Source: Paenibacillus sp. NAIST15-1
Lineage (GTDB): Bacteria; Bacillota; Bacilli; Paenibacillales; Paenibacillaceae
Reading direction: 5' to 3'
NCBI RefSeq assembly: GCF_001894745.1
Contig: NZ_BBYF01000005.1
Span: 248,001 to 312,000 of the forward strand
DNA: 64,000 nucleotides
How positions within the stretch are numbered: position 1 is the stretch's first letter; every line of letters starts with the position of its first letter. The position numbers and the translations under genes are program-made. Positions 1-64,000 of this stretch are shown piece after piece. The notes below the pieces were generated by a model. The model ran no database searches, had not been told where the DNA came from, and saw nothing but the letters and a program-made list of their open reading frames with translations.

Positions 1-76
1 CCTTGAAATGCCTTACAACTTGCAAATAGACAGGGTCACGGTTATTAAAGACCACACTCGTCCACCCTTCATTCAT
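1..76 (-). CDS. GntR-family transcriptional regulator, N-terminal fragment (runs off left edge)
   Basis: Only the first 25 codons lie in the window. They read MNEGWTSVVFNNRDPVYLQV followed by VRHFK, which matches the start of YtrA-type GntR regulators (a short lead, then D-P-V-Y-x-Q-V-V-x-x-F/I-K before the winged helix). The ATG at 76 lies 11 nt after a GAGGGG ribosome binding site (88-93 on the plus strand); a GTG at 88 is the alternative start. A promoter and a palindrome lie just upstream (141-174), consistent with autorepression. Such regulators usually head ABC-transporter operons, which here would lie outside the window. The assignment rests on a short stretch, so the subfamily is uncertain. 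Confidence 0.68.
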   Translation of the reverse strand, partial: MNEGWTSVVFNNRDPVYLQVVRHFK

Positions 77-106
77 CTCTATGATCACCCCTCGCATTTA
101 TCGCCA

Positions 107-174
107 AGTGTGTGTACTATGTAGTTCATACACTTCATGGGTGTATTATGCCCGTAATACACAACGAATGTCAA
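107..174 (-). promoter_or_regulatory. Promoter and operator-like palindromes of the GntR-type gene
   Basis: On the minus strand TTGACA (169-174) and CATAAT (145-150) are 18 bp apart. A perfect inverted repeat, GTGTATTA-6 nt-TAATACAC (141-162), covers the -10 and spacer. A second imperfect repeat follows (AGTGTG at 107-112, TACACT at 129-134), resembling the AGTGTA...TACACT operator that I recall for Bacillus YtrA. The position favours repression by the truncated regulator. Confidence 0.6.
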
Positions 175-335
175 TAGTTAGATTTTATCCCTTTCTCTAA
201 TTGTCAGCACGAACCTACCCACTTTTCGATTTGTTGCCAATGTTCGTCTCTCTTTTTGCGTATATGGTACCTGTGAAATTGATAGGAGAAGCGTCCTTTT
301 TTATTTGAAAAAATATTTCATCTTTTAAAAATATA

Positions 336-365
336 TTGAAAATTTTAATCGAAAGATAATATAAT
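336..365 (+). promoter_or_regulatory. Probable sigma-A promoter of the amidase gene
   Basis: TTGAAA (336-341), an 18-bp spacer and TATAAT (360-365), in a very AT-rich stretch about 125 nt before the amidase start. Nothing gene-like is seen between 175 and 488 apart from this promoter. Confidence 0.5.
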
Positions 366-488
366 AGTTACCAATCCCCATATTATGGAATGGTGGTGAT
401 AAATAAGGTAGCGCAAATGTGGATGCCAATTGTGTTTTGAAAGCGGTGTCATCTTGTCTTATTGATTATCATTTTGGGAGGGAAATAA

Positions 489-2399
489 TTGAAACGACTT
501 CAAACAATCCAATGGAAAAAGCTATCGCTCACTCTCACTGTCGCCTCATTGGCGGCCGCAGGATTTGCGCCTTCGCTGCCTGCTCCATTCAATGTTGTAC
601 CGTCTGTCTATGCAGAGCAAGTCAAGTCGAATTCGCAGCAGCTGCAACAAGCCTTCGAATCTGCAGCGAAAGAATTCGGAGTACCTGTGAGCATTCTGAT
701 GTCCGTCTCCTACAACCTGACACGGTGGGAGCAACATAATGGTGAACCAAGCACATCTGGTGGCTTCGGCGTTATGCATTTGACCGACATACCGAAGCAG
801 CAGCCAGAGGAACAGAATGCAACCGCTGAACAAGGCAGCACATCGGATTCGCTTGATGATCCAAGCCATCATACTCTTGCTGCAGCATCTCAACTCCTGA
901 AGGTAAATCCAATCTTTCTGAAGAAGGATCCAGTAGAGAACATTCGAGGCGGAGCTGCGCTGCTGGCAAAATATGCGAAGGACATTGCAGGCAAACTGCC
1001 GGTAACGGAATCCGATTGGTATGGTGCTGTTGCCAAATATAGCGGCTCTCAAGAATTGTATTATGCACAGGATTTCGCCGATCAAGTGTTCCACACGATA
1101 CAGCAAGGGATCGCACGGCAAACTCCGGAAGGTCAGGCGCTGCGCCTCACATCCAAGGAAGTAAAGCCAAACCCAGCCACTTTACAGAGTCTGCAACTGC
1201 ATTCAACCATTTCAAGCAGCGCTGATTGCCCTTCCCTACTACCTTGCAGGTCTATTCCTGCAGCCTATCAGCAGAACGGGGATGACCCGTCAGACTATTC
1301 CAATTATGATCTTGCAGACCGTCCTAAATTCGGGCCAGATATTCGCTTTATTGTCATTCATGATACGGAAGAAACATATCGAGACACCATTGGCATTTTT
1401 GCAAATCCGAAGAAGAGCGTGGCCGCCCACTACGTTGTTCGCTCATTTGATGGCGATGTAACGCAAATGGTTAACAACAAAGACGTGCCATGGCATGCAG
1501 GCAACTATTACTTCAATATGCACTCCATCGGCATCGAGCATGAAGGCTATGCGATGGAAGGAGCAACCTGGTACTCCGAACGGCTTTATCGCTCATCTGC
1601 CGCACTCGTTAAATATTTGGGAGAGAAGTATGATATTCCGCTGGATCGAGCGCATATCATTGGGCACAACGAAATTCCGGGGCTTACTCCGAAGCGAACA
1701 CCGGCAATGCATCAGGATCCCGGTCCATTCTGGGATTGGGAGCATTATATGGAGCTGGTTGGAGCACCACTTGGCGCCACGCATAGCCTCAAGGACATCG
1801 TGACAATCAAGCCTAATTTTAAGAGTAATTTACCTGAAGTTCAGGATGCTCCGCTCCAGCCGACGAACTTCGTTTATCTGTATAAGGAGCCGCAGTTTGA
1901 TGCGGATTTAATTGATGACCCTGCCCTTGCCGTTCAGAACAAGAAAGACGGACTGAGCATAGGCGCTAAAGCTACGACAGGGCAAACCTTCTCGCTCGCA
2001 GGTGAGCTGGGGAACTGGACAGCAATCTGGTACGGTGGACAAAAGGCATGGTTCTATAATCCGGCAGGAAGCAATGCGGTTGCGGGTGCAGGAGAGCTCA
2101 TTACTCCGAAAGCGGGCACAGCTTCTATACCGGTTTATGGTGCGGCCTATCCAGAAGCGGCAGCCTACCCTGCCGATGTAAAGCCGAATGAACTCGTACC
2201 TCTGCAGTACACGATTGCACAGGGACAATCGTATGTTGCCATTGAGAAGGTCAATGGCGATTATTACGAAGCCCCATTATTCACGAAGGATCCTTATGCG
2301 ACGAATAAGCACATTAAAGGCAAGGAGGCATTCTATCGCATCTTTTTCAATCACCGCTTCGCTTTTGTGAAAGCTTCTGATGTCGATAAGGTGCAGTAA
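489..2399 (+). CDS. Secreted N-acetylmuramoyl-L-alanine amidase (Amidase_2/PGRP) with N-terminal lysozyme-like domain
   Basis: A 636-residue exported cell-wall hydrolase. TTG start after GGGAGGG (477-483). Residues 1-42 form a signal peptide (KRLQ...K, hydrophobic core, cleavage near VYA-E). Residues 50-205 resemble a soluble lytic transglycosylase/goose-lysozyme fold, with a GGFGVMHLTD motif and an NIRGGAALLAKYA helix; the residue expected to be the catalytic Glu before R-W appears to be Leu (SYNLTRW, 74-80), so this half may only bind glycan. Residues 280-420 are an Amidase_2 domain that should cleave MurNAc-L-Ala bonds: VIHDTE (H291), GIEHEG, GHNEIPG and MHQDPGPFWDW (H408, D410) supply the zinc and catalytic residues. 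The C-terminal 200 residues look like SH3-type wall-binding modules. Monocistronic; no convincing terminator is seen directly downstream. Confidence 0.9.
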   Translation: MKRLQTIQWKKLSLTLTVASLAAAGFAPSLPAPFNVVPSVYAEQVKSNSQQLQQAFESAAKEFGVPVSILMSVSYNLTRWEQHNGEPSTSGGFGVMHLTDIPKQQPEEQNATAEQGSTSDSLDDPSHHTLAAASQLLKVNPIFLKKDPVENIRGGAALLAKYAKDIAGKLPVTESDWYGAVAKYSGSQELYYAQDFADQVFHTIQQGIARQTPEGQALRLTSKEVKPNPATLQSLQLHSTISSSADCPSLLPCRSIPAAYQQNGDDPSDYSNYDLADRPKFGPDIRFIVIHDTEETYRDTIGIFANPKKSVAAHYVVRSFDGDVTQMVNNKDVPWHAGNYYFNMHSIGIEHEGYAMEGATWYSERLYRSSAALVKYLGEKYDIPLDRAHIIGHNEIPGLTPKRTPAMHQDPGPFWDWEHYMELVGAPLGATHSLKDIVTIKPNFKSNLPEVQDAPLQPTNFVYLYKEPQFDADLIDDPALAVQNKKDGLSIGAKATTGQTFSLAGELGNWTAIWYGGQKAWFYNPAGSNAVAGAGELITPKAGTASIPVYGAAYPEAAAYPADVKPNELVPLQYTIAQGQSYVAIEKVNGDYYEAPLFTKDPYATNKHIKGKEAFYRIFFNHRFAFVKASDVDKVQ

Positions 2400-2529
2400 C
2401 ATTCGCTAAATGAAGAAGAGTATAGTGACTGAATTGCATGTAAGGATAAGGATATCCCATACGTGTGCAATGCTCTTCTCTCAGATATTGCTTGAAATGA
2501 TATTGTATAATTATAGGTTACTCAAAAAT

Positions 2530-2600
2530 GTCTCTAAGTTCTTATCAAAAACGAACGTCCCCAAGTTCTTGTCAAATAAAAATGACAAGAACTTGGGGAC
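2530..2600. repeat. Palindromic repeat: perfect 18-bp inverted repeat plus degenerate direct copy
   Basis: GTCCCCAAGTTCTTGTCA at 2557-2574 is matched by its exact reverse complement at 2583-2600, with an 8-nt A/T loop. A third copy in direct orientation (2530-2547) differs at 3 of 18 positions. There is no T-tract after the stem on the plus strand, so it is not a good terminator for the amidase. A related 14-nt core (AACTTGGGGACATA) recurs at 62717-62730. The rest of 2400-2918 shows no gene I can support. Confidence 0.75.
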
Positions 2601-2918
2601 ATAAAATAAACTGACCCATTTATTCAGAATACGGATAGATAATCTGATGACCTGATTCATCTGAGAAAGTTTGGGGATCAAGGTATCACAATTTTATTTG
2701 CTACAACCTTACCATCACCGTCACACGCTTAATCTTCGTTTCGACACCAATTTCGTTCCTTGCTTCTCCTCCTCTTGGGTAGCTGCCCATTTTACAGGGG
2801 CAAGTGCCCTTTCCCCAATCTCAGCATATTGTGAATTATGCCTAGCGGTAGCTTCAAGCGAGCTTTGCCAGAAGAGGATTCACGATGCAATGCCCCTCAA
2901 AAGATTAGGAGGAAAACG

Positions 2919-3404
2919 ATGATATACCATCAACCTTACGTTCAGAACCCGGCCGGCGTGCCCAATCCGTCCGAGCAAGCATTTGAGCAGCAATCTAATA
3001 ATCAAATTAGACCTCGCGATGACGGTTTTCAAGCGTCACACTATCCTTGGTGCCATATTCCTTATCATCACGGATATCACCCCATGATGTGTTGTCCTTG
3101 TGGTAACGAGCATCAAGCCGTAATGGCTCATCCCTGTGAGAATATGCACTCACCTACGAAATTTCAGCCCCTGGAGCATGAGCAGCACCCCGATATGGTT
3201 CACCCCTGGGAGCATGAACACTATCCATGCATGATCCATCCATGCATGCATCATCCATGGAATCCGTATATGGATGACCACCTTCATCCTTATCAGTATT
3301 CAGGGTGGGACTGTTGCGAGCTCGATTACCATCATGATTGGTTCCATCCATGGGATCATAGCCACTTGCATTGCCATCATCCGTGGGATAACTATCATTG
3401 CTAA
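2919..3404 (+). CDS. Histidine- and cysteine-rich small protein of unknown function
   Basis: A 161-residue protein. The ATG at 2919 follows TTAGGAGGAAAACG, an excellent ribosome binding site, so upstream in-frame codons are left out. By my count it has 28 His and 11 Cys, with repeated H-P-W, H-x-H and H-P-C motifs (for example EHEHYPCMIHPCMHHPW) and a CCPC motif. No signal peptide or membrane segment. The composition suggests metal binding or a spore-coat/exosporium structural role; I recognise no family. It lies convergent to the TOMM biosynthetic operon and has its own strong terminator. It could be an unrelated coat protein or a companion of the peptide cluster; the sequence does not decide. 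Confidence 0.75.
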   Translation: MIYHQPYVQNPAGVPNPSEQAFEQQSNNQIRPRDDGFQASHYPWCHIPYHHGYHPMMCCPCGNEHQAVMAHPCENMHSPTKFQPLEHEQHPDMVHPWEHEHYPCMIHPCMHHPWNPYMDDHLHPYQYSGWDCCELDYHHDWFHPWDHSHLHCHHPWDNYHC

Positions 3405-3439
3405 GAGAAGTCCAGTCTCCCTTTCTTGAAAGGGTGGTT

Positions 3440-3493
3440 TCATCGCTGAGGACATGACCGTTCGCGTCAATGTCATTAGCGATGATTTTTTTT
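3440..3493 (+). terminator. Rho-independent terminator of the His-rich gene
   Basis: Arms TCATCGCT (3440-3447) and AGCGATGA (3478-3485) enclose a second pairing, GACAT/ATGTC, and are followed by eight T (3486-3493). The tail overlaps the stop codon of the convergent dehydrogenase gene. Confidence 0.8.
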
Positions 3494-5084
3494 AACGGCT
3501 CAAGCTGCCTACCAATCGCAATCGTTGACGGTAGGGACCGACCGGTATAAAAATTAGTCCCGTCTCATCTCGGGAAGCCGTCCCGTAAAGCGCATCGCTG
3601 GAATTGGCGTCAAACCCGAGAAGGGGACGCCCTCCCATACCGAGAGCGGATGCTGCCAGCAATAATCGGTGCACGAGCATCCCGGCTTCCATTTGCTGTA
3701 TGCGGTATCCCCGCTTGCCGAGCTGCGATTGATAGAAACTCCTCTTCCCTGCCACATGAAAGCTGAGTGGTACTTGAAACAAATTGATATTGGGAAGCGA
3801 CATTCCCTCCTGCATCCGTTGCCGGTGATCTCCAAGGCACACCGACTGCAGCGCATGCGCAGTGCTATCGTACCGATAAGCGCCATCCGGAACGTCTTCG
3901 ACCCCGTAGAAGCAGCCGTAAAGACATACACGGGGTTCCGGCCTCTTCTGCGGGTCATCCAGGTCGTTGCGATACGTGAAGGAAGCCGTCGCTTCCCGAA
4001 GCAGAGATGCAAGCCGCGAAATACCGATCGGCTTCCAGATAAATTCCGTCTCGGGTGAGAAACGGTTGCGGCAAACCGCCGCCAAATCATATGATAAGCG
4101 ATCTACAGGCGGCAGAGGCAGTGCGGGCGCTTGATTCGGAATTGCTTGCTCATCTTGCCGGATCTGTTGAAACAATCGCGCCGAATCAAATCGGGACGCA
4201 TCGCTCATCCGGAGCAGCATTGGATAATCGGCGCTCCTCCGCGACTTTATATAGTGATCATGATTGACCGGCGACAACTCCCGGCACAGCTCGGAGGCGG
4301 ACACGATGTCCGTATCCTCGTTCCCACTTTCCATCCACCGGATCGCCGGATTCACCGATAACGGGATTACCGCATATACGCTCTCCTCTTGTTCTGATAG
4401 ACCGAGCAGATGATTGATGGCTTGATCAAGAAATTGAAAATGCACGCCAGACGAAAATCTGAATCGTTTTGCGATTTCGAGCAGCTGTCCAATCAAAATA
4501 CCGGCGTCCAGTCCCTGAAGCCGGTATGAAAAATTATTGTATTTATAAAAATTTTTCCAGTATACCGTAGATACGAACGCGGCTCCGAAGCAGCCGTTCG
4601 CGTCGCATCGATTACCGAGCGACCTCGCCAAATAATCGTCGAAATTCCCTTTGCGCAGCAACGCCAACCGATGATGTGCCGCATCGTAATGGTATACGCC
4701 TGCAGGCAACTCATCGAGCTTAAGATAGAGATACAGTTCACTCGGATAGAGCCCGCCTCCGGAAGGAACGAAGCGCCGGCACATCTGCAAGACGCCTCCC
4801 GATTCCTCCGACGCATCCCGTTCCATGACGGACTGGGTCAATTGTGCAAGCCCGTATACATAGTAGAGGAAATGTCCAATATTGCGAAGGGTTGGCACAT
4901 CGGGTGTATCCATTCCTTCGAGCGTTATCGGCACTTCCCTAGATAGTGGAAACATTGGCAAGTCACGATAAAGCTTGTAAGGAAGCGGCGCGTACTCCCA
5001 ATCCGTCTCCCAATCCAAGGGCTTGACCTTATCCGGATCATATTGCAAATGGTGAAGAAAAACGTCCAGATTCATTAGACTCAT
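3492..5084 (-). CDS. SagB-type TOMM dehydrogenase (tandem nitroreductase-fold, FMN-dependent)
   Basis: Predicted to oxidise thiazolines/oxazolines on the precursor peptide to thiazoles/oxazoles with FMN. 530 residues, with two nitroreductase-like halves (about 50-290 and 320-525). Seen in the first half: GGGLYPSELYLYLKLDELPAG and the typical GVYHYD block; in the second half: PDGAYRYD, QMEAGMLVHRLLLAAS and GMGGRPLLGFD. Start chosen at ATG 5084, six nt after GGGAGG; an ATG at 5105 lacks a ribosome binding site. It lies 43 nt downstream of the YcaO gene on the same strand, so it is the last gene of the operon. A double-length SagB protein is known in heterocycloanthracin-type clusters. The product call follows from neighbours plus fold. 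Confidence 0.85.
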   Translation of the reverse strand: MSLMNLDVFLHHLQYDPDKVKPLDWETDWEYAPLPYKLYRDLPMFPLSREVPITLEGMDTPDVPTLRNIGHFLYYVYGLAQLTQSVMERDASEESGGVLQMCRRFVPSGGGLYPSELYLYLKLDELPAGVYHYDAAHHRLALLRKGNFDDYLARSLGNRCDANGCFGAAFVSTVYWKNFYKYNNFSYRLQGLDAGILIGQLLEIAKRFRFSSGVHFQFLDQAINHLLGLSEQEESVYAVIPLSVNPAIRWMESGNEDTDIVSASELCRELSPVNHDHYIKSRRSADYPMLLRMSDASRFDSARLFQQIRQDEQAIPNQAPALPLPPVDRLSYDLAAVCRNRFSPETEFIWKPIGISRLASLLREATASFTYRNDLDDPQKRPEPRVCLYGCFYGVEDVPDGAYRYDSTAHALQSVCLGDHRQRMQEGMSLPNINLFQVPLSFHVAGKRSFYQSQLGKRGYRIQQMEAGMLVHRLLLAASALGMGGRPLLGFDANSSDALYGTASRDETGLIFIPVGPYRQRLRLVGSLSR

Positions 5085-5127
5085 CGCTTTCCTCCCTGGT
5101 TTCATTCGTGCCGTTCGATAGCCGTAT

Positions 5128-7077
5128 TTATGGGAACGGGTGCGGATATGGATTAAGCTGCTCGGGTGACAAGGGCTCTGGCGAATAAGACAGCTCTGCA
5201 GGAATCCTGAGCACTCTATCCAGTCCCGTCAACCGGATGAGATGCTGCCCGAACGTCATCGGCAACATGCCGGGAATGAGTACTTTCACACAATGCAGTC
5301 CGTTGCGAAGGGTCTCCGGAGTCGTCTGGTCGACCACGATCACTTCAAGATTCAATTGGCGAAAAACAAGCAGCATGGCCTTCAGATCATCAGTCAGATC
5401 GGCGTTCCAGCTCGTCGGTTCAAATGCTTCTTCGAACGTTTGCATCGGACGATCGTCATTCAGCAGAAAATCGAGCCTTTCCTCTGCCTGTTTCAACCCG
5501 TACAGCATAGAATGATCCTCCATCTGAACAACCTGGTACGGATCGTGAAGCATCCGTTCGTACTGCTCACGGTTTTCCTCGAATTTATCGCTAACCGTGA
5601 GGAGCATGCCTGCCAGCTCGTGGATCGCGCTCTTTGCCGCACGTATTGGATCCAGATGGGCGCCCGCGGCGCAAATGAGGTTCATGCCTCGCTCTTTTTT
5701 ATTCTTCGCGAGCGCCCACACGCTTGGTATGCCGTGCTCCATTGTCGATTTATACAAATACAGTTCATAGCCCGACACTGTCTCCAGTCGCTCCGTCATC
5801 CAATTCAATTCCCGATCCTGAACAGAACGGAGATCCAGGCGAGGCAGGGGCAGACGAGCATACCAAGTCATGAGGAAGGAGTCGCGCTCCACCACTTCCA
5901 GCATCCCGTAGAAGATCGCTTCCTCCAGACTTCCGCCCAGCGCGCAGCCATTGGAGGTTTCATAGACGAATCCGTGACCGCAGCCCGAACTGTAATAAGC
6001 CAGCTGCTCCGGTACGAGAATCGGACGCTCCTGCAGAAACGAATAGCCCCATACCCAATCTATAGGCCTTTCGGGGTCGAATGACTTGAACGGGAAGTCA
6101 GAGCGTTCATACTGGTCCTTAGCATATAGTCCTACACGGAAAGGATTGAGCGCATGGTGCTGTACATTGAGGAAACTGTCATGAACGACGGATCGTTTTC
6201 CATGGGGCGACAGACCGCAATAACGCTCCAGTCCCTCCAGGATGGCTGTCATTTCGCTAACCGCATAGGAGTGGGTTCGACCTGCACAAGCCTCATCTCC
6301 GCCAAACAAGGGCAAATTGATGCTCGCATCAGCGAAAGGCGACACAAGATCCACCATTTTCCCATTCAAAAATCCGGTCCTGGCATCCAAGTATTCTTTG
6401 GCTAAAACATCTTTCAGTTCATCCATCGAGCGGCTGCGATACGTTTCGGTGCCGATTTTCTTGCTTGGCTTCAGCGCAATGCGGGCCAGCTCCTCATCGT
6501 CTTCCGGCAATCGGCCGCAGATTGGACATAGCGGAACGGGCAGGAAGAAGTGCAATGAGGTTTTCAACGTACGCATATCGATCAAGTACATCCTGCTTTC
6601 CGTCTCCGGCTGCCCGCCCATCAGCATCTTCACGGCTTCAGCCGCAACAAGGCGCGCCACCTGCAATAATCCCGTGCGAGACGCCCAAGCGTCCCGGGCG
6701 ATTCCCCCATTTGACGCCAGCTTCTGCTGCAGTTTCCACGATTCCCTACGGTCACTTCCCGCCATCAGGAGCCGGGTATCCGCACATTGTGAGCACCCTT
6801 GCCCCTCTGGACGAACCAGTGGACCGACAATCCCCTCTCCGAATGCAACAAATCCGCGCAGCCAAGGCATTCCCGACTGTCTGAACCGATCTTCTGCCGC
6901 AGAATGAGAGGAAGGATCCCAAGCATCGTTCAACACCAGCGCCAAGTCTCCCGTTGCTGCTTCTCCAGACTCTATGTTCTTCTGCCGGATTAGTCGATAG
7001 CGGTCATCGGCAGACAATTGCTTGGTTACCAAATCCGCGAGCTGTCCTCCCCCGATGACCGTTACAATCGCGCTCAA
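5128..7077 (-). CDS. TOMM cyclodehydratase: fused E1-like (C) and YcaO (D) protein
   Basis: Installs azoline rings on Cys/Ser/Thr of the precursor by ATP-dependent backbone activation. 649 residues. N-terminal about 210 residues: an E1/ThiF-like domain that keeps a zinc tetra-cysteine (GCSQC, C95/C98; CPIC, C184/C187). About 215-649: a YcaO domain with the ATP/Mg motifs S-E-M-T-A-I-L-E-G-L-E-R-Y (about 274-286), NGCALGGSLEEAIFYGMLE followed by VVERD, and KSAIHELAG. The extreme C-terminus is NPYPHPFP, the PxPxP tail characteristic of azoline-forming YcaO enzymes. Its ATG overlaps the stop codon of the upstream maturation gene by 4 nt (7074-7077), implying translational coupling. Confidence 0.93.
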   Translation of the reverse strand: MSAIVTVIGGGQLADLVTKQLSADDRYRLIRQKNIESGEAATGDLALVLNDAWDPSSHSAAEDRFRQSGMPWLRGFVAFGEGIVGPLVRPEGQGCSQCADTRLLMAGSDRRESWKLQQKLASNGGIARDAWASRTGLLQVARLVAAEAVKMLMGGQPETESRMYLIDMRTLKTSLHFFLPVPLCPICGRLPEDDEELARIALKPSKKIGTETYRSRSMDELKDVLAKEYLDARTGFLNGKMVDLVSPFADASINLPLFGGDEACAGRTHSYAVSEMTAILEGLERYCGLSPHGKRSVVHDSFLNVQHHALNPFRVGLYAKDQYERSDFPFKSFDPERPIDWVWGYSFLQERPILVPEQLAYYSSGCGHGFVYETSNGCALGGSLEEAIFYGMLEVVERDSFLMTWYARLPLPRLDLRSVQDRELNWMTERLETVSGYELYLYKSTMEHGIPSVWALAKNKKERGMNLICAAGAHLDPIRAAKSAIHELAGMLLTVSDKFEENREQYERMLHDPYQVVQMEDHSMLYGLKQAEERLDFLLNDDRPMQTFEEAFEPTSWNADLTDDLKAMLLVFRQLNLEVIVVDQTTPETLRNGLHCVKVLIPGMLPMTFGQHLIRLTGLDRVLRIPAELSYSPEPLSPEQLNPYPHPFP

Positions 7078-9029
7078 TGCGTCTCCTCCTCTCGCAACGA
7101 CACGCCGAACACGCCTGCCAGTTCTTCTTTCATGAACGATTCTGTCGACAAATCAACGATCGCGATCCGCTTACGGTTCAAGTGCAGCATCTGCCGTACA
7201 GACTGCATTATCGTGCCGTATTCCGATTCATCGAAGCCGGGGATCGTCAGACTCTGTGCCAAGGCATCTTCCACCATGACCGAAGAGCGTTCTAGGATTT
7301 GGCCTTGGATGTCCGCCGGATCGTTTTGTATTTTCATCAGCGCCTGTCGGAGCGCTTCTCGCAGTGCCATCGTGCGGTTGACTCCGACCCCGCCGTACCA
7401 GTACCCGTTCGTACCGACCCAGAAGACTGGGAAGCCCGCCGCTTCTTGTCCCAATCCGATTACCGGGGTGTCCTGCATCGTAGTCAATGCACGCAAGCAA
7501 TAGCGGCAATATTCGTCTTCAACCTCGCTTAGCTTGATTGGATTAACGGAGGGTATGCTGGATTCGGAACGACTTTTCAGCTCCTCGAATAGACACTTCC
7601 GCAATCCGCGAAGGACCGCTTCCGCAACGGTCTCTCCCGCTCCAACCCCTACATATTCATGGGACTGCGACTCGAGCGGGCTAGCAGAATCCGGCTGCGC
7701 AGGACTGGCAGCCTTCAGAACACCGGCCATTCGCGACACGTACGCCTCGATGCCTGCCAAGCCTGCTTCCTTCCTGGCTTCATGGTGCGTCATTCCCGAA
7801 CAGACGATCTGCGGCAGAAGCTCAGCGGGGCCTTCCGACAGCGGGTCGACTGCCTGGACGCGACACTGTGAGAGCGGAAGCTGCTTCGAGTCCCCTTCCT
7901 CCCACCGGTGAAGAATGCCGGTCTCCGTCGAAGTCAAGCGATAGAAATAGGAGAAGAGTCGGTCTGATTCCTGCCGCTCCGCACATGGATCGATTGGAAG
8001 GTCAAACGGATCCGTTGGCTCGACCTGACGAAGACCTGTGACTAGCGGATGAGGAAGTAACGAATGCCACTCGCCAACTAATGTTTCCGGATTCAGCAGA
8101 AACAGCTTTCCGTTCAATTCCGAAGCCGTCCCCGTAACGGTCTTAAACCATTCGAATACGAGCACATTCGCTAGCATGGCTTCCGGCGTGGTAGAGACGG
8201 CGGACGGCCGATCCGCATCGCCAAGGGCGGTTCGGTGTATCCTGCGCCATGCGGATTCGAAGCAGACATCCGAATCCGGGTGCACCAACGGCCCTGCTAT
8301 GCCCAACTGTGGCAAATAGATGGCGGGCAGCAGTGGCTTCTTCGCGTCCCTGCAGGCCGCATGCAATGCTCTAAGCTCTCGGGGATCGTCAACCTGAGCG
8401 ACATATAGAACGGAATCCGCCAGCTGCACGACTTCTTGCCAATCGAGGAATCCGTCGTTAGACGGTAAGATCTCCTCAACCTTGATCTCGCTGTTCGATA
8501 GACGCGCAGTCGCCGTCAGTTCGGAGATCCGCTGCCGATCCGTGGTCGTCTGGTTCGTGATCAGCATACGAAACCGGGGCAATCCGGATTCCAACATGGC
8601 AGCAACGAGCGAGACAAATATCGGACCGGAACCGACCGCAATCGGATTAGCCTGGCGATAGGTTTGAAAGCGGTGAGCGCCCGAACCGCCCAAGCTGTCC
8701 AGAAATTCGATCTGTGCGGCATATTTCCGTTCTACCGCTTCGGGTAGGTCGTGCGGTAGATCTTGGCTGGAATCTCGGACAAAGCCGTTATTGAGCAGTA
8801 CTTCCGCGATTTCATAAACCCGTACCCTGTACGGTTCCGTCAGCCCGTCCGTTAGTTCCGACATGGAATAATCCCCACTAAACATGGGCATCAATTTTTC
8901 GATCCACTGATCAACCATGTCGCCTTCCATTCGGAACGAACCTGTATTGTTGCGAAAGTAGACACCTCCATTCGAATCTGGAAGAAAGAACGTATCCCCT
9001 TTCACTTTCAGACGCATAGAAGGATTCAA
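7074..9029 (-). CDS. Thiazole-containing bacteriocin maturation protein (ThiF-like partner with RRE-like N-terminus)
   Basis: 651 residues, found with heterocycloanthracin-type TOMM clusters. The first about 85 residues (MRLKVKGDTFFLPDSNGGVY, later EIAEVLLNNGFV) look like a PqqD-like winged helix that would bind the leader peptide. The middle contains a degenerate Rossmann/ThiF-like region (NPIAVGSGPIFVSLVAAML). The C-terminal third (about 430-640) has YcaO-accessory-like blocks with CRYC and GVGVNRTMALREALRQAL. TTG start at 9029, nine nt after AAGGGGG; no better start is visible. First of three tightly packed genes and separated from the precursor gene by a terminator, so it is probably expressed at a lower level than the precursor. 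Confidence 0.85.
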   Translation of the reverse strand: MNPSMRLKVKGDTFFLPDSNGGVYFRNNTGSFRMEGDMVDQWIEKLMPMFSGDYSMSELTDGLTEPYRVRVYEIAEVLLNNGFVRDSSQDLPHDLPEAVERKYAAQIEFLDSLGGSGAHRFQTYRQANPIAVGSGPIFVSLVAAMLESGLPRFRMLITNQTTTDRQRISELTATARLSNSEIKVEEILPSNDGFLDWQEVVQLADSVLYVAQVDDPRELRALHAACRDAKKPLLPAIYLPQLGIAGPLVHPDSDVCFESAWRRIHRTALGDADRPSAVSTTPEAMLANVLVFEWFKTVTGTASELNGKLFLLNPETLVGEWHSLLPHPLVTGLRQVEPTDPFDLPIDPCAERQESDRLFSYFYRLTSTETGILHRWEEGDSKQLPLSQCRVQAVDPLSEGPAELLPQIVCSGMTHHEARKEAGLAGIEAYVSRMAGVLKAASPAQPDSASPLESQSHEYVGVGAGETVAEAVLRGLRKCLFEELKSRSESSIPSVNPIKLSEVEDEYCRYCLRALTTMQDTPVIGLGQEAAGFPVFWVGTNGYWYGGVGVNRTMALREALRQALMKIQNDPADIQGQILERSSVMVEDALAQSLTIPGFDESEYGTIMQSVRQMLHLNRKRIAIVDLSTESFMKEELAGVFGVSLREEETH

Positions 9030-9142
9030 GTTTTTATTCCCCCTTAAGGATTTGCCAGAGGCAAAACCGCATTGTACGCAGGCTTTCGGTTATCCGTCAT
9101 TTATAAGTTATGTAGAGCATTTTGTCCGTCATGCCAGAAACT

Positions 9143-9183
9143 AAAAAAGGAACAGCCCCTACAGGACGAGACACTGTAGGGGC
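9143..9183 (-). terminator. Intrinsic terminator between precursor gene and modification operon
   Basis: On the minus strand a 10-bp perfect stem GCCCCTACAG/CTGTAGGGGC (9155-9164 with 9174-9183; 9-nt loop) is followed within a few nt by CCTTTTTT (9143-9150). It lies 37 nt after the precursor stop and about 110 nt before the maturation gene, so partial read-through would set the precursor to enzyme ratio. Confidence 0.85.
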
Positions 9184-9220
9184 ATACCGTTTTCGTATCG
9201 CTAAGGGAGCTTTTTGGTAC

Positions 9221-9487
9221 TCAGCGGCAGCGAGCGCAGCTTCCGCAACGTGCGCAGCTACTGCAGCGGGCGCAATTAAAGCAGTTACTGCAACGTGCGC
9301 AGTTGAAGCAGTTGCTACAGCGAAAACAGTTGCTGCATGAACAAAACCCTACACAAAAAAAGCAAAAGCCAACACATAAGCGTGAATCCCCTGCTCCGTT
9401 CTGATTTTGCCCCGACGCAGACGTCATCCCCGTCGAATTGAACTTGCCGACATTCAAGTTTTGCAGATCCTTCTGAAAATCGTTCAT
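9221..9487 (-). CDS. Heterocycloanthracin/sonorensin-type TOMM precursor peptide
   Basis: An 88-residue RiPP precursor. ATG 9487 follows AGGAGGGTATAAA. The leader (about 1-36, MNDFQKDLQNLNVGKFNSTG and on) has the amphipathic start typical of this family; the core begins near LCVGFC and carries 17 Cys. From C51 to C87 cysteine occurs at every third position (51, 54, 57 and so on to 87; 13 in register) with S, N, F, A, R and G between. The Cys residues would become thiazoles by the enzymes encoded downstream. No protease or dedicated transporter gene is adjacent. The core is encoded by short DNA repeats, so its length may vary between strains. Confidence 0.93.
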   Translation of the reverse strand: MNDFQKDLQNLNVGKFNSTGMTSASGQNQNGAGDSRLCVGFCFFCVGFCSCSNCFRCSNCFNCARCSNCFNCARCSSCARCGSCARCR

Positions 9488-9549
9488 TTTATACCCTCCT
9501 CATCATTCATTTCACTGTACATGCATGTGACTATCGTTAAACGAAAATG

Positions 9550-9771
9550 TTAGAGCTGGATCCGACCGGCATGCTGCCCATCATCCATCTCGACTAGATA
9601 ATTTATGAAATTGGTTCCGCTAGTGTTCCTATGACACCCGCCCACCAAAATATGGTTAGGCAGGTATCCCTGCTGACCGAACTCCACTATGAGCTTTTGG
9701 GATTTTCGTATCCTTCGGATTGGTCGTGATTCATAGGTTCCCATTACGCTGGCATTGATAAGGGAGACCAC
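9550..9771 (-). other. Doubtful 73-codon reading frame
   Basis: An open frame (MVSLINASVMGTYESRPIRR and on) starts with GTG inside the T-tail of the terminator at 9774-9820 and has no ribosome binding site. I recognise no family. It is listed so that 9488-9861 is accounted for, but it is probably not a gene. Confidence 0.15.
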
Positions 9772-9773
9772 AT

Positions 9774-9820
9774 AAAAAAAGCCTAATTTCTCGTTTACAA
9801 CACTGAGAAATTTAGGCCTT
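9774..9820 (-). terminator. Terminator of the tetR-type gene
   Basis: Minus strand: GCCTAAATTTCTC pairs with GAGAAATTAGGC (one bulged base) and is followed by TTTTTTT. It lies about 40 nt after the stop of the TetR-family gene. Confidence 0.75.
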
Positions 9821-9861
9821 TGCTAATTTATTCGTCGCCAATGTGATTTTCGCTAGTAGCC

Positions 9862-10452
9862 TTATAGATCTTGAGAGTGAAGCAAGTACAGTTGTTTTGC
9901 CAAGAAAGCTGGCGTGTAAGGCATATCGTTGCGCAGCCAGCCTACGATGGTTCCAATTAAGGCAGAGGAGCCATGCCAAATGGCAATATCCTTTTGAATG
10001 GCTGTTCGATTATTCGAAGAGCCAGTCTCCTTATTTTCGAACTTTGCCGTAATTATCCCGGTAAGCATTTTTAATAGCCGATCTGTAAAAATAGGGGTTC
10101 GCCTCGATCCTAAAGTAACCTTATAAAATGGCGCATTTTCAGCAATATGCTCAAGCATCCCTACTAGCTTCAACCAATCGTTGTCTTCAGGACTATTAGG
10201 GTGAGCAGGATTGCTATTCATGGCATGCTGAAGATCTTCAATCATCTCGTCCGCCATCTTGTTCAGCATGTCCGGGATATCGCGATAATGAAGATAAAAG
10301 GTAACGCGGCTGATGGTCGCCCGCTCAGCAATACCGCTGATGGACATTTTCTCTATCTCCATCTTCTGCAGCATATCAACAAAGGCATCCTTTATTAACT
10401 GCCTTGTACGGCGAATTCTTGGGTCTGTTTGAGATTTGGAATTGTCCGGCAT
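9862..10452 (-). CDS. TetR/AcrR-family regulator, divergent from DHA2 efflux pump
   Basis: 196 residues. The N-terminal helix-turn-helix (about 12-60) is typical: RRTRQLIKDAFVDMLQKM, then MSISGIAERATISRVTFYLH, followed by YRDIPDML. The C-terminal part (about 80-190) fits the TetR_C_8-like ligand domain seen in DhaS/YxaF-like proteins (IFTDRLLKMLTG, IVGWLRNDM). Start ATG 10452 follows GGAAAGAGC. It is divergent from the DHA2 transporter at 10681 with a 228-nt shared region carrying three similar TTACA-type repeats; it probably represses the pump and itself. The ligand cannot be predicted. Confidence 0.88.
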   Translation of the reverse strand: MPDNSKSQTDPRIRRTRQLIKDAFVDMLQKMEIEKMSISGIAERATISRVTFYLHYRDIPDMLNKMADEMIEDLQHAMNSNPAHPNSPEDNDWLKLVGMLEHIAENAPFYKVTLGSRRTPIFTDRLLKMLTGIITAKFENKETGSSNNRTAIQKDIAIWHGSSALIGTIVGWLRNDMPYTPAFLAKQLYLLHSQDL

Positions 10453-10525
10453 TCAGCTCTTTCCTTTCCGATTCACAAGATAATAAACAATTTATAAATA
10501 ATTTGCAGTAAATCTCCAGCTTACT

Positions 10526-10645
10526 TTACACTTTGCAAGCCAAATGATAACTAATTTACATTTTGTGAAAATGCGTTGATTGATCGCCCTAACCTGTATA
10601 ACTATAATCTATTTTATACAATGTTAATTATCTTACACATTGTAA
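10526..10645. promoter_or_regulatory. Three TTACA-n3-TGTAA-type operator repeats with a forward promoter
   Basis: TTACACATTGTAA (10633-10645) is a perfect 5+3+5 palindrome; TTACACTTTGCAA (10526-10538) and TTACATTTTGTGA (10556-10568) are variants. A forward promoter lies among them: TTGATC (10580-10585), 17 bp, TATAAT (10603-10608). The last repeat falls just after the predicted start of transcription, a blocking position for a repressor such as the divergent TetR protein. Confidence 0.6.
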
Positions 10646-10680
10646 ATTAAGTCTATAGAGAAACGAAAGGTAGGAGTAAG

Positions 10681-12177
10681 TTGAGTAAACGCATGGAAAC
10701 AACCAACGGTTCCATAAAGAAGGGCACGATTATGTTTATCATGATCTTGGGCGCCTTTCTTACAACGCTGAATCAGACAGTCATGAGCGTAGCCATTCCG
10801 GAATTGATGGTTGACTTTACTATCGCGGCTTCCACGGCGCAATGGCTGACAACCGGCTATATGCTGGTAAACGGAATTCTAATCCCTATTACGGCTTATC
10901 TCATGCTGAGGTTTACTACTCGGCAGCTGTTTCAAGCTTCGATGGTAATCTTTCTTGCTGGTACAATTGTGTCCGCATTTGCAGCAAGCTTTCCCTTTCT
11001 CCTAACAGGGCGGATGATTCAGGCAGCAGGTGCTGGCATTATCATGCCGCTGCTTATGAATGTTATTTTGGTGCTCTTCCCACCCGAAAAAAGGGGAGCA
11101 GCCATGGGAACGATGGGACTTGCCATTATATTTGCCCCAGCGATTGGGCCTACACTAGCCGGCTATATTTTGCAAAACTATAAATGGCAAACAATGTTCT
11201 ACGGCATGATCCCGCTAGCCTTGCTTGTCATCATCTGCGGTCATATTTATTTAAAAAATGTGTCGGAGCAAGTCCGTACGAAAATCGATGTTCTAAGTGT
11301 TATCCTGTCCACCATTGCATTTGGCACGCTGTTATATGGTTTCAGTGCTGCAGGAAGTCAAGGTTGGGAAAGTGCCCAGGTGCTGTTGTCTATTGCCGTC
11401 GGCATCATGACCCTTGTTCTTTTTGTATGGAGACAGCTCATTTCCGAAAGCCCACTGCTGGATCTTCGAGTCTTCAAGTACAATATGTTCACGCTCACAA
11501 CCATCATTAACATCATGATCACCATGGTGATGTACGCAGATATGATGCTGCTTCCGCTGTACCTCCAGAATGCACGAGGTTATTCTGCACTGGAATCTGG
11601 TCTGCTCATGCTCCCTGGTGCGCTTGCGATGGGTCTGCTGATGCCTGTTGCTGGGCGGCTATATGATCGATTCGGAGCAAAATGGCTTGCCATAACGGGG
11701 ATGATCATAACGATTGCGGCCACTTCCGGTTTCGTCCAGTTGTCCGACTCAACTAGTTATACCTATTTAATTCTGATGTCAACGATCCGTAGAATCGGAA
11801 TGGCGCTGCTGCTGATGCCTATTCAGACAGCAGGTCTGAATCAACTGCCTTCCAGATTACACGCACACGGTACCGCAATATCCAACACGGTTAAACAAGT
11901 AGCGGGTGCAGTAGGGACTTCTCTTCTCGTCACGGTTATGACGGATCAGACCAAATCGCATCTTGCGGATATGATGGCCGCAAGTGGGACAACCGGTGCA
12001 GCACAAAAGGATATGATCGTAGAAGCCTCTATTTTAGGGATTAACGATGCTTACGTTGTCATAATCGGAATTGGGGTTATTGGATTGATTCTTTCATTCT
12101 TTATCAAACGTACTTCTCGAACTCAAGAGGAAGCTCCTGAAGCTGCTTTGAAAAAAGCCATTGTAAAAGAGGCCTAA
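10681..12177 (+). CDS. DHA2-family MFS multidrug exporter (EmrB/QacA-like)
   Basis: 498 residues with about 14 predicted membrane segments, a proton-coupled drug exporter of the cytoplasmic membrane. Seen: the first helix FIMILGAFLTTLNQTVMSVA with the DHA-family T-L-x-x-x-x-x-V-A-x-P pattern, the motif C-like stretch MGLAIIFAPAIGPTLAGYI, and motif A-like RLYDRFGAKW. TTG start at 10681 follows GGTAGGAGTAAG. Adjacent to its likely TetR repressor. Because it sits about 1.2 kb from the TOMM precursor, a role in peptide export or immunity is conceivable but unsupported; ordinary multidrug efflux is the default reading. Confidence 0.9.
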   Translation: MSKRMETTNGSIKKGTIMFIMILGAFLTTLNQTVMSVAIPELMVDFTIAASTAQWLTTGYMLVNGILIPITAYLMLRFTTRQLFQASMVIFLAGTIVSAFAASFPFLLTGRMIQAAGAGIIMPLLMNVILVLFPPEKRGAAMGTMGLAIIFAPAIGPTLAGYILQNYKWQTMFYGMIPLALLVIICGHIYLKNVSEQVRTKIDVLSVILSTIAFGTLLYGFSAAGSQGWESAQVLLSIAVGIMTLVLFVWRQLISESPLLDLRVFKYNMFTLTTIINIMITMVMYADMMLLPLYLQNARGYSALESGLLMLPGALAMGLLMPVAGRLYDRFGAKWLAITGMIITIAATSGFVQLSDSTSYTYLILMSTIRRIGMALLLMPIQTAGLNQLPSRLHAHGTAISNTVKQVAGAVGTSLLVTVMTDQTKSHLADMMAASGTTGAAQKDMIVEASILGINDAYVVIIGIGVIGLILSFFIKRTSRTQEEAPEAALKKAIVKEA

Positions 12178-12328
12178 GAAGCAAACGAAAAAACTCACTC
12201 ATCATCGCTTTACTGCTGGCGAACCTTTAGGCACAGGTCTGTTAGTCGTGGCCTCCACCAATTATATGTTAGGTTAATCTCTATTAACTTGAACATAAAC
12301 CTTATTATTCAAATTGGGAGGGAGTAAC

Positions 12329-13561
12329 ATGCAGAAAGAAATTATCCTTTCAGCTAAAATTACCCGGTTTCGATCAGCTATCGAAGAGTTCAGCCCCTTT
12401 GAATGGTACAGACATCATTTGGAACATGAGCCGATTCACTACAACGAAGCTACGAATACCTGGAACGTGTTTCGGTATGAAGATGTCAGAAGAGTATTGA
12501 GCGATTACAAGTTATTTTCTAGTGAGAGAGTCAGGACAACAATCAGCGTCGGGGCCGACAATGAGGTAGGCAGTACTCCTGAACGAATCAATTTGAGCTC
12601 GGATCCCCCGCTGCACCGCAAAAGCCGAAGCCTTTTATCCGCGGCATTTACGCCTAGAAGCCTAAGCTTGTGGGAGCCGCGAATCCATCAAGTGGTTGGT
12701 CAGTTAATCGAGGATATGGGAGACGAACCGATCATCGATATCGTCAGGAGCTTTACCAGCGCGCTGCCGACGATCGTTATTGCAGATCTGCTTGGCGTCC
12801 CATCGGAGGATCGCTTCCTCTTCAAGGAATGGGTGGATCATCTGTTCCTTCCATTCCCGATTGATAACATTGAGGATGTACAAGAATTGAAGCGAGTAGC
12901 GGCGCAGAATTATTACAACTATCTCTACCCGCATGTAGCTGCCAAACGAACTCATCTCACCGACGATATCATCTCAGACTTGATTCGGGCCGAAGTCGAC
13001 GGCGATCGATTATCAGATGATGAGATTGTCCGTATGACCATGTTCATTTTGGGAGCTGGCATTGAAACGACAAGTCATTTACTAGCGAACACGTTCTATT
13101 CCTTTTTGTATGATAACGATCAAATCTATGCGGAGGTACAGGCCAATCGCGAACTTCTTCCGAATACAGTCGAAGAAATGCTTCGCTACCGTTTCCATGT
13201 TACCAAGATGGATCGGACAGTGAAGCAGGATAACAATGTGCTTGGCGTGGAACTCAAAAAAGGCGATGTCGTTATCGCTTGGATGAGCGCAGCCAATTTG
13301 GACAAGGCGGTATTTGCGGATCCGTTTACACTGAACATTCACCGTCCAAATAACAAGCAGCATTTAACCTTTGGAAACGGCCCTCACTTCTGCCTTGGTG
13401 CTCCACTCGCACGGCTGGAGGCAAACATTGGTCTGAGGTTGTTTATGGATCATTTCCAACGTATTGAGCCGGTTCCCGGATTCAAATTGGAGGAAAATCT
13501 GACGCCTTTTGCTGCCGGGCAGACGCTGACTCATTTACCAATGCGTGTAAAACGCTGGTAG
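12329..13561 (+). CDS. Cytochrome P450 (CYP109/CYP107-like)
   Basis: 410-residue soluble bacterial P450. Start at ATG 12329; the GGGAGGGAG just before it is the ribosome binding site, so the longer frame from TTG 12314 is rejected. Seen: the SPFEWYRHH N-terminus, the I-helix LGAGIETTSHLL, K-helix ExxR (VEEMLRYR), and the haem loop FGNGPHFCLGAPLARLE with axial Cys near 355. The N-terminal pattern (P-F-x-W-Y, then WNVFRYEDVRRVL) is closest in memory to B. subtilis YjiB (CYP109B1). No ferredoxin or reductase gene is adjacent, so it would use shared redox partners. The substrate is unknown. It follows the efflux gene by 150 nt and may be separately transcribed. Confidence 0.92.
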   Translation: MQKEIILSAKITRFRSAIEEFSPFEWYRHHLEHEPIHYNEATNTWNVFRYEDVRRVLSDYKLFSSERVRTTISVGADNEVGSTPERINLSSDPPLHRKSRSLLSAAFTPRSLSLWEPRIHQVVGQLIEDMGDEPIIDIVRSFTSALPTIVIADLLGVPSEDRFLFKEWVDHLFLPFPIDNIEDVQELKRVAAQNYYNYLYPHVAAKRTHLTDDIISDLIRAEVDGDRLSDDEIVRMTMFILGAGIETTSHLLANTFYSFLYDNDQIYAEVQANRELLPNTVEEMLRYRFHVTKMDRTVKQDNNVLGVELKKGDVVIAWMSAANLDKAVFADPFTLNIHRPNNKQHLTFGNGPHFCLGAPLARLEANIGLRLFMDHFQRIEPVPGFKLEENLTPFAAGQTLTHLPMRVKRW

Positions 13562-13674
13562 TTTATTTAGCCGATTCAGCGATTGAATATCGGATGTCTT
13601 CCAAATGGCGCAGTCCGTTGATCTTGAATTCGACTGCGAGTGCTTAATTTAAATTGTTTCATACCTATTTCCAA

Positions 13675-13712
13675 AAAACGCCAATCGATATGAACCTATC
13701 GATTGGCGTTTT
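13675..13712. terminator. Bidirectional terminator between P450 and ydfI-like gene
   Basis: A perfect 16-bp inverted repeat (13675-13690 and 13697-13712) with a 6-nt loop; arms begin AAAACGCC and end GGCGTTTT, giving T-tails in both directions. Serves the convergent P450 and two-component genes. Confidence 0.88.
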
Positions 13713-13789
13713 GATTCTGCGAGCTCGGCTCAATTTCAACATGTTATGTGGGGTACTATAGAGGCTCATCAATCGGCTATTCAGGCATC

Positions 13790-14440
13790 TTAAAACTGGA
13801 CGATGCCCCGTTCAACCGCGACAGCGACTGCTTGAGATCGCGAATTCACTCCTAGCTTGTTATAGATGCTCGTCAAATGAGCTTTGACTGTACGTTCGGA
13901 TATACCCATATCACTAGCTATTTCTTTGCTGCGATACCCCCGCGCAATGGCCTGAAGGACGATTCGTTCCTTCTCGGATAGTACCATATGTTCTGTGGAC
14001 GTATCTCGCTTATCATTGCCTTTATTCCTTGCCGCGAATACTCTTTCCATAATTTCAGGCTGCAGAAGCGTATCGCCACGAACCGCGGATTCGATCGTTC
14101 GGAATAAATGATCTCTGCCGGTATCCTTCAGGAGGTATCCTTTTGCCCCCAATTCCAGCCCGCTTATCATCAGTTCATCTTCATTATAAGTCGTCAATAT
14201 AACGACGGGGATATCGAAGTTCCTTTCTTTTAGTTCCTTCATCGTCTCCAATCCGCTCATTTGAGGCATATTTAAGTCCATCAAAATGACATCGGGCGTA
14301 AGAGATTCCAATAGTCGGAGAGTCTCCACTCCGTTCGCTGCTTCTCCTACGACTTGAAAATTATCGTTCGTCTCGATCATAAACTTGAGCCCTTCTCTTA
14401 CTACAAGATGGTCGTCGACGATAAGTACGTTGTAAGTCAT
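13790..14440 (-). CDS. ydfI: NarL/LuxR-family response regulator, YdfI-like
   Basis: 216-residue DNA-binding response regulator. Receiver domain 1-120 with acidic pocket D9-D10, phosphoacceptor D55 (VILMDLNMP), T in VVILTTY and Lys in GYLLKD. LuxR-type HTH at about 150-216 (LSEKERIVLQAIARGYRSKE, ISERTVKAHL). Its start overlaps the kinase stop by 4 nt (ATGA), so the pair is translationally coupled. Assignment to YdfI rests on the combined order kinase-regulator-MMPL transporter, the lengths (B. subtilis YdfI 213, YdfH 407, YdfJ 724 as I recall), and YdfI-like tandem sites before both ydfH and ydfJ here. Confidence 0.88.
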   Translation of the reverse strand: MTYNVLIVDDHLVVREGLKFMIETNDNFQVVGEAANGVETLRLLESLTPDVILMDLNMPQMSGLETMKELKERNFDIPVVILTTYNEDELMISGLELGAKGYLLKDTGRDHLFRTIESAVRGDTLLQPEIMERVFAARNKGNDKRDTSTEHMVLSEKERIVLQAIARGYRSKEIASDMGISERTVKAHLTSIYNKLGVNSRSQAVAVAVERGIVQF

Positions 14441-15663
14441 GAGTTCTCTCCTTTTTTCTCAGGTGTATCTATCCGAATCAGCGTTCCGCGAGGAATATTA
14501 TTCGTAATAACAAGTGTTCCCCCTAAGATGCGAACTCGCTCCTTTATGCCGATTAATCCATAATGTCCAGTTAAGGAATCCTTTTGACTCAAAGCAATTC
14601 CTATCCCGTCGTCTTTGATTTCCAACTTCATGTTCCCGTCCTCTATTCGAACATATAGCCACACATGATTGGCTTCCGCATGCCGGGCAACGTTCGTTAA
14701 ACATTCGCCTATAATGTAAAGTCCATGCTCCATCATCAACTTAGGTATGCTTCCCTTTATGTTCATATCAAGAAGCACTTGAATGCCGGTGGCATTCTGA
14801 AACCGTTCTACCTCGTTGTGAATCGCATCCGAGAAGTCGACTGTTGCAAACGTTTTGGAACGAAGATTATCAATCGCCAACCTGGCTTCCGATAATGTTT
14901 TCTTCGCATGAACCATGGAATGTTGAACGATTTCTTGTGCTCTTTGGGAGTTGCCTTTCGTCAAATGTGCATCGACAGCATCCAGCTGCATAATAATACC
15001 CGCAAGACCTTGGGCCAGCGTATCATGCAAATCCCGAGCCATTCGTTGACGTTCGTTAGCCAGTGTCAATTCCTCAACCTTGCGATGTGCGCGCTCTAGA
15101 TCTTCAAGAAAGGCTTGGGTACGGAACCGAGCATGAACCTGTTCTAAAAATAAATCGGCAAACGAAACGAGAATGACGTTCATCATCGCATACAAGATCG
15201 TCATTAAAACCATTGATTCGGATTGCCCCATCATGTAGAGAGTTGATAGAAATAATACATAATACACAACAGACAGCATTACTATTTTACTTCTGTCATC
15301 GTAGACACCAACGCTTTGACCCGTCAACACGGGATACATCCCAAGCAAGACCATAAAAAGGGCCTGATCCATAATAAGCGCACATCCCATAATAATTAGG
15401 CCTTGAATCATGAAGTAGACCCAAGGATATTTTGCCGTAAGAGACGAGAAATGCCAAATTAATGAGGCGTGGAGAAGCATCAATCCCGAAAAGAAGGATA
15501 AAGAAATAAACGAGGGACCGTGTAATATCTGTACAAACATAGATATGAAATAAATGAAAAAAACCCAAGTCAAGCTCGGGACTCTGGCATTAAACATGGC
15601 ATCGGGTAATTCGTTATATCGATTTATGTGCGACCTCTGCTTGAACTCGTTTCCCGTTTCCAT
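14437..15663 (-). CDS. ydfH: Membrane sensor histidine kinase, YdfH-like (HisKA_3)
   Basis: 408 residues. About five to six hydrophobic segments in residues 30-172, a short coiled coil (180-205), the dimerisation box RQRMARDLHDTLAQGLAG with phosphorylated H213, and a HATPase_c domain (E-C-L-T-N-V-A-R-H N-box, DDGIGIA G1 box, GHYGLIGIKERV G2 box). ATG 15663 follows GGGGAGGACAC. No extracellular sensor domain, so the signal is probably sensed within the membrane, as in the LiaS/DesK-like group. Partner of the overlapping response regulator. Confidence 0.9.
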   Translation of the reverse strand: METGNEFKQRSHINRYNELPDAMFNARVPSLTWVFFIYFISMFVQILHGPSFISLSFFSGLMLLHASLIWHFSSLTAKYPWVYFMIQGLIIMGCALIMDQALFMVLLGMYPVLTGQSVGVYDDRSKIVMLSVVYYVLFLSTLYMMGQSESMVLMTILYAMMNVILVSFADLFLEQVHARFRTQAFLEDLERAHRKVEELTLANERQRMARDLHDTLAQGLAGIIMQLDAVDAHLTKGNSQRAQEIVQHSMVHAKKTLSEARLAIDNLRSKTFATVDFSDAIHNEVERFQNATGIQVLLDMNIKGSIPKLMMEHGLYIIGECLTNVARHAEANHVWLYVRIEDGNMKLEIKDDGIGIALSQKDSLTGHYGLIGIKERVRILGGTLVITNNIPRGTLIRIDTPEKKGENS

Positions 15664-15753
15664 GTGTCCTCCCCTTTCGTTCTATCCAGTATTTCAACTT
15701 TTTCCGATTTTCGATTATATTTTCTATTATACCCCTATTGTAAACATGAAAAA

Positions 15754-15792
15754 ATCGTACATAAGGGCAGATCCCCTCATGTACGATTGGGC
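15754..15792. promoter_or_regulatory. Terminator of ydfJ combined with YdfI-like sites ahead of ydfHI
   Basis: ATCGTACAT (15754-15762) and ATGTACGAT (15779-15787) form a stem with extra inner pairing, followed on the minus strand by TTTTTT: an intrinsic terminator for ydfJ. The same DNA carries GTACATAAGGGC (15757-15768) and GTACGATTGGGC (15781-15792), 24 nt apart, which read GCCC-n4-GTAC on the other strand and resemble the YdfI consensus GCCCRAAYGTAC that I recall from B. subtilis. Confidence 0.65.
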
Positions 15793-15829
15793 AATGATGT
15801 ACTACCAGATATATATCTATTCGATCTTT

Positions 15830-18010
15830 TTAGACGATTTCTTTCTTTAGCTCCGATACTCTCTCAATAGACTCGCCTTCAACATCGATATTCGGCAATA
15901 TGCGTCCAAGCCATTTCGGCAGGTACCATGCGGAGCGACCCATTAGTGTCATGACCGCAGGTACGATTGTCAGCCTTACAATAAATGCATCGAACAAGAT
16001 GCCGAACGCTAAAGCTAAGCCCATTGATTTAATCATAGTATCTTCAACGAAGATGAAGCTTGCAAACACGGCAATCATGATAAGACCGGCTGCCGTTACA
16101 ACGCTTCCGCTATTTTTAAGACCGGACAATACGGCATTTTTCGCATTTCCTGAATGGTTATATTCTTCGCGCATGCGGCTGACGAGAAATACTTCATAGT
16201 CCATAGCTAATCCGAATAAAATCCCTGCAGTCAAGATAGGCAGGAAGTTCAATACAGGACCGGCTACAGGAATGTCGAACAGCTTAGCCAGATTGCCATC
16301 CTGCACGACAAATACGACGAATCCAAGCGTTGCTGTAAGCGTAAGAAGATAACCGATCACGGCTTTAATTGGCACCAAGATGGATCGGAATACCATCATG
16401 AGAAGAATTAAAGCAAGTCCCACAATCAGAGCAGCAAATTTAGGCAAAGCCTCATTTAATTTTTCGGTGATATCAATATTTACTGCTGTTGAACCTGTAA
16501 CCATAACCTCAATTTGATCCTGTTGCTTAAATTCAGCCGCCTTATCGCGGATCAAATGAACCAAGTCAGTTGTTTTCTCATCTTTCGGTTCGGTTCCAGG
16601 AATAATCGTTACCATGGCTATTTTACCTGTTGCATTCGGAACAGGTGGCGTTGCCATTGCCACATTTGGCAGCTTGCTTAGTTCCTTCCCTATCTTCGCG
16701 AATGTTGCTTGCACGTTGTCTGTTGTCTCTGCCTTAAGAATAATAGCGAGCGGTCCGTTCATTCCAGGCCCAAACCCCTCTGCTATTAAATCATACCCGC
16801 GGCGTTCCGTTGTGTCGATCGATTTAGAGCCTTTATCTGGTAGACCGGTTTGCAAATGCAGTGCAGGCAGGCTTATTGCTCCTAACAGCAAAACACCTGC
16901 AAGCGCGATCGGTAATGGATATTTCGTAACGATTCGTCCCCAACGACTCGAGTGCTCATTGTCTTTAGGAGGATTCTGAATGGAGGCAGCTTTCGACTTC
17001 GGACGAATCCGCTCACCTGCCATTCCTAGTAGCGCAGGAACGACGAGGATGGAAATGAGTACGGCCACAAGTACCGTGAATGCTCCCGCCACGCCCATGA
17101 CCGTAATGAATGGAATACCCGTTACGGCTAATCCGGCAAGTGCTATGATAACTGTCAATCCGGCGAAAATAACAGCGCTGCCTGCGGTAGCATTTGCATG
17201 CGCAATGGACTCCTCCACGTCTTTGCCTTCAACAAGATTTTGTCTGAATCTCGAAATAATGAATAAACCATAGTCGATTCCGACTGCTAATCCAAGCATG
17301 ATGGCAAGAATCAAAGAAAATGATGCCATTTCAATAAAATTAGAGGCAATGATGACGGACATTACCCCGATCACAAGTCCAATGATTGCTGTCAGTATAG
17401 GCAAACCAGCAGCGAGCAAGGATGTGAATGTTATCGCCAGAATCATAAATGCGGCAATAATGCCAATGATCTCGGACGTCCCGCCAATTTCAAGCTCGGA
17501 GAATTCGACGGTTCCGCCGAGTTCAGCCTGCAAGCCCTCGTTACGCGCCTGCTCCACACTTTTCAATACGAGCTCTTTAGATGCATCTGTGACTTGCAAA
17601 GCCTCGGATTTGTACGTAATAACCGCATATCCGATTTCTTTTTTGTAACTGATCGTACCTGCCTCGTATGGGCTGACGATCGATGCAATTTCGGAGTCTT
17701 TCGATATAGACTTTAGCGTCTTGGCGATTATGTTTTGCGTGGATTTCGATGCAAGCGTTTGACCTTCTGGGGCTTTGAAAATCACTTGAATTGTACCGCC
17801 TTCAGGGCCAGTTCCTTGCGAAAACTCTTTTTTCAATACTTTCATTGCTTCCTCGGATTTGGTGCCAGGAATGGTTATTTCACCGTTTAAATGGATTCCC
17901 ATTCCAAGACCAATTGATACGGCGATGATAAGTACTGCTATACTTCCAAACAAGACTTTCTTTCTGTTACGAGCAGCTGATATACCAAGCTTATACAAGA
18001 ACGCTGCCAT
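15830..18010 (-). CDS. ydfJ: MMPL/RND-family membrane transporter, YdfJ-like
   Basis: 726 residues, an exporter of the MMPL branch of the RND superfamily. Two repeats of one helix, a large extracytoplasmic loop and five helices: first TM about 18-38, second block 185-335, third TM about 370-390, fourth block 530-700. Seen: the GIDYGLFIISRFRQNL and AMDYEVFLVSRMREEY signatures, both with the conserved D-Y in TM4/TM10, and a G-x-x-x-D/E motif region. ATG 18010 follows GAGGATGGTGATTACAC. Preceded by tandem YdfI-like sites and located directly upstream of ydfHI, so probably activated by that system. The physiological substrate is unknown; lipid-like or antimicrobial compounds are typical for the family. 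Confidence 0.9.
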   Translation of the reverse strand: MAAFLYKLGISAARNRKKVLFGSIAVLIIAVSIGLGMGIHLNGEITIPGTKSEEAMKVLKKEFSQGTGPEGGTIQVIFKAPEGQTLASKSTQNIIAKTLKSISKDSEIASIVSPYEAGTISYKKEIGYAVITYKSEALQVTDASKELVLKSVEQARNEGLQAELGGTVEFSELEIGGTSEIIGIIAAFMILAITFTSLLAAGLPILTAIIGLVIGVMSVIIASNFIEMASFSLILAIMLGLAVGIDYGLFIISRFRQNLVEGKDVEESIAHANATAGSAVIFAGLTVIIALAGLAVTGIPFITVMGVAGAFTVLVAVLISILVVPALLGMAGERIRPKSKAASIQNPPKDNEHSSRWGRIVTKYPLPIALAGVLLLGAISLPALHLQTGLPDKGSKSIDTTERRGYDLIAEGFGPGMNGPLAIILKAETTDNVQATFAKIGKELSKLPNVAMATPPVPNATGKIAMVTIIPGTEPKDEKTTDLVHLIRDKAAEFKQQDQIEVMVTGSTAVNIDITEKLNEALPKFAALIVGLALILLMMVFRSILVPIKAVIGYLLTLTATLGFVVFVVQDGNLAKLFDIPVAGPVLNFLPILTAGILFGLAMDYEVFLVSRMREEYNHSGNAKNAVLSGLKNSGSVVTAAGLIMIAVFASFIFVEDTMIKSMGLALAFGILFDAFIVRLTIVPAVMTLMGRSAWYLPKWLGRILPNIDVEGESIERVSELKKEIV

Positions 18011-18077
18011 GTGTAATCACCATCCTCTACTAGCATGAATATCTGTCATTATAGCGATCAAACAGACATTTGAAATC

Positions 18078-18112
18078 GTACATGCGGGCAGAGTCAGAAT
18101 GTACTTTCGGGC
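18078..18112 (-). promoter_or_regulatory. Tandem YdfI-like binding sites upstream of ydfJ
   Basis: GTACATGCGGGC (18078-18089) and GTACTTTCGGGC (18101-18112), direct repeats 23 nt apart. Read on the minus strand each differs at one position from the recalled consensus GCCCRAAYGTAC. They lie 68-102 nt before the ydfJ start, a normal activator position. Confidence 0.6.
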
Positions 18113-18166
18113 ATGCCCTTTCGTGAATCGAAGCTAAATAGAAAGCCTCACGGCGTAAAAGAGCAT

Positions 18167-18189
18167 AAAAAAACCGCGGTTTACGCGGT
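18167..18189 (-). terminator. Terminator of the isoprenoid synthase gene
   Basis: Minus strand ACCGCG (paired with CGCGGT, 18173-18178/18184-18189, loop of 5) followed by a run of seven T. About 50 nt after the stop codon. Confidence 0.8.
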
Positions 18190-18242
18190 AGAATGTCTAT
18201 ACCTTTTTTCTATATATACATTATGATTACGCAATGTCCGAA

Positions 18243-20627
18243 TTAGCGATCTCGGGTAACGATATAATTCAGTAGATGCTTCAAAAATGCAATATTGCGA
18301 GGGAATTTCTGCAAGGCTTCCGCTGCAAGACAATAGTGTTCCCACATCATCTTCCTCGCTTCATTCACACCTAGGATGGACACAAAATTCGAATTATTGT
18401 TCTCCTTATCTTGCCCAACCGGTTTCCCAAGCACGTGCATATTCCCTTCTTGATCAAGCAAATCATCCTTAATTTGAAAGGCAATACCAGCGTGATAGGC
18501 GAATTTCTTCAATATCGCAATCTCAGCTTCAGGAGCCTTGGCTAGAATTGCAGGCATGACGAGGGATGCCTCAAAGGCAACCCCTGTTTTGTAGAAACAG
18601 ATGGCATTCAATTGCTCTAACGTCAGCGGCATTCCTTTTGACTGCAAGTCCATCGCTTGGCCTCTGCACAACTCTTCTGTCTTGCATGCCGAATACCGAA
18701 TTAAGTTCAGAACAGTTGCAGCATCAAATTTATCTAGGGAGGATTGCTCTTGAATCGACCTCTGAATTAGCAATAGAGCTGTCAGTTCCGCAGTGGCGCT
18801 ATTATATACATTATGGAGCGTAGGTTTTCCCCTGCGCGTATCGGCATTGTCTTGAGACGGAAGATCGTCGAAGATTAAAGATGCTGTATGCATATATTCC
18901 AATGATCGAAGCAGCGGTACGATGGCAGTTGACTGCAGCCCATATTCATTCACACCTATGACCCAAGTTAATATAGGGCGTAATCGTTTCCCGTCACCTG
19001 TCAAACTGTAATTGGCTGCGTCAAATAGTGAATCTTCAATTGGAAGTGTGCTAGGCTTGGTGATATGAAGTATGCTGTTAATCTCTTGTCGAATGGTTGC
19101 AATTGAACTATGGAAATGTTCCTTCTCCTTCCGATTGTTCGCGAGTTGAATAACGAGCTGATCGCGAAGCAGTTTATCGAAGAAATCCACGTTGTCCGCC
19201 TTCTGCACCATCTGTTGCACAAGAGAAAGAAAGGCCGATTCATTGAAGTCGAATATATCCATGATTTCTTCATACTTAGCTTCCCCAACTCGTTCTCTGC
19301 AGCGCTTCAAGCCATTGATTGCCCGATCCAATATGACCTCGCGCGTCGCAGCATCAGAATGATGGACCTGATGGATAATATGGGAGATCACTGACCAGTA
19401 CAATTCGAACGGATTTAGTAAATCAGGCCGTTGTTGATGATACTTCAAATAATACGTATAGGGCGTTACAGCCCCGTCCTGCATATCGTCGAACATATCC
19501 GCGAAATCATCCGCCAGCTGATTATAGATTCCGTAATAGAATGTCCGGTGTTCGAACCCGGAATCTTCAGGTGCACGGATAACCGAACGGACGATTAAGC
19601 GGGAAGATGATGATTTTAGGATGATTGGGATATAAAGCTCTTCATTCGTATAATTTGCATTTGCTAGATCTTTGACACGATCAATGTCCTGAGAATGAAA
19701 AAACACATAGGATTGCTCGAAAAAAGTGTTCTCAGACCGTGGATTTTGGTAACCCTTAATATAGGTGAACGCTTCGCTCAGCTCAGAGTGGATAAAGTGA
19801 AACATATCGGTGTGCTTACCCGTCCACATTCCGAGCTCCGGAACGATTCCAGTAATCAAAGCCTCTCGAATCATATGTGAATATTGCACTTGTTCTTCTG
19901 GCGTTAATGCTCCAGAATCCAGAAGGTCGTCAATGAACGGGTAGGTCAGACCATAGCTATATCCCAGTCTGATTGCATCACCGAGCCGCTTGGCACGTTC
20001 TGCTGGGGGCGCATTATCATCTATTTCTTCCTTCATATTCAGAACTACCCCGAGCATGATCTTAATCAGCTTGCGCTGGGCATGCTCTGCATTCATCTCT
20101 TTCGGAATATGAGAGGATACGGCATTCAGCTTGTTGATTACCCAGATGACGTCCTCTTCAATTCCCACCTTCTGAGCCCAACGATACAATCCCGATAAGC
20201 TCATCAATTCTGGAGGTTGTTTCTGATTCCTTATTTCCTGAGAGGCAACAAGCTGTTGCTTGATATCGGTAGCCAGGCGTTTCACTCGAGCGCGTATGTC
20301 AGGAGAATCTAGGGACTTGCCCAGATCTCTCATGTACATGTAGGATACGCTTCGATCCAAGTAATCATCTAGCTTGCCAGTTTGATTCAGCCATTGAATA
20401 TACCTGTAGTACTCTTTCGTAGATGGCTTTTTCTTGGTTTTTGAAAAAATAGATAACCATGAATGACGAGGAAGATGACCCTTCTTCCATAAGCGAAAAT
20501 CCTCTGTTAACTTAGTCAGGTGAGTCTTCGTAGCTGTCTGTTCATACAACGCTGCAAAATATTGCGCTGCTCGCTGTTCAGCTTGCCGGTATGCAGTATG
20601 GGCATGATCGATAAGTGCTTCATTCAT
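18243..20627 (-). CDS. Double-domain isoprenoid/terpene synthase (N-terminal class I-like domain fused to polyprenyl diphosphate synthase)
   Basis: 794 residues from ATG 20627, which follows GAGGGA by 11 nt; a frame from 20663 has no ribosome binding site. C-terminal domain (about 500-794) is a trans-prenyltransferase: GKRLRP (546-551), first Asp-rich motif DDLPSQD (587-593) followed by NADTRRGKPT, second motif DDLLD (721-725) and GKPVGQDKEN. It should condense IPP with allylic diphosphates. The N-terminal about 480 residues have no GKRLRP but carry YPFIDDLLDS (DDLLD at 233-237) and QLADDFADMFDDMQDG (373-381), which look like two metal-binding Asp clusters of an all-alpha class I terpene synthase. 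Ordinary bacterial polyprenyl synthases are about 300-350 residues. The order (cyclase-like, then prenyltransferase) is that of fungal chimeric terpene synthases. Monocistronic, with its own terminator. The product is unknown. Confidence 0.8.
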   Translation of the reverse strand: MNEALIDHAHTAYRQAEQRAAQYFAALYEQTATKTHLTKLTEDFRLWKKGHLPRHSWLSIFSKTKKKPSTKEYYRYIQWLNQTGKLDDYLDRSVSYMYMRDLGKSLDSPDIRARVKRLATDIKQQLVASQEIRNQKQPPELMSLSGLYRWAQKVGIEEDVIWVINKLNAVSSHIPKEMNAEHAQRKLIKIMLGVVLNMKEEIDDNAPPAERAKRLGDAIRLGYSYGLTYPFIDDLLDSGALTPEEQVQYSHMIREALITGIVPELGMWTGKHTDMFHFIHSELSEAFTYIKGYQNPRSENTFFEQSYVFFHSQDIDRVKDLANANYTNEELYIPIILKSSSSRLIVRSVIRAPEDSGFEHRTFYYGIYNQLADDFADMFDDMQDGAVTPYTYYLKYHQQRPDLLNPFELYWSVISHIIHQVHHSDAATREVILDRAINGLKRCRERVGEAKYEEIMDIFDFNESAFLSLVQQMVQKADNVDFFDKLLRDQLVIQLANNRKEKEHFHSSIATIRQEINSILHITKPSTLPIEDSLFDAANYSLTGDGKRLRPILTWVIGVNEYGLQSTAIVPLLRSLEYMHTASLIFDDLPSQDNADTRRGKPTLHNVYNSATAELTALLLIQRSIQEQSSLDKFDAATVLNLIRYSACKTEELCRGQAMDLQSKGMPLTLEQLNAICFYKTGVAFEASLVMPAILAKAPEAEIAILKKFAYHAGIAFQIKDDLLDQEGNMHVLGKPVGQDKENNNSNFVSILGVNEARKMMWEHYCLAAEALQKFPRNIAFLKHLLNYIVTRDR

Positions 20628-20758
20628 CAGGTGGCTTCCCTCGACTTCGATAAGATTATTCATTGTGCATGCGTCAACTCGTCAACAATTATTATCATTA
20701 TACGTACAAGAATATTTTGGGTTACGTATTTTAGGCGCATCACCTCTTAACTCGAAGA

Positions 20759-20784
20759 AGCTGCCTTCCCAGACGAAGGCAGCT
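20759..20784. other. Isolated 10-bp hairpin
   Basis: AGCTGCCTTC (20759-20768) and GAAGGCAGCT (20775-20784) with loop CCAGAC. No clear T-tract on either side. It lies between rsiV (ending at 20953) and the start of the isoprenoid synthase, so it may be a weak terminator of sigV-rsiV. No gene is seen in 20628-20952. Confidence 0.5.
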
Positions 20785-20952
20785 ATGTGGAAACTTATGA
20801 ATGTTATTGCTAACGAGCCAGTACAACGACGGTAATGTATTCTCGAATCATCGCGTTTGGCAAATAGTACAGCGCTCATACAGCACGTCCTAAACGTAAA
20901 GAGAGCACAACAAGCAGACGTAATGTTGCTTGGAGTACATCTTGAACATCCC

Positions 20953-21822
20953 TTACTTGACATAAACATTGCTTACTAGTACATCCGCAATTACTTTTGT
21001 CGGTATGATAAATTCAACCACGCCCATATAGCCAGGTGCGACATCATATTTATTGAAGGAAATGACGAGTTTTCCATTATTGTTTATATAGAAGCTCTGA
21101 TCATGAGTTATGGTTTTGAAGCCCATTTCACCATCTAACCAATAGGTCTTATCGGAATCCGACTTCATTTGCTGTTTCATCTGTTCTTTAATATTTTCGC
21201 TGATAAGCTGTATATAGCTATTATCTTTAAATAAACTTGGTAAAGTAATTAATAGTTGATTTTGTTTGTCTATCGTATTGTACGTAAATGTAGTAGATGA
21301 TGTACCGACCGTATTTGCAACATATCTGCCAATGGCAAGTATCTGATTGTTGTCAGTTTTGACCTCATAGCCGCTTTCTACACCTACATGTCCCCCGCCG
21401 CTTTTCTTTACTTCTTCCATTTCATCTTTAAAATCATTGTACAGTTTTTTATTTTCTTCGAGATATTTATTGTTTATGGCAGTTTCTAGTGCTTTATTAT
21501 CCATATTCGTGATGGCAGGCACCTTGATATTGGCTTTGGCGGTCTCTTCATTCACAGTAAATTCAGTAAACGTGAGCACACTGACGAGCGAACCAACCAA
21601 GGGCACATTCGATATGGCTTTTGCAAAGGCGGGGCTAGTGTTGATCCCAGCTATCATCAGAATAGCTGCAGCTGCGCCTGCTCCAATCAGCTTCTTCGTC
21701 CAGTTCACTCGTTTCCGTTTCTTTTTCCCTTGTTTTATCGCACTCTTTACAACAGAATCTAATTCTTTAGGGATGGGTATATCTTTATATTTTCTTTTTA
21801 GACGGTCAAGTTGCTCGCTCAT
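20953..21822 (-). CDS. rsiV: Anti-sigma factor RsiV (lysozyme-responsive, DUF3298)
   Basis: 289-residue type II membrane protein that binds and silences SigV. Cytoplasmic N-terminus (1-42, RLKRKYKDIPIPKELDSVV) for sigma binding, a transmembrane segment (about 45-65, ending in SPAFAKA, a plausible signal-peptidase site), and an extracellular DUF4163/DUF3298 domain. In B. subtilis this domain binds lysozyme, after which signal peptidase and RasP release SigV. The C-terminus (LVISFNKYDVAPGYMGVVEF) matches B. subtilis RsiV closely from memory. Its ATG overlaps the sigV stop by 4 nt. The oatA gene that follows rsiV in B. subtilis is absent here. Confidence 0.93.
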   Translation of the reverse strand: MSEQLDRLKRKYKDIPIPKELDSVVKSAIKQGKKKRKRVNWTKKLIGAGAAAAILMIAGINTSPAFAKAISNVPLVGSLVSVLTFTEFTVNEETAKANIKVPAITNMDNKALETAINNKYLEENKKLYNDFKDEMEEVKKSGGGHVGVESGYEVKTDNNQILAIGRYVANTVGTSSTTFTYNTIDKQNQLLITLPSLFKDNSYIQLISENIKEQMKQQMKSDSDKTYWLDGEMGFKTITHDQSFYINNNGKLVISFNKYDVAPGYMGVVEFIIPTKVIADVLVSNVYVK

Positions 21823-22325
21823 TTCTTTACCTCCTCTAACAATTCATTACTCAATTTAATTCGGAGTTTGCGGAGTCCTTGATATAACCGTGTTTTTATC
21901 GTATTGACGTTTTCATTCATGACTTCCGAAATTTTTTCTATTTTCATATCTTCAAAATATCGAAGTACAATGACAGTCCGGTATGCAGGAGGCAATTCAT
22001 CCAATGCGTTTTCAAGATCAATGTCTTGGTAGACATCTTCTCCTGCTGGGGTGTGTAATTCCAATGTCTTATCATCTACAATCTGTATTTTTTTTTGCCT
22101 TCTTAGGAAATCGATCGCTGTATTGACTAATATTCTGTAAAACCAGCTCTTTATCGAGCCTTCGGATTTCAACGATTCTGATGATGACAGAGCTTTATGA
22201 ATGGTATCCTGGATAATATCCAGTGCGTTTTCAGCATTTTTAACGTAACTATAAGCCAATCGATATATATCCTCTTTATGTTCCGTAATGAAACGAATAA
22301 GTAACTTTTCGAACTTGTGATTCAT
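21819..22325 (-). CDS. sigV: ECF RNA polymerase sigma factor SigV
   Basis: 168-residue ECF sigma factor. Region 2 (about 10-80: YRLAYSYVKNAENALDIIQD, IKSWFYRILVNTAIDFLRRQ) and region 4 (about 108-160: ALDELPPAYRTVIVLRYFED, NVNTIKTRLYQGLRKLR). The sequence closely resembles B. subtilis SigV, and the next gene encodes RsiV. ATG 22325 follows AAGGGAGA. The gene is preceded by an ECF-type promoter shared with the secreted-protein gene at 22681-23643, implying autoregulation. Expected role: resistance to lysozyme and envelope stress. Confidence 0.93.
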   Translation of the reverse strand: MNHKFEKLLIRFITEHKEDIYRLAYSYVKNAENALDIIQDTIHKALSSSESLKSEGSIKSWFYRILVNTAIDFLRRQKKIQIVDDKTLELHTPAGEDVYQDIDLENALDELPPAYRTVIVLRYFEDMKIEKISEVMNENVNTIKTRLYQGLRKLRIKLSNELLEEVKK

Positions 22326-22374
22326 GCAGAGATTCTCCCTTTGATATGCGCATATCTTTTTGTTGCTATAGAAT

Positions 22375-22403
22375 AAGACGAAGACAGCAACTCAAAAAGT
22401 TTG
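22375..22403 (-). promoter_or_regulatory. ECF (SigV-type) promoter of sigV-rsiV
   Basis: Minus strand CAAACTTTTT (22394-22403), 13 nt, CGTCTT (22375-22380), 50 nt before the sigV start. The -35 AAC core and -10 CGTC core fit ECF promoters. Both elements and the spacing are identical to the promoter at 23683-23711. Confidence 0.72.
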
Positions 22404-22554
22404 TACTTGAGTAGTGAAAAGTAGATGTAAAATTTTCATTTTTATCGAGATCATTGGGCAACTTTTATTTAATCACAAAAGTAAGATCATTCTGTGATGT
22501 AAATATAGGTACTGTCATCATCGTTCAACATTTTACGTTGTTAATGAAATCAAA

Positions 22555-22592
22555 AAAACTCGATCTCCTCTTTAAAAGGAAAATCGAGTTTT
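22555..22592 (-). terminator. Terminator of the secreted-protein gene
   Basis: AAAACTCGAT (22555-22564) pairs with ATCGAGTTTT (22583-22592); A and T runs on both flanks. It separates the gene ending at 22681 from the sigV promoter. Confidence 0.75.
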
Positions 22593-22680
22593 CGTGTCCT
22601 GCAGGTTCATTGATATTTATATCTAATTTGCAGATGTATTGATAACCTTTCTATATCTCTTAGATGTGTGAACTAAAAAC

Positions 22681-23643
22681 CTATTTAATCAGCTCGAAAG
22701 ATTTATTCAAATTTAGATCTTGATAGAGTTGATCGAACATTTTGCCATCTTTGGACTTCGGATCAAATGGATTGGATTGTGGCGTTGTAGATACATATAC
22801 CATACCGTCGGCCTCTGCAATTACACTCCCTACAGGCGGGCCATCTTCATTGGAGAGGCGGCTCCAATCAGTCTTGTTAAAAACAGAGATCATCATCATT
22901 ATTTCCGAATCTTTGTTATCTTTCGTCACGTATTCGAACTGCACGACATGCTTTGCGAATGGCATAACTTTATCTGCCTCTGCGCCTGAAATTGGGTTTA
23001 CCTTGTAATGTCCATTCCATGAAGCAGGCAGTTTAACGCTGAATTTTGCCTGAGAATTCTCGTATAGCGCTTGATTATCCGCCATAACATCTTTGAGGTT
23101 AAGGTTTTCCCCAGTTAAGATAAGATGATCCACGAATCCGCCATTTCCGCCTTGAGGGGCCGTTACGATAATATCGTTCACTTTATTGCCCGTATAGTCG
23201 CCAATAATCAAATTCGGTTCTCTTCCGATTTCTCGATACATTTTTCCGTCCGATCCTTTGAATATCCAATCGTATTTCACGTATTTTTTGGTTTTTCCGT
23301 CCTGAATGATAATGGACAAGTCTCTCGCATAAGTATCCAGTTTTCCATTTAACTTTTCTTTTGTCCCGACCAATATCACGTTGTCTTGAATGTTATCCCC
23401 AGTAATTTCGGATTGCTTATAATCAAGGACATACGTATTTTCCTTTAGTTTTAATTCTGGGATTCTACATTTTTGGCCAATCTCTACATTTGATGACTTA
23501 TTATTTTTTGTCGGTTGAGTTACTGCTTTTGGAGTTGAGGATGCCTGTTTTGCAAATATTACTTGCGGTGTTCCGATGCTGACAGCACAAATGAGTCCCG
23601 CCATCGCTAATAAAGGAATTTTCTTTGCTTGTTGGTTTTTCAT
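22681..23643 (-). CDS. Secreted protein of unknown function, probable SigV regulon member
   Basis: 320 residues. Residues 1-31 are a signal peptide (KNQQAKK, hydrophobic core, cleavage near IFA-K). The mature N-terminal half contains GDYTGNKVNDIIVTAPQGGN, which resembles the D-x-T/N-x-D-G calcium-type turn of FG-GAP/VCBS blades, suggesting a small beta-propeller-like fold; the C-terminal half (KFSVKLPASWNGHYKVNPIS) looks like a separate beta-rich domain. No catalytic motif is recognised. ATG 23643 follows GGAGG. Its promoter (CAAACTTTTT-N13-CGTCTT) is identical in both elements to that of sigV, so an envelope-stress role is inferred from regulation only. Confidence 0.82.
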   Translation of the reverse strand: MKNQQAKKIPLLAMAGLICAVSIGTPQVIFAKQASSTPKAVTQPTKNNKSSNVEIGQKCRIPELKLKENTYVLDYKQSEITGDNIQDNVILVGTKEKLNGKLDTYARDLSIIIQDGKTKKYVKYDWIFKGSDGKMYREIGREPNLIIGDYTGNKVNDIIVTAPQGGNGGFVDHLILTGENLNLKDVMADNQALYENSQAKFSVKLPASWNGHYKVNPISGAEADKVMPFAKHVVQFEYVTKDNKDSEIMMMISVFNKTDWSRLSNEDGPPVGSVIAEADGMVYVSTTPQSNPFDPKSKDGKMFDQLYQDLNLNKSFELIK

Positions 23644-23682
23644 TATGTTACCTCCATGTATTCTTGCTTGCTGTACATAAGA

Positions 23683-23711
23683 AAGACGAATAAGCTATCT
23701 GAAAAAGTTTG
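23683..23711 (-). promoter_or_regulatory. ECF (SigV-type) promoter of the secreted-protein gene
   Basis: Minus strand CAAACTTTTT (23702-23711), 13 nt, CGTCTT (23683-23688), 40 nt before the start codon. Matches the sigV promoter in both boxes and spacing, while the 13-nt spacers differ. Confidence 0.72.
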
Positions 23712-23795
23712 ATTTCGATAAAAAGAACAAGGAGAATGCTGAATTGTATATGGTGACGTAATGTGTCAAGGGAACGAAATCATCGGCATAGAAAG

Positions 23796-23830
23796 ACGCC
23801 GCTATACTTCGAGGCGGAAGCTAGCGGCGT
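23796..23830 (-). terminator. Terminator-like hairpin downstream of the FAD oxidoreductase gene
   Basis: ACGCCGCT (23796-23803) pairs with AGCGGCGT (23823-23830), with inner CTTC/GAAG pairing; on the minus strand it is followed by CTTTCT, a weak T-tract. Confidence 0.6.
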
Positions 23831-23918
23831 TATTGTACTCATGAACCTATGACGATCTTGAATCTTGTTATCATTGCTAAAAATTAAATTATGTTGCTAC
23901 TTATCGATGGTCTGAGTT

Positions 23919-25046
23919 TCAGCTTTCCTCCATGGCATTACGAATATCATAGTCAGCCGGATCGATATCAAGCTCCATATTCAGTGCCATTTTGGCAAGT
24001 TGGCTACCCAAATAAGGCCCTGCCGTCAATCCAGATGATCCTAGCCCATTGGCTGCAATAAGCCCCGCCCAGCCGGGAACAGCGCCGATAACGGGAAGGA
24101 AGCCTGGTGTGAAAGGGCGGAATCCGACTCTAATCTCCTCCATTGTGCTGTCCGCTAACTGTGGTGCTAAATGCAATCCTTTATTTAGAACCTCTTGTAC
24201 TCCCCCTGCTGTTACTCTCGTATCATAACCTTCGACATCATTTTCATGTGTGGCTCCAATCACGATCTTCTGTTGGTCAAAGGTAAGCAAATATTGATCA
24301 GAAGGCGGAATAATTAAAGGCCAGCTGCCAGTGTCGTGTTTCCCTTGAACTCGTAAGTGCATGATTTGCGCCTTCTGATAGCCTACCTGAAAGTCAAGCC
24401 CTAATGGTCGAAGAAGCGGGTTAGCCCATGCTCCTGCACATACAATTACAAGCTCAGATGTGTAGCTCTGTTCACCTACGTATACACCTGTAACACGATT
24501 CGACTCATATTGAAGCGCAGCATCTCCATTTATAAAGACAGCGCCATTTCTTTGAGCGGATCGGAGCAGAGCATCACGAAGTGCACGACCGTCTACTCGA
24601 GCGGCACCACTTATATGTACGGATCGATATCCCTCAGCCAACAGAGGAAATCGTTCCTGCGTTTCTGATTCATCAAGCTGTGTGATCTCCCCGATTTCTG
24701 GTGCATCTGCTTTACGTACGTATGCGCGCTCTTCCATTTTGATGAGTTTCTCAACATCTTCATGTATACAGAGAGCTCCCACTTGCGCATAACCCGTATC
24801 CGTCTCCCCTTCGCTCTGGAGATCCTGGATTAACTGCGGATAGAAATGGGCTCCGGCCTTCGCTAATCGGTACCAAGCTTTATTGCGTCGCTGTGACAGC
24901 CATGGACATATAATCCCTGCTGCAGCGTCTGTAGCTTGTCCTTGATCCTTACGGTCTACAATCAGGACATTCGCTCCGAACTTAGCCAACTGGTAAGCGG
25001 TCGATGCCCCAAGAATTCCTGCTCCTACAACGATGACTTTTTTCAT
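23919..25046 (-). CDS. FAD-dependent DAO-family amino-acid oxidase/dehydrogenase (YurR/DadA/ThiO-like)
   Basis: 375 residues. The start is ATG 25046 (MKKVIVVGAGILGASTAYQL), eight nt after AGGAAAGG; the longer frame to 25193 is rejected. N-terminal Rossmann dinucleotide motif VVGAGILGASTAYQLAKFGA ending in the acidic VDRKD; DAO substrate domain in the middle (VHISGAARVDGRALRDALLR); C-terminal FAD motif (GLIAANGLGSSGLTAGPYLG). Expected to oxidise a secondary or D-amino acid such as glycine/sarcosine to the imine. ThiO is usually inside a thiamin operon; none is present, so general amino-acid oxidation (B. subtilis YurR-like) is preferred. Confidence 0.88.
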   Translation of the reverse strand: MKKVIVVGAGILGASTAYQLAKFGANVLIVDRKDQGQATDAAAGIICPWLSQRRNKAWYRLAKAGAHFYPQLIQDLQSEGETDTGYAQVGALCIHEDVEKLIKMEERAYVRKADAPEIGEITQLDESETQERFPLLAEGYRSVHISGAARVDGRALRDALLRSAQRNGAVFINGDAALQYESNRVTGVYVGEQSYTSELVIVCAGAWANPLLRPLGLDFQVGYQKAQIMHLRVQGKHDTGSWPLIIPPSDQYLLTFDQQKIVIGATHENDVEGYDTRVTAGGVQEVLNKGLHLAPQLADSTMEEIRVGFRPFTPGFLPVIGAVPGWAGLIAANGLGSSGLTAGPYLGSQLAKMALNMELDIDPADYDIRNAMEES

Positions 25047-25175
25047 ACTTGATTTCCTTTCCTCATTTCCTGAGTCTATTATAACGAACTTTTCTTGAAA
25101 GGATAACATAAGCGATAGGTTCCAGTTTCTGTTTTCAGCGAAGAACCAATTCCTGAGCTGAAAGTTCAACAAAAG

Positions 25176-25201
25176 AAGAGCTTGATGGTTCAAGCTCTTC
25201 C
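25176..25201. other. 11-bp hairpin in the oxidoreductase upstream region
   Basis: GAAGAGCTTGA (25176-25186) and TCAAGCTCTTC (25191-25201), 4-nt loop, followed on the minus strand by TTTTGTTG. It lies 130 nt before the oxidoreductase start, so it could be an attenuator-type terminator. Nothing else stands out in 25047-25374. Confidence 0.5.
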
Positions 25202-25374
25202 TGACACTTTAGCTTATTTCTTGTTTATTTACATACACGTTCATTCAACAATACCTGAAAAATACGACTTGGGCTAATTTTCATTCCCTATGTTTGAAAT
25301 ATTACATAATCTGAATGCCAGAGAATACGATGAACTAAGGACTTTCCATTGTTTATCCATTGGAGGTGTGCACT

Positions 25375-26172
25375 GTGCCGGACTTATTTGTCTCACGCTC
25401 ACTAGACGAAATACGCTTTTGGTCGCGCATTATGAAAGAACATTCTCTGTTTTTAAAGCTAGGATTTAGATGTGAAGATACACAGCTTATCAATGAAGCG
25501 AATCAGTTCTATTCCTTGTTTGAGCAGATTGAAAATCAATCGCATGCTTATAAGGAGGATACAGATCCACAAGTAATTGTTCGTTTTAATACAGAAGTGC
25601 GCAACGCAGCGGCGTACATATGGGCCTTCAAACGTAAAATACTCGGCTTTGTGCTCACTTGCCAGATGCCAGGCGCGAATAACTTCCCCTTGCTTATTGA
25701 TCATACGAGCAGGGAAGCCAACTATTTCAGAAATCGTATGGAACAGCTGAATAATGGTCAGTTGGATCCACTCCCCGATGCAATCATTAATGAAAATGTA
25801 TTCTTCTTGAAAATCATGGCCGATCACGCGAAGTTTATTGGGCATTTGCTTGATCCATCTGAACGCCAATTAGTTGAGCAGGCCCGCAATTTTAGTCATG
25901 ACTTTGACCAGCTGCTCTATCAAGCGATTGATTTAGATCACATGCGACCACAATCGCAGACGAAGCCGCTATTGGAACAATTTTTGGATCAGAACCGCGT
26001 CTCCGTAACCTCCCTGCGTGATTTCAAAAAGACGGCGAGAGACTTGATTGATGCATGTAAAATCAAGAGCATTATTCATCCATTGCTAGCCGACCATGTA
26101 TTTCGTGAAGCTGAACGCTTCCTTGAAATCATTGATATGTTCGAGAATAGCTTGGGGAATGTGAAACCGTAA
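25375..26172 (+). CDS. DUF2935 family protein (putative di-metal four-helix bundle)
   Basis: 265 residues, all helical. GTG start at 25375 lies 6-8 nt after TTGGAGGTG; an upstream TTG overlaps the ribosome binding site. Two tandem helical-bundle repeats (about 1-130 and 135-265), each with regularly placed Glu/His: SLDEIRFWSRIMKEHSLFL, IDHTSREANYF, INENVFFLKIMADHAKFIGH and LADHVFREAERFLEI. The DUF2935 family is widespread in spore-formers; the E/H pattern resembles a ferritin-like or hemerythrin-like metal site. Function unknown. Convergent with the serine hydrolase gene, only 13 nt between stops. Confidence 0.85.
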   Translation: MPDLFVSRSLDEIRFWSRIMKEHSLFLKLGFRCEDTQLINEANQFYSLFEQIENQSHAYKEDTDPQVIVRFNTEVRNAAAYIWAFKRKILGFVLTCQMPGANNFPLLIDHTSREANYFRNRMEQLNNGQLDPLPDAIINENVFFLKIMADHAKFIGHLLDPSERQLVEQARNFSHDFDQLLYQAIDLDHMRPQSQTKPLLEQFLDQNRVSVTSLRDFKKTARDLIDACKIKSIIHPLLADHVFREAERFLEIIDMFENSLGNVKP

Positions 26173-26185
26173 GTTTCAAACTTAC

Positions 26186-27208
26186 TTAGTCTATAACTGC
26201 CGGGATAATGCATTCCTTAATCAGTGTCCATCTATCCCGAGGATTCATGGTGAATTCAGATGCAATGGCAATGACCAGATCTTGATCTGGAATGCAGCAA
26301 ATAACGTTGCCGCCATCGCCTAGTGCCATATAAGCAAGTACCCCATTCTCTTCACGCAGCCACCATAGATACCCGTAATGATTGAGGTTCATCGCTATTG
26401 ATTCATCAATCCATGTGTTTGATATGATTTGACGATTGTTCCAACTACCACGGTTCAAATACAGAACACCGAACCGAGCCATATCACGGGGACTTAATGT
26501 AAGTCCCCACCCTCCTGTAGAGTTGCCGTCCGGGTCTTTCACCCACCCTTTTACCTTCTTCCCGAATAAATGCTCAAAGTCATACTCCTTCATTTCAAAA
26601 TCAGGAATTATGCTCATGCCGAGGGGTGCAAATAATCGTTCGTTGGCAAACGATTGGGCACTTTGTCCTGTGCTGCGTGTAATAATGGCCGATAGTAAGT
26701 GTGCCCCCGCGGTTGAGTATTTAAAATCTCCAATGCTACCATCCTGTCCCAACATATCGAGTGAATAAGTTACCCAGTCAGGCTGCATACACATCTTGTC
26801 CAGCGGCTCCCGCCAGTCCTCAAATGAATAAGGAGCCGTCATCGTGAGAAGATGACGAAGGGTGATTTCTCGCTTCTGTCTGTCAGCCGAATCAGGCACA
26901 TATTCAGGGAAGAAATCGATCACCCTCTGGTCTATATGTTGAATGTAGCCTGCATCTATAGCAATTCCTATCAGCGTGGAGAGCACACTTTTCGTCACCG
27001 AGGCTACATGGTGCGTATCATCTGGGCCGAAGCTATTGAAATACCTTTCGTAAGCAATGAATCCATGTCTCGCAATGACAATCCCGTTTATATTGCTATA
27101 CTCTGATTGTATGATAGGTTCAAGCGTTGATAACTTATTAGCGTCCATTCGCAAGACAGATGGGACTTCAACTTGCCATTCTGTAATTGTTAAGTCATTT
27201 CTATTCAT
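26186..27208 (-). CDS. Serine hydrolase of the beta-lactamase class C/PBP4* family
   Basis: 340 residues, no signal peptide, so probably cytoplasmic. Catalytic motifs: SVTKS (S-x-x-K nucleophile and general base, about residues 69-72), KYSTAGAHLLSAI (Y-S-x motif, about 164-166) and GDGGN replacing the K-T-G triad near 295. GWGLTLSPRDMARFG is the usual block before the third motif. These enzymes hydrolyse esters, peptides or beta-lactams; the substrate here is unknown. ATG 27208 follows GAAGGAGTTGCGAT. Monocistronic, adjacent to but not overlapping the MerR-type gene. Confidence 0.88.
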   Translation of the reverse strand: MNRNDLTITEWQVEVPSVLRMDANKLSTLEPIIQSEYSNINGIVIARHGFIAYERYFNSFGPDDTHHVASVTKSVLSTLIGIAIDAGYIQHIDQRVIDFFPEYVPDSADRQKREITLRHLLTMTAPYSFEDWREPLDKMCMQPDWVTYSLDMLGQDGSIGDFKYSTAGAHLLSAIITRSTGQSAQSFANERLFAPLGMSIIPDFEMKEYDFEHLFGKKVKGWVKDPDGNSTGGWGLTLSPRDMARFGVLYLNRGSWNNRQIISNTWIDESIAMNLNHYGYLWWLREENGVLAYMALGDGGNVICCIPDQDLVIAIASEFTMNPRDRWTLIKECIIPAVID

Positions 27209-27281
27209 ATCGCAACTCCTTCAAGAGTACTGTCCTAGTTAATTTGTTTAACCTAATTAAGGATGATGGCAGTCTCAGGTT

Positions 27282-28106
27282 CTATCTTTTCTTGACAGGA
27301 AAATATACCTCAGTAACCATTGCCTCAGGATCAGCGGCTTGATTTGGATCCGTTACATAGACTTCATAGGGGGAGTTTACTAGGGCATAACCTTCTTTTT
27401 CTACCCACTCCCTTAACTTGGCATATACCGAAGTTAATTCCGCATATGGTCCCCTCACGACTGACTTTGCGCATAGTCCTTCTGGCAAATCTCTTGTCCC
27501 CTTAACTGCTTCCCGAATCGGAATAGCAAACTCTGTATCGTTGCCTGCAGGGTTGTATTCTGGACTGTGATAAATCGTCATTGGTGTGCCCGTCATTGTG
27601 AGATGATCGGCGGCAATTTTTTCATAGAGCGCACCAAAATACTTGCCATATCCAGCAGCGTAGTCAACGCTGCTCATCATCCGACGCATATACAAAATAT
27701 TCATAGGCTGAGTCTCAACAAGTTGCACTTCAATATGATCAAGGTACGACATGATTGATACGCCCTCTTCTATAATTGAAATATCATGATTCATTTGTGC
27801 AAGCGTAAGTTCTAATGCTTGGATTTTGAGTTGTAATTCCTCTCGCTTGCGGTTCAGGGAATCGCTCAACTTTCCTTCCGAATCATTCTCCTCCCACACG
27901 AGCATGTCTTTAATCTCCTCCAACGGGAAGTGATAAGATTTCAAACGGTTAATGAAAAGCATTTTTGTAAGCTGCTTAATGGAATAATACCTATACCCAT
28001 TTTCAGGGTTAATCTCACTAGGATTAATTAATCCGATTTCACCATAATATCGAAGTGTTTTAGTTGACACTCCGCATATTTTCGAGAATTCTCCGATTGA
28101 TAACAA
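27282..28106 (-). CDS. MerR-family regulator with GyrI-like effector domain (BmrR-like)
   Basis: 274 residues. Start chosen at TTG 28106, seven nt after GGAGG, giving the usual LSIGEFSKICGVSTKTLRYY; a frame extending to 28130 would start upstream of that site. MerR winged helix (1-70: GLINPSEINPENGYRYYSIK), dimerisation coiled coil (78-120), and a C-terminal GyrI-like/multidrug-binding domain (about 125-274: HIEVQLVETQPMNILYMRRM, AVVRGPYAEL-like VVRGPYAELTSVYAKLREWV). Binds planar or cationic drugs in BmrR relatives; no pump gene is directly adjacent, so the target is not evident. Confidence 0.87.
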   Translation of the reverse strand: MLSIGEFSKICGVSTKTLRYYGEIGLINPSEINPENGYRYYSIKQLTKMLFINRLKSYHFPLEEIKDMLVWEENDSEGKLSDSLNRKREELQLKIQALELTLAQMNHDISIIEEGVSIMSYLDHIEVQLVETQPMNILYMRRMMSSVDYAAGYGKYFGALYEKIAADHLTMTGTPMTIYHSPEYNPAGNDTEFAIPIREAVKGTRDLPEGLCAKSVVRGPYAELTSVYAKLREWVEKEGYALVNSPYEVYVTDPNQAADPEAMVTEVYFPVKKR

Positions 28107-28366
28107 GAGATAACCTCCATTCTTTATCATTTATCTAATCATCAACATGAATTGTGTATCGTTTCTTGGTTCAACTCCACTGTACATCTTCCCCTAAGGG
28201 CAAAGTCAACTCCTATCGTTCATGTCTCTCCATCTAGGTTTCAGATGTTCATAAATAATATAAAGCTGAAAATGACATGCTAAATGTGATGAAACGCTCA
28301 GTTTGATTAGGGTGCATTGTGTTCATCCTAGTGAGAAGAACAGATTCCATAGTGGAGGATCGCATC

Positions 28367-29911
28367 ATGCAAAAAAAATCAACCATTGTCATGATTCTCT
28401 TGCTCTCTATGCTGCTTATGATTTCAGGCTGTGGGAATGCAAGCAAGAAGCCCGAGACTAATGCGGGCGAGAACAAAAATGTACAAAAAGAGAAGGATAA
28501 GGGAGAAAAAGATGCCACATCAGGTGCTTCAGTGGCGAAGTATACCCCGCTTGAGGAATTGAAGAATAGCTACGATATCGTCATCGTTGGCGCGGGTGGT
28601 GCCGGCATGACTGCCGCGCTTGAGGCGAAGGCGGCGGGCATGAATCCCGTCATTCTTGAGAAAATGCCAGTTGCAGGCGGCAATACAAGTAAAGCATCTT
28701 CGGGTATGAATGCATCAGAAACAAAGTTCCAGAAGGAACAAGGCATCTCTGATAAAAATGACTTATTTTATGAAGAGACGCTTAAGGGTGGACATAACAC
28801 GAACAACAAAGATATGCTCCACTTCTTCGTAGACAATTCGGCCAAAGCGATCGATTGGCTCGACTCCATTGGTATTACACTCAACAACATCACGATTACC
28901 GGGGGCATGAGCGAGAAGCGGACACACCGTCCCAAAGACGGTTCAGCCGTGGGCCAGTATCTCGTGACTGGATTGCTTAAAAATGTACAAGAAAAAGGCA
29001 TCCCGGTATTTGTAAATGCGGATGTTAAAGAAATTACAAGTTCAAATGGCAAAGCAACGGGAGTGAAGGTTGGATTCAGCCAGCATGGAGAAAAAACGAT
29101 TGCAGCAAAATCGGTTGTCATAACAGCTGGTGGTTTTGGAGCCAACATGAATCGCATTGCTGAAGTTCGTCCCGACCTGAAAGGCTATGTCACAACGAAC
29201 CAACCGGGAAGCACAGGTGATGGCATCTCTATGGTTGAGAAAATGGGCGGAACTACGGTTGATTTGAAGCAAATTCAGGTGCATCCTACTGTACAGCAGG
29301 AAAACTCCTACCTGATTGGTGAAGTTGTGCGCGGCGAAGGTGCGATTCTCGTTACGAGCAAAGGGAAGCGTTTCGTTAACGAGATGGCTGCCCGAGACAG
29401 TGTAACGGCTGCGATTACAAAGCTGCCAGAGAAAAACGCGTTCCTTATATTTGACGCGGGTGTCCGCTCAAGAGCAAAAGCCATCGAACAGTACGAAAAG
29501 ATGGGTTTTGTCAAAACAAAAGACTCGATCAAGGCGCTGGCAGAAGAAATTAAGGTACCGGCTGAAGAGCTGCAAAAAACGCTCGATACGTGGAACAGTG
29601 CGGTGAAAAATAAGAAAGACGCGGAGTTCGACAGAAAAACGGGGATGGATCATGAATTGTCAGCTGCCCCATTCTATGCGATTAAAATCGGCCCAGGGAT
29701 TCACTACACCATGGGTGGCGTAAAAATCAACACGAATACAGAAGTGCTGGACAAGGGCGGCAAGCCTATCCCAGGACTATTCGCTGCAGGTGAAGTGACA
29801 GGCGGATTGCATGGCGAGAATCGAATCGGAGGTAACTCCGTTGCGGAGATCATTATCTTCGGTCGTCAAGCGGGTACGAAATCCGCTGAATATGCCAAAT
29901 CGATCAAGTAA
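28367..29911 (+). CDS. Lipoprotein flavin-dependent fumarate/urocanate reductase-like enzyme
   Basis: 514 residues. ATG 28367 follows TGGAGGATCGCATC. Residues 1-23 are a lipoprotein signal with lipobox MISGC, so the enzyme is anchored outside the membrane. After a Lys/Glu-rich linker (25-60) comes an FAD domain (YDIVIVGAGGAGMTAALEAK) and the flavocytochrome-c-type catalytic domain: HRPKDGSAVGQ, GEVVRGEGAILVT, RFVNEMAARDSV (Arg acting as proton donor in the family), GIHYTMGGV and NRIGGNSVAE. Such enzymes reduce fumarate, urocanate or related enoates as terminal electron acceptors. Unlike Shewanella Fcc3 it has no c-type haem domain and no FMN-binding domain, so its electron donor is unclear. 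Own terminator downstream. Confidence 0.88.
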   Translation: MQKKSTIVMILLLSMLLMISGCGNASKKPETNAGENKNVQKEKDKGEKDATSGASVAKYTPLEELKNSYDIVIVGAGGAGMTAALEAKAAGMNPVILEKMPVAGGNTSKASSGMNASETKFQKEQGISDKNDLFYEETLKGGHNTNNKDMLHFFVDNSAKAIDWLDSIGITLNNITITGGMSEKRTHRPKDGSAVGQYLVTGLLKNVQEKGIPVFVNADVKEITSSNGKATGVKVGFSQHGEKTIAAKSVVITAGGFGANMNRIAEVRPDLKGYVTTNQPGSTGDGISMVEKMGGTTVDLKQIQVHPTVQQENSYLIGEVVRGEGAILVTSKGKRFVNEMAARDSVTAAITKLPEKNAFLIFDAGVRSRAKAIEQYEKMGFVKTKDSIKALAEEIKVPAEELQKTLDTWNSAVKNKKDAEFDRKTGMDHELSAAPFYAIKIGPGIHYTMGGVKINTNTEVLDKGGKPIPGLFAAGEVTGGLHGENRIGGNSVAEIIIFGRQAGTKSAEYAKSIK

Positions 29912-29945
29912 GCAAATAAGCTTTTAAGTGAATATGCACCACAAG

Positions 29946-29992
29946 ATGACCCCACCAACGCATTGGCGTTAGGCGGGGTCATTGTCATTTTT
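29946..29992 (+). terminator. Terminator of the reductase lipoprotein gene
   Basis: ATGACCCC (29946-29953) pairs with GGGGTCAT (29975-29982), with inner AACGC/GCGTT pairing, and is followed by TGTCATTTTTA. Confidence 0.8.
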
Positions 29993-30114
29993 AGATGATG
30001 TGTATCTGTATCCCATTAAAATAGCTTGTAGCCTTAGTCCCCGAAGATATGCGTTATATTCATTTTCCCGCGCTCTCTATTTGAATTGCCAATCGGCTAG
30101 AAATTGGCCGCCGT

Positions 30115-30748
30115 TCATTTCATACTCTTGCGATTGTCTACATCAATACCTGCACGTCGTAGTTTATCCTCTGCTTCCTCTTCAATGAGTTCTTTCAACT
30201 GGGACAATACAGGGCTAAAGTCGGTATGCTTCCCATCATAAAGCTCATCTCGTATTCGATTTCAATCCATGTGCTTATATCCGCCTCATTGTGTTGGATT
30301 TGAGCTTCGATTTTATCCAAAGCATTTGCAACCTTGGCTTCATACGTTTGCTTATGTTAAAATTCGATCCACAGGTCATATACGTCTCGCCCTAGATCCC
30401 CTTTCAGTGTTTCCCGAATTCGTTGTATGGCCTTCATTTCATTCTGAGCCTTTTGCTCTCGCAATTGTTCGTTGTTCATTGTATCGAATGCAGGAATATC
30501 TTTCGCTTCTGCTTCCACTAAATCATGAATAATGATCATTTTCAGCATTTTGGCGGTATCGATTTCTTGATCTAAATACGGCTCAATCAGCATGGCCATG
30601 AGCGATACTCTCCACGAGTGCTCCGCCACGCTCTCCTGTCTGCCGTTCGATAGCCAGCTGTGCCGCAGTCAGACTTTAACTTCTCCCCAAGATTAATGAC
30701 ATTAAGTATATTCACCAAATGATCTCTCATCGGCTGTCTCTCCATCAT
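30115..30748 (-). pseudogene. Broken HD-domain hydrolase (YfbR-like 5'-deoxynucleotidase family)
   Basis: Reading the minus strand from ATG 30748 (after GGGAG) gives MMERQPMRDHLVNILNVINL, then a -1 frameshift near 30669 into LRHSWLSNGRQESVAEHSWR, continuing through MIIIHDLVEAEAKD (the H-D motif). An in-frame TAA at 30357-30359 replaces a codon before HKQTYEAKVANALDKIEAQI, and a second frameshift near 30237 restores GKHTDFSPVLSQLKELIEEE up to the stop at 30115. Three separate lesions in a recognisable HD fold (His-rich metal site H...HD...) show a decayed gene rather than one sequencing error. The intact family dephosphorylates deoxynucleotides. Confidence 0.8.
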
Positions 30749-30816
30749 ATCTTCGCTCCCGTTGCGTCATTGTATTCTATGTTTTATGCCTATTGATCTC
30801 TTTAGTGTAATAAAAA

Positions 30817-30840
30817 GATCCTGTTTTTTCAAACAGGATC
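30817..30840 (-). terminator. Terminator of the 44-codon gene
   Basis: GATCCTGTTT (30817-30826) and AAACAGGATC (30831-30840), 4-nt loop, followed on the minus strand by TTTTTA. It lies 15 nt after the small ORF stop. Confidence 0.85.
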
Positions 30841-30854
30841 GAAGCGAGTCATGT

Positions 30855-30989
30855 TTATTTGTTAATGGGATTAAATAAATGAGCATTTACTCTATCCACT
30901 TCTTCTGGTGAGCGATGCATCGAGACGCATTCATTGACATCGAATTTATTGCCATTTGACTTCAATGCATTTCCTTGCATCTCTGACAT
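30855..30989 (-). CDS. Small protein of 44 residues, unknown function
   Basis: ATG 30989 follows AAAGGATG with 8-nt spacing; the stop at 30855 is followed by a strong terminator, so this is a self-contained transcription unit. The protein begins MSEMQGNALKSNGNKFDVNE and ends NAHLFNPINK; one Cys, hydrophilic, no signal peptide or membrane segment. I recognise no family. A palindrome lies 26-44 nt upstream of the start. It could be a small regulatory or spore protein; a RiPP precursor is possible but no maturation gene is nearby. Confidence 0.65.
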   Translation of the reverse strand: MSEMQGNALKSNGNKFDVNECVSMHRSPEEVDRVNAHLFNPINK

Positions 30990-31014
30990 GGCAATCATCC
31001 TTTCTGGATAGCTC

Positions 31015-31033
31015 GATATAGTTGTTCTATATC
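31015..31033. promoter_or_regulatory. Palindrome upstream of the 44-codon gene
   Basis: GATATAG-TTGTT-CTATATC, perfect 7-bp arms, 26-44 nt before the start codon; a possible operator. Confidence 0.4.
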
Positions 31034-31234
31034 TTGAATTGAATCAAAATAAACTTTGACAGTTAGCACAGCGATTCCTTCCTCCCCTCACTCTTCAAGG
31101 AAAGAAAAAGGATTTACGCCCCCGCTGCTGAATATAGGTATTTTGCATTGTTTCGATACAAGGGAATTGACTTTTCCATCGATTTGCGCCTAAAATCACA
31201 ATATTGAACAATAGAACAGATTGAAGGGATTTAT

Positions 31235-31549
31235 ATGCCATACATTCGATTTAAAGCCTTTCCAGATGCCTTCGTGGAAGAGATTACACCAAACATTGTA
31301 GAGGAGTTTGCCTCGATTGTTCGCGTGGAGCCGGAGAAGGTCAAGATTGAAGTACTGAACGTTCATATTATAACGAACACTCCGCTTTCGGTCGAGATTA
31401 TGATGTTCCAACGGGATAAGGAAACACATGACGCCGTTGCCGCCAGCATCGACCATATGTTGCGAGAGCGAGGATATCCAGGCGTTCACATTTTCTTCAT
31501 CATCCTCGATCCGCACTATTATTATAAAGAAGGCAAGCCATTGAGATGA
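31235..31549 (+). CDS. DUF1904 family protein (tautomerase-like fold)
   Basis: 104 residues, small soluble protein. It starts MPYIRFKAF with ATG 31235 after GAAGGGAT. The pattern PYIRF...VEEFASIVRVEPEKVKI...VEIMMFQRDKETHDAVAASI matches DUF1904, distantly like 4-oxalocrotonate tautomerases; no enzymatic activity is established for the family. It stands directly before the spore protein gene, 75 nt away, with an apparently independent ribosome binding site for each. Confidence 0.82.
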   Translation: MPYIRFKAFPDAFVEEITPNIVEEFASIVRVEPEKVKIEVLNVHIITNTPLSVEIMMFQRDKETHDAVAASIDHMLRERGYPGVHIFFIILDPHYYYKEGKPLR

Positions 31550-31624
31550 TTAGCTTCATGCCGATTATTTTCCATTTCATTTACACACACTAGTGTATAG
31601 ATGATGATTGCAGGAGGTATCGGC

Positions 31625-31810
31625 ATGAATGCACAACGCGCACAAGAGATCGCAGGCTCTCCAATGCTGGCTAACGTAACCTACAACGGTAGACAAGTGT
31701 ATATTCAGCATGTAGATTCCGATAACGAATCGGCTCGAATATATCCACTTGACGATCCAGAGCAGGAGCAAGAGGTTCCACTCGCTAACTTGATTGAGCA
31801 TCTTGGATAA
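31625..31810 (+). CDS. sspH: Small acid-soluble spore protein, H-type (SspH)
   Basis: 61 residues. ATG 31625 follows GCAGGAGGTATCGGC; the longer frame from 31601 is rejected. MNAQRAQEIAGSPMLANVTY, then IQHVDSDNESARIYPLDDPE, is the H-type SASP pattern (M-N-x-x-R-A-x-E-I, I-Q-x-V-D-x-x-x-x-x-A-x-I). These minor SASPs accumulate in the forespore and help protect spore DNA or core state. It shows the host forms endospores. Followed by its own terminator. Confidence 0.93.
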   Translation: MNAQRAQEIAGSPMLANVTYNGRQVYIQHVDSDNESARIYPLDDPEQEQEVPLANLIEHLG

Positions 31811-31842
31811 AATGGAATTCGACGGATTGCTGGCTACATGAC

Positions 31843-31874
31843 AAAAAGTGCCTTCATTAAGAGGGCACTTTTTT
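31843..31874 (+). terminator. Terminator of sspH
   Basis: AAAAAGTGCC (31843-31852) pairs with GGCACTTTTT (31864-31873), ending in a T-run. Confidence 0.88.
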
Positions 31875-32058
31875 CATATCGTTCCAATACGTTTCTATTG
31901 TGAATGATGTTGGTTTGGAATAAAACAATCGCTCCCGATTGCGGTATAAATTTTATATTTTTGCTAAGACAGAGTTAACAAAATCGGTTTTTACTTCTGG
32001 ATATTTATGTTTATTATGGGTCGAGACGTTGATATCTTACATTTCTTTCCGATAGATC

Positions 32059-32580
32059 CTATTCTACTAAGGATTCAGTTATTTTCCTATCTAGATTTTT
32101 AATCGCCAACATCGAATTATCCTGAATGATTCCTGTATCTACGAAACCAAATGAAGCGTATAATGTTTTAGCTATGACATTACTTGTTCGATAAAAGAGG
32201 GCTACATATTCTGCTTCCCCATATGGCTTATTTTCAATATCCATCAACATTTTTTCAAAGGCAAGTTTGCCGTATCCTTTCCCCTGATAACTCTTTTCAA
32301 TCATAATATGCCATATAAAATAGCTCTTCTTCCCGTAAAAAACTTCATTTTCAAATGATTCATGATCCAACGTATCATAAATATACATCAAAAATCCAAC
32401 CGCAACTCCATCGGCATAAATAGCAATGGGAGTCGCTGGTATCCCGTCTGCGTTCAACATATGAGCGTCTGCAAAGCTTCTGAGGTTAGTAGTTTGTATA
32501 TAGTCTTTCTGGTTTTCTCCTACTTCAAGTGCTATTACTTCATCTATGTTATCTCCGGTAATTTTTCGTAATTCGATCAT
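32059..32580 (-). CDS. GNAT-family N-acetyltransferase (diamine/polyamine acetyltransferase-like)
   Basis: 173 residues. Acetyl-CoA site IMIEKSYQGKGYGKLAFEKM (Q/R-x-x-G-x-G/A motif, about 95-110); AKTLYASFGFVDTG is the typical C-terminal Y-x-x-x-G-F block. The N-terminal LRKITGDNIDEVIALEVGEN and the D-x-x-H-E-S-F-E block recall BltD/PaiA-type polyamine acetyltransferases. ATG 32580 follows AGGAGATAAATAA. Monocistronic; substrate uncertain. Confidence 0.85.
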   Translation of the reverse strand: MIELRKITGDNIDEVIALEVGENQKDYIQTTNLRSFADAHMLNADGIPATPIAIYADGVAVGFLMYIYDTLDHESFENEVFYGKKSYFIWHIMIEKSYQGKGYGKLAFEKMLMDIENKPYGEAEYVALFYRTSNVIAKTLYASFGFVDTGIIQDNSMLAIKNLDRKITESLVE

Positions 32581-32787
32581 TTATTTATCTCCTCTCCTAA
32601 GACAAGCCACTTTCACACATGGCCTCAAACATCCCGAATATCTTTTCCATAATTCTCAAAATAGGATACACAAAATAATCAACAAAGCTAACTCTTTTTC
32701 CCCTGTGATTTCAAACCCTTGTTCCGCAAAATGGCCCGTTTGTTGAATTGTCATAATCCATCTTGTTAATGCAATTTATATTTAAAT

Positions 32788-33339
32788 CTACAGTTGGACC
32801 GTGATGTTCGCTTTTTTTATGTACTCGGTATTGAGTATTGAATAAAAATACTGGTCAACCCATTGGTTCTTCCACATTAGTTCCTCTTTGAAAGTCCCTT
32901 CTCTTCTCATTCCTAACTTCTCCATGAGGTTCATGGATTTCATATTGTGACAATTACACATACCAACGACTTTATGAGCTTGTAATTGATGGAATGAGAA
33001 ATCAAGTAATAGATTTATGGCTTCGTAACCATAACCCTGTCCTTGGAATTCTGGAATTATCGCAAATCCGAGTTCCCAACTTTTTCGGTGTTCGGAGTAA
33101 CTCCAAATTTGAGCTAAGCCAACAGGAATTGACTTTCCATCGGCTTCCTTCTTTATGACAAAATTATATTGGGATGTTGAATTCATCTGCTCAAGATACT
33201 TGTTCCTAACTTTCTCTTTATCAGATTCAACTTGTTCTTCATACAACCAGATGCCGGTGTTCGTCTCAAGTCCACAAATAAAATCTAAGTCATCTGCAGT
33301 AACTCTTGAAAGACGAACACGCTTTCCATCTATCTTCAT
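32788..33339 (-). CDS. GNAT-family N-acetyltransferase (RimJ/RimL-like)
   Basis: 183 residues. VRLSRVTADDLDFICGLE is the RimJ/RimL-type N-terminus; LGFAIIPEFQGQGYGYEAIN carries the acetyl-CoA loop Q-G-x-G-Y; VVGMCNCHNMKSMNLMEKLG with MRREG is the conserved N-x-x-S-x-x-x-x-E-K-L-G-x-R block. ATG 33339 follows GGAGAGGGTTCAA. Not in an operon with the other GNAT gene (207 nt apart). Could acetylate an amino terminus or a small amine or toxin. Confidence 0.87.
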   Translation of the reverse strand: MKIDGKRVRLSRVTADDLDFICGLETNTGIWLYEEQVESDKEKVRNKYLEQMNSTSQYNFVIKKEADGKSIPVGLAQIWSYSEHRKSWELGFAIIPEFQGQGYGYEAINLLLDFSFHQLQAHKVVGMCNCHNMKSMNLMEKLGMRREGTFKEELMWKNQWVDQYFYSILNTEYIKKANITVQL

Positions 33340-33605
33340 TTGAACCCTCTCCGTTTCTATGAATCTGCATCAATTCCCGATCACATATGGATGGGCGAAC
33401 CTAGTGGTGATAAAGTTAGCTGATGCATTGTGCAGCTTTCTACGGTGTTATTCTCCTTGTCTATAATCAAGTCGGGCTGCAGCGGTTCATCGTAATGGAC
33501 ATCCATTAGCAGCATGCAAGAACGATACTGCTGTAAATGATTGTAGCAATGTGATAATCGAGTCGATAGACAGCAAATGAATCTAAACCGTTCTTTGCAC
33601 ATAAA
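33340..33605. other. Intergenic stretch without a supported gene
   Basis: The region between the GNAT gene and the CD3324-type gene holds only a 77-codon minus-strand open frame that starts inside the terminator at 33606-33637 and lacks a ribosome binding site. I see no promoter, repeat or RNA I can support. Confidence 0.5.
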
Positions 33606-33637
33606 AAGCCACATCAGATCGAAATCTGATGTGGCTT
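33606..33637 (-). terminator. Terminator of the CD3324-type gene
   Basis: Perfect 14-bp stem AAGCCACATCAGAT (33606-33619) with ATCTGATGTGGCTT (33624-33637), loop of 4, followed by TTTTTA on the minus strand. Confidence 0.88.
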
Positions 33638-33651
33638 GCGCATTGAATCAT

Positions 33652-33918
33652 CTATTTTAACTTGGTATATACGATTTTCTTAATACTATCGTAGGACAGG
33701 AAATAGTGCTCCATAAGCTGCTCGATTGTTGCACCTTCGGCAAATCTGTTGCGAATCTCATGATTTCGAAAGGCCAGCAGCTTCCTGCTTCCGGATTTTG
33801 TCCCCCATGCCTTGCGTTCTTCCTCGCGTTTCGGAATGTACAGCATGACACCATTCGTATATTTTTGAACTTCCTTTAGCAGTTCTTGTGGTAAAATGTC
33901 CGCGTTGACATATTTCAT
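33652..33918 (-). CDS. CD3324 family small HTH protein
   Basis: 88 residues. It starts MKYVNADILPQELLKEVQKY and has GVMLYIPKREEERKAWGTKS, then LAFRNHEIRNRFAEGATIEQ and LMEHYFLSYDSIKKIVY, a helix-turn-helix like Mor/sigma region 4. This fits the small conserved CD3324 family of Firmicutes, presumed DNA-binding regulators of unknown target. ATG 33918 follows AAGGGGTAGAGTTATC. Own terminator. Confidence 0.82.
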   Translation of the reverse strand: MKYVNADILPQELLKEVQKYTNGVMLYIPKREEERKAWGTKSGSRKLLAFRNHEIRNRFAEGATIEQLMEHYFLSYDSIKKIVYTKLK

Positions 33919-34229
33919 GATAACTCTACCCCTTATATAGTTAGATAGTAAGGTGGCAAAGTCTCAATATAAACATATCTCACCGTCACGGATGAAGGCG
34001 GTTCAAGCGTGCTTGGCTCTATACAAACAACCGCCGTTGTTTATAGGTAAGACTTTGCACAGAGCGATGTCCCGAGTTCGTTTTTTAACATGGTTCAACC
34101 TCCTTATCTATAGTAACGGATTCAGTATAGCATGAATCTATTTCCACAAAAACCCTCAATCTTATGTTGATATCGCAAGCTTACTCCATGAATCGACGTT
34201 TAACCTCATTGATTATCCCTATTAATGAA

Positions 34230-34274
34230 TTGACAATAGCGTATTCTATCTATATAGTTAAGTGAACTTAACTA
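34230..34274 (+). promoter_or_regulatory. Promoter and palindromic operator of the marR-MFS unit
   Basis: TTGACA (34230-34235), 17 bp, TATAGT (34253-34258). The palindrome TAGTTAAGT-GA-ACTTAACTA (34255-34274, 9-bp arms) overlaps the -10 and start of transcription, typical of MarR-family autorepression. Otherwise 33919-34229 shows nothing. Confidence 0.8.
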
Positions 34275-34357
34275 AACTAAAAGGAACTTATCCTAACGTA
34301 ACGGAATTGATTCTGGTTGAGGATGAGGTGAATACTATCGCTATGGAGGGAATTGAT

Positions 34358-34807
34358 ATGATTGCGGAATACCGGAGAGTTATGAACGAGCTCAATGATG
34401 CTTTTCAAGATTATTTCACGGTCTATAACAAGGGAGCTAAACAAATAGATGATTATCAATTAACGGTGCAACAAGAAAATATGATGCTATTTATTATGCG
34501 AAACGAGCGGACGACCGCTCATGAGATCGCAAAAGCATTTTCGATTTCCAAAAGCGCGGTTAGTCAGGTGCTGTCTAAATTGGAGGCTGGACACTTTATT
34601 ATCCGTGAGAGCAATCCAGAAAATCTGCGCGAATCCTTTATTCTTCTTGGAGAGGAAGGAACAAACTATGCGGAGCTCATTAACAAAGCGGATGAGTCGA
34701 TTGTACAGAAGTTCTCATCTCATATTGAGCTTGAGGAGTTGGAACAGATGCTTCACACGATGAAGAAGATCAACCAGGTGATAACGGGGTCTGATGAAGA
34801 ACAATAA
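34358..34807 (+). CDS. MarR-family transcriptional repressor
   Basis: 149 residues from ATG 34358, seven nt after GGAGGG; the frame is open back to 34262 but its first codons lie in the operator. Winged helix: TTAHEIAKAFSISKSAVSQV as recognition region (about 50-72) and LEAGHFIIRESNPENLRESF as wing; helices at both ends form the dimer. Located 61 nt before an MFS drug transporter on the same strand and behind a perfect operator palindrome, so it most likely represses itself and the transporter until a drug-like ligand binds. Confidence 0.9.
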   Translation: MIAEYRRVMNELNDAFQDYFTVYNKGAKQIDDYQLTVQQENMMLFIMRNERTTAHEIAKAFSISKSAVSQVLSKLEAGHFIIRESNPENLRESFILLGEEGTNYAELINKADESIVQKFSSHIELEELEQMLHTMKKINQVITGSDEEQ

Positions 34808-34868
34808 CGGTTATGAAACATCATCACACAACATGAATAGACAGAAAATTGAATAAGTGAGGAATAAC

Positions 34869-36077
34869 ATGAGTACAGTTACAAAGGAAAAAATGTCATT
34901 AGCACTCGTATTGTTTAATTTATTTATTGCTTACGTCGGTATTGGTCTTGCCGTACCTGTCATGCCGTCCATTGCGAAGGAGATGCACTTAAGCGGACAA
35001 ATGGTCGGGTATATGATTTCGGCCTTTGCTTTTGCTCAGTTGCTCGCCTCCCCGTTTACCGGCGTAATGGTAGAAACACTGGGCAGAAAGAAAATGATCG
35101 TATTCGGGTTATGTCTGTTTTCGTTTTCAGAGATCTTGTTCGGCATTGGAACGCAGGCTTGGGTTCTATTTGCGTCGCGAATATTAGGCGGTATTAGTGA
35201 TGCATTCATTATGCCTGCCGTTATTACGTACATTGCAGATCGAACGTCAATTGAGAATAGAGCCAAGGTATTAGGTTATCAAGCTGCTGCTATTAGTGCA
35301 GGTTTCATTATCGGGCCGGGACTAGGCGGTTTCATTGCCGAATTAGGCATACGTGCCCCCTTCTTCTTCGCTGCAGCCTTTGCATTCATCGCGGCGATCT
35401 TCTCCATCTTCCTGCTGCAAGAATCGCTATCTCAGGAGCAAATGGAGAAAAACCGTGCACAACATATTCGCGTCAACTTCTTTGCTGAAATGAAAAAATC
35501 AGTGCAGTCCGTCTATTTTGTACCGTTCCTCATCGTGTTTGTGCTCGCGTTTGGATTGGCAGCATACGAGATGATGTTCAGCCTGTTCGTTGATGCAAAG
35601 TTTGGATTTACGGCCAAAGATATTGCATTCATTATTACGATCGGCTCAATTCTAGGAGTTGTTGCGCAAATTCTGTTATTTGAGAAGATGGTGGCGAAAT
35701 TTGGGGAGAAGAATATCATTCACGCTTCCCTCGTTATAGCGGCATTATTCATTATGGCCACGGTATTCGTAAGCAGTTATTTAGCTATAATGGTCGTGAC
35801 GAGCATTGTCTTCTTCGCTTGTGATATTCTTCGTCCAGCCGTCACTTCCTTACTCTCGAAAATGGCTGGAGAAAATCAAGGCTTCGTCGCAGGAATGAAC
35901 TCCACCTACACAAGCTTAGGCATTATTGCTGGGCCGGCCATAGGCGGCTTCTTATTCGACCTGAACATTAATGCGCCATACATGTTCGCAGCAGTAATCC
36001 TGCTTGCTGCGCTTGTGATGTCAACCCTATGGAATCGCAAATCGCAATTGAAGCTCAATGGCCAAAGCAATGATTAA
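34869..36077 (+). CDS. DHA1-family MFS multidrug transporter (NorA/Bmr-like)
   Basis: 402 residues, about 12 membrane helices. ATG 34869 follows GTGAGGAATAAC. Seen: the motif A region GVMVETLGRKKMIVFGLCLF between TM2 and TM3, motif B-like RILGGISDAFIMPAVIT, and motif C GYQAAAISAGFIIGPGLGGF in TM5, which marks drug/H+ antiporters. Cotranscribed with the MarR repressor. Expected to export amphipathic cations, fluoroquinolones or similar; actual substrates unknown. A hairpin terminator follows. Confidence 0.9.
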   Translation: MSTVTKEKMSLALVLFNLFIAYVGIGLAVPVMPSIAKEMHLSGQMVGYMISAFAFAQLLASPFTGVMVETLGRKKMIVFGLCLFSFSEILFGIGTQAWVLFASRILGGISDAFIMPAVITYIADRTSIENRAKVLGYQAAAISAGFIIGPGLGGFIAELGIRAPFFFAAAFAFIAAIFSIFLLQESLSQEQMEKNRAQHIRVNFFAEMKKSVQSVYFVPFLIVFVLAFGLAAYEMMFSLFVDAKFGFTAKDIAFIITIGSILGVVAQILLFEKMVAKFGEKNIIHASLVIAALFIMATVFVSSYLAIMVVTSIVFFACDILRPAVTSLLSKMAGENQGFVAGMNSTYTSLGIIAGPAIGGFLFDLNINAPYMFAAVILLAALVMSTLWNRKSQLKLNGQSND

Positions 36078-36142
36078 TTGGGACAGTCTCATAGGTCAAT
36101 ATTAAATTTGAAGCCTCCGCATTGATAGGAGCATGCAAGGAA

Positions 36143-36189
36143 AAAGACGCTTTCATCCCCACATATTCAGTGGTTTTGGAAGCGTCTTT
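36143..36189 (+). terminator. Hairpin terminator after the MFS gene
   Basis: AAAGACGCTT (36143-36152) pairs with AAGCGTCTTT (36180-36189); long loop and short T-run, so moderate strength. Confidence 0.6.
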
Positions 36190-36250
36190 GCACATCTTAT
36201 GGGACTGACTCATTTGATCCTATCCTTTTGAGACAACCCCATTCATTGTG

Positions 36251-37423
36251 TTATTTTTGCAATTTATATTGGGCTAGCTGATTCCCTTGGCTAATCGAGT
36301 ACAGATATCCATTGCCTGCATAATGATACTTCTGTCTGTCTTGATCATTAGGATACTCATACATCGTTTGCAAGGTCTTGGCATTCAGCACCTTTTTCGC
36401 ATTCTCTGTATGTATCTCGATTTGCTGATCTGGTGTTTCGTAAATAATGGCTATCGGGAGATCCACTTTCACTTCGGCTTTCGTGACAAGTCCTTGGGCA
36501 TTGAACAAGCTCATTACCCCATCCGCGTACACAACATAGTTCTGACCGATGGATTGAACTCGTGCATTTCCTGGAATGCTGCGTCCCCATAATGTTTTCC
36601 CTTTAGCGTTCATCGCGATTAACTTATTTCCGCTCTTCGGCACATTCACACGAAGCAGAATATCGCCGTTGTTAATGACCCAAGTCGCCTCATTCACATA
36701 GGTAACCGCGCCGCTAGGGAGGTTATAAGTGAATAGCTTGTTTAATTTCGAACCATACACCGCTAAATTGGACTTGCCGATCTCTCCTATTTGGGACACA
36801 ACATATTGACCGCCAATTACGGAATACATTTGTCCCAGTGATAGCTCAGCAAGTTTTTTGCCGTTTGCACTATAGGCATATGCACGAGGTTTGCTTTTGG
36901 CTGAAGGTGTAACCTTTCTATCCGGGTCGATTAATAGAATCGTACCATCATTCATCACATGCACGTCTTCGGCATTTGGAACAGGGATGATCCAATTGCT
37001 TTTGCCAGAGGCATTCACGGAGAATAATTTCGTTCCTTGACCATCTTTTACGAGGGCATACACCGAGCCTAACTTGCTATAAGCAATCTTCGTATTCCAT
37101 GGATAAGGTGTTCCTTTTTGATAGAATGTGAAGGACCATTTCGGCTTGCCGCTGCTCTCATCTACGGCAGTGACAACACCTGCTTCCCATACTTTCGTTT
37201 GTGAGGCGATATAAGTATTTGAAGCCAAATACACGGTCTTCGTGCTCGGAAAATGATATGGAGCCTCAATAAATTGATTTACCTCAGACAAGTCTTTTTG
37301 CCAACTTGGCTTTGGCAGCGGTTTGCTTGTACGACTAGCTGAGACACTAGTTACAGCACTCAAGCACAATACAACTGCCAACAAGGCACTGCTCCATCTT
37401 TTGATCCTTTTGTTCGACAACAT
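36251..37423 (-). CDS. Secreted PQQ-like beta-propeller protein
   Basis: 390 residues. Residues 1-29 are a signal peptide (NKRIKR, hydrophobic core, cleavage near SVSA-S). The mature part repeats short beta-sheet units with the W/G pattern of PQQ-like/YncE propellers: AVDESSGKPKWSFTF, SVNASGKSNWIIPV, AYSANGKKLAELSLG, AMNAKGKTLWGRSIPG and SLFNAQGLVTKAEV. No quinone-binding or catalytic residues can be assigned. ATG 37423 follows AGGAGTGATGAAACATC. Probably a cell-surface or secreted binding or scaffold protein. Monocistronic. Confidence 0.83.
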   Translation of the reverse strand: MLSNKRIKRWSSALLAVVLCLSAVTSVSASRTSKPLPKPSWQKDLSEVNQFIEAPYHFPSTKTVYLASNTYIASQTKVWEAGVVTAVDESSGKPKWSFTFYQKGTPYPWNTKIAYSKLGSVYALVKDGQGTKLFSVNASGKSNWIIPVPNAEDVHVMNDGTILLIDPDRKVTPSAKSKPRAYAYSANGKKLAELSLGQMYSVIGGQYVVSQIGEIGKSNLAVYGSKLNKLFTYNLPSGAVTYVNEATWVINNGDILLRVNVPKSGNKLIAMNAKGKTLWGRSIPGNARVQSIGQNYVVYADGVMSLFNAQGLVTKAEVKVDLPIAIIYETPDQQIEIHTENAKKVLNAKTLQTMYEYPNDQDRQKYHYAGNGYLYSISQGNQLAQYKLQK

Positions 37424-37534
37424 GATGTTTCATCACTCCTGTAATGTATGTAACTGCATGAATAAATGAACATGTAATATTTTAACACGGACGCTTCAAA
37501 TTTTCAGGAAAAATAAAGTCTGTCAGGTAAATGT

Positions 37535-38416
37535 TCAACTGCTATTTGCAGTCAGGCTGTTTGTATCCTGATATTCCTCAAGCAGTTTGGCGAGTGTCAC
37601 CACTGTGTTGTTGTCAGGAAGCGGCCGGTACAATGTCACCTTCAGATCCGGAGCATCATATACCTGGAACGTGATATGTTCCATCATCATTAGCCCTGCC
37701 TTTGGGTGGAGCAATGCTTTGGTGCCAATCGGGGTTCCCATGATGTCATGGCGAGGCCACCATTGCTGGAACTCCTTACTATGCTTGATTAATTCTTGGA
37801 CAAGCTCCTGGTACCAATCCTCCCCTACGTAACATGTGCTGGTAGATCGGAATGAAGCAAGCAGCCGCTTCGCGTGACCTTCCCAATCGACCAGCAGCTC
37901 TCGGTAAGAAGCTGAGCGAAAACAACGCCATACCGCATTTCGCTCTTTCCCATTCATGGCGGAAAAATCGCCAAATACCGCACATGCAGCGCGGTTCCAA
38001 GCCAACACATCCCATTTATGATCGGTTACGTATGCAGGACAATCTGCCCAATGATCTAGAAAATGCTGCACAACAGTTTGAACATCCGCACGAATCGTTT
38101 CCGGCTTATTCGCTGCCGGAGGCTGCTGAAGAGCAAGTAGAAACAGATGATTCTTCTCTTCCGCGCTTAATCGCATCACCCGAGCTAAGCTCTCTAATAC
38201 GTCTTGGGAGACATTGATTTCTCTTCCCTGCTCCAGCCATGTATACCACGATAGGCCGATGCCAGCTAATTGTGCTAGCTCTTCCCTGCGAAGCCCCTTC
38301 GCTTTGCGTCTCGTTCCGATCGGCAGACCATAATCGGCAGGCTGCAGGCGATTGCGCCGTGATTTGAGAAAGTCCCCTAATTCTTGGCGTCGCCCCTGTT
38401 CGCTCTTCTTATCCAA
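37535..38416 (-). CDS. XRE-family regulator with MmyB-like ligand domain
   Basis: 293 residues. Start TTG 38416 after AGGAG. N-terminal HTH (about 10-90: FLKSRRNRLQPADYGLPIGT, LRREELAQLAGIGLSWYTWL, EQGREINVS), then a C-terminal MmyB-like PAS-type domain (about 110-285: YVTDHKWDVLAWNRAACAVF, ending KVTLYRPLPDN) that in structural relatives binds a fatty-acid-like ligand. The family commonly controls the neighbouring gene; here it is divergent from an MFS transporter with 133 nt between, so that gene is the likely target. Confidence 0.9.
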   Translation of the reverse strand: MDKKSEQGRRQELGDFLKSRRNRLQPADYGLPIGTRRKAKGLRREELAQLAGIGLSWYTWLEQGREINVSQDVLESLARVMRLSAEEKNHLFLLALQQPPAANKPETIRADVQTVVQHFLDHWADCPAYVTDHKWDVLAWNRAACAVFGDFSAMNGKERNAVWRCFRSASYRELLVDWEGHAKRLLASFRSTSTCYVGEDWYQELVQELIKHSKEFQQWWPRHDIMGTPIGTKALLHPKAGLMMMEHITFQVYDAPDLKVTLYRPLPDNNTVVTLAKLLEEYQDTNSLTANSS

Positions 38417-38549
38417 GCTATCTCAACTCCTATACCTATTACTCTCAATACTATGATTAACAGGAACCTATTTGGATCAGGAAAATACCCTTATTCTATC
38501 ACTGCGGATAGAAGTAACTCAACTAAGAAGAACGGAGGTGATTGAAACA

Positions 38550-39752
38550 ATGAATCGTACTTTACCAGATGTGCATCATCCACAGCTAACAAGAGGATTA
38601 TTGTTCTTAATGGCATTAACATGCGGCTTTACGGTCGCCAATGTGTATGTGAGCCAAACCTTGCTTGCCAGTATGGCCCAGACGTTCGGAGGGACGATTA
38701 CTCAAATTGGCTGGGTTGCAACATTGGCGCAAGTAGGCTATGCACTGGGCAATCTGTTCTTAGTTCCGCTTGCTGATATGGTAGAGAGACGGCGTCTTAT
38801 GCTTGTCCTTCTCGGGATCGTGAGTATCTCCTTAGCGGCAGCTGCGGTATCCCCGAATATGAACTGGTTAATAAGCATTCATTTGGTTATCGGAATAACC
38901 ACTGTTATCCCACAAGTTGTCGTTCCGATGGCGGCTTCTCTGGTCATAGCGGAACAGCGAGGGAGAGTGCTCGGAAATGTGGCAATCGGGTTAGTGTGCG
39001 GAATATTGGGTGCCAGGTTCGTTAGTGGATGGATAGACGCTATCTATGGCTGGAGAGTCATGTACTGGATATCATTTGGCTGCATGATCGGTCTGATGAT
39101 ACTCGTTCGCAGCTTGTTCCCACGCAGTTATGGCCGAGCAGAGATGACATATCGAGCGTTAATCGCCTCTCTTCTTCCATTGATTCGGAAGGAGCAAGTA
39201 CTGCGCAAGACATGTATAAGTCAAGCATTCGTATTTGGAGCATTTAGTGTTTTTTGGACAACGTTAGCCTTGCTGCTTGCCTCGCCTGCCTACTCCTTAG
39301 GTTCTGGTGCAGTAGGTATGGTCGGTCTGGTTGGGATTGGAGGCGCGTTCGCAACTCCCCTCGTCGGGAGAGTGATCGATCGCATGGGAGCTGTGTTTGC
39401 TGGAAGAGTATGTACGGCTGCTGCTCTGTTCTCTTACTTGCTGCTTCTGTTATGGGGAGAAAGTCTGCTGGTACTCGTGTTCGCCGCTTTCTTGCTAACG
39501 ATTGGTACGCAAGCGAATCAGGTGGCTTGTCAGGCACGTCTTTTCGAACAGTCTTCCGAAGCTCGCAATCGTCTGAATGGACTATATATGGTTGCAACGT
39601 TTTTGGGAGGGGCTCTAGGCTCTTACTTGGGTTTGCTTGCATGGAGCCATTGGCAATGGGTAGGAGTCTGTGTCACAGGACTCTCTATGCTCCTCATCTC
39701 TTCCATCGGTCTGATTGACAGAGGGAACTCATTTGGAACATCTAACGGTTGA
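38550..39752 (+). CDS. MFS transporter, divergent from XRE/MmyB regulator
   Basis: 400 residues, about 12 helices. ATG 38550 follows AACGGAGGTGATTGAAACA; the longer frame back to 38472 is rejected. NVYVSQTLLASMAQTFG (TM1), PLADMVERRRLMLVLLGIV (motif A-like, TM2-3) and GVTTVIPQ-like ITTVIPQVVVPMAASLV (TM4) resemble the sugar/arabinose-efflux-like YgaY group of MFS. Substrate unknown. Followed at 42 nt by the carboxymuconolactone-decarboxylase-type gene, possibly in the same transcript. Confidence 0.87.
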   Translation: MNRTLPDVHHPQLTRGLLFLMALTCGFTVANVYVSQTLLASMAQTFGGTITQIGWVATLAQVGYALGNLFLVPLADMVERRRLMLVLLGIVSISLAAAAVSPNMNWLISIHLVIGITTVIPQVVVPMAASLVIAEQRGRVLGNVAIGLVCGILGARFVSGWIDAIYGWRVMYWISFGCMIGLMILVRSLFPRSYGRAEMTYRALIASLLPLIRKEQVLRKTCISQAFVFGAFSVFWTTLALLLASPAYSLGSGAVGMVGLVGIGGAFATPLVGRVIDRMGAVFAGRVCTAAALFSYLLLLLWGESLLVLVFAAFLLTIGTQANQVACQARLFEQSSEARNRLNGLYMVATFLGGALGSYLGLLAWSHWQWVGVCVTGLSMLLISSIGLIDRGNSFGTSNG

Positions 39753-39793
39753 GCAAATGGAAAGTGAATTTTTTACAAAGGGGAAATTTCATC

Positions 39794-40189
39794 ATGTCAC
39801 GCTGTGAAGACCACTATCAAAAAGGCTTGGACATCTTGGCACGTATCGACAAAGATCATGTTGAGGCCATTGTAAACAGCTTCAAGGATTCGCCTGCTCC
39901 GGACTTAGGACGACTTGCTGTAGAATTTAATTATGGACAGATCTTTTCGCGACCAGGGCTCGATTTGAAATCGCGACTGCTTGCTGCGGTGGCAGGTTTG
40001 ACTGCATTAGGCAACACTACGCAGCTCAAATTTTATATCAATGGAGCGCTCAACGTTGGATGGACAGAGGAAGAGATCGTTGAAGTAATTATGCAGATGA
40101 TCATTTATGCCGGATTTCCACATGCCCTGAACACGATCTTCAAGGTAGCAGCGGAAGTCTTTGAAGAACGAAGAGCAGCTGCTAAGTAG
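39794..40189 (+). CDS. Carboxymuconolactone decarboxylase family protein
   Basis: 131 residues. ATG 39794 follows AAAGGGGAAATTTCATC; an in-frame ATG at 39749 overlaps the end of the MFS gene and has no ribosome binding site. Fits the CMD/AhpD fold: LDLKSRLLAAVAGLTALGNT, then LKFYINGALNVGWTEEEIVE, VIMQMIIYAGFPHALNTIF. The C-x-x-C redox pair of AhpD-type peroxidases is missing, so it belongs with the YurZ/decarboxylase-like branch, function not assignable. Possibly cotranscribed with the MFS gene. Confidence 0.85.
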   Translation: MSRCEDHYQKGLDILARIDKDHVEAIVNSFKDSPAPDLGRLAVEFNYGQIFSRPGLDLKSRLLAAVAGLTALGNTTQLKFYINGALNVGWTEEEIVEVIMQMIIYAGFPHALNTIFKVAAEVFEERRAAAK

Positions 40190-40269
40190 GAATTCAATAC
40201 GAAATCTATATTCCCTGGGTTCTTGGCTTGTGATGGCAAGGTACTCAGGGAGCATTAACATTCAAGGAA

Positions 40270-41721
40270 TTATGTCAAAAAGCGGTTGACCTGATCTGCA
40301 TATTTAGCTCGACTATCTTGGTATTCGGCATACATCCGGTTATTTACAACTGTGCTGTTGCCAAAGAAGAAGCGCTCATAGACAGACTGCCTCCCGCCGA
40401 ATGAGCTGACGCTCAGCTCCCATGCCAATCGCGCCAATTGCACGCTCTTCTTGGCATCCAGATCGATACCCTTCATGTAACGATCTAGCTGATCGCGAAT
40501 ATCGGTGTTGAAGTCCCTCTCTTGTGGAATCATAATTAAATTGCTGGCGCCGATCAATTGGATGATTTCAATGATACGAGGATACATCTTCTGATAATAT
40601 ACATTGGCGGCAATAATCGGCTTGCGATTAGGAAGCATACTGCCCCACCTGTCCTTAGCTGCTCCCTTCTCGGCTGCAAGTTGGAAAGCCTTGAGCGTCT
40701 CCACGGCTACAATAACTTCTGTAACCTTTTCAATAATATGTTCATGGTTATTAATCCCTGTGGCTTCGACCAGCATTTCGATCGTACCGAGCATGAACTC
40801 CGTTTTTGCAATATTTTTGCAAATGATTTGAGTGCCGGCATAAACGTGGAAATGACTTTCCGTCATGAGCCGAGACGCCATCCTCTCGTCCCCGCATACA
40901 AATACCCGATCCCATGGGACAGTAACATCATCGAACACGACAAGCGTATCCATCTCTTCAAATCGGGAACTAAGCGGGTAATCATAGGAAGAATCGCCTG
41001 CTGAGAAGCTTTCTCTGCATATAAAACGGATGCCCTCTAGGTTACTTGGAACCGCAAATACGAATGAATAAGGATTGTCTTCCGTTTCAGTCCAAGAGAA
41101 AGGAGTTGGATATACGAGTATTTCATCTGAGGTTGCTCCCTGTGTATCCAATAGAAACGCCCCGCGAACAACGATCCCATCCTTATTTTTATCCACGATA
41201 CGGGCAGCTTCCGGTTCTTTGAAGGTACGGAGAAAGGTAGATATTCTAGCTGCCTTAGGCTGAATGAATACATGAGAGAGAGTGATATCGTTCTCGCGGC
41301 AATACTCATAATACCGTTTCAAGTTGGATGCATACGCAGGATATTCTTCTTCAAGTACCCCCGCAGCAGATGCATAGGCCATAATGGCTGTGTTCATATA
41401 ATCGGGAGCACGACCGAGGAATCCGTGATGGACACTCGCCCATGTCTCCATCATGGTTCTCCGCTGTACGAGATCCTTCATCGTCCTCGGCTGCATGTAG
41501 GAAAGACCTACTGGATCGCCTGTTGAGGGGGAAGAATATACGAGGCGTCCCTTCAATTCCTCGGCAACCTGCATGTCATACATGTTCGCTTGTGTAGCCA
41601 CAAGTCCCTTGAAGGCTTCGTGTTCGGAAATTTCCCCACTTACCCTCCTCCCTGCGATTCTAACATCGGGGAGATTGTTGTTAATCCGTTCTATATATTC
41701 CTTGCCGCTCTTCACGGGCAT
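40270..41721 (-). CDS. hpaB: 4-hydroxyphenylacetate 3-monooxygenase-type FADH2-dependent hydroxylase (HpaB/YoaI)
   Basis: 483 residues, the length I recall for B. subtilis YoaI. ATG 41721 lies eight nt after GGAGG; the preceding ATG at 41736 overlaps that site. HpaB acyl-CoA-dehydrogenase-like fold: N-terminal GKEYIERINNNLPDVRIAGR, AYASAAGVLEEEYPAYASNL, HVFIQPKAAR, GAFLLDTQGATSDEILVYPT, FDDVTVPWDRVFVCGD and IGASNLIMIPQERDF. It hydroxylates 4-hydroxyphenylacetate (or another phenol) to the catechol with FADH2 from a separate HpaC-type reductase, which is not encoded nearby. Divergent from the methyltransferase gene. Confidence 0.92.
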   Translation of the reverse strand: MPVKSGKEYIERINNNLPDVRIAGRRVSGEISEHEAFKGLVATQANMYDMQVAEELKGRLVYSSPSTGDPVGLSYMQPRTMKDLVQRRTMMETWASVHHGFLGRAPDYMNTAIMAYASAAGVLEEEYPAYASNLKRYYEYCRENDITLSHVFIQPKAARISTFLRTFKEPEAARIVDKNKDGIVVRGAFLLDTQGATSDEILVYPTPFSWTETEDNPYSFVFAVPSNLEGIRFICRESFSAGDSSYDYPLSSRFEEMDTLVVFDDVTVPWDRVFVCGDERMASRLMTESHFHVYAGTQIICKNIAKTEFMLGTIEMLVEATGINNHEHIIEKVTEVIVAVETLKAFQLAAEKGAAKDRWGSMLPNRKPIIAANVYYQKMYPRIIEIIQLIGASNLIMIPQERDFNTDIRDQLDRYMKGIDLDAKKSVQLARLAWELSVSSFGGRQSVYERFFFGNSTVVNNRMYAEYQDSRAKYADQVNRFLT

Positions 41722-42045
41722 TGAATCCGCCTCCATCGCCGCTGCGTTGTTATGGATACATTATTCCATACAGGGCGAATTGGAAATGGGCGAACACCCG
41801 AAGCACAAGCCATATTGGCAAGTATCAATAACAATACCAATTCAAATACTACTCATCGTCTGTCGTGGATCGGTATATATACATGTTCCGTTGTCACCGA
41901 TCATGAACCGCGGCTTCTCTTCAGATGGAATCTGCATGACGAATTCAAATTCCTCCATGGATTCAGGACATTGGATATAAGCGGGATAACCGTGTCGTAC
42001 CAGGTCATATATATGAACTTTTCAATGGAGGTTAATACTAATGTC

Positions 42046-42074
42046 CTGACATATTTACCCTTATATGTTAGTAT
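42046..42074 (+). promoter_or_regulatory. Promoter upstream of the methyltransferase gene
   Basis: CTGACA (42046-42051), 17 bp, TAGTAT (42069-42074), with ACATAT/ATATGT half-sites flanking the spacer. The 447-nt divergent region 41722-42168 holds nothing else I can support; its open frames lack ribosome binding sites. Confidence 0.5.
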
Positions 42075-42168
42075 AGTACAGAGAATAAGAATAACATATG
42101 ATGAATCCCACATTACACATCTTACATACTTCTGCATTCGAACTAAGGAGTAAAGGGGCTGTGCATTC

Positions 42169-42825
42169 ATGACACAAAAAGGGTATATTCCGGCTATGAA
42201 GTTCCATTGGTTAACCCCTATATATGATCCGGTGTTAAAATGGGGGATGAAAGAGAACAAGTTCAAGACCCATTTGGTTCAGCAAGGGAATGTGAAGCCA
42301 GCTCAACGTATTCTCGATTTGGCTTGTGGAACGGGCACATTGACGTTAATGTTGAAGCAAACGCAGGGGGAAGCTGAAATTATAGGGCTTGATGCTGATC
42401 CAGAAATATTGGCGATTGCGAAGAATAAGGCAGTACAGAATAAGGTGGATATTGAGTTTCAGCAAGGAATGTCCACGGATCTCCCTTTTCCAGATGCCCA
42501 TTTGGATCACGTTTTTTCAAGTCTCTTTTTCCACCATCTGACCCTCGATATGAAGCGTCGAACGATAGAAGAGCTGCATCGCACCTTGCGTCCTGGCGGG
42601 ACGATTAACATCATTGATTTTGATAAACCGCAAAACAGTTTGATGCGTCTTGCCTTTTACCCGATTCAATGGCTGGATGGCTTCACAACGACCCGGGATC
42701 ATGTCCACGGTATTCTTCCTGAATTGTACCAGGAATGTGGATTTGAGAATGTGGAGCAAACCGGTCAGTTTGCGACCATATTCGGTACGCTGCGCTCCTA
42801 TCGTGCACAGAAGCCGTCAGTTTAA
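42169..42825 (+). CDS. Class I SAM-dependent methyltransferase (UbiE/COQ5-like)
   Basis: 218 residues. SAM motif I ILDLACGTGTLTLMLKQ, motif II acidic IGLDADPEILAIAK, motif III-like TDLPFPDAHLDHVFSSLFFH and RTLRPGGTINIIDF. HWLTPIYDPVLKWGMKE at the start resembles methyltransferases acting on lipids, quinones or phosphatidylethanolamine. ATG 42169 follows AAAGGGGCTGTGCATTC. Monocistronic; the substrate is not evident. Confidence 0.88.
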   Translation: MTQKGYIPAMKFHWLTPIYDPVLKWGMKENKFKTHLVQQGNVKPAQRILDLACGTGTLTLMLKQTQGEAEIIGLDADPEILAIAKNKAVQNKVDIEFQQGMSTDLPFPDAHLDHVFSSLFFHHLTLDMKRRTIEELHRTLRPGGTINIIDFDKPQNSLMRLAFYPIQWLDGFTTTRDHVHGILPELYQECGFENVEQTGQFATIFGTLRSYRAQKPSV

Positions 42826-43004
42826 TGGCCTCAACTTATTTCCACAACATGTATGAAAATTGATCTAATCTCCTCTATTGAAAAAGAAGTATTCATTCTA
42901 TCACATTCCCATGTTAAATCGACTCCTTCGAATCAGAGGCTATGTACAAGGATGACCAATTGTTTGATTCTATTTCTTCTTACTTTACTATAAGGAGGCT
43001 TTCT

Positions 43005-44249
43005 ATGAAAAAGATGATCGATAAGAGAGTATTCATGCTAGCAATTGTGATAGTAACCGTTCTTGTATCTCCTCTTACTGCCTTTGCTGCTTTAACTTCC
43101 CCATCGTTAACGGTTAGTTCTTCGAATGCAGCTTGTGCCTTGAGCTGGAATGCGATTAGCGGAGCTACAGGGTATGATATCTATCGCAACGGCAATTGGT
43201 ATAAATGGACAAATACGTTGTCCTACTCTGATACGGGATTGACCAATGGATCAACCTATACGTATGCGGTTGCTGCGCAAAATGACAAGACTAGTCCGGT
43301 AGAGACATCCCCGCATAGCGCCAGCAAAGCTTGCACGCCAACCGCCTCAGGCGGCAGCACATTGCCAGCTCCTACTTTATCGGTAAGTGCATCGAATGGA
43401 ACCTGCAGCTTAAGCTGGAATGCTATCAATGGCGCTACAGGCTACGACGTCTATCGCAACGGCGATTGGTATAAATGGATCAGCGCTTTGTCCTTTTCCG
43501 ATACAGGGTTGACGAACGGAACAACCTATACGTATACGGTTGCCGCGCAAAATGACACGACAACTCCCGTTACTTCTTCCCCGCAAAGCTCCAGTAAAAC
43601 TTGCAAGCCTGTTTCTGGAGGTACTGGTGGCGGCTTTGTCGTTACCGAGGCTCAATTCAATCAAATGTTCCCTAACCGCAATCCATTCTATACTTATTCT
43701 GGTTTAGTATCCGCTCTGTCCTCCTACCCTGCCTTTGCCAATACAGGAAGCGACGCACTCAAAAAACAAGAGGCAGCAGCTTTTCTAGGAAATGTAGCCC
43801 AAGAAACGGGACATTTAAAATACATCGTTGAGTTGGATACGGCAAATTATCCGTTTTATTGCAATAACAATAATGTTCAGTATCCATGTGCTCCTGGAAA
43901 GCAGTACTATGGAAGAGGCCCGCTCCAAATAAGCTGGAACTACAACTATGGTGCTGCTGGCGCTGCATTGGGACTTCCGCTTCTGACCAATCCAGATTTG
44001 GTCGCGCAGGATTCCTCGGTAGCATGGAAAACAGCCTTGTGGTTCTGGAACACACAGAACGGAGCAGGGACTATGACTCCGCATAATGCAATTGTCAACG
44101 GAGCAGGCTACGGGGAGACCATTCGTTCCATTAACGGGACACAGGAATGTAACGGCTCAAATCCAGCGGCGGTTGAAAATCGGGTCAACTTCTTTACGAT
44201 CTTCGCTAATTTGCTCGGTATCTCAACGGGAAACAATCTCAGGTGTTAG
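43005..44249 (+). CDS. Secreted GH19 chitinase with two tandem FN3-like domains
   Basis: 414 residues. ATG 43005 follows ATAAGGAGGCTTTCT. Signal peptide 1-26 (cleavage near AFA-A). Two repeats of about 85 residues (SLTVSSSNAACALSWNAISG and TLSVSASNGTCSLSWNAING, both with GATGYD-I/V-YRNG and KWT/IS) are nearly duplicated fibronectin-III-like modules, each with a Cys pair. The catalytic domain (about 200-410) is glycoside hydrolase 19: AAFLGNVAQETGHLKYI (catalytic Glu), PGKQYYGRGPLQISWNYNYG, and INGTQECNG. It should hydrolyse chitin, or peptidoglycan-like polymers in some relatives. GH19 is uncommon in Firmicutes. The two module-coding stretches (about 43100-43335 and 43370-43615) form a long DNA repeat. 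Confidence 0.93.
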   Translation: MKKMIDKRVFMLAIVIVTVLVSPLTAFAALTSPSLTVSSSNAACALSWNAISGATGYDIYRNGNWYKWTNTLSYSDTGLTNGSTYTYAVAAQNDKTSPVETSPHSASKACTPTASGGSTLPAPTLSVSASNGTCSLSWNAINGATGYDVYRNGDWYKWISALSFSDTGLTNGTTYTYTVAAQNDTTTPVTSSPQSSSKTCKPVSGGTGGGFVVTEAQFNQMFPNRNPFYTYSGLVSALSSYPAFANTGSDALKKQEAAAFLGNVAQETGHLKYIVELDTANYPFYCNNNNVQYPCAPGKQYYGRGPLQISWNYNYGAAGAALGLPLLTNPDLVAQDSSVAWKTALWFWNTQNGAGTMTPHNAIVNGAGYGETIRSINGTQECNGSNPAAVENRVNFFTIFANLLGISTGNNLRC

Positions 44250-44340
44250 ATTTGGAACTGATGTGCATAACAAACTTTTCTTCAAACAGGTACGGAACGG
44301 CCATATTAAATGAACTTAGTCAGTCTGTGTTCATGTACAA

Positions 44341-44375
44341 AAAAACGACTCCGTGGTAACAGAGTCGTTTTTTTT
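44341..44375. terminator. Bidirectional terminator between chitinase and ABC-F genes
   Basis: AAAAACGACTC (44341-44351) pairs with GAGTCGTTTTT (44362-44372); A-run before and T-run after make it work in both directions. Confidence 0.88.
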
Positions 44376-44385
44376 ACATATTCAA

Positions 44386-45942
44386 TTAAAATACTTTTGT
44401 CGTCCAAGATTCACAGTTCCATGTCTCTGTCACGATATCGCGATAGAATTCAGGTTCGTGGGAAATAAGCAGAACGCTGCCTTTGTACGCTTTAAGGGCA
44501 CGCTTCAACTCTTCCTTCGCATCGACATCCAAGTGGTTCGTCGGCTCATCGAGTACGAGCAAGTTTGTCTCCACGTTAATGAGCTTGCACAAGCGAACTT
44601 TCGCCTTTTCCCCACCACTTAGCACCGCAATTTTACTTTCGATATGCTTCGTTGTCAGTCCGCATTTCGCCAGTGCTGCACGAACTTCGAATTGTGTAAA
44701 GGAAGGGAACTCTTTCCAGATCTCTTCGATACATGTATTGTAATTCGCGTCTTTGACTTCCTGTTCGAAGTACCCGATGTCCAGGTTGTCACCTTTCTCT
44801 ACAGAGCCCGAGATTGCAGGAATTTCGCCCAAGATGCTGCGAAGCAATGTCGTCTTACCGATACCGTTCGCACCGACGAAGGCGATCTTTTGGCCGCGCT
44901 CCATACGGAGGTTCAATGGACGGGACAATGGCTCATTGTAACCAATAACCAAGTCTTTTGTCTCGAATACAAGCTTGCTGGAAGCGCGGGAATCCTTGAA
45001 GTTGAACTGCGGCTTCGGCTTCTCCTTCGCTAGTTCAATCACTTCCATCTTGTCGAGCTTCTTCTGACGGGACATCGCCATGTTGCGTGTCGCGACGCTT
45101 GCTTTATTGCGTGCAACGAAGTCTTTCAGGTCAGCAATTTCCTGCTGTTGGCGCTTATAGGCAGATTCCAGCTGCTGCTTCTTCATTTCATAGACTTCCT
45201 GGAACTTGTCATAGTCGCCCACGTAGCGGTTAAGCTCCTGGTTCTCCATATGGTAGATCAGGTTAATAACGCTATTCAAGAACGGAATATCGTGCGAGAT
45301 GAGAATGAACGCATTCTCGTACGCTAGCAGATAACGCTTCAGCCATTCGATATGCTGTTCATCCAAATAGTTCGTAGGCTCGTCCAAGAGCAGGATGTCT
45401 GGCTTCTCAAGCAATAGCTTTGCGAGCAGCACCTTTGTACGCTGACCGCCACTCAAGTCATGTACGTCTTTGTCCAGGCCAATATCAACCAAGCCAAGTC
45501 CTCGAGCAGTCTCCTCGACCTTCGCATCGATCAAGTAGAAGTCTTGATTCGTAAGTGTGTCTTGAATCGTACCGACTTCCTCTAGAAGCTTCTCCAGTTC
45601 CTCCGGCGTTACGTCACCCATTTTGCCATACATGTCGTTCATTTCTTGTTCCATATCAAATAAATATTGGAACGCGCTTCTCAATACATCACGAATTGTC
45701 AAACCTTTGCTAAGTACGGCATGCTGATCGAGGTAGCCGACGCGCACGCGCTTGGACCATTCAACCTTGCCTTCATCCGGCTGTAGTTTGCCAGTAATAA
45801 TATTCATAAAAGTGGACTTGCCTTCTCCATTGGCGCCAATCAGTCCAATGTGCTCGCCCTTGAGCAGGCGGAAGGATACGTCCTTGAAGATCGCACGGTC
45901 TCCAAAGCCGTGGCTGAGTCGTTCTACGTTTAATATGCTCAT
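44386..45942 (-). CDS. ABC-F family ATPase, YfmM-like
   Basis: 518 residues, the same length as B. subtilis YfmM as I recall. Two nucleotide-binding domains without membrane segments: Walker A GANGEGKST (about 36-44) and GANGIGKTT; signatures LSGGQRTKVLLAKLLLEKPD and LSGGEKAKVRLCKL; Walker B ILLLDEPTNYLD and LVLDEPTNHLD; a charged linker between (about 240-310) that would reach the ribosomal P site. Opening MSILNVERLSHGFGDRAIFK matches YfmM from memory. Family members act as translation factors; the short linker argues against high-level antibiotic resistance. Transcribed from a promoter at 45980-46008. Confidence 0.9.
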   Translation of the reverse strand: MSILNVERLSHGFGDRAIFKDVSFRLLKGEHIGLIGANGEGKSTFMNIITGKLQPDEGKVEWSKRVRVGYLDQHAVLSKGLTIRDVLRSAFQYLFDMEQEMNDMYGKMGDVTPEELEKLLEEVGTIQDTLTNQDFYLIDAKVEETARGLGLVDIGLDKDVHDLSGGQRTKVLLAKLLLEKPDILLLDEPTNYLDEQHIEWLKRYLLAYENAFILISHDIPFLNSVINLIYHMENQELNRYVGDYDKFQEVYEMKKQQLESAYKRQQQEIADLKDFVARNKASVATRNMAMSRQKKLDKMEVIELAKEKPKPQFNFKDSRASSKLVFETKDLVIGYNEPLSRPLNLRMERGQKIAFVGANGIGKTTLLRSILGEIPAISGSVEKGDNLDIGYFEQEVKDANYNTCIEEIWKEFPSFTQFEVRAALAKCGLTTKHIESKIAVLSGGEKAKVRLCKLINVETNLLVLDEPTNHLDVDAKEELKRALKAYKGSVLLISHEPEFYRDIVTETWNCESWTTKVF

Positions 45943-45979
45943 TCATGACACCTTTTCTTATAGTCTTTGTACTCGATAT

Positions 45980-46008
45980 ATTATAAACGTTATCGAGCTT
46001 AAAAGTAA
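45980..46008 (-). promoter_or_regulatory. Sigma-A promoter of the YfmM-like gene
   Basis: Minus strand TTACTT (46003-46008), 17 bp, TATAAT (45980-45985), about 40 nt before the start codon. Confidence 0.55.
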
Positions 46009-46115
46009 GCGTAAAATAGGTTTCTTCAATTTTAAAGAATGTATTGTGCCTTTTTGCCGATATTTGCATGAAATTGATTGTTGCTAGCGTATATTGTATA
46101 AGCATGTTTGTTCAT

Positions 46116-46162
46116 TTGACAACAGTTCGTCTTCTCCTATAAAATGAATGATAGTCAGTCAT
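46116..46162 (+). promoter_or_regulatory. Promoter and operator of the yvdT-like gene
   Basis: TTGACA (46116-46121), 16 bp, TATAAA (46138-46143), directly followed by ATGAATGATAGTCAGTCAT (46144-46162). The reverse complement of that 19-mer matches 46802-46820 at 17 of 19 positions, marking both as YvdT-type operators. Confidence 0.75.
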
Positions 46163-46164
46163 TT

Positions 46165-46773
46165 GTGATCGAGTTAGAGGAGGTCATACTCATCGAAGAC
46201 AAAAAGGAACGTATTGTTCGTGCGGCTATCGAAGTATTGTGCAGCAAAGGCATCGAAAAGACGAAGGTATCTGATATCGTGAAGGGAGCCGGGATTGCAC
46301 AGGGCACATTTTATCTTTACTTCCCTTCTAAGCTGGCTGTCATGCCTTCTATTGCAGAAGTCATGGTGCAGAAGATTATAGAAGCGCTCCAGAGCTCAGT
46401 AGATCAGGATGCCCCATTTCGGGATCAGATCAAGTCCTTTATTGCAACGGTATTCCAGCTTCATCATGATGGCCGAGAGCAACTAGCGCTGCTGTATGCA
46501 GGATTAGCCTCCAGTGAGCATCTTAAGGAATGGGAATCCATTTATAAGCCTTATTATGACTGGGTTACTGCACTGCTCGATAGGGCTCAAGCTAACGGAT
46601 CAATCCGGAAATCGCTCAACACTGCTAGAACGGCGCGAATTGTGATTGGGGCCATTGAATCCGCAGCTGAGCAAGTGTATCTGTTCGATCAAGCGGATGA
46701 ATCAGAAATACAAGCGCAAGCGGAGGAAGTATACGCCTTCGTCACTCACGCACTAGGGATTCAGGTCCTGTAG
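46165..46773 (+). CDS. yvdT: TetR-family regulator of an SMR drug-pump pair, YvdT-like
   Basis: About 195-203 residues depending on the start. HTH: IVRAAIEVLCSKGIEKTKVS, then DIVKGAGIAQGTFYLYFPSK, strikingly like B. subtilis YvdT, as is YKPYYDWVTALLDRA. It precedes two SMR genes, as yvdT does in B. subtilis. The start is unclear: the ATG at 46144 lies in the operator, upstream of the predicted start of transcription; GTG 46165 (used here) has no ribosome binding site; a strong AGAGGAGGT (46176-46184) is followed at proper distance only by ATA/CTC/ATC (46186-46194), so a non-canonical start is possible. Confidence 0.88.
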   Translation: MIELEEVILIEDKKERIVRAAIEVLCSKGIEKTKVSDIVKGAGIAQGTFYLYFPSKLAVMPSIAEVMVQKIIEALQSSVDQDAPFRDQIKSFIATVFQLHHDGREQLALLYAGLASSEHLKEWESIYKPYYDWVTALLDRAQANGSIRKSLNTARTARIVIGAIESAAEQVYLFDQADESEIQAQAEEVYAFVTHALGIQVL

Positions 46774-46801
46774 CACAAGGGCCTATCTTTTTGTCTACAA
46801 A

Positions 46802-46820
46802 ATGACTGAATGTCATTCAT
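46802..46820 (+). promoter_or_regulatory. YvdT-type operator ahead of the SMR genes
   Basis: ATGACTGAATGTCATTCAT, 19 nt before the first SMR start codon, 17/19 identical in inverted orientation to the operator at 46144-46162. Confidence 0.7.
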
Positions 46821-46838
46821 ATTAAGAGAGGTGTTATC

Positions 46839-47186
46839 ATGAATCGTTCATGGATGTATGTGATGCTCACTTGCCTGTTCGAGCTGCTGTGGGTATACGG
46901 CTTTAATATGGCCTCATCGTGGTGGCATTGGGCCATTATTCTCGGAATTATTGCTGTTGATTTTCATTTCTTGGCTAAGGCTTGTGAGAAGCTACCTACC
47001 GGTACCGTATATGCGATCTTCGCAGGTGCAGGGACAGTCGGTACGGCACTGATGGATGTATTGTTCTTCGGCGGGAGTCTTAGCATAGGCAAAATTGGTT
47101 TTATGATCGTGCTTGTTGCAGGCGTTATCGGACTTAAATTGGCAGATCAAGCTGCCACGGATCATAAACAGAAAGGAGTTGCGTAA
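46839..47186 (+). CDS. yvdS: Small multidrug resistance (SMR) protein, YvdS-like subunit
   Basis: 115 residues, four membrane helices. TCLFELLWVYGFNMASSWWH carries the essential membrane Glu in TM1; VYAIFAGAGTVGTALMDVLF is the SMR TM3-4 signature. ATG 46839 follows GAGAGGTGTTATC. It ends two nt before the second SMR gene, so the two are translated together and probably form a hetero-oligomeric proton-coupled exporter of quaternary cations or guanidinium-like compounds. Regulated by the YvdT-like repressor. Confidence 0.92.
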   Translation: MNRSWMYVMLTCLFELLWVYGFNMASSWWHWAIILGIIAVDFHFLAKACEKLPTGTVYAIFAGAGTVGTALMDVLFFGGSLSIGKIGFMIVLVAGVIGLKLADQAATDHKQKGVA

Positions 47187-47188
47187 CG

Positions 47189-47503
47189 ATGGGATGGCTG
47201 TTTGTTTTCCTAGCGGCAATGTGTGAAATGGTCGGTGTAGTCGGGCTTAAGAAGTATTCCCAGCATAAAACGCTGCAAAATGGAGTGATCTTCTTAGGTG
47301 GATTCGGAGCTTCTTTTGCCCTACTCTATACTTCATTCCTATATCTTCAGGTTAGTGTCAGCTATGCAGTATGGGTCGGCATTGGTACTGCTGGAGCCGT
47401 GCTTCTCAATATGATTTTCTTCGGTGAAAGCAAAAGCCCAGCACGTATCGTGAGCCTCATCGCCATTATTATTGGGGTTACGGGTCTGAAAGCTTTGTCC
47501 TGA
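47189..47503 (+). CDS. yvdR: Small multidrug resistance (SMR) protein, YvdR-like subunit
   Basis: 104 residues, four helices. MGWLFVFLAAMCEMVGVVGL has the conserved TM1 Glu; SVSYAVWVGIGTAGAVLLNM is the SMR signature with the Y-A-V-W motif; ends ITGLK-like GVTGLKALS. ATG 47189, with an AGAAAGGAGTTGCGTAACG ribosome binding site inside the end of the partner gene. It forms the second half of a paired SMR pump. A terminator follows. Confidence 0.92.
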   Translation: MGWLFVFLAAMCEMVGVVGLKKYSQHKTLQNGVIFLGGFGASFALLYTSFLYLQVSVSYAVWVGIGTAGAVLLNMIFFGESKSPARIVSLIAIIIGVTGLKALS

Positions 47504-47584
47504 TGAGCTATGCGTGCTTTCTATGCACGCTGTGCTTCGCAGGAATGCTGAACGCATAACTGAGGACACAGCTGAAAAGATAAC

Positions 47585-47616
47585 AGCCGCCAAGTCGAAC
47601 TTGGCGGCTTATTTTG
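47585..47616. terminator. Terminator between SMR pair and ABC-F gene
   Basis: Perfect 10-bp stem AGCCGCCAAG (47585-47594) and CTTGGCGGCT (47600-47609), followed by TATTTT on the plus strand. Downstream of both convergent genes. Confidence 0.8.
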
Positions 47617-47631
47617 GATGCTTAACTACGT

Positions 47632-49086
47632 TTACATTAAATGCAATTTGCGATCCGAGAGATGGAAGTGTACATCCGCGGCATGCTCCACGAACTTCTT
47701 GTCATGAGACACGAAGATGATCGTTCCCTCATATGCGGCAATGAACCGCTCCAATGCTTCTATAGCATGAATATCTAAAAAGTTGGTCGGCTCGTCCAAC
47801 AATAGTATGTTATATTCCCCTAGGAATAGCTGGCACAGCTGGAGACGAATCGCTTCCCCACCGCTTAAGGATCGGACACTCTTCTGAATGTCAGTCCCGA
47901 CGAACTGCATAGCATGCAGCACACCTCGCAAAAAACCTTCCTCATAGTCGGAACGATTTTTGACGAATTGCAGCACGGACTCATTGCTTGTATAGTGATA
48001 ACTCATTTGACGGAACCAGCCTATTTTCGCTTTTGGGGAAATGGTTAAGCCTGCCCCCGCATTTGCTATTTGTGCTAACAGAGAGCTTTTTCCGCTTCCA
48101 TTTGCACCCGTAATCGCTATTTTCTTCCCCAGAGGGAGCTGGAAATTTACATCTTTAAGTAATACAGTGTCACCCAATTGGAGCGTGAGTCTGTCCGCCA
48201 TAATGGGAAACTTATTGTGCAATTCTACTGTTTTCGCTTGGCGAAACACGATCTGTCTCTCTTCCTGCACGGCCTCTACTTCTTGAAGCTTTTCCATACG
48301 ATGTTCAATAGCGCGAGCGGCACGATGGACTGCTTTTTGACTGGTGCCTTTCGATTTGGTTTCGAACATGCGGTTTGCTAATGCCTTCGACTCTTTCTTA
48401 GACATACTGCCTGCTTGCGCAATCTTTTCGGCTTTCTTCATTTTCTCTTGTGCAGCTTTTTCTAGGCGGTTTTTCTCCTTGATAAACTGCTCGTGTGCTT
48501 GCATCTGCTGTTCGCGCTCCAGGCGCTTCGCCTCGACGTAATCGCTGTAGTTCCCTGAATACACACGCACCTTGCCTTCATGCACTTCCCAAATCGTCGT
48601 GACGAGCTCATCCAGTACGGCACGATCATGACTGATCAGGACAAGCGCTCCGTAGTAATAGCGAAGCTCATCGAGCAGGAACGCAATGCCCGCTTGATCT
48701 AAATGGGTTGTTGGCTCATCGATGAGCAGTGCTTCATAATAATGAGTCAGCATGTGCGCTAGTTTCAGCCTTGTCTGCTCCCCGCCGCTTAAACCCTCAG
48801 TACGATTCGGAACCGCCAATCTGCCTAGTAACGCTGGATCTGCTTCAGCATCTGCAGGCGCCTCCATTTGCTCAAACAAGCCATACTCGACATGCCGCTT
48901 CACGTTCCCGCTCGTGGGTTGAACAGTACCTGCAATCAACCTCAGAAGCGTGCTCTTCCCTGCCCCGTTCTTGCCAACGATGCCAATGCGGTCAAACTGA
49001 TGTACAGCTAACCGGGCAATCTTGAGTATCTCTTTATCTAAATACGTCACTTCGACGTTTTCGAGTTCAAAACAAATATGTTCCAT
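47632..49086 (-). CDS. ABC-F antibiotic-resistance/ribosome-protection protein (Vga/VmlR-like)
   Basis: 484 residues. Two nucleotide-binding domains: Walker A GKNGAGKST (about 38-46) and GANGSGKSS; signatures GLSGGEQTRLKLAHML and SLSGGEAIRLQL; Walker B ALLIDEPTTHLD and ILLLDEPTNFLD. The interdomain linker (about 175-265, rich in K, E and Q) is long, as in proteins that displace lincosamides, streptogramin A and pleuromutilins from the ribosome. QFDRIGIVGKNGAGKSTLLR, TTIWEVHEGKVRVYSGNYSD and ATNFLD-type blocks match Vga(A) well from memory. ATG 49086 follows CGGAGGTAGCAAATAG. The upstream leader peptide and hairpins indicate antibiotic-inducible expression. Which drugs it acts on is not predictable. 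Confidence 0.9.
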   Translation of the reverse strand: MEHICFELENVEVTYLDKEILKIARLAVHQFDRIGIVGKNGAGKSTLLRLIAGTVQPTSGNVKRHVEYGLFEQMEAPADAEADPALLGRLAVPNRTEGLSGGEQTRLKLAHMLTHYYEALLIDEPTTHLDQAGIAFLLDELRYYYGALVLISHDRAVLDELVTTIWEVHEGKVRVYSGNYSDYVEAKRLEREQQMQAHEQFIKEKNRLEKAAQEKMKKAEKIAQAGSMSKKESKALANRMFETKSKGTSQKAVHRAARAIEHRMEKLQEVEAVQEERQIVFRQAKTVELHNKFPIMADRLTLQLGDTVLLKDVNFQLPLGKKIAITGANGSGKSSLLAQIANAGAGLTISPKAKIGWFRQMSYHYTSNESVLQFVKNRSDYEEGFLRGVLHAMQFVGTDIQKSVRSLSGGEAIRLQLCQLFLGEYNILLLDEPTNFLDIHAIEALERFIAAYEGTIIFVSHDKKFVEHAADVHFHLSDRKLHLM

Positions 49087-49096
49087 CTATTTGCTA

Positions 49097-49179
49097 CCTC
49101 CGAAATATCATCATTTCGTATCGATAGCCATAGGAATGGTTACGATACGAGCTTCTATCTGGTTAAGAAGAAGCCCGTA
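49097..49179 (-). promoter_or_regulatory. Translational attenuator: three mutually exclusive hairpins
   Basis: In transcript order: hairpin 1, TACGGGCTTCT (49169-49179) with AGAAGCTCGTA (49146-49156), one G-U pair; hairpin 2, CGTATCG (49143-49149) with CGATACG (49117-49123); hairpin 3, CGAAAT (49113-49118) with ATTTCG (49101-49106), abutting the GGAGG ribosome binding site (49097-49101). Hairpins 1 and 2 share 49146-49149; 2 and 3 share 49117-49118. No T-tract, so control is probably translational. Confidence 0.75.
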
Positions 49180-49203
49180 TTAATAGAACAATAAAAACTG
49201 CAT
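49180..49203 (-). CDS. Leader peptide MQFLLFY of the ABC-F gene
   Basis: Seven codons plus TAA. AGGAGGG (49211-49217) lies seven nt before the ATG, a near-ideal site that strongly argues for translation. The stop codon is immediately next to the first strand of hairpin 1, so a ribosome halted on this peptide by a drug would keep hairpin 1 open. Short hydrophobic leaders with this role precede erm and several ABC-F resistance genes; the sequence itself is not one I recognise. Confidence 0.75.
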   Translation of the reverse strand: MQFLLFY

Positions 49204-49293
49204 GTATCTTCCCTCCTGCCTCGCGTAAAAGCATGGGAGCCTATTTGACTCCATTTCAATCATATAGCAGTTGGTTCGCTGCATCAATCATTC

Positions 49294-50223
49294 TTACCAG
49301 GTACCTTGCTCGTTCATGATTGCCTCGGCAAAGGCTACTTTTTGGACAAGGGCAGTATATTCCTCAGGTGTCGAACCGTCTTCTACACACCAACACATTC
49401 CCATTGCCGTTTCTACATATAAGCACTTCCTAATCATAGGATGCGGAATCGATAGCCTGCGTGCCAGCGTGATCATGATACCATCTATCTTCTCATAGCA
49501 TGCTGAAGTTATTTCGTTGTCGAACTCATTTAAAATAAATCGAGGAATATCGAATATAGGATCACCGATCACACCCTTCGGGTCGATGATCACGTATTCC
49601 CCATCGCTGCTGAGCAGCATATTATCATGATGAAGATCGCCGTGCAGCAGCAGATTTTGCGAATAGGATGAAGCAATGGACAAGCAAATATCTCTTGCAC
49701 GCTGCATATGTCTAGATAATTCAGGGCAATCGTTGCGCTGGTTCATGTAATCTGTTATCCGCTCAACCCAACCGATATAGGTTGGGAACTTTTCCGCCTC
49801 AACAGCCGCGATATGTAGATTCGAATATAAGGAACAGAATATGTCTAATCTCCGTTGTAAGGATTGCTCGTCGCGTAACGGAGTACCCGGCTGAAGAAGC
49901 TCAAGAAGAATAACGCCATTTTCAATATCCGCCTCGTACACCTTACAGAATCGCTGACCATTATATAGACGCATCGTTGAAACTTCCGTCCATATCGTTT
50001 CCGATGGTTCTCCTATTTTCAATACCGCATGCCCAACCTGATCCGAATAGCAAGTGAACACTATGTTTGCAGAAAAGGATGGGATTAGCTGCAATGAGGA
50101 CAACGACCACTTCTCGGCATAATCATCGAGATGGCGCAGCATCTGTTCATAAAATGTATTTCCAAATCGCTTCACGATAGTTTCGATTTGCTCCTGCGTA
50201 AATATGCTAGATTGGTACTCCAT
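49294..50223 (-). CDS. APH(6)/StrB-like aminoglycoside-hydroxyurea kinase family protein
   Basis: 309 residues. Start chosen at ATG 50223, seven nt after GGAGGG. Kinase-like fold: NIVFTCYSDQVGHAVLKIGE (N-lobe Lys), LLHGDLHHDNMLLSSDGEYV (catalytic loop H-G-D-L-H-x-x-N) and IIDPKGVIGDPIFDIPRFIL (metal-binding D-P-K-G). This IDPKGxxGDPxxD signature marks the APH_6_hur family, which phosphorylates streptomycin or hydroxyurea. Chromosomal members may have other substrates. On the minus strand just upstream of the ABC-F leader, with no terminator seen between, so some read-through is possible. Confidence 0.87.
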   Translation of the reverse strand: MEYQSSIFTQEQIETIVKRFGNTFYEQMLRHLDDYAEKWSLSSLQLIPSFSANIVFTCYSDQVGHAVLKIGEPSETIWTEVSTMRLYNGQRFCKVYEADIENGVILLELLQPGTPLRDEQSLQRRLDIFCSLYSNLHIAAVEAEKFPTYIGWVERITDYMNQRNDCPELSRHMQRARDICLSIASSYSQNLLLHGDLHHDNMLLSSDGEYVIIDPKGVIGDPIFDIPRFILNEFDNEITSACYEKIDGIMITLARRLSIPHPMIRKCLYVETAMGMCWCVEDGSTPEEYTALVQKVAFAEAIMNEQGTW

Positions 50224-50273
50224 ACCCATTCCCTCCATTGTCTAAATACCTCTTTATCCATTTTCAAGTAGAT

Positions 50274-50309
50274 AAAAAGCTGCCCCACGAATTCATTCAG
50301 GACAGCTTT
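50274..50309 (-). terminator. Terminator of yidC2
   Basis: Minus strand AAAGCTGTCC pairs with GGGCAGCTTT (one mismatch) and is followed by TTTTA; 22 nt after the yidC2 stop. Confidence 0.75.
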
Positions 50310-50331
50310 GATTGCTTTGTTGTTACGCTTT

Positions 50332-51147
50332 TTAATTGTTGCTAACGGTTGCGGCTGGTTCTATCTTCGTCCGATACAACTTCTTCGCAAGCAGTGTTTG
50401 CAGAATAACGAACACGCCGCCTACACACCAATACATCGGTATGACTGCGGGAGTGGTCAGGGAAAACACGGTCATCATAATGGGAGACAAGTATCCCATA
50501 AATGCAAACTGCTTGCTCTGCATCGGATCCATGCCGATTTGTGTAGCCTTATATTGAAAGAAGTAGATGATCCCAACGAGCAGTGGGAGCACAACGTCTG
50601 GTCGTCCGAGCTGGAACCATAGGAACGAGTGTGCAGCTACTTCCGGTGTGAACTTAATGGCATAATACAATCCGGACAAGATAGGCAGCTGAATAAGCAG
50701 CGGCAAGCAGCCCATTGCCAGCGGATTCACCTGATGCTTCTGATACAATTGCATCATCTCTTGCTGCATCTTTGCTTTTGATTCCGCATCCTTCTTATCC
50801 TTATATGCATCTTGAAGAAGCTTCAACTCAGGCTGCAATACGTCCATCTTCTGTTTCATCTTCTGCTGATTGCGATACTGTCTCATCATGAGCGGCATCA
50901 GCGCTAATCGTACGAGCAGCGTGAGCAAAATCAATGCCAGGCCATAGCTTCCACCGAAAAATGCCGCAAAATGTTGAATCAGATACACAAACGGATACAC
51001 AATGTAATGATTAAAAAAGCCTGGCGTATTAGCATCAACGGTCGCATTAGGCCCGCTTACCCCGCATCCGCTTAATAGCACTAGGAGCACCAGTGCCCCG
51101 ATTAGAATGAACTTTCGCTTGTAGGTGAATACATTGAACTGCTCCAT
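50332..51147 (-). CDS. yidC: YidC/OxaI-family membrane protein insertase (YidC2/YqjG-like)
   Basis: 271 residues. ATG 51147 follows AAGGAGGACGATT; the frame is open to 51384 but that part belongs to the overlapping upstream ORF region. Lipoprotein signal with lipobox LLSGC (cysteine near residue 28), then five membrane segments: FFGGSYGLALILLTLLVRLA with the essential hydrophilic-groove Arg, a cytoplasmic coiled-coil hairpin (QQKMKQKMDVLQPELKLLQD), CLPLLIQLPILSGLYYAIKF, and PVIPMYW-like AVIPMYWCVGGVFVILQTLL. It inserts membrane proteins alone or with SecYEG. Its ribosome binding site is buried in a hairpin inside an upstream ORF, pointing to MifM-like feedback control. Confidence 0.93.
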   Translation of the reverse strand: MEQFNVFTYKRKFILIGALVLLVLLSGCGVSGPNATVDANTPGFFNHYIVYPFVYLIQHFAAFFGGSYGLALILLTLLVRLALMPLMMRQYRNQQKMKQKMDVLQPELKLLQDAYKDKKDAESKAKMQQEMMQLYQKHQVNPLAMGCLPLLIQLPILSGLYYAIKFTPEVAAHSFLWFQLGRPDVVLPLLVGIIYFFQYKATQIGMDPMQSKQFAFMGYLSPIMMTVFSLTTPAVIPMYWCVGGVFVILQTLLAKKLYRTKIEPAATVSNN

Positions 51148-51452
51148 AATCGTCCTCCTTGATTGGGTAACGTTCTGATTCCAATCAAGGAACGGCAGTC
51201 TCCTGAATCTCCATCCGGCGCTTCTTTTCGCTTCACGCTTCTGGTTAGCCAGTGATGTATCTCTGTCCGACCGACGATCCGTTCCTGATGAGGAACAATC
51301 GCGACTCGGCCTCTGTATGCAGGGACTAAGAAGCGATCGACTGCGACATACAGATGTGCAACGTAAGCATACGTCAGTGAGCATATTAGACCGATCGAGA
51401 TAAAATACGGAATCAAATCAGAAGACATCAGATCCTGGAGTTCCAACAGCAA
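51102..51452 (-). CDS. Putative MifM-like regulatory nascent chain upstream of yidC2
   Basis: 116 residues from TTG 51452, eight nt after GGGAGG; a GTG at 51461 touches that site. One membrane segment (about residues 13-38: LIPYFISIGLICSLTYAYVA), then a basic tail TRSVKRKEAPDGDSGD. The ORF overlaps yidC2 by 46 nt and reads straight through the hairpin that hides the yidC2 ribosome binding site. A ribosome paused around 51200-51210, where the acidic cluster E-A-P-D-G-D-S-G-D is being added, would open that hairpin. B. subtilis MifM works this way (membrane-anchored arrest peptide, acidic arrest residues), but the sequence here is not recognisably MifM. Real translation is likely; the arrest function is inferred. 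Confidence 0.6.
   Translation of the reverse strand: MLLELQDLMSSDLIPYFISIGLICSLTYAYVAHLYVAVDRFLVPAYRGRVAIVPHQERIVGRTEIHHWLTRSVKRKEAPDGDSGDCRSLIGIRTLPNQGGRLWSSSMYSPTSESSF
51154..51190 (-). promoter_or_regulatory. Hairpin sequestering the yidC2 ribosome binding site
   Basis: Perfect 10-bp stem: CCTTGATTGG (51181-51190) with CCAATCAAGG (51157-51166), 14-nt loop. The second strand includes AAGG of the AAGGAGG ribosome binding site (51154-51160). No T-tract, so it is not a terminator. Confidence 0.8.
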
Positions 51453-51736
51453 TGCATTCACCTCCCTTTTTTGCAGTTAACAATAGTATCACATATCTCA
51501 AATGGTGAGACAAGTTTCATTTATAGGAAAAATCAAACAGTTGGATTCAAACCCGAAAACGAGTATGAATCTCAAAAACAGGCGGAATCATCTTCTTTTT
51601 ATGATCGAATTATCACGGTACATTTGCTTACCACCTGTTGAATTATAAAAAAAGCCCTGCTTAGAGCAGAGCTTGTGTACATGATTGTGATTTGATGATC
51701 AGGTCATCAATCGCCATGTAACGCCGCCAAGATTTC

Positions 51737-52507
51737 TTAGAATGGAATACGTTCCGAATGAATCTTGTAACCATGCTCTTCAGCCCATGAGACGAGTCCA
51801 TTCCAGAACTGTTCGCACGCATCAATAATTCGATCCGGTTCAGACAACTGACCAGACATGACCATATTGGCGACCGCGTCATAGCCATCTGGGCGCTCTG
51901 GCAGCTCTAATGATTCTGGAAGTACCCTAGCTCCTGTCGAATACAGCTTCCGATTGTGAAGACCGATTAACATGGCGCCGTACTTGGCAAATTGCATAGC
52001 TAAGTAAGGAAGATAGCTTTGTGTGCCGGTTCGATTTGCATTCCGGAGCTTTCCAATGAATTCATACATTTCTCCCACGAGCACTTCATGAATTGCATTC
52101 GAGAAATCCACACTTGAGGGTAATTGTGCCGCTTCCTTCAGCTTAGAAAAAAATCCATCCGGATCATAGAGGCTTAGTGGTGAGAAGAACGGCCCGTGTG
52201 TTAATGGCCAGTCCCCTTCCACTGTGGCGGCATCGTTCAGAACCACACTTGCACTTCGTACATTCACTTCGGCCTTCCAAGGCCCGGATGACCATTCGTA
52301 ACTGAAGTCTACCTCTTCATCTGCGTTCTTCAGCACACAGAACATCTCAATGTCCGAATAAGGACCGTCCGTGCCTCGGGATACGGAGCCGTACACTCCG
52401 ATTGCAATAATTTGCTCACCATAAACCTTCTGCAAGCGGTCGGCAAGTTCACAACAGGTTGCCAGTCTTTCTTGTCTTGAAATTTCAACTGGTCCATTCA
52501 TGGTCAT
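51737..52507 (-). CDS. Aminoglycoside 4'-O-nucleotidyltransferase-like enzyme (ANT(4')/AadD family)
   Basis: 256 residues, about the size of staphylococcal ANT(4')-Ia (253 as I recall). Nucleotidyltransferase motif G-S-x-x-x-G-T-D-G-P-Y-S-D-I-E: G40-S41, then metal ligands D52 and E54. GDWPLTHGPFFSPLSLYDPD, GEMYEFIGKLRN (general-base Glu), KYGAMLIGLHNRKLYSTGAR, VMSGQL and FWNGLVSWAEEHGY all have counterparts in AadD, so the call is firm at family level. It would adenylylate kanamycin/tobramycin-type drugs at O4'. ATG 52507 follows GGGAGAG. Chromosomal context without mobile elements suggests an intrinsic gene. Confidence 0.9.
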   Translation of the reverse strand: MTMNGPVEISRQERLATCCELADRLQKVYGEQIIAIGVYGSVSRGTDGPYSDIEMFCVLKNADEEVDFSYEWSSGPWKAEVNVRSASVVLNDAATVEGDWPLTHGPFFSPLSLYDPDGFFSKLKEAAQLPSSVDFSNAIHEVLVGEMYEFIGKLRNANRTGTQSYLPYLAMQFAKYGAMLIGLHNRKLYSTGARVLPESLELPERPDGYDAVANMVMSGQLSEPDRIIDACEQFWNGLVSWAEEHGYKIHSERIPF

Positions 52508-52578
52508 TTGTGTATCTCTCCCTTAGTTTGTGTAATTGGAATGAGTGGATACAGATTCATGAATGGAGGGCCTCGGGC

Positions 52579-52605
52579 TTAACGGGGGACTTTCTTCGCG
52601 TGCAT
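52579..52605 (-). CDS. Possible 8-codon leader peptide before the ANT(4')-like gene
   Basis: ATG CAC GCG AAG AAA GTC CCC CGT TAA follows a GGAGGAGGAG run and ends 71 nt before the ANT(4')-like start (52507). Peptide MHAKKVPR. No hairpin that would hide the downstream ribosome binding site is seen, so regulation is speculative. Confidence 0.3.
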   Translation of the reverse strand: MHAKKVPR

Positions 52606-52714
52606 AGGAGCTCCTCCTCCTCTTACTCTTATTGATTTTCATGAAATAAATGATCTTCCTCTATCTTATCAATCCTCTAAGAAAAATATAAGGACTCGAC
52701 GTGACATAATTACC

Positions 52715-53689
52715 CTATACCTGATAAAATATTCGCTCTCCTGCTAGGAATGGCAAACAATGATCAACACAAAACTTCGGCATTTTCTCCCGCATCCAAT
52801 TATGTACGGACTCGTTCCCCATTTGAAACGCGTAATATCCGATAATCGAAATCAGCATCATGCCTTCGATGAGAACAAGCTCGTCCGCATCTATGTTCGC
52901 AGTTCCGTAATATCCCTCTAGGAATATATCTCTGTGTGCTGCGGGAGCCATCATCGCCCCCATGGAGATGTCTGTCCAATCGTATCCCGGGCCAAAGAAT
53001 CCGAAGTCAATAAAGCTTAATTGACCATCAGGAGAGATAATCATATTACCAAAACCTAAATCACCGTGAATAAGTCCCCATCTATCCTCGGTTCCGAATT
53101 GCTCAAGTTTATCGTTGATAAGATGAATGCATTTCTCGATGATTGCGACATCTGAAGGCACAAATAAACCGAGTTCCAACCCTTTATGTATTGTTGAAAT
53201 CAAGCCAACATTATATGCAATCCCTTGCTCTGGTCGATTCTTTACCCGATCGCGCGGATACTGACGGTAAAATTCATGGAGTTTAGCAACTTGAGATCCG
53301 AGCAGCTTGACCAATTCTGGCTTCTGAACGTCTTCTTTCTGAAGATCCCTACCTTCCAGCCATGTTAGAACCGAACAGTTCAATCGCTGCCCTTCATGTT
53401 CGATGACGGTAATCAATTCCCCATCTCGATTGCGCAGCGGCGATTGCACCAGCAGGCTGCTCTCCTTCGCCAAGGCTTCCAGCATGAGCAGTTCACCTAG
53501 CAAACCTTCATAAGTATGTTGCAAGCCTGTCATACTTTCTTTAAACGGCTGATGAACACGTAGGACATAAGTTCTGCCGTCAGCGTCGCTCACTTTATAT
53601 GTCCGATTCTCATTATGCCTCAGGAAAGTGATTTCTGGCTTATGGAAGCGAAAACAGTGTAGAATGTGATGTAATTGTTCATCTGTCAT
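52715..53689 (-). CDS. APH/choline-kinase-fold phosphotransferase
   Basis: 324 residues. ATG 53689 follows GAGAGGAAATTGAAG. Kinase-like fold: RTYVLRVHQP (N-lobe), WGLIHGDLGFGNMIISPDGQ (catalytic H-G-D-x-x-x-x-N) and LSFIDFGFFGPGYDWTDISM (metal-binding D-F-G). It resembles the homoserine-kinase-II/SrkA/YcbJ-like group, which includes stress kinases and macrolide or aminoglycoside kinases; the substrate cannot be named. A stand-alone gene within the resistance-type cluster. Confidence 0.85.
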   Translation of the reverse strand: MTDEQLHHILHCFRFHKPEITFLRHNENRTYKVSDADGRTYVLRVHQPFKESMTGLQHTYEGLLGELLMLEALAKESSLLVQSPLRNRDGELITVIEHEGQRLNCSVLTWLEGRDLQKEDVQKPELVKLLGSQVAKLHEFYRQYPRDRVKNRPEQGIAYNVGLISTIHKGLELGLFVPSDVAIIEKCIHLINDKLEQFGTEDRWGLIHGDLGFGNMIISPDGQLSFIDFGFFGPGYDWTDISMGAMMAPAAHRDIFLEGYYGTANIDADELVLIEGMMLISIIGYYAFQMGNESVHNWMREKMPKFCVDHCLPFLAGERIFYQV

Positions 53690-54016
53690 CTTCAATTTCC
53701 TCTCATCGATGAATAAGTAGACATGTCCAAAATACTATATAAGCAGTCTACTTCCTAATGTTGGGATTGTCTACAACACTATGAAAATCCAAAGATGTTT
53801 ATAGCACGGTTATCATTATTATTGCTCGCTTAAACTAGCTAAATTGCTCCCCTTCTCACCTTTTCATAAAGGAGAATCGGGCAAGCGCCCTCAGCTCCAT
53901 GTTACGTGTCACATGCTGAAGACGTTTGCCCATATCGACGTGTATGCATGAGGCGGGCTAAGCGATTCACAGATTATCCAGAAACAGCATGCTGCATTGC
54001 TCCATACGAGCATACT
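53690..54016. other. Intergenic region without a supported gene
   Basis: Between the kinase and sigma factor genes I see only a 14-codon minus-strand frame (start about 53901) without a ribosome binding site. No terminator or repeat can be supported. Confidence 0.5.
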
Positions 54017-54754
54017 TTATGCAGCTAGTAAGGCTTCGAAATGGTGGAACATCTGCTTATAATCCCGCTGCTTCTGTTTATAACGCATCTGATTCGACCT
54101 AGAGTACATATTTAATACAGGAACGAGATCCTGTTCTCCCTGCACAAGTCTCAATACCTCATTGACTTCTCCATTGACAAATGCAATAGCGAGTGCCCGT
54201 ATGTGGCTTTGAGCTTCCACATTGTCTGGCAGGGCCGCTTCTTCCATGTATTCATCTTCCTTCACATCAAGCAGCACCTTCCGTGCTCGATGATATGCAG
54301 CCTTCACCGCCCCTTCCGTTGTCTTCAGCTTATTTGCAGTGTCAGCAACAGAATACCCGAGTACGCTGCGCATAAGGAGGACGGTTCTTTGCAGAGGAGA
54401 CAAGTGTGTCATCATATATTGGAAGGCGGCTTCGATGTCAATTGTACTATTCTCCTGTATAGGATTATTGTGTTCTTGAGATTGAAGCTGCTGCTTTACC
54501 AGAATTTGATCCAATCGATGTCTTCGGCGTACTTGGTCAATCCAAGCGTTCTTAGCCGTACGCAGCAGCAGCGCTTCAGGGTTGTTGTGTTCTATCTCCT
54601 TGTCACGGGCTAGAATCTTGACCCACGTATCCTGTACGAGATCCTCAGAATCCCATTTGGAATGTGTGAGAGAGAGGCAATATCTGTTCAGTACGTCGTT
54701 CAACTGCTTCAGATTAGGTTGTTCGACGCTCTGCACTTGATCTAGATTGGTCAT
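54017..54754 (-). CDS. ECF-type RNA polymerase sigma factor with C-terminal extension
   Basis: 245 residues. Region 2 (about 17-80: LNRYCLSLTHSKWDSEDLVQ, LLLRTAKNAWIDQVRRRHRL) and region 4 (about 108-160: MMTHLSPLQRTVLLMRSVLG, YSVADTANKLKTTEGAVKAA, YHRARKVL). The last 75 residues (IRALAIAFVNGEVNEVLRLV) look like a short SnoaL-type or accessory helical domain, as in SigJ-like ECF groups that lack a partner anti-sigma factor. No anti-sigma gene is adjacent. Start ATG 54754 with a GAAGGATG region before it. The regulon is unknown. Confidence 0.88.
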   Translation of the reverse strand: MTNLDQVQSVEQPNLKQLNDVLNRYCLSLTHSKWDSEDLVQDTWVKILARDKEIEHNNPEALLLRTAKNAWIDQVRRRHRLDQILVKQQLQSQEHNNPIQENSTIDIEAAFQYMMTHLSPLQRTVLLMRSVLGYSVADTANKLKTTEGAVKAAYHRARKVLLDVKEDEYMEEAALPDNVEAQSHIRALAIAFVNGEVNEVLRLVQGEQDLVPVLNMYSRSNQMRYKQKQRDYKQMFHHFEALLAA

Positions 54755-54994
54755 CCTTCACAGTCAACTCCTTCATTCGCTCGTTCTCGCTTTCACTTCA
54801 TCAGCCTTCTTCATGCCTAACATGAATCATTCATGGCGGCAATTATGGTTTATCTTCTTATCAGTAAACGAATGAAGCATGCATTGCGTTACGCAACCTT
54901 GTGAAAAAAACTTTTGTCCTCTGAACCGTATCTTCTGCTGCGATCCATTCGTTTTCTGGATATTCCACAGTGGAAAAACAGAGGAGGTATTACC

Positions 54995-55573
54995 ATGTCC
55001 AACTATATCCCATATGTTGTTGAGCAAACGAGTCGAGGCGAACGCTCCTACGACATCTATTCCCGATTGCTGAAGGATCGAATTGTTTTTGTCGGTTCTG
55101 AAATTAATGATAGTCTGGCCAATAGTGTTGTTGCGCAGCTCATTCTTCTTGCAGCGGAGGATTCAGATAAAGACATTTATATGTACATCAATAGTCCAGG
55201 AGGCTCGGTCACTGCAGGATTTGGCATCTATGACACAATGCAATACATTAAGCCGCAGGTTCATACCATCTGTACAGGATTAGCCGCCTCCTATGGCTCG
55301 ATTCTGCTGTTAGCAGGAGCCAAGGGCAAGCGCTTTGCACTACCCAATAGCGAAATCATGATTCACCAACCCCATGGAGGCGCTCAAGGACAGGCAAGCG
55401 ACATTGCCATCAGCGCCAAACGCATTCTCAAGATGCGCGAGAGACTTGTGCAATTAATGGCTGGCCATACTTGTCAGCCCGCCGAACGAATTGAGAAAGA
55501 CATGGATCGCGACTACTTTATGACTGCAGAAGAAGCGCTTGAATATGGGATTATTGACAAGATACTCAAGTAG
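54995..55573 (+). CDS. ClpP-family serine protease, probable paralogue
   Basis: 192 residues. ATG 54995 follows GAGGAGGTATTACC. ClpP fold with catalytic triad S99 ([20 protein letters not shown]), H124 ([10 protein letters not shown]) and D173 (DMDRDYFM); [19 protein letters not shown] is the oxyanion loop. In the main ClpP the nucleophile is followed by Met (ASMG/ASMA); here it is Tyr (ASYGS). No clpX or tig gene is adjacent, so this is probably an extra ClpP copy for specialised proteolysis rather than the housekeeping one. The order of Ser/His/Asp residues suggests it is active. Confidence 0.9.
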
Positions 55574-55585
55574 TACGTGACATGA

Positions 55586-55627
55586 GCGATCAAGCTGCTA
55601 TCCAAGTGCATTAGTCAGCTTGATCGC
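55586..55627 (+). terminator. Hairpin after the clpP-like gene
   Basis: Perfect 12-bp stem GCGATCAAGCTG (55586-55597) and CAGCTTGATCGC (55616-55627), 18-nt loop; followed only by TTATGAT, so a weak intrinsic terminator. Confidence 0.65.
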
Positions 55628-55753
55628 TTATGATCTGCTTTCTTTATTAAATCTAGCCAATCGATATGATTGTAATTCCTCCAATTGCATTTTATCAATA
55701 ATTTCCTTAGCAGCGAGTCAGCTGATAAGCGAAGCTAATATGATGGCGGAATC

Positions 55754-56056
55754 ATGACGGCAAGATACAGCCCCCTTCATAGAATCGTGATACCCGACAA
55801 TCGGATACCCATCCCCGGGCAGGCCTCATGCCAACCTCGATGCTTCTCAGATGAAGATCTTCCCCACCTTTTATCGTATGGCGATGCGTCTCATAAGCGC
55901 GATGGACAAGTTTCGTTGGAAATGAATTCCCTTGAACTTATTATAGGAATCATGCATGTAAGCAATCAACGGATGGACTACGAGGCGAATCGAATGATGA
56001 AACTTGCCCCAGGCTTACAAATTCGTAATGATATTGAAAGCTTGATCGATAGGTAG
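55754..56056 (+). other. Doubtful 100-codon frame
   Basis: The open frame (MTARYSPLHR and on, ending MKLAPGLQIRNDIESLIDR) has no ribosome binding site at its first ATG or at the internal ATG 55922. The C-terminal part looks protein-like but I recognise no family. It is the only candidate in 55628-56127. Confidence 0.25.
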
Positions 56057-56127
56057 AGCCAAAGTCTTATTGTATGATCTATGTATCAGAACAAGACAAG
56101 AACAATAACTACTAGAGGTGAACATAA

Positions 56128-56445
56128 ATGAAAGAAAATAAAGTAATATCGGCATTTTCGTACTGGAGCGTTCTCTTTGCGCCTATCTTATTCCCTGTAT
56201 TAGCCTGGATTGTTGGAGATTCGGTAACAAGAAGCCATGCCAAACGTGCGCTATGGACTCACCTTATTCCAAGTATCGCGGTCATTATTGCGGTAATGTT
56301 GTTTGGCTTAATTGGGGTTAGTGTACGCGACATTGGCGTCGCATGGGGAATCGGTGCAATTATCGCATTTTGTGTATGCGGAGCGATAAGCGTGTACTAC
56401 TTTGTATGGAATATTATCAAAGGGATTCAGGTTATCAATTCTTAA
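56128..56445 (+). CDS. DUF4870-like small membrane protein
   Basis: 105 residues, three membrane helices (about 8-32, 46-68, 72-98). SYWSVLFAPILFPVLAWIVG, HAKRALWTHLIPSI and GIQVINS fit the DUF4870 pattern (S-Y-x-S-x-x-F-A-P near the start and H-A-x-x-A-L in the loop). Function unknown. ATG 56128 follows TAGAGGTGAACATAA. Monocistronic, with its own terminator. Confidence 0.82.
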   Translation: MKENKVISAFSYWSVLFAPILFPVLAWIVGDSVTRSHAKRALWTHLIPSIAVIIAVMLFGLIGVSVRDIGVAWGIGAIIAFCVCGAISVYYFVWNIIKGIQVINS

Positions 56446-56501
56446 TTCATTTCGAATCAGATTCTTATGCCCTGCATGACTTGAAATTATATACGCTACA
56501 C

Positions 56502-56539
56502 AAAGGTACCTCTTTCGAAATGGGATAGAGGTACTTTTT
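56502..56539 (+). terminator. Terminator of the DUF4870-like gene
   Basis: GTACCTC (56506-56512) pairs with GAGGTAC (56528-56534), flanked by AAAG and followed by TTTTTG. Confidence 0.8.
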
Positions 56540-56586
56540 GTGGCGTATCCTATTTATATTCAAATGATAGCATTTTCCTTAATTCT

Positions 56587-57152
56587 CTACAGATTTTCCC
56601 GACATTCATATTGGAATGAAGGCTCAGTCTGTATGAAATAACCATTTCTAACCCTAGCGACCCAGTTCTGGAACAACTCTTTCCATTCTACAGTTCCGAA
56701 GAAATCATTGAGCAGCTTCGTCGAATCCCATTCGATAATAAAATAAGGTTGAACTAAGGGATTCCAGATTCCGATACTGTTTACTCCCTTTTCCTTAATC
56801 AACAGCATAGGCAATCCGTATAGATACGCCATAGAAGGTTCAATTTGCAAGAACGGTGCTCCCTCCCAAGACGGCGCTGGTGGTTGTGAGCCAGTATTGG
56901 TCTGCGTATACATTGCGAACACCTGCTGCAAATTAAACCGTAGCTGGATAGGATCATACGGCGTACACTCGTTAAGGTTTTCTCCGGGTACTGTTCTGTA
57001 TCGGGCAGCGTACGAGGATAGAGAAGCGCGTTCTGAATCTCTGTAATTAAGCGACTTAAAAATCTCAACTGTGTATTATTTAGTGTACTAGGATGGCTTA
57101 AAAATACAGGAACACGGAATGCCATATCAGCAGTACTTTGCAATATTTCCAT
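56587..57152 (-). pseudogene. Frameshifted TIR/deoxyribosyltransferase-like protein gene
   Basis: From ATG 57152 one frame reads MEILQSTADMAFRVPVFLSH, TLNNTQLRFLSRLITEIQNA, LYPRTLPDTEQYPEK, RRMILSSYGLI; near 56937 the coherent reading moves to another frame (LQQVFAMYTQTNTGS, APFLQIEPSMAYLYGLPMLL, IKEKGVNSIG, FGTVEWKELFQNW) to the stop at 56587. Together they resemble a Firmicute family with a nucleoside-deoxyribosyltransferase/TIR-like alpha-beta fold (FLSHP...NNTQ...RTL...QIEPAMAY.LGLP.L). One base change separates the two halves, so either the gene is inactivated or there is a sequencing error. No ribosome binding site is evident. Confidence 0.6.
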
Positions 57153-57418
57153 CGAGCTGTTGCAGTGGTCATCTTCAAACCCATGATTACACAAAATTAC
57201 CCCCCCTATCATTACAATTATATGAAATGATAATGAAAGATGACGCGGTCAAGCAGCTAGAAATAGAGGTGAAATACGCCTGTTTTGTATGTGCTGCCCA
57301 GGTTCAAGACATAACTTCATTATTCTTTTTTCAAAATTATTAAGCAATAAGCTGTTATTTTCCGATAGATAACATGAAAGCAAATTACTAATAACATACA
57401 AAATGGAGGGTTACATAG

Positions 57419-57817
57419 ATGCGTATTGAATCTTATTATCGAATCCCGCCTGCCGCGAAGCGATCCAAGCCACAATCTGAGCCGTTATTTGCGGACACAA
57501 TGAAGGAAATTCAAAAGCAGGAATCCGATGAAAAAGAGAATAAAAAGGGCAAACTCGTAACGGCCCGTGAAGACGGCTATATTCGGCAATATCTCGTCAG
57601 ACCAGACGGCAGCAAAGTATTGTTAGGCGAAACAAAACAGACTTTTGGTGAATTCATTAGCAATGCTGAGTCGTCTGTAGCTCAACAGCCGGTTAACAAT
57701 CTATCCAGCAATTCCAGTCAAAGTACGCAAGATATGATGGCATTATTGAATTTCTATGCGGGAGCAGTAATTACGTCACCAGTGAATCAACAGCAGCTAT
57801 ATGCTTTGAAGGATTAG
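57419..57817 (+). CDS. Conserved hypothetical protein, 132 residues
   Basis: Strong ribosome binding site GGAGGG, nine nt before ATG 57419, and a terminator after the stop show a real gene. N-terminal segment MRIESYYRIPPAAKRSKPQS is basic; the middle (KKGKLVTAREDGYIRQYLVR, PDGSKVLLGETKQ) could form a small beta-sheet; the C-terminus is Ser/Gln-rich followed by a helix. No signal peptide or membrane segment. I do not recognise a family. Confidence 0.72.
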   Translation: MRIESYYRIPPAAKRSKPQSEPLFADTMKEIQKQESDEKENKKGKLVTAREDGYIRQYLVRPDGSKVLLGETKQTFGEFISNAESSVAQQPVNNLSSNSSQSTQDMMALLNFYAGAVITSPVNQQQLYALKD

Positions 57818-57859
57818 AATTGTAATATCACGATGGTAATGTATGATTTCACAACTAAC

Positions 57860-57890
57860 GAACAGAGGGATTCTCACTACCTCTGTTCTT
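57860..57890 (+). terminator. Terminator of the 132-residue protein gene
   Basis: GAACAGAGG (57860-57868) pairs with CCTCTGTTC (57880-57888), followed by TTC. Confidence 0.65.
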
Positions 57891-58082
57891 CTACTTCCCC
57901 ATTTGCCATATGGCCTTACAATTATGGTTTCATCACTCATTTCCTCTTTAACCTATATTGCTCTTCATTCCTGTTGTTTTCTCTTCCTCTTATTACAAAC
58001 AATTGATCTGCTAGGAACAAGCTCCCGGGTTGACGGGAATAATGGCGCCCTATACAATGTAGAGAATTACAACCGTATACTT

Positions 58083-58266
58083 CTTCGTATAACTTTGGAA
58101 ATATGGTCCAATCGTCTCTACCGAGCTGCCGTAAACAGTTTGACTACGAGGAAAAGAATGCTTGCTATGTGGGATCGGATTGAGCGCTAACTCTTCTATC
58201 TATCATGGACAGGCTGTTCTTGCTCCTTACCGTCAAACTTTAGTTATCAGAACTAAAGTTTTTTTG
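58083..58266 (+). promoter_or_regulatory. Guanine-type purine riboswitch with transcription terminator, upstream of adenine deaminase
   Basis: Aptamer 58083-58151: P1 CTTCGTA/TACGAGG; J1/2 TAA; P2 TTGGA/TCCAA with loop AATATGG; J2/3 with GTCTCTACC; P3 CGAGCTG/CAGTTTG with loop CCGTAAA, the same as in xpt as I recall; J3/1 AC. The specificity base (position 74) is C (58144), which selects guanine or hypoxanthine rather than adenine. Terminator: AACTTTAGTT/AACTAAAGTT (58236-58245/58251-58260) plus a T-run. AGTTTGAC (58137-58144) can pair perfectly with GTCAAACT (58232-58239), a likely antiterminator, so ligand should switch expression off. Confidence 0.88.
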
Positions 58267-58328
58267 TATTTATATGGGTGCTTTATCCCCACACTATTCA
58301 TACAACGAGAAAAGGAATGTGATTTCGA

Positions 58329-60080
58329 ATGAATTGGAGCAAGCAGCATTGGAACAATCGAATTGCCGCAGCGGGCAGAATGAAGTCTGCTGATCTTGTC
58401 ATCACGAACGGAAAGATCGTTGACGTCTTCAATCTAGAAATTATGGAAGGTGATGTCGCGATTGTAGATGGCATTATCGTAGGAATTGGCGGCAGCTATG
58501 AAGGAGATCGCGTCATCGATGCGAGAGGCCGCTATATTGCACCCTCTTTCATCGATACGCACGTTCACATTGAATCTGCTATGGTTACGCCATCCGAATT
58601 CGCTCGTGTTGTACTTCCGCATGGAGTTACGACGGTCATTACAGATCCCCACGAGATTGCAAATGTTGCGGGAGCGGATGGCATTCAATATATGCTCGAT
58701 GCCTCTGAAAATCTGCCGCTGGACGTCTTTGTCATGCTCCCATCGTGTGTCCCTTGTACGCCATTCGAGCATGCCGGAGCGAAGCTGGATGCTGCCAGTC
58801 TGGAACCCTTCTACACTCACCCACGCGTCCTAGGATTAGCGGAAGTGATGGATTACCCTTCTGTACGCCGTGGTGATGCGGATATGGTGGACAAGTTGTT
58901 ATCATCGCATCGGCACGGCAAGCTGATTGACGGCCATGGTGCTGGATTAGATGAAGAAGCTATCAATGTGTACCGAGCTGTAGGCATTCGCAATGACCAT
59001 GAATGTGTGACAGCTGAGGAAGCAAAGGCAAGACTGCGCAGAGGTATGTATGTCATGCTGCGCGAGGGATCGGTTGCGAAGGATGTTGAGGCGCTCATCC
59101 CGGCTGTTACAGCGAGCAATGCCCGCCGTTGTGTGTTCTGTACCGACGATAAGCACTTGGATGAGCTGCTCCATGAGGGCAGCGTTGATCATAATGCACG
59201 CCTTGCTATTCGATACGGTCTTGACCCGCTGCAAGCGATTCAGATGGCTTCTCTGAATGCAGCTGAATGCTTCGGCTTGCATGCGAAGGGTGCGATTGCC
59301 CCAGGGTACGAGGCAGATCTGTTATTGTTGGATGACTTGCAGGAACTGACGATTGCTCAGGTGTACAAAGGCGGAAGCTTAGTCGGCGAGAATGGCCAGT
59401 ATACAGGGCCGAAGATCCAAGCAGCTGATATCCCTGCCCCTTTATTGAAGACCGTACATCTGTCTGAAATTACGGAGCATGATCTGCAAATTGAACTGGG
59501 TGAATCAGAACGACACTGCCACATTATCGGCATTAATCCGAATAGTCTAATCACGACACATCTTATCGAGGAAGTAGACGTAGCGAATGGGTACTTCTGC
59601 CCTTCTACCAAGAAGGATCAATTAAAGATCGCCGTGTTCGAGCGACATCACCATACTGGCTGTGTTGGACTAGGCATTGTGAAGGGATTTGGCATACAAT
59701 CCGGAGCGATTGCCTCTACCGTAGCACATGATTCGCACAACTTGGTTGTAGCCGGCAGTAACGATAAGGATATGCTGACAGCCGTTCAGGCGCTGCGTGA
59801 CTTAGAGGGCGGCTTGGTTGTGGTAAGCCAGGGCGAAGTCCTCGCTTCGATCGAGCTTCCATTGGCAGGATTGATGGCGAAGGGCGAATACACGGAGGTA
59901 CTTGATCGGATGGAGCGTCTCAATGATGCATTGGCACACATTGGCGCTTCTAAGGAGTTCAATCCTTTTGTCACCTTGTCATTCCTCTGCTTGCCGGTTA
60001 TTCCGGAACTGAAGTTGACTGATATGGGCTTGTTCGATTTTGCTAGCTTTACGCATATTCCAGTGTCCGCTCATTCATAA
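58329..60080 (+). CDS. ade: Adenine deaminase (Ade/AdeC)
   Basis: 583 residues of the amidohydrolase superfamily; converts adenine to hypoxanthine and ammonia for purine salvage in the cytoplasm. Metal-site motifs: PSFIDTHVHIESAMVTPSEF (H-x-H), VITDPHEIANVAG, LIDGHGAG, and CVFCTDDKHLDELLHEGSVD (catalytic Asp region). C-terminal Ade-specific domain (about 400-583) with KIAVFERHHHTGCVGLGIVK, AHDSHNLVVAGSNDKDM, and SFLCLPVIPELKLTD. ATG 58329 follows AAAAGGAATGTGATTTCGA. Placed behind a guanine/hypoxanthine-type riboswitch, so its own product or guanine would shut it down. Confidence 0.95.
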   Translation: MNWSKQHWNNRIAAAGRMKSADLVITNGKIVDVFNLEIMEGDVAIVDGIIVGIGGSYEGDRVIDARGRYIAPSFIDTHVHIESAMVTPSEFARVVLPHGVTTVITDPHEIANVAGADGIQYMLDASENLPLDVFVMLPSCVPCTPFEHAGAKLDAASLEPFYTHPRVLGLAEVMDYPSVRRGDADMVDKLLSSHRHGKLIDGHGAGLDEEAINVYRAVGIRNDHECVTAEEAKARLRRGMYVMLREGSVAKDVEALIPAVTASNARRCVFCTDDKHLDELLHEGSVDHNARLAIRYGLDPLQAIQMASLNAAECFGLHAKGAIAPGYEADLLLLDDLQELTIAQVYKGGSLVGENGQYTGPKIQAADIPAPLLKTVHLSEITEHDLQIELGESERHCHIIGINPNSLITTHLIEEVDVANGYFCPSTKKDQLKIAVFERHHHTGCVGLGIVKGFGIQSGAIASTVAHDSHNLVVAGSNDKDMLTAVQALRDLEGGLVVVSQGEVLASIELPLAGLMAKGEYTEVLDRMERLNDALAHIGASKEFNPFVTLSFLCLPVIPELKLTDMGLFDFASFTHIPVSAHS

Positions 60081-60169
60081 ATCAATCTGATATCACCATC
60101 CCATTCCCACACGTTTTCGACCTGCAAATAAAAGAATGGATGCTGCTCAATCACATAAGGAGGAGCAAT

Positions 60170-60790
60170 ATGTTGCGAAGAAAGTTAATCGCTGAAATCG
60201 CGGATCGAATCGTAGATTTGAGATTAGACCATCCGATTCGTGTGGGGATTAGTGGAATCACTGCATCTGGGAAGACAACACTTGCAAATGAGCTAGCTGA
60301 GGAACTTCATTGTAGGCAAAGTCGCGTGATTAGAGCTAGTATTGATCACTTTCATCATCCAAGGCAAATTCGCTACAGACAAGGCAAGGATTCTGCAACC
60401 GGATATTACGAGGATGCTCATGATTATGAGTCATTCAAACAAAAGCTTCTCGTTCCCCTCGGCCCCAATGGTAGCCTGTATTACCAGACAATCTCATTGG
60501 ATCTAGCTCAGGATGTATATGTGAATCCAGAATTGCAATTAGCAGCCAAGGATTTGATTGTAATCATCGATGGAACCTTCTTACTGAAAAAGGAGCTGCG
60601 GACGCTCTTCGATTTCAAGGTGTTTGTAGATACGGATTATGCAATTGCTAGAAATAGAGGGGCACTGCGGGAGGCACTTGCTTTCGGAAGTTATGAGAAG
60701 GCGGAAGCTGTGTTTGTGAATCGATATCATGCAGCATCCCAGCTGTATATTGAGGAACACCTCCACAACTGTGCGCAGATGTCATTGTGA
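60170..60790 (+). CDS. Uridine-kinase-like P-loop kinase
   Basis: 206 residues. ATG 60170 follows AAGGAGGAGCAAT; a frame back to 60140 is rejected. Walker A GISGITASGKTTLANELA (about 27-44); SIDHFHHPRQIRYRQGKDSA with TGYYEDAHDYESF is the nucleoside/phosphate-binding D-x-F region of the uridine kinase/phosphoribulokinase group; Walker B-like LIVIIDGTFLL; lid RNRGALREALAFGSYEKAEA. Probably phosphorylates a nucleoside; being next to adenine deaminase suggests nucleoside salvage, but the genes have separate ribosome binding sites and 89 nt between them. Confidence 0.85.
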   Translation: MLRRKLIAEIADRIVDLRLDHPIRVGISGITASGKTTLANELAEELHCRQSRVIRASIDHFHHPRQIRYRQGKDSATGYYEDAHDYESFKQKLLVPLGPNGSLYYQTISLDLAQDVYVNPELQLAAKDLIVIIDGTFLLKKELRTLFDFKVFVDTDYAIARNRGALREALAFGSYEKAEAVFVNRYHAASQLYIEEHLHNCAQMSL

Positions 60791-60877
60791 ACAATAATGA
60801 TACGAGCAATCCATACATTGTTGCATGAACCGATGAGGGCGGCCTTCCTGCTGCAGGATTAAGCCACCCTTGACGTT

Positions 60878-61666
60878 TTATGTATGAAGCTCGTAATAGA
60901 TATCTTCTGCCTGCTGGAAATCAACATTATTTTTATCTAAATTGGCATATTTATGAGCGATCACGAACCCACATTGCTCAACGATGCGGTCGAATTCATT
61001 GGGTTGATACAGTCTCAAATGAAAGTCCTCGCATTCGGTACGAACATGCCTATTATCGATGTACAACTCGTAGGAAATCATCGAGTACAAAATTTGTTGA
61101 TCCGTATCGTAAGCATGCTTGCTTCGCAGGGCTACTTCTACGGAGTCCTTCCCTACCCTCCTGCCTTCCTCGAACGCTGCCAACTCGAATTGCTCTTGAT
61201 TTACGCTTGATTGCCCAATTCCCCGATAAGGAAGGTCGGATGCAATGCTTAATACGATGCGACCTGTTGGAGTGAGGCAATTCTTCATAACGTGGAGAGC
61301 ATTGATAACCTCGTCCCGCTCCGTAAGTAAGGAAAATGATCCGGCTGCAATAAAGATAAGATCATACTTCGCAATCGACGTCTCAAAGTTGTTGAAATCA
61401 CATAAATCAATACGTGTACTGAAGCCTAATGTTGAGAGCTTCTCTATACATCTATGTAACATATTCGCAGACACATCGAATCCATCGATCTGATAGCCTT
61501 GTTCAAGAAATGGGAGTAGAAACCGGCCTGATCCACACATTGGCTCTAATATTCTCATTGTCTTATCGGCATAAGACATCCAAAAGTCCATTTGCTCATT
61601 CGGCGCTTCCGGCTTATCCAAATCATAAAATAAGGAACATAATTCTCCATAATATTTCTTCTCCAT
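60878..61666 (-). CDS. Class I SAM-dependent methyltransferase
   Basis: 262 residues. Motif I RILEPMCGSGRFLLPFLEQG (about 38-56), motif II IDGFDVSANMLHRC, acidic IDLCDFNNFE, LIFIAAGSFSLL and LTPTGRIVLSIAS. The sequence YGELCSLFYDLDKPE at the start is typical of small-molecule methyltransferases with a Y-x-x-L-A-x-x-Y-D lead. Its ATG (61666) is only 3 nt from the stop of the AraC-type gene (61670), so the two are cotranscribed and the regulator may control this enzyme. The substrate is unknown. Confidence 0.87.
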   Translation of the reverse strand: MEKKYYGELCSLFYDLDKPEAPNEQMDFWMSYADKTMRILEPMCGSGRFLLPFLEQGYQIDGFDVSANMLHRCIEKLSTLGFSTRIDLCDFNNFETSIAKYDLIFIAAGSFSLLTERDEVINALHVMKNCLTPTGRIVLSIASDLPYRGIGQSSVNQEQFELAAFEEGRRVGKDSVEVALRSKHAYDTDQQILYSMISYELYIDNRHVRTECEDFHLRLYQPNEFDRIVEQCGFVIAHKYANLDKNNVDFQQAEDIYYELHT

Positions 61667-61669
61667 ACT

Positions 61670-62575
61670 CTATTCCCCCTGTACAGCAGATTTTAGGACT
61701 GGGACATAAATATCCATGACGACATTGCGCTGTCCGTGGCAGCGTTCATCATAAAATTCAAAATCGAGCTTGGATTCATCGTATACATACTCATTGTTCG
61801 GGAACCATTCCTCGAAAATGTAGGTCCAGGTTGCTTGAACGGCCGCAGCTAGCGGATCTGCATCATAAGCTGCATCGCTTTCGAAATAATCGACTGGCGG
61901 TGTTGTGAAGACGGCATAATGTGCCTCAGGAACTTCGACAGTTATCATGTCGGGAGTAACCTTGCTATAATCTTTAACGATAACGCCAAATAAATAGACA
62001 ATATTCCCTTCATCTGATGCGGGGATACAGATTCCTACCTCGCCGTGCTCCGGCGGAGTTAATTGCTCATACATCTTACTTTCCAAATTGCCTCCGATAT
62101 ACGTATCCCAATAGGCTGCGATGTCTTTCGTATACCCGTTCGCCAGATTCGTGTGAATGCCATAGCCAGCTACTTTGAATTCGGATTTCGTTACAAAAAT
62201 AGGGTGCATTCTGTCTCCCTCCAAATGAATGTATAGATTGCTTGAGTGCCATGCTTTGAACTTAGTAAGATAGACGGTCGGACTGTAGCCAAATTCTTTG
62301 CGGAAGGATTTAGAAAAACCGCTTGCTGTTTCGAACCCGTAATCTAGGGCAATATCGATAATTTTACGGTTCGGGAGCAGCTCTCTCCTTGCCTGAATCA
62401 ATCTTTTCTTACGCACAAAATCCATCAGAGGCATACCTTGGTGGACGCTGAATACTCTGCAAAAATGATATACCGAGTATCCGATATGCTCTGCGATTTC
62501 AATGGCGGTAAGCTCTCTGGTTAGATTTGTTTCGATATACTCGATACTGCGCTGAATATCGTCCTTGTAATCCAA
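61670..62575 (-). CDS. AraC-family regulator with GyrI-like effector domain
   Basis: 301 residues from TTG 62575 (MDYKDDIQRSIEYIETNLTR), which follows GAGGAAAGGA and matches the usual start of this subfamily; the frame remains open to a TTG at 62692 with no ribosome binding site. Two HTH motifs of AraC (about 8-105: LTAIEIAEHIGYSVYHFCRV, IIDIALDYGFETASGFSKSF, RKEFGYSPTVYL). C-terminal GyrI/BmrR-like effector domain (about 125-300: KSEFKVAGYGIHTNLANGY, YAVFTTPPVDYF, YIFEEWFPN, CHGQRNVVMDIYVPV). Likely senses a hydrophobic or drug-like ligand and controls the adjacent methyltransferase gene. Rob/SoxS-type proteins with this layout respond to toxic compounds. Confidence 0.88.
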   Translation of the reverse strand: MDYKDDIQRSIEYIETNLTRELTAIEIAEHIGYSVYHFCRVFSVHQGMPLMDFVRKKRLIQARRELLPNRKIIDIALDYGFETASGFSKSFRKEFGYSPTVYLTKFKAWHSSNLYIHLEGDRMHPIFVTKSEFKVAGYGIHTNLANGYTKDIAAYWDTYIGGNLESKMYEQLTPPEHGEVGICIPASDEGNIVYLFGVIVKDYSKVTPDMITVEVPEAHYAVFTTPPVDYFESDAAYDADPLAAAVQATWTYIFEEWFPNNEYVYDESKLDFEFYDERCHGQRNVVMDIYVPVLKSAVQGE

Positions 62576-62716
62576 TGCAAAATCTGTCCTTTCCTCTAGC
62601 AGTGGTTCGTTGTTACCTTTATTGTATCTGTTCTGTGGGATAGATGCTGTTCCAATCTTGCTAAAGGCTTGTATGTTTGCAAAAGTCCTCAAGCTTGCGT
62701 ATCAATGACACGACAA

Positions 62717-62730
62717 AACTTGGGGACATA
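62717..62730. repeat. Second copy of the AACTTGGGGACATA repeat core
   Basis: Identical over 14 nt to 2590-2603 in the palindromic repeat near the left end, and preceded by GACA in both. No inverted partner is seen here, so this copy looks like a remnant half-palindrome. Confidence 0.5.
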
Positions 62731-62768
62731 TGAACATCGATTTAAGTCTGACGACCCTGATGAGGTTC

Positions 62769-63992
62769 CTAAAACAATACAGGCAAGCTCGCAAGGGAAC
62801 GCATTGAGTCCTTGTTATAGGTCAGTTCCTCGGGAGCAACGGCCAGGCGCAGATTAGGCAGTCGTCGCAGCAGTGTGCGGAAAGCAACCTGACCTTCCAA
62901 TCGGGCCAATGGAGCGCCTAAGCAGTGATGAATTCCCTTGCCAAAGGTTAAGTGCTCATTCTCTTCGCGCGTAATGTTCAAAGTACCGGGATTCGCAAAC
63001 TTATGCGGATCAAAGTTGGCTCCGTTCAGCGTGATCACAATCATTTCGCCTTTGCGGATCGTCTGGCCGTGAAGCACTATATCTTCGCCCGCAATGCGGT
63101 TGCCAAGCAAGACTGGACCGGCATAACGCAATAATTCCTCCACTGCAGAAGGCACCAAAGAGGAATCGTTCTGGAGCAGACGCATCTGATCAGGGTGCTG
63201 AAGCAGAGCCAGCGTGCCATTCGCAATCAGATTGAATGTCGTTTCATGTCCGGCGGAGATAAGCAGCCATATGGTCGATAGGAGCTCATTCTCGCTTAAT
63301 TGATCGCCTTCGTCATAGGTCTGAACGAGACTGCTGATTACATCGTTCCCAGGATTTTTGCGTTTCTCGACTAGAAGTAATTGAATATATTGAATAAATT
63401 CATTCAGTGTGGCAACAACCGCCTCACTTTCCTTCGGATCCAGTGAGGCTTGCCCAAGTGTACGCGTCCATTCTCGGAATTGGCTTCGCTCAGCGACGGG
63501 AATGCCAAGCATTTCCGAAATGACGGTGATAGGAAGCGGATAGGCAAGATCCGATACAAGATCCATCTTTCCCTGCTCCTGCACAGCATCCAGCAATTCA
63601 TCGGCAATCTGCTGAATACGGGGATGTAGCTCCTCAATCATGTTGGGGGTGAAGGCTCTGGATACCAGCCTGCGCAGCCTGGTATGATCGGGCGGATCAA
63701 CAGTGAGCATATTCGGCATGTTGATTACCCATTCCATCAAGGCATTCACGGATACGTTCTCCTCTATGGGTTGTTCCCTTGGTGTCAGCTTGCGGATGTC
63801 TTTGATGAAGCGCGGGTCTTTCAATATTGCAACAACATCATCGTGGCGAAATGCGAGCCATGCTTCCCCCATGCCAAAAAAATTATCAAGGCGGTACAGC
63901 GGTTCCTGCTGCTCATAAAATTTCGCATAAAATGAGACGACATCGTGCATTGGTTCCGTAGAGATAAAGTCGTCACTCGTTAATCTCTTCAT
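62769..63992 (-). CDS. Cytochrome P450 (CYP107-like)
   Basis: 407-residue soluble P450. I-helix LLISAGHETTFNLIANG, K-helix ExxR in SAVEELLRYAGP, the haem loop FGKGIHHCLGAPLARLE with axial Cys near 357, and AFRHDDVVAILKDPRF near the start; MLTVDPPDHTRLRRLVSRAF is the C-helix. Resembles B. subtilis CypA/PksS-type CYP107 enzymes, which hydroxylate polyketides, fatty acids or steroids. The ATG at 63992 is 8 nt from the window edge and no ribosome binding site fits in the visible sequence, so an upstream start cannot be excluded. No redox partner gene nearby. Confidence 0.92.
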   Translation of the reverse strand: MKRLTSDDFISTEPMHDVVSFYAKFYEQQEPLYRLDNFFGMGEAWLAFRHDDVVAILKDPRFIKDIRKLTPREQPIEENVSVNALMEWVINMPNMLTVDPPDHTRLRRLVSRAFTPNMIEELHPRIQQIADELLDAVQEQGKMDLVSDLAYPLPITVISEMLGIPVAERSQFREWTRTLGQASLDPKESEAVVATLNEFIQYIQLLLVEKRKNPGNDVISSLVQTYDEGDQLSENELLSTIWLLISAGHETTFNLIANGTLALLQHPDQMRLLQNDSSLVPSAVEELLRYAGPVLLGNRIAGEDIVLHGQTIRKGEMIVITLNGANFDPHKFANPGTLNITREENEHLTFGKGIHHCLGAPLARLEGQVAFRTLLRRLPNLRLAVAPEELTYNKDSMRSLASLPVLF

Positions 63993-64000
63993 ATTTTCGC

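Follow-up and report, generated by a model that had tools for sequence, protein, structure and literature searches.

Three yidC-linked arrest peptides, MifM, ApcA and CliM, are counted in the portion of PMC13183943 available to us. MifM (YqzJ) of Bacillus subtilis, like the locus described here, precedes a second yidC in the same orientation and carries one N-terminal helix; it stalls with D89, A90, G91 and S92 in the P site (PMC4423224, available part), and the residues it needs are R69, I70, W73, I74, M80, N81 and a negative run, D86-D89. CliM of Clostridia (uC_KYxIW) is alike in standing before yidC2 and in combining a helix with an arrest motif and a hairpin on the binding site (PMC13183943), its motif being K-Y-x-I-W at 7-11 residues from the stall site (PMC10987492, available part), and we liken it to the present locus by description only. 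ApcA of actinobacteria also precedes a second yidC and has an N-terminal helix (PMC7897499, available part), but its arrest motif is R-A-P-G (PMC10987492). The latter article, whose screen was built on annotated upstream genes, reports a MifM cluster of 631 upstream open reading frames (uORFs), of which Firmicutes supply 619, and retains 572 sequences in its final set; Paenibacillus is not named in its main text. The MifM family is already known, as is, probably, its breadth. Our literature search, with most subscription papers outside it, found no account of the motif, the overlap or the covarying hairpin reported below for Paenibacillaceae, and no paper joining Paenibacillus with MifM or with a YidC arrest peptide.

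The window analysed here, the whole 64,000-nucleotide stretch of DNA from Paenibacillus sp. NAIST15-1, contains on its minus strand a uORF (51102-51452) that lies before yidC2 (50332-51147) and overlaps it, and that is, judged by its conservation, a real, intact and conserved regulatory leader. The unit comprises the following features.

50332..51147, minus strand: yidC2, encoding a second YidC/Oxa1 insertase (PF02096, E 1.3e-43), with a lipobox-like LLSGC recognised by eye
51102..51452, minus strand: uORF of 116 aa with a TTG start, proposed to encode a MifM-family monitoring peptide (sequence and relatives)
51342..51416, minus strand: single transmembrane helix, approximately residues 13-37 (hydrophobic stretch by eye; AlphaFold2 helix 3-42)
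51461..51466, minus strand: GGGAGG, ribosome-binding site of the uORF (sequence)
51485..51513, minus strand: promoter-like TTGTCT-17-GATACT (8/12), seen by eye and below the threshold of the promoter scan
51652..51674, minus strand: hairpin resembling an intrinsic terminator, separating the uORF from the gene upstream (scan)

A reading made from the sequence alone had called this ORF at 51102-51461. As the longest form of the frame that call stands, but GTG 51461 is a poor start because its first G is the last base of the GGGAGG at 51461-51466; TTG 51452 instead follows the GGGAGG by 8 nt, a normal spacing, and agrees with relatives. Three other elements of that reading were borne out: the GGGAGG as ribosome-binding site of the uORF, the 46-nt overlap with yidC2 (yidC2 ATG at 51147, uORF stop at 51102-51104) and the single membrane segment, since the product contains one hydrophobic helix, modelled by AlphaFold2 at residues 3-42 with a block mean pLDDT of up to 98 and with nothing regular beyond it. 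Up to E 1 the window uORF had no match among Pfam and NCBIfam models, and the 40 members of alignment A1, searched against the same collections, gave single-member matches only, at E up to 0.1.

Directly upstream of the uORF, 51737-52507 (minus strand) encodes an ANT(4')-I family aminoglycoside nucleotidyltransferase (436 bits against an NCBIfam cut-off of 350), and the terminator-like hairpin listed above separates this gene from the uORF. Further along, 47632-49086 (minus strand) encodes an ABC-F ribosomal protection-type protein (769 bits against an Msr family cut-off of 680). Two phosphotransferase-like proteins (49294-50238 and 52715-53695, both minus strand) flank the uORF-yidC2 unit, their matches to APH(6) and kinase models lying far below cut-offs. 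An SMR-type efflux protein pair on the plus strand (46839-47503) is likewise below cut-off, with the SugE model best, and has a TetR-like ORF (46144-46773, family assigned by eye) ahead of it.

The uORF is tied to yidC2 across the Paenibacillaceae. The source genome has two YidC genes, and the other one, located between rnpA and jag (neighbours named by eye from translation), has no such uORF; within the genus, YidC2 occurs in 2 of 19 genomes, the same two that have the uORF. Among 394 Paenibacillaceae genomes, 221 have at least two YidC matches, 221 have the uORF (counted at E <= 1e-3) and 219 have both, the YidC and uORF tables being matched by hand, genus by genus; the uORF appears in 2 of the 173 genomes with fewer than two YidC matches. 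The motif described below is carried by 30/30 YidC2 loci versus 0/19 YidC1-type loci and by 60/60 further YidC2 loci; a strict pattern had overlooked 11 of these 60, which were added by eye, and one of the 60 (L110) has a stop in the spacer. In 34/34 fetched relatives from named genomes tblastn finds yidC just downstream on the same strand. The sequence-only reading had looked to Paenibacillaceae relatives for a conserved upstream ORF and stem, and 219 of the 221 genomes, together with the conserved motif and the covarying stem, agree with it; no intact YidC2 lacking the ORF was found in the 394 genomes at the thresholds used.

The exceptions are individual cases. One genome (G027) has two YidC1-type loci, with rnpA-yidC-jag-mnmE present twice; another (G237, locus L188) has a truncated yidC2, and the uORF was not found there; the only YidC found in a third (G394), which is 63% complete, is YidC2; and in a fourth (G234, L205) the uORF is intact but no yidC follows. 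In G176 (L110), met in passing, an in-frame TGA falls in the uORF spacer and the motif, hairpin and yidC2 are kept: this is one instance of the stem outlasting the ORF, which the sequence-only reading had counted as evidence against itself, and such an interrupted uORF would speak against the model if common. In two further genomes, G253 (L186/L190) and G262 (L182/L189), yidC2 occupies two frames and is still preceded by the uORF, and G262, G253, G237, G234 and G176 resemble a series of operon decay. No yidC was seen beside the match in the stretch examined at L011, L173, L174 and L175, and these loci were left out.

For measurements on the unit itself, 177 of 209 loci were taken, 32 YidC1-type or chance loci having been set aside by hand. 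Under the rules of our script 25 of the 177 yielded no pair, several of them true uORFs including Bacillus ones, and dropping 25 repeats left 127 uORF-yidC2 pairs; a Pro was required of each, so the invariance of that residue in this set holds by construction. The script gave a TTG start to 99 of the 125 uORFs with an assignable start (127 examined, window included, 2 unassigned), some of these automatic starts being doubtful or probably misplaced (e.g. L090, L102, L107 and ten at distance 65).

Conservation of the peptide outside its membrane helix centres on W-L-x-R-x-V-K-R-K-E-[AS]-P-D-x-[DE]-x-x-D-C, which in the window reads W-L-x-R-x-V-K-R-K-E-A-P-D-G-D-S-G-D-C.

51195..51251, minus strand: conserved arrest-type motif, W68-C86 (WLTRSVKRKEAPDGDSGDC; per-column counts in the 40-member alignment A1)
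51216-51218, minus strand: codon of Pro79 within the motif (alignment A1)

In A1 Pro79 is invariant and S19, R75, D80, D82 and C86 are each present in at least 90% of members, with W68 a Trp in only 17 of the 40. Members are most alike in the motif (mean pairwise identity 0.52), then in the N-terminal part (0.42), the tail (0.22) and the spacer (0.11), and the start lies a mean of 72.6 residues from the motif Pro (sd 3.1; 125 of 127 pairs, automatic starts); as far as these alignments go, the spacer is free in sequence and narrow in length. Between the window and P. alvei DSM 29, the 20 motif codons differ by 3 synonymous and 0 amino-acid changes (small numbers) and the 30 tail codons by 0 synonymous and 6 amino-acid changes; the length of the tail differs by tens of residues between relatives. 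Other Paenibacillaceae genera carry an intermediate motif, I-Q-R-W-I-V-R-T-A-R-R-R-E-A-P-D-E-E-D. The Cys that directly follows the acidic cluster (C86, 51195-51197) is found in 36/40 members of A1 and in 97/127 pairs, with both codons used; in the first predicted stall this Cys would occupy the A site. Its equivalent is absent in the g13 members read and in most of the g12 members read.

The motifs of the other two arrest peptides were looked for by eye in A1. The K-Y-x-I-W of CliM was not seen in its 40 members, which at the place of the R-A-P-P-like motif of ApcA and RQH (R/Q/H-A/G-P-P, R-A-P-G or R-A-G-P) mostly read E-[AS]-P-D.

Between the motif and yidC2 lies a hairpin over the yidC2 ribosome-binding site.

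51154..51160, minus strand: AAGGAGG, ribosome-binding site of yidC2, partly buried in the hairpin (sequence)
51181..51191, minus strand: 5' arm of the yidC2 hairpin (folding, covariation, shuffles)
51156..51166, minus strand: 3' arm of the yidC2 hairpin (folding, covariation, shuffles)

The perfect 10-bp stem that had been proposed on inspection (51157-51166/51181-51190) is indeed there, made 11 bp by A51156-U51191, and it covers the AAGG of AAGGAGG as had been said. In dinucleotide shuffles of the 60 nt upstream, a stem of at least 10 bp over the site arose in 1/2000 and one of 11 bp in 0/2000. The strong evidence for the predicted hairpin is comparative. In alignment A3 (60 gap-free aligned sequences, window included, picked for equal spacing from 119 distinct pairs), 91.8% of the cells of the ten-pair stem pair and 7 of the 10 pairs have changed on both sides; cells changed on both sides number 60 versus 16.1 in shuffles, with 0/500 shuffles as high, and sliding the stem partner by 1-3 columns leaves at most 68.7% paired. 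An energy-based consensus recovers 8/10 of the stem pairs. Controls that fold one sequence at a time are weak: taken by itself, the 141-nt region has no unusual folding energy (z -1.38, 19/200 shuffles as low), shuffled leaders also leave the binding site partly closed (unpaired fraction 0.33 versus 0.14 in native leaders), and only 50/127 loci have at most 1 of 20 mononucleotide shuffles as closed. With part of the leader masked in the folding, the site is more than 0.7 unpaired in 43/127 loci and more than 0.5 unpaired in 80/127.

Across the 127 pairs, the distance from the Pro codon to the yidC2 start is 58-79 nt (median 71, sd 3.0), and the uORF stop falls anywhere from -36 to +163 nt relative to that start (sd 42.6), the uORF extending beyond the start in 106 of them. 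A leader that works by termination and reinitiation should fix its stop codon, and one that works by a stalled ribosome should fix its motif; the latter pattern is the one seen. Ordinary translational coupling, in which ribosomes on the uORF would unfold the hairpin and end translation close to where yidC2 begins, with no arrest, draws strength from the overlap itself, for translation of the uORF must melt the hairpin. It would nevertheless lead one to expect a fixed stop and a free motif, the opposite of what the two standard deviations describe; moreover the motif looks selected as protein, with only synonymous changes among its few differences from P. alvei, and third codon positions of the motif vary in the alignment. 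We therefore consider coupling of this kind improbable. As patterns of sequence, the fixed motif distance, the wandering stop and the covarying stem are marks of an arrest peptide rather than of translational coupling. A further reading takes the product to be a small membrane protein with its own function, for example a partner of YidC2, and the hairpin to be a separate element; a partner would fit the strict co-occurrence with yidC2 equally well, yet tail and spacer are little conserved (pairwise identity 0.22 and 0.11), tail length differs by tens of residues, and a protein acting on its own offers no reason for a motif-to-start distance fixed in nucleotides, so that we give this reading next to no credence.

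Where an arrested ribosome would stand on the leader was estimated by a front-edge scan, in which the leaders of 80 pairs with a spacing of 70-71 were cut from the 5' end to imitate the edge of the ribosome. On average, 0.19 of the binding site is unpaired with the edge at Pro+24, 0.31 at +27 and 0.59 at +30, and from +30 to +42 the mean stays near 0.6, with 61-65% of the 80 pairs above 0.5. The window by itself gives 0.06 at +27, 0.57 at +30, then 0.75, 0.87, 0.91 and 0.93 from +33 to +42, and 0.49 at +45. The front edge of a ribosome lies 15 nt from its P site. When the stall sites of MifM are aligned by the Pro they correspond to D85, C86, R87 and S88 of the window peptide, which with this distance puts the edge at +33 to +42.

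51189..51200, minus strand: predicted P-site codons of the stalled ribosome, D85-S88 (front-edge scan and alignment to MifM D89-S92)

The pause position suggested earlier, 51200-51210, came close, but the computed opening is at Pro+30 to +33 and the predicted codons D85-S88 are at 51189-51200 instead. A Bacillus-type mifM locus (L124) has the same 71-nt spacing from Pro to start and the same hairpin register over the yidC2 site, and there the unpaired fraction rises from 0.30 at +30 to 0.79 at +33.

On inspection the ORF, its acidic cluster apart, had seemed not recognisably MifM, and BLASTP between the window ORF and the Bacillus MifM of L124 found no similarity between these two single sequences. 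At the level of profiles that judgement fails: the Paenibacillaceae uORFs match the MifM family by way of ORFs that precede yidC in other Bacillales. Paenibacillaceae and Bacillales uORF profiles match at P 1.9e-10 (probability 96.9%), the Bacillales profile matches a three-member Bacillus MifM profile at P 3.4e-5, and the direct match of Paenibacillaceae to Bacillus MifM has P 2.9e-4; for each of these, 0/60 column-shuffled controls reached the score of the match, and that of the reversed version was far below it. A search of 177,635 PDB sequences with the 40-member profile placed B. subtilis MifM second (E 1.1, colinear from helix to motif), and the Bacillales profile again placed it second (E 0.4), behind an unrelated chain at E 0.019; these matches to MifM are alone not significant, and with alignment A4, a different selection of members, MifM was not listed. 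We conclude from the profile comparisons that the uORF encodes a divergent MifM-family member in which the M80-N81 residues are replaced and the acidic run is broken.

A search of 199 Bacillales genomes with the three-member MifM profile, which returned four genomes of one genus and three weak, chance-like matches, first suggested that MifM is confined to one genus. We dropped this reading because Bacillales yidC loci themselves show MifM-like uORFs in 27 of 30 (those with the best scores among the YidC loci of 179 genomes, read by eye, some motifs loose). The three loci with no recognisable MifM-like uORF, L229, L233 and L237, belong to one Bacillales family (f39).

Set beside MifM, the uORF family shows a basic stretch, an Arg where MifM has R79, [SA]-P and, at the corresponding position, an acidic cluster; several relatives (e.g. 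L036, L040) also share the R-I-x-x-W-[IL] of MifM. Among the residues that B. subtilis MifM needs, I65, W68 and L69 of the window fit, R69 corresponds to E64 in the window but to R in several relatives, and M80-N81 corresponds to K76-E77. The acidic cluster had been described as being as in MifM, which is right as to its place; it is broken (D80-G-D82-S-G-D85), not consecutive as in MifM. The end of the helix (about residue 37) lies about 48 residues from D85, and the median published for MifM is 54 (PMC10987492, available part). Unlike MifM, most relatives have a Cys after the acidic residues and a TTG start, and the uORF continues out of frame across the start of yidC2; in L123-L125, mifM ends ahead of that start. 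The Bacillales uORFs (L214-L239) have the majority motif W-[IL]-x-K-x-I-[KR]-R-K-x4-D-[DE] near residue 82, at 60-79 nt before the yidC start in the 20 loci measured, much as in Paenibacillaceae, and their closest motif is W-I-L-K-T-V-K-R-K-E-R-P-N-D-D-Q-D-D; in 19 aligned members Asp84 occurs 18 times, Lys79 14, Trp71 12, Pro82 9 and Glu80 8. They differ in having His, not Cys, after the acidic cluster (11/19) and, by eye, mostly no overlap with yidC.

The MifM-like sensor proposed by the sequence-only reading is thus supported by co-occurrence, fixed motif distance, free stop, covariation and profile homology, and we think it very probable that the uORF product is a diverged monitoring substrate of the MifM family whose stall opens the hairpin and switches on yidC2, a spare insertase. 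The N-terminal helix of the peptide would be a client of YidC. If its insertion failed, the motif would stall the ribosome with about D85-S88 in the P site, and the stalled ribosome would cover the 5' arm, freeing the yidC2 ribosome-binding site so that the spare insertase is made. If insertion succeeded, pull on the chain would free the stall, the ribosome would move on across the yidC2 start in another frame, and yidC2 would stay low. What the sequence comparisons above show is a conserved motif at a nearly constant distance from the start, a hairpin that covaries, a link with yidC2 and kinship with the MifM family; from these we infer that the ribosome stalls, that YidC relieves the stall and that yidC2 responds. 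An arrest leader that responds to a signal different from membrane insertion, for instance to an antibiotic, an amino acid or the state of the ribosome, would present an arrest motif and hairpin that look alike, and genes for an Msr-type ABC-F protein and ANT(4')-I are near in the window; such a leader does not account for a membrane helix and a narrow start-to-motif length kept over an unconserved spacer, the next gene is yidC in all 34 named relatives fetched, and MifM and CliM have the same layout (available part of PMC13183943). We regard a signal of that sort as unlikely.

The mechanism proposed for the MifM-family leader is familiar; the motif common to the family differs from that of B. 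subtilis. Most other MifM-like ORFs examined have a basic R-K-x at the place of M-N, before the Asp cluster, and the Paenibacillaceae form of this basic element is [KR]-R-K-E-[AS]-P-D-x-D. It is a tentative idea, which we would not favour on present data, that the M-N-x4-DEED of B. subtilis is the exception and basic R-K-x the common form, that the Paenibacillaceae add a Cys at the predicted A site, and that run-through across the overlap enforces the OFF state; if true, there would be a second arrest chemistry within one family and a new OFF mechanism. Such ORFs may be easily missed, most of them starting with TTG and overlapping yidC2. The family mechanism is known from one species. The present set offers about 220 natural variants of an arrest peptide, with the stall predicted to the codon; their common motif suggests that the residues found to matter for arrest in B. 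subtilis do not hold generally.
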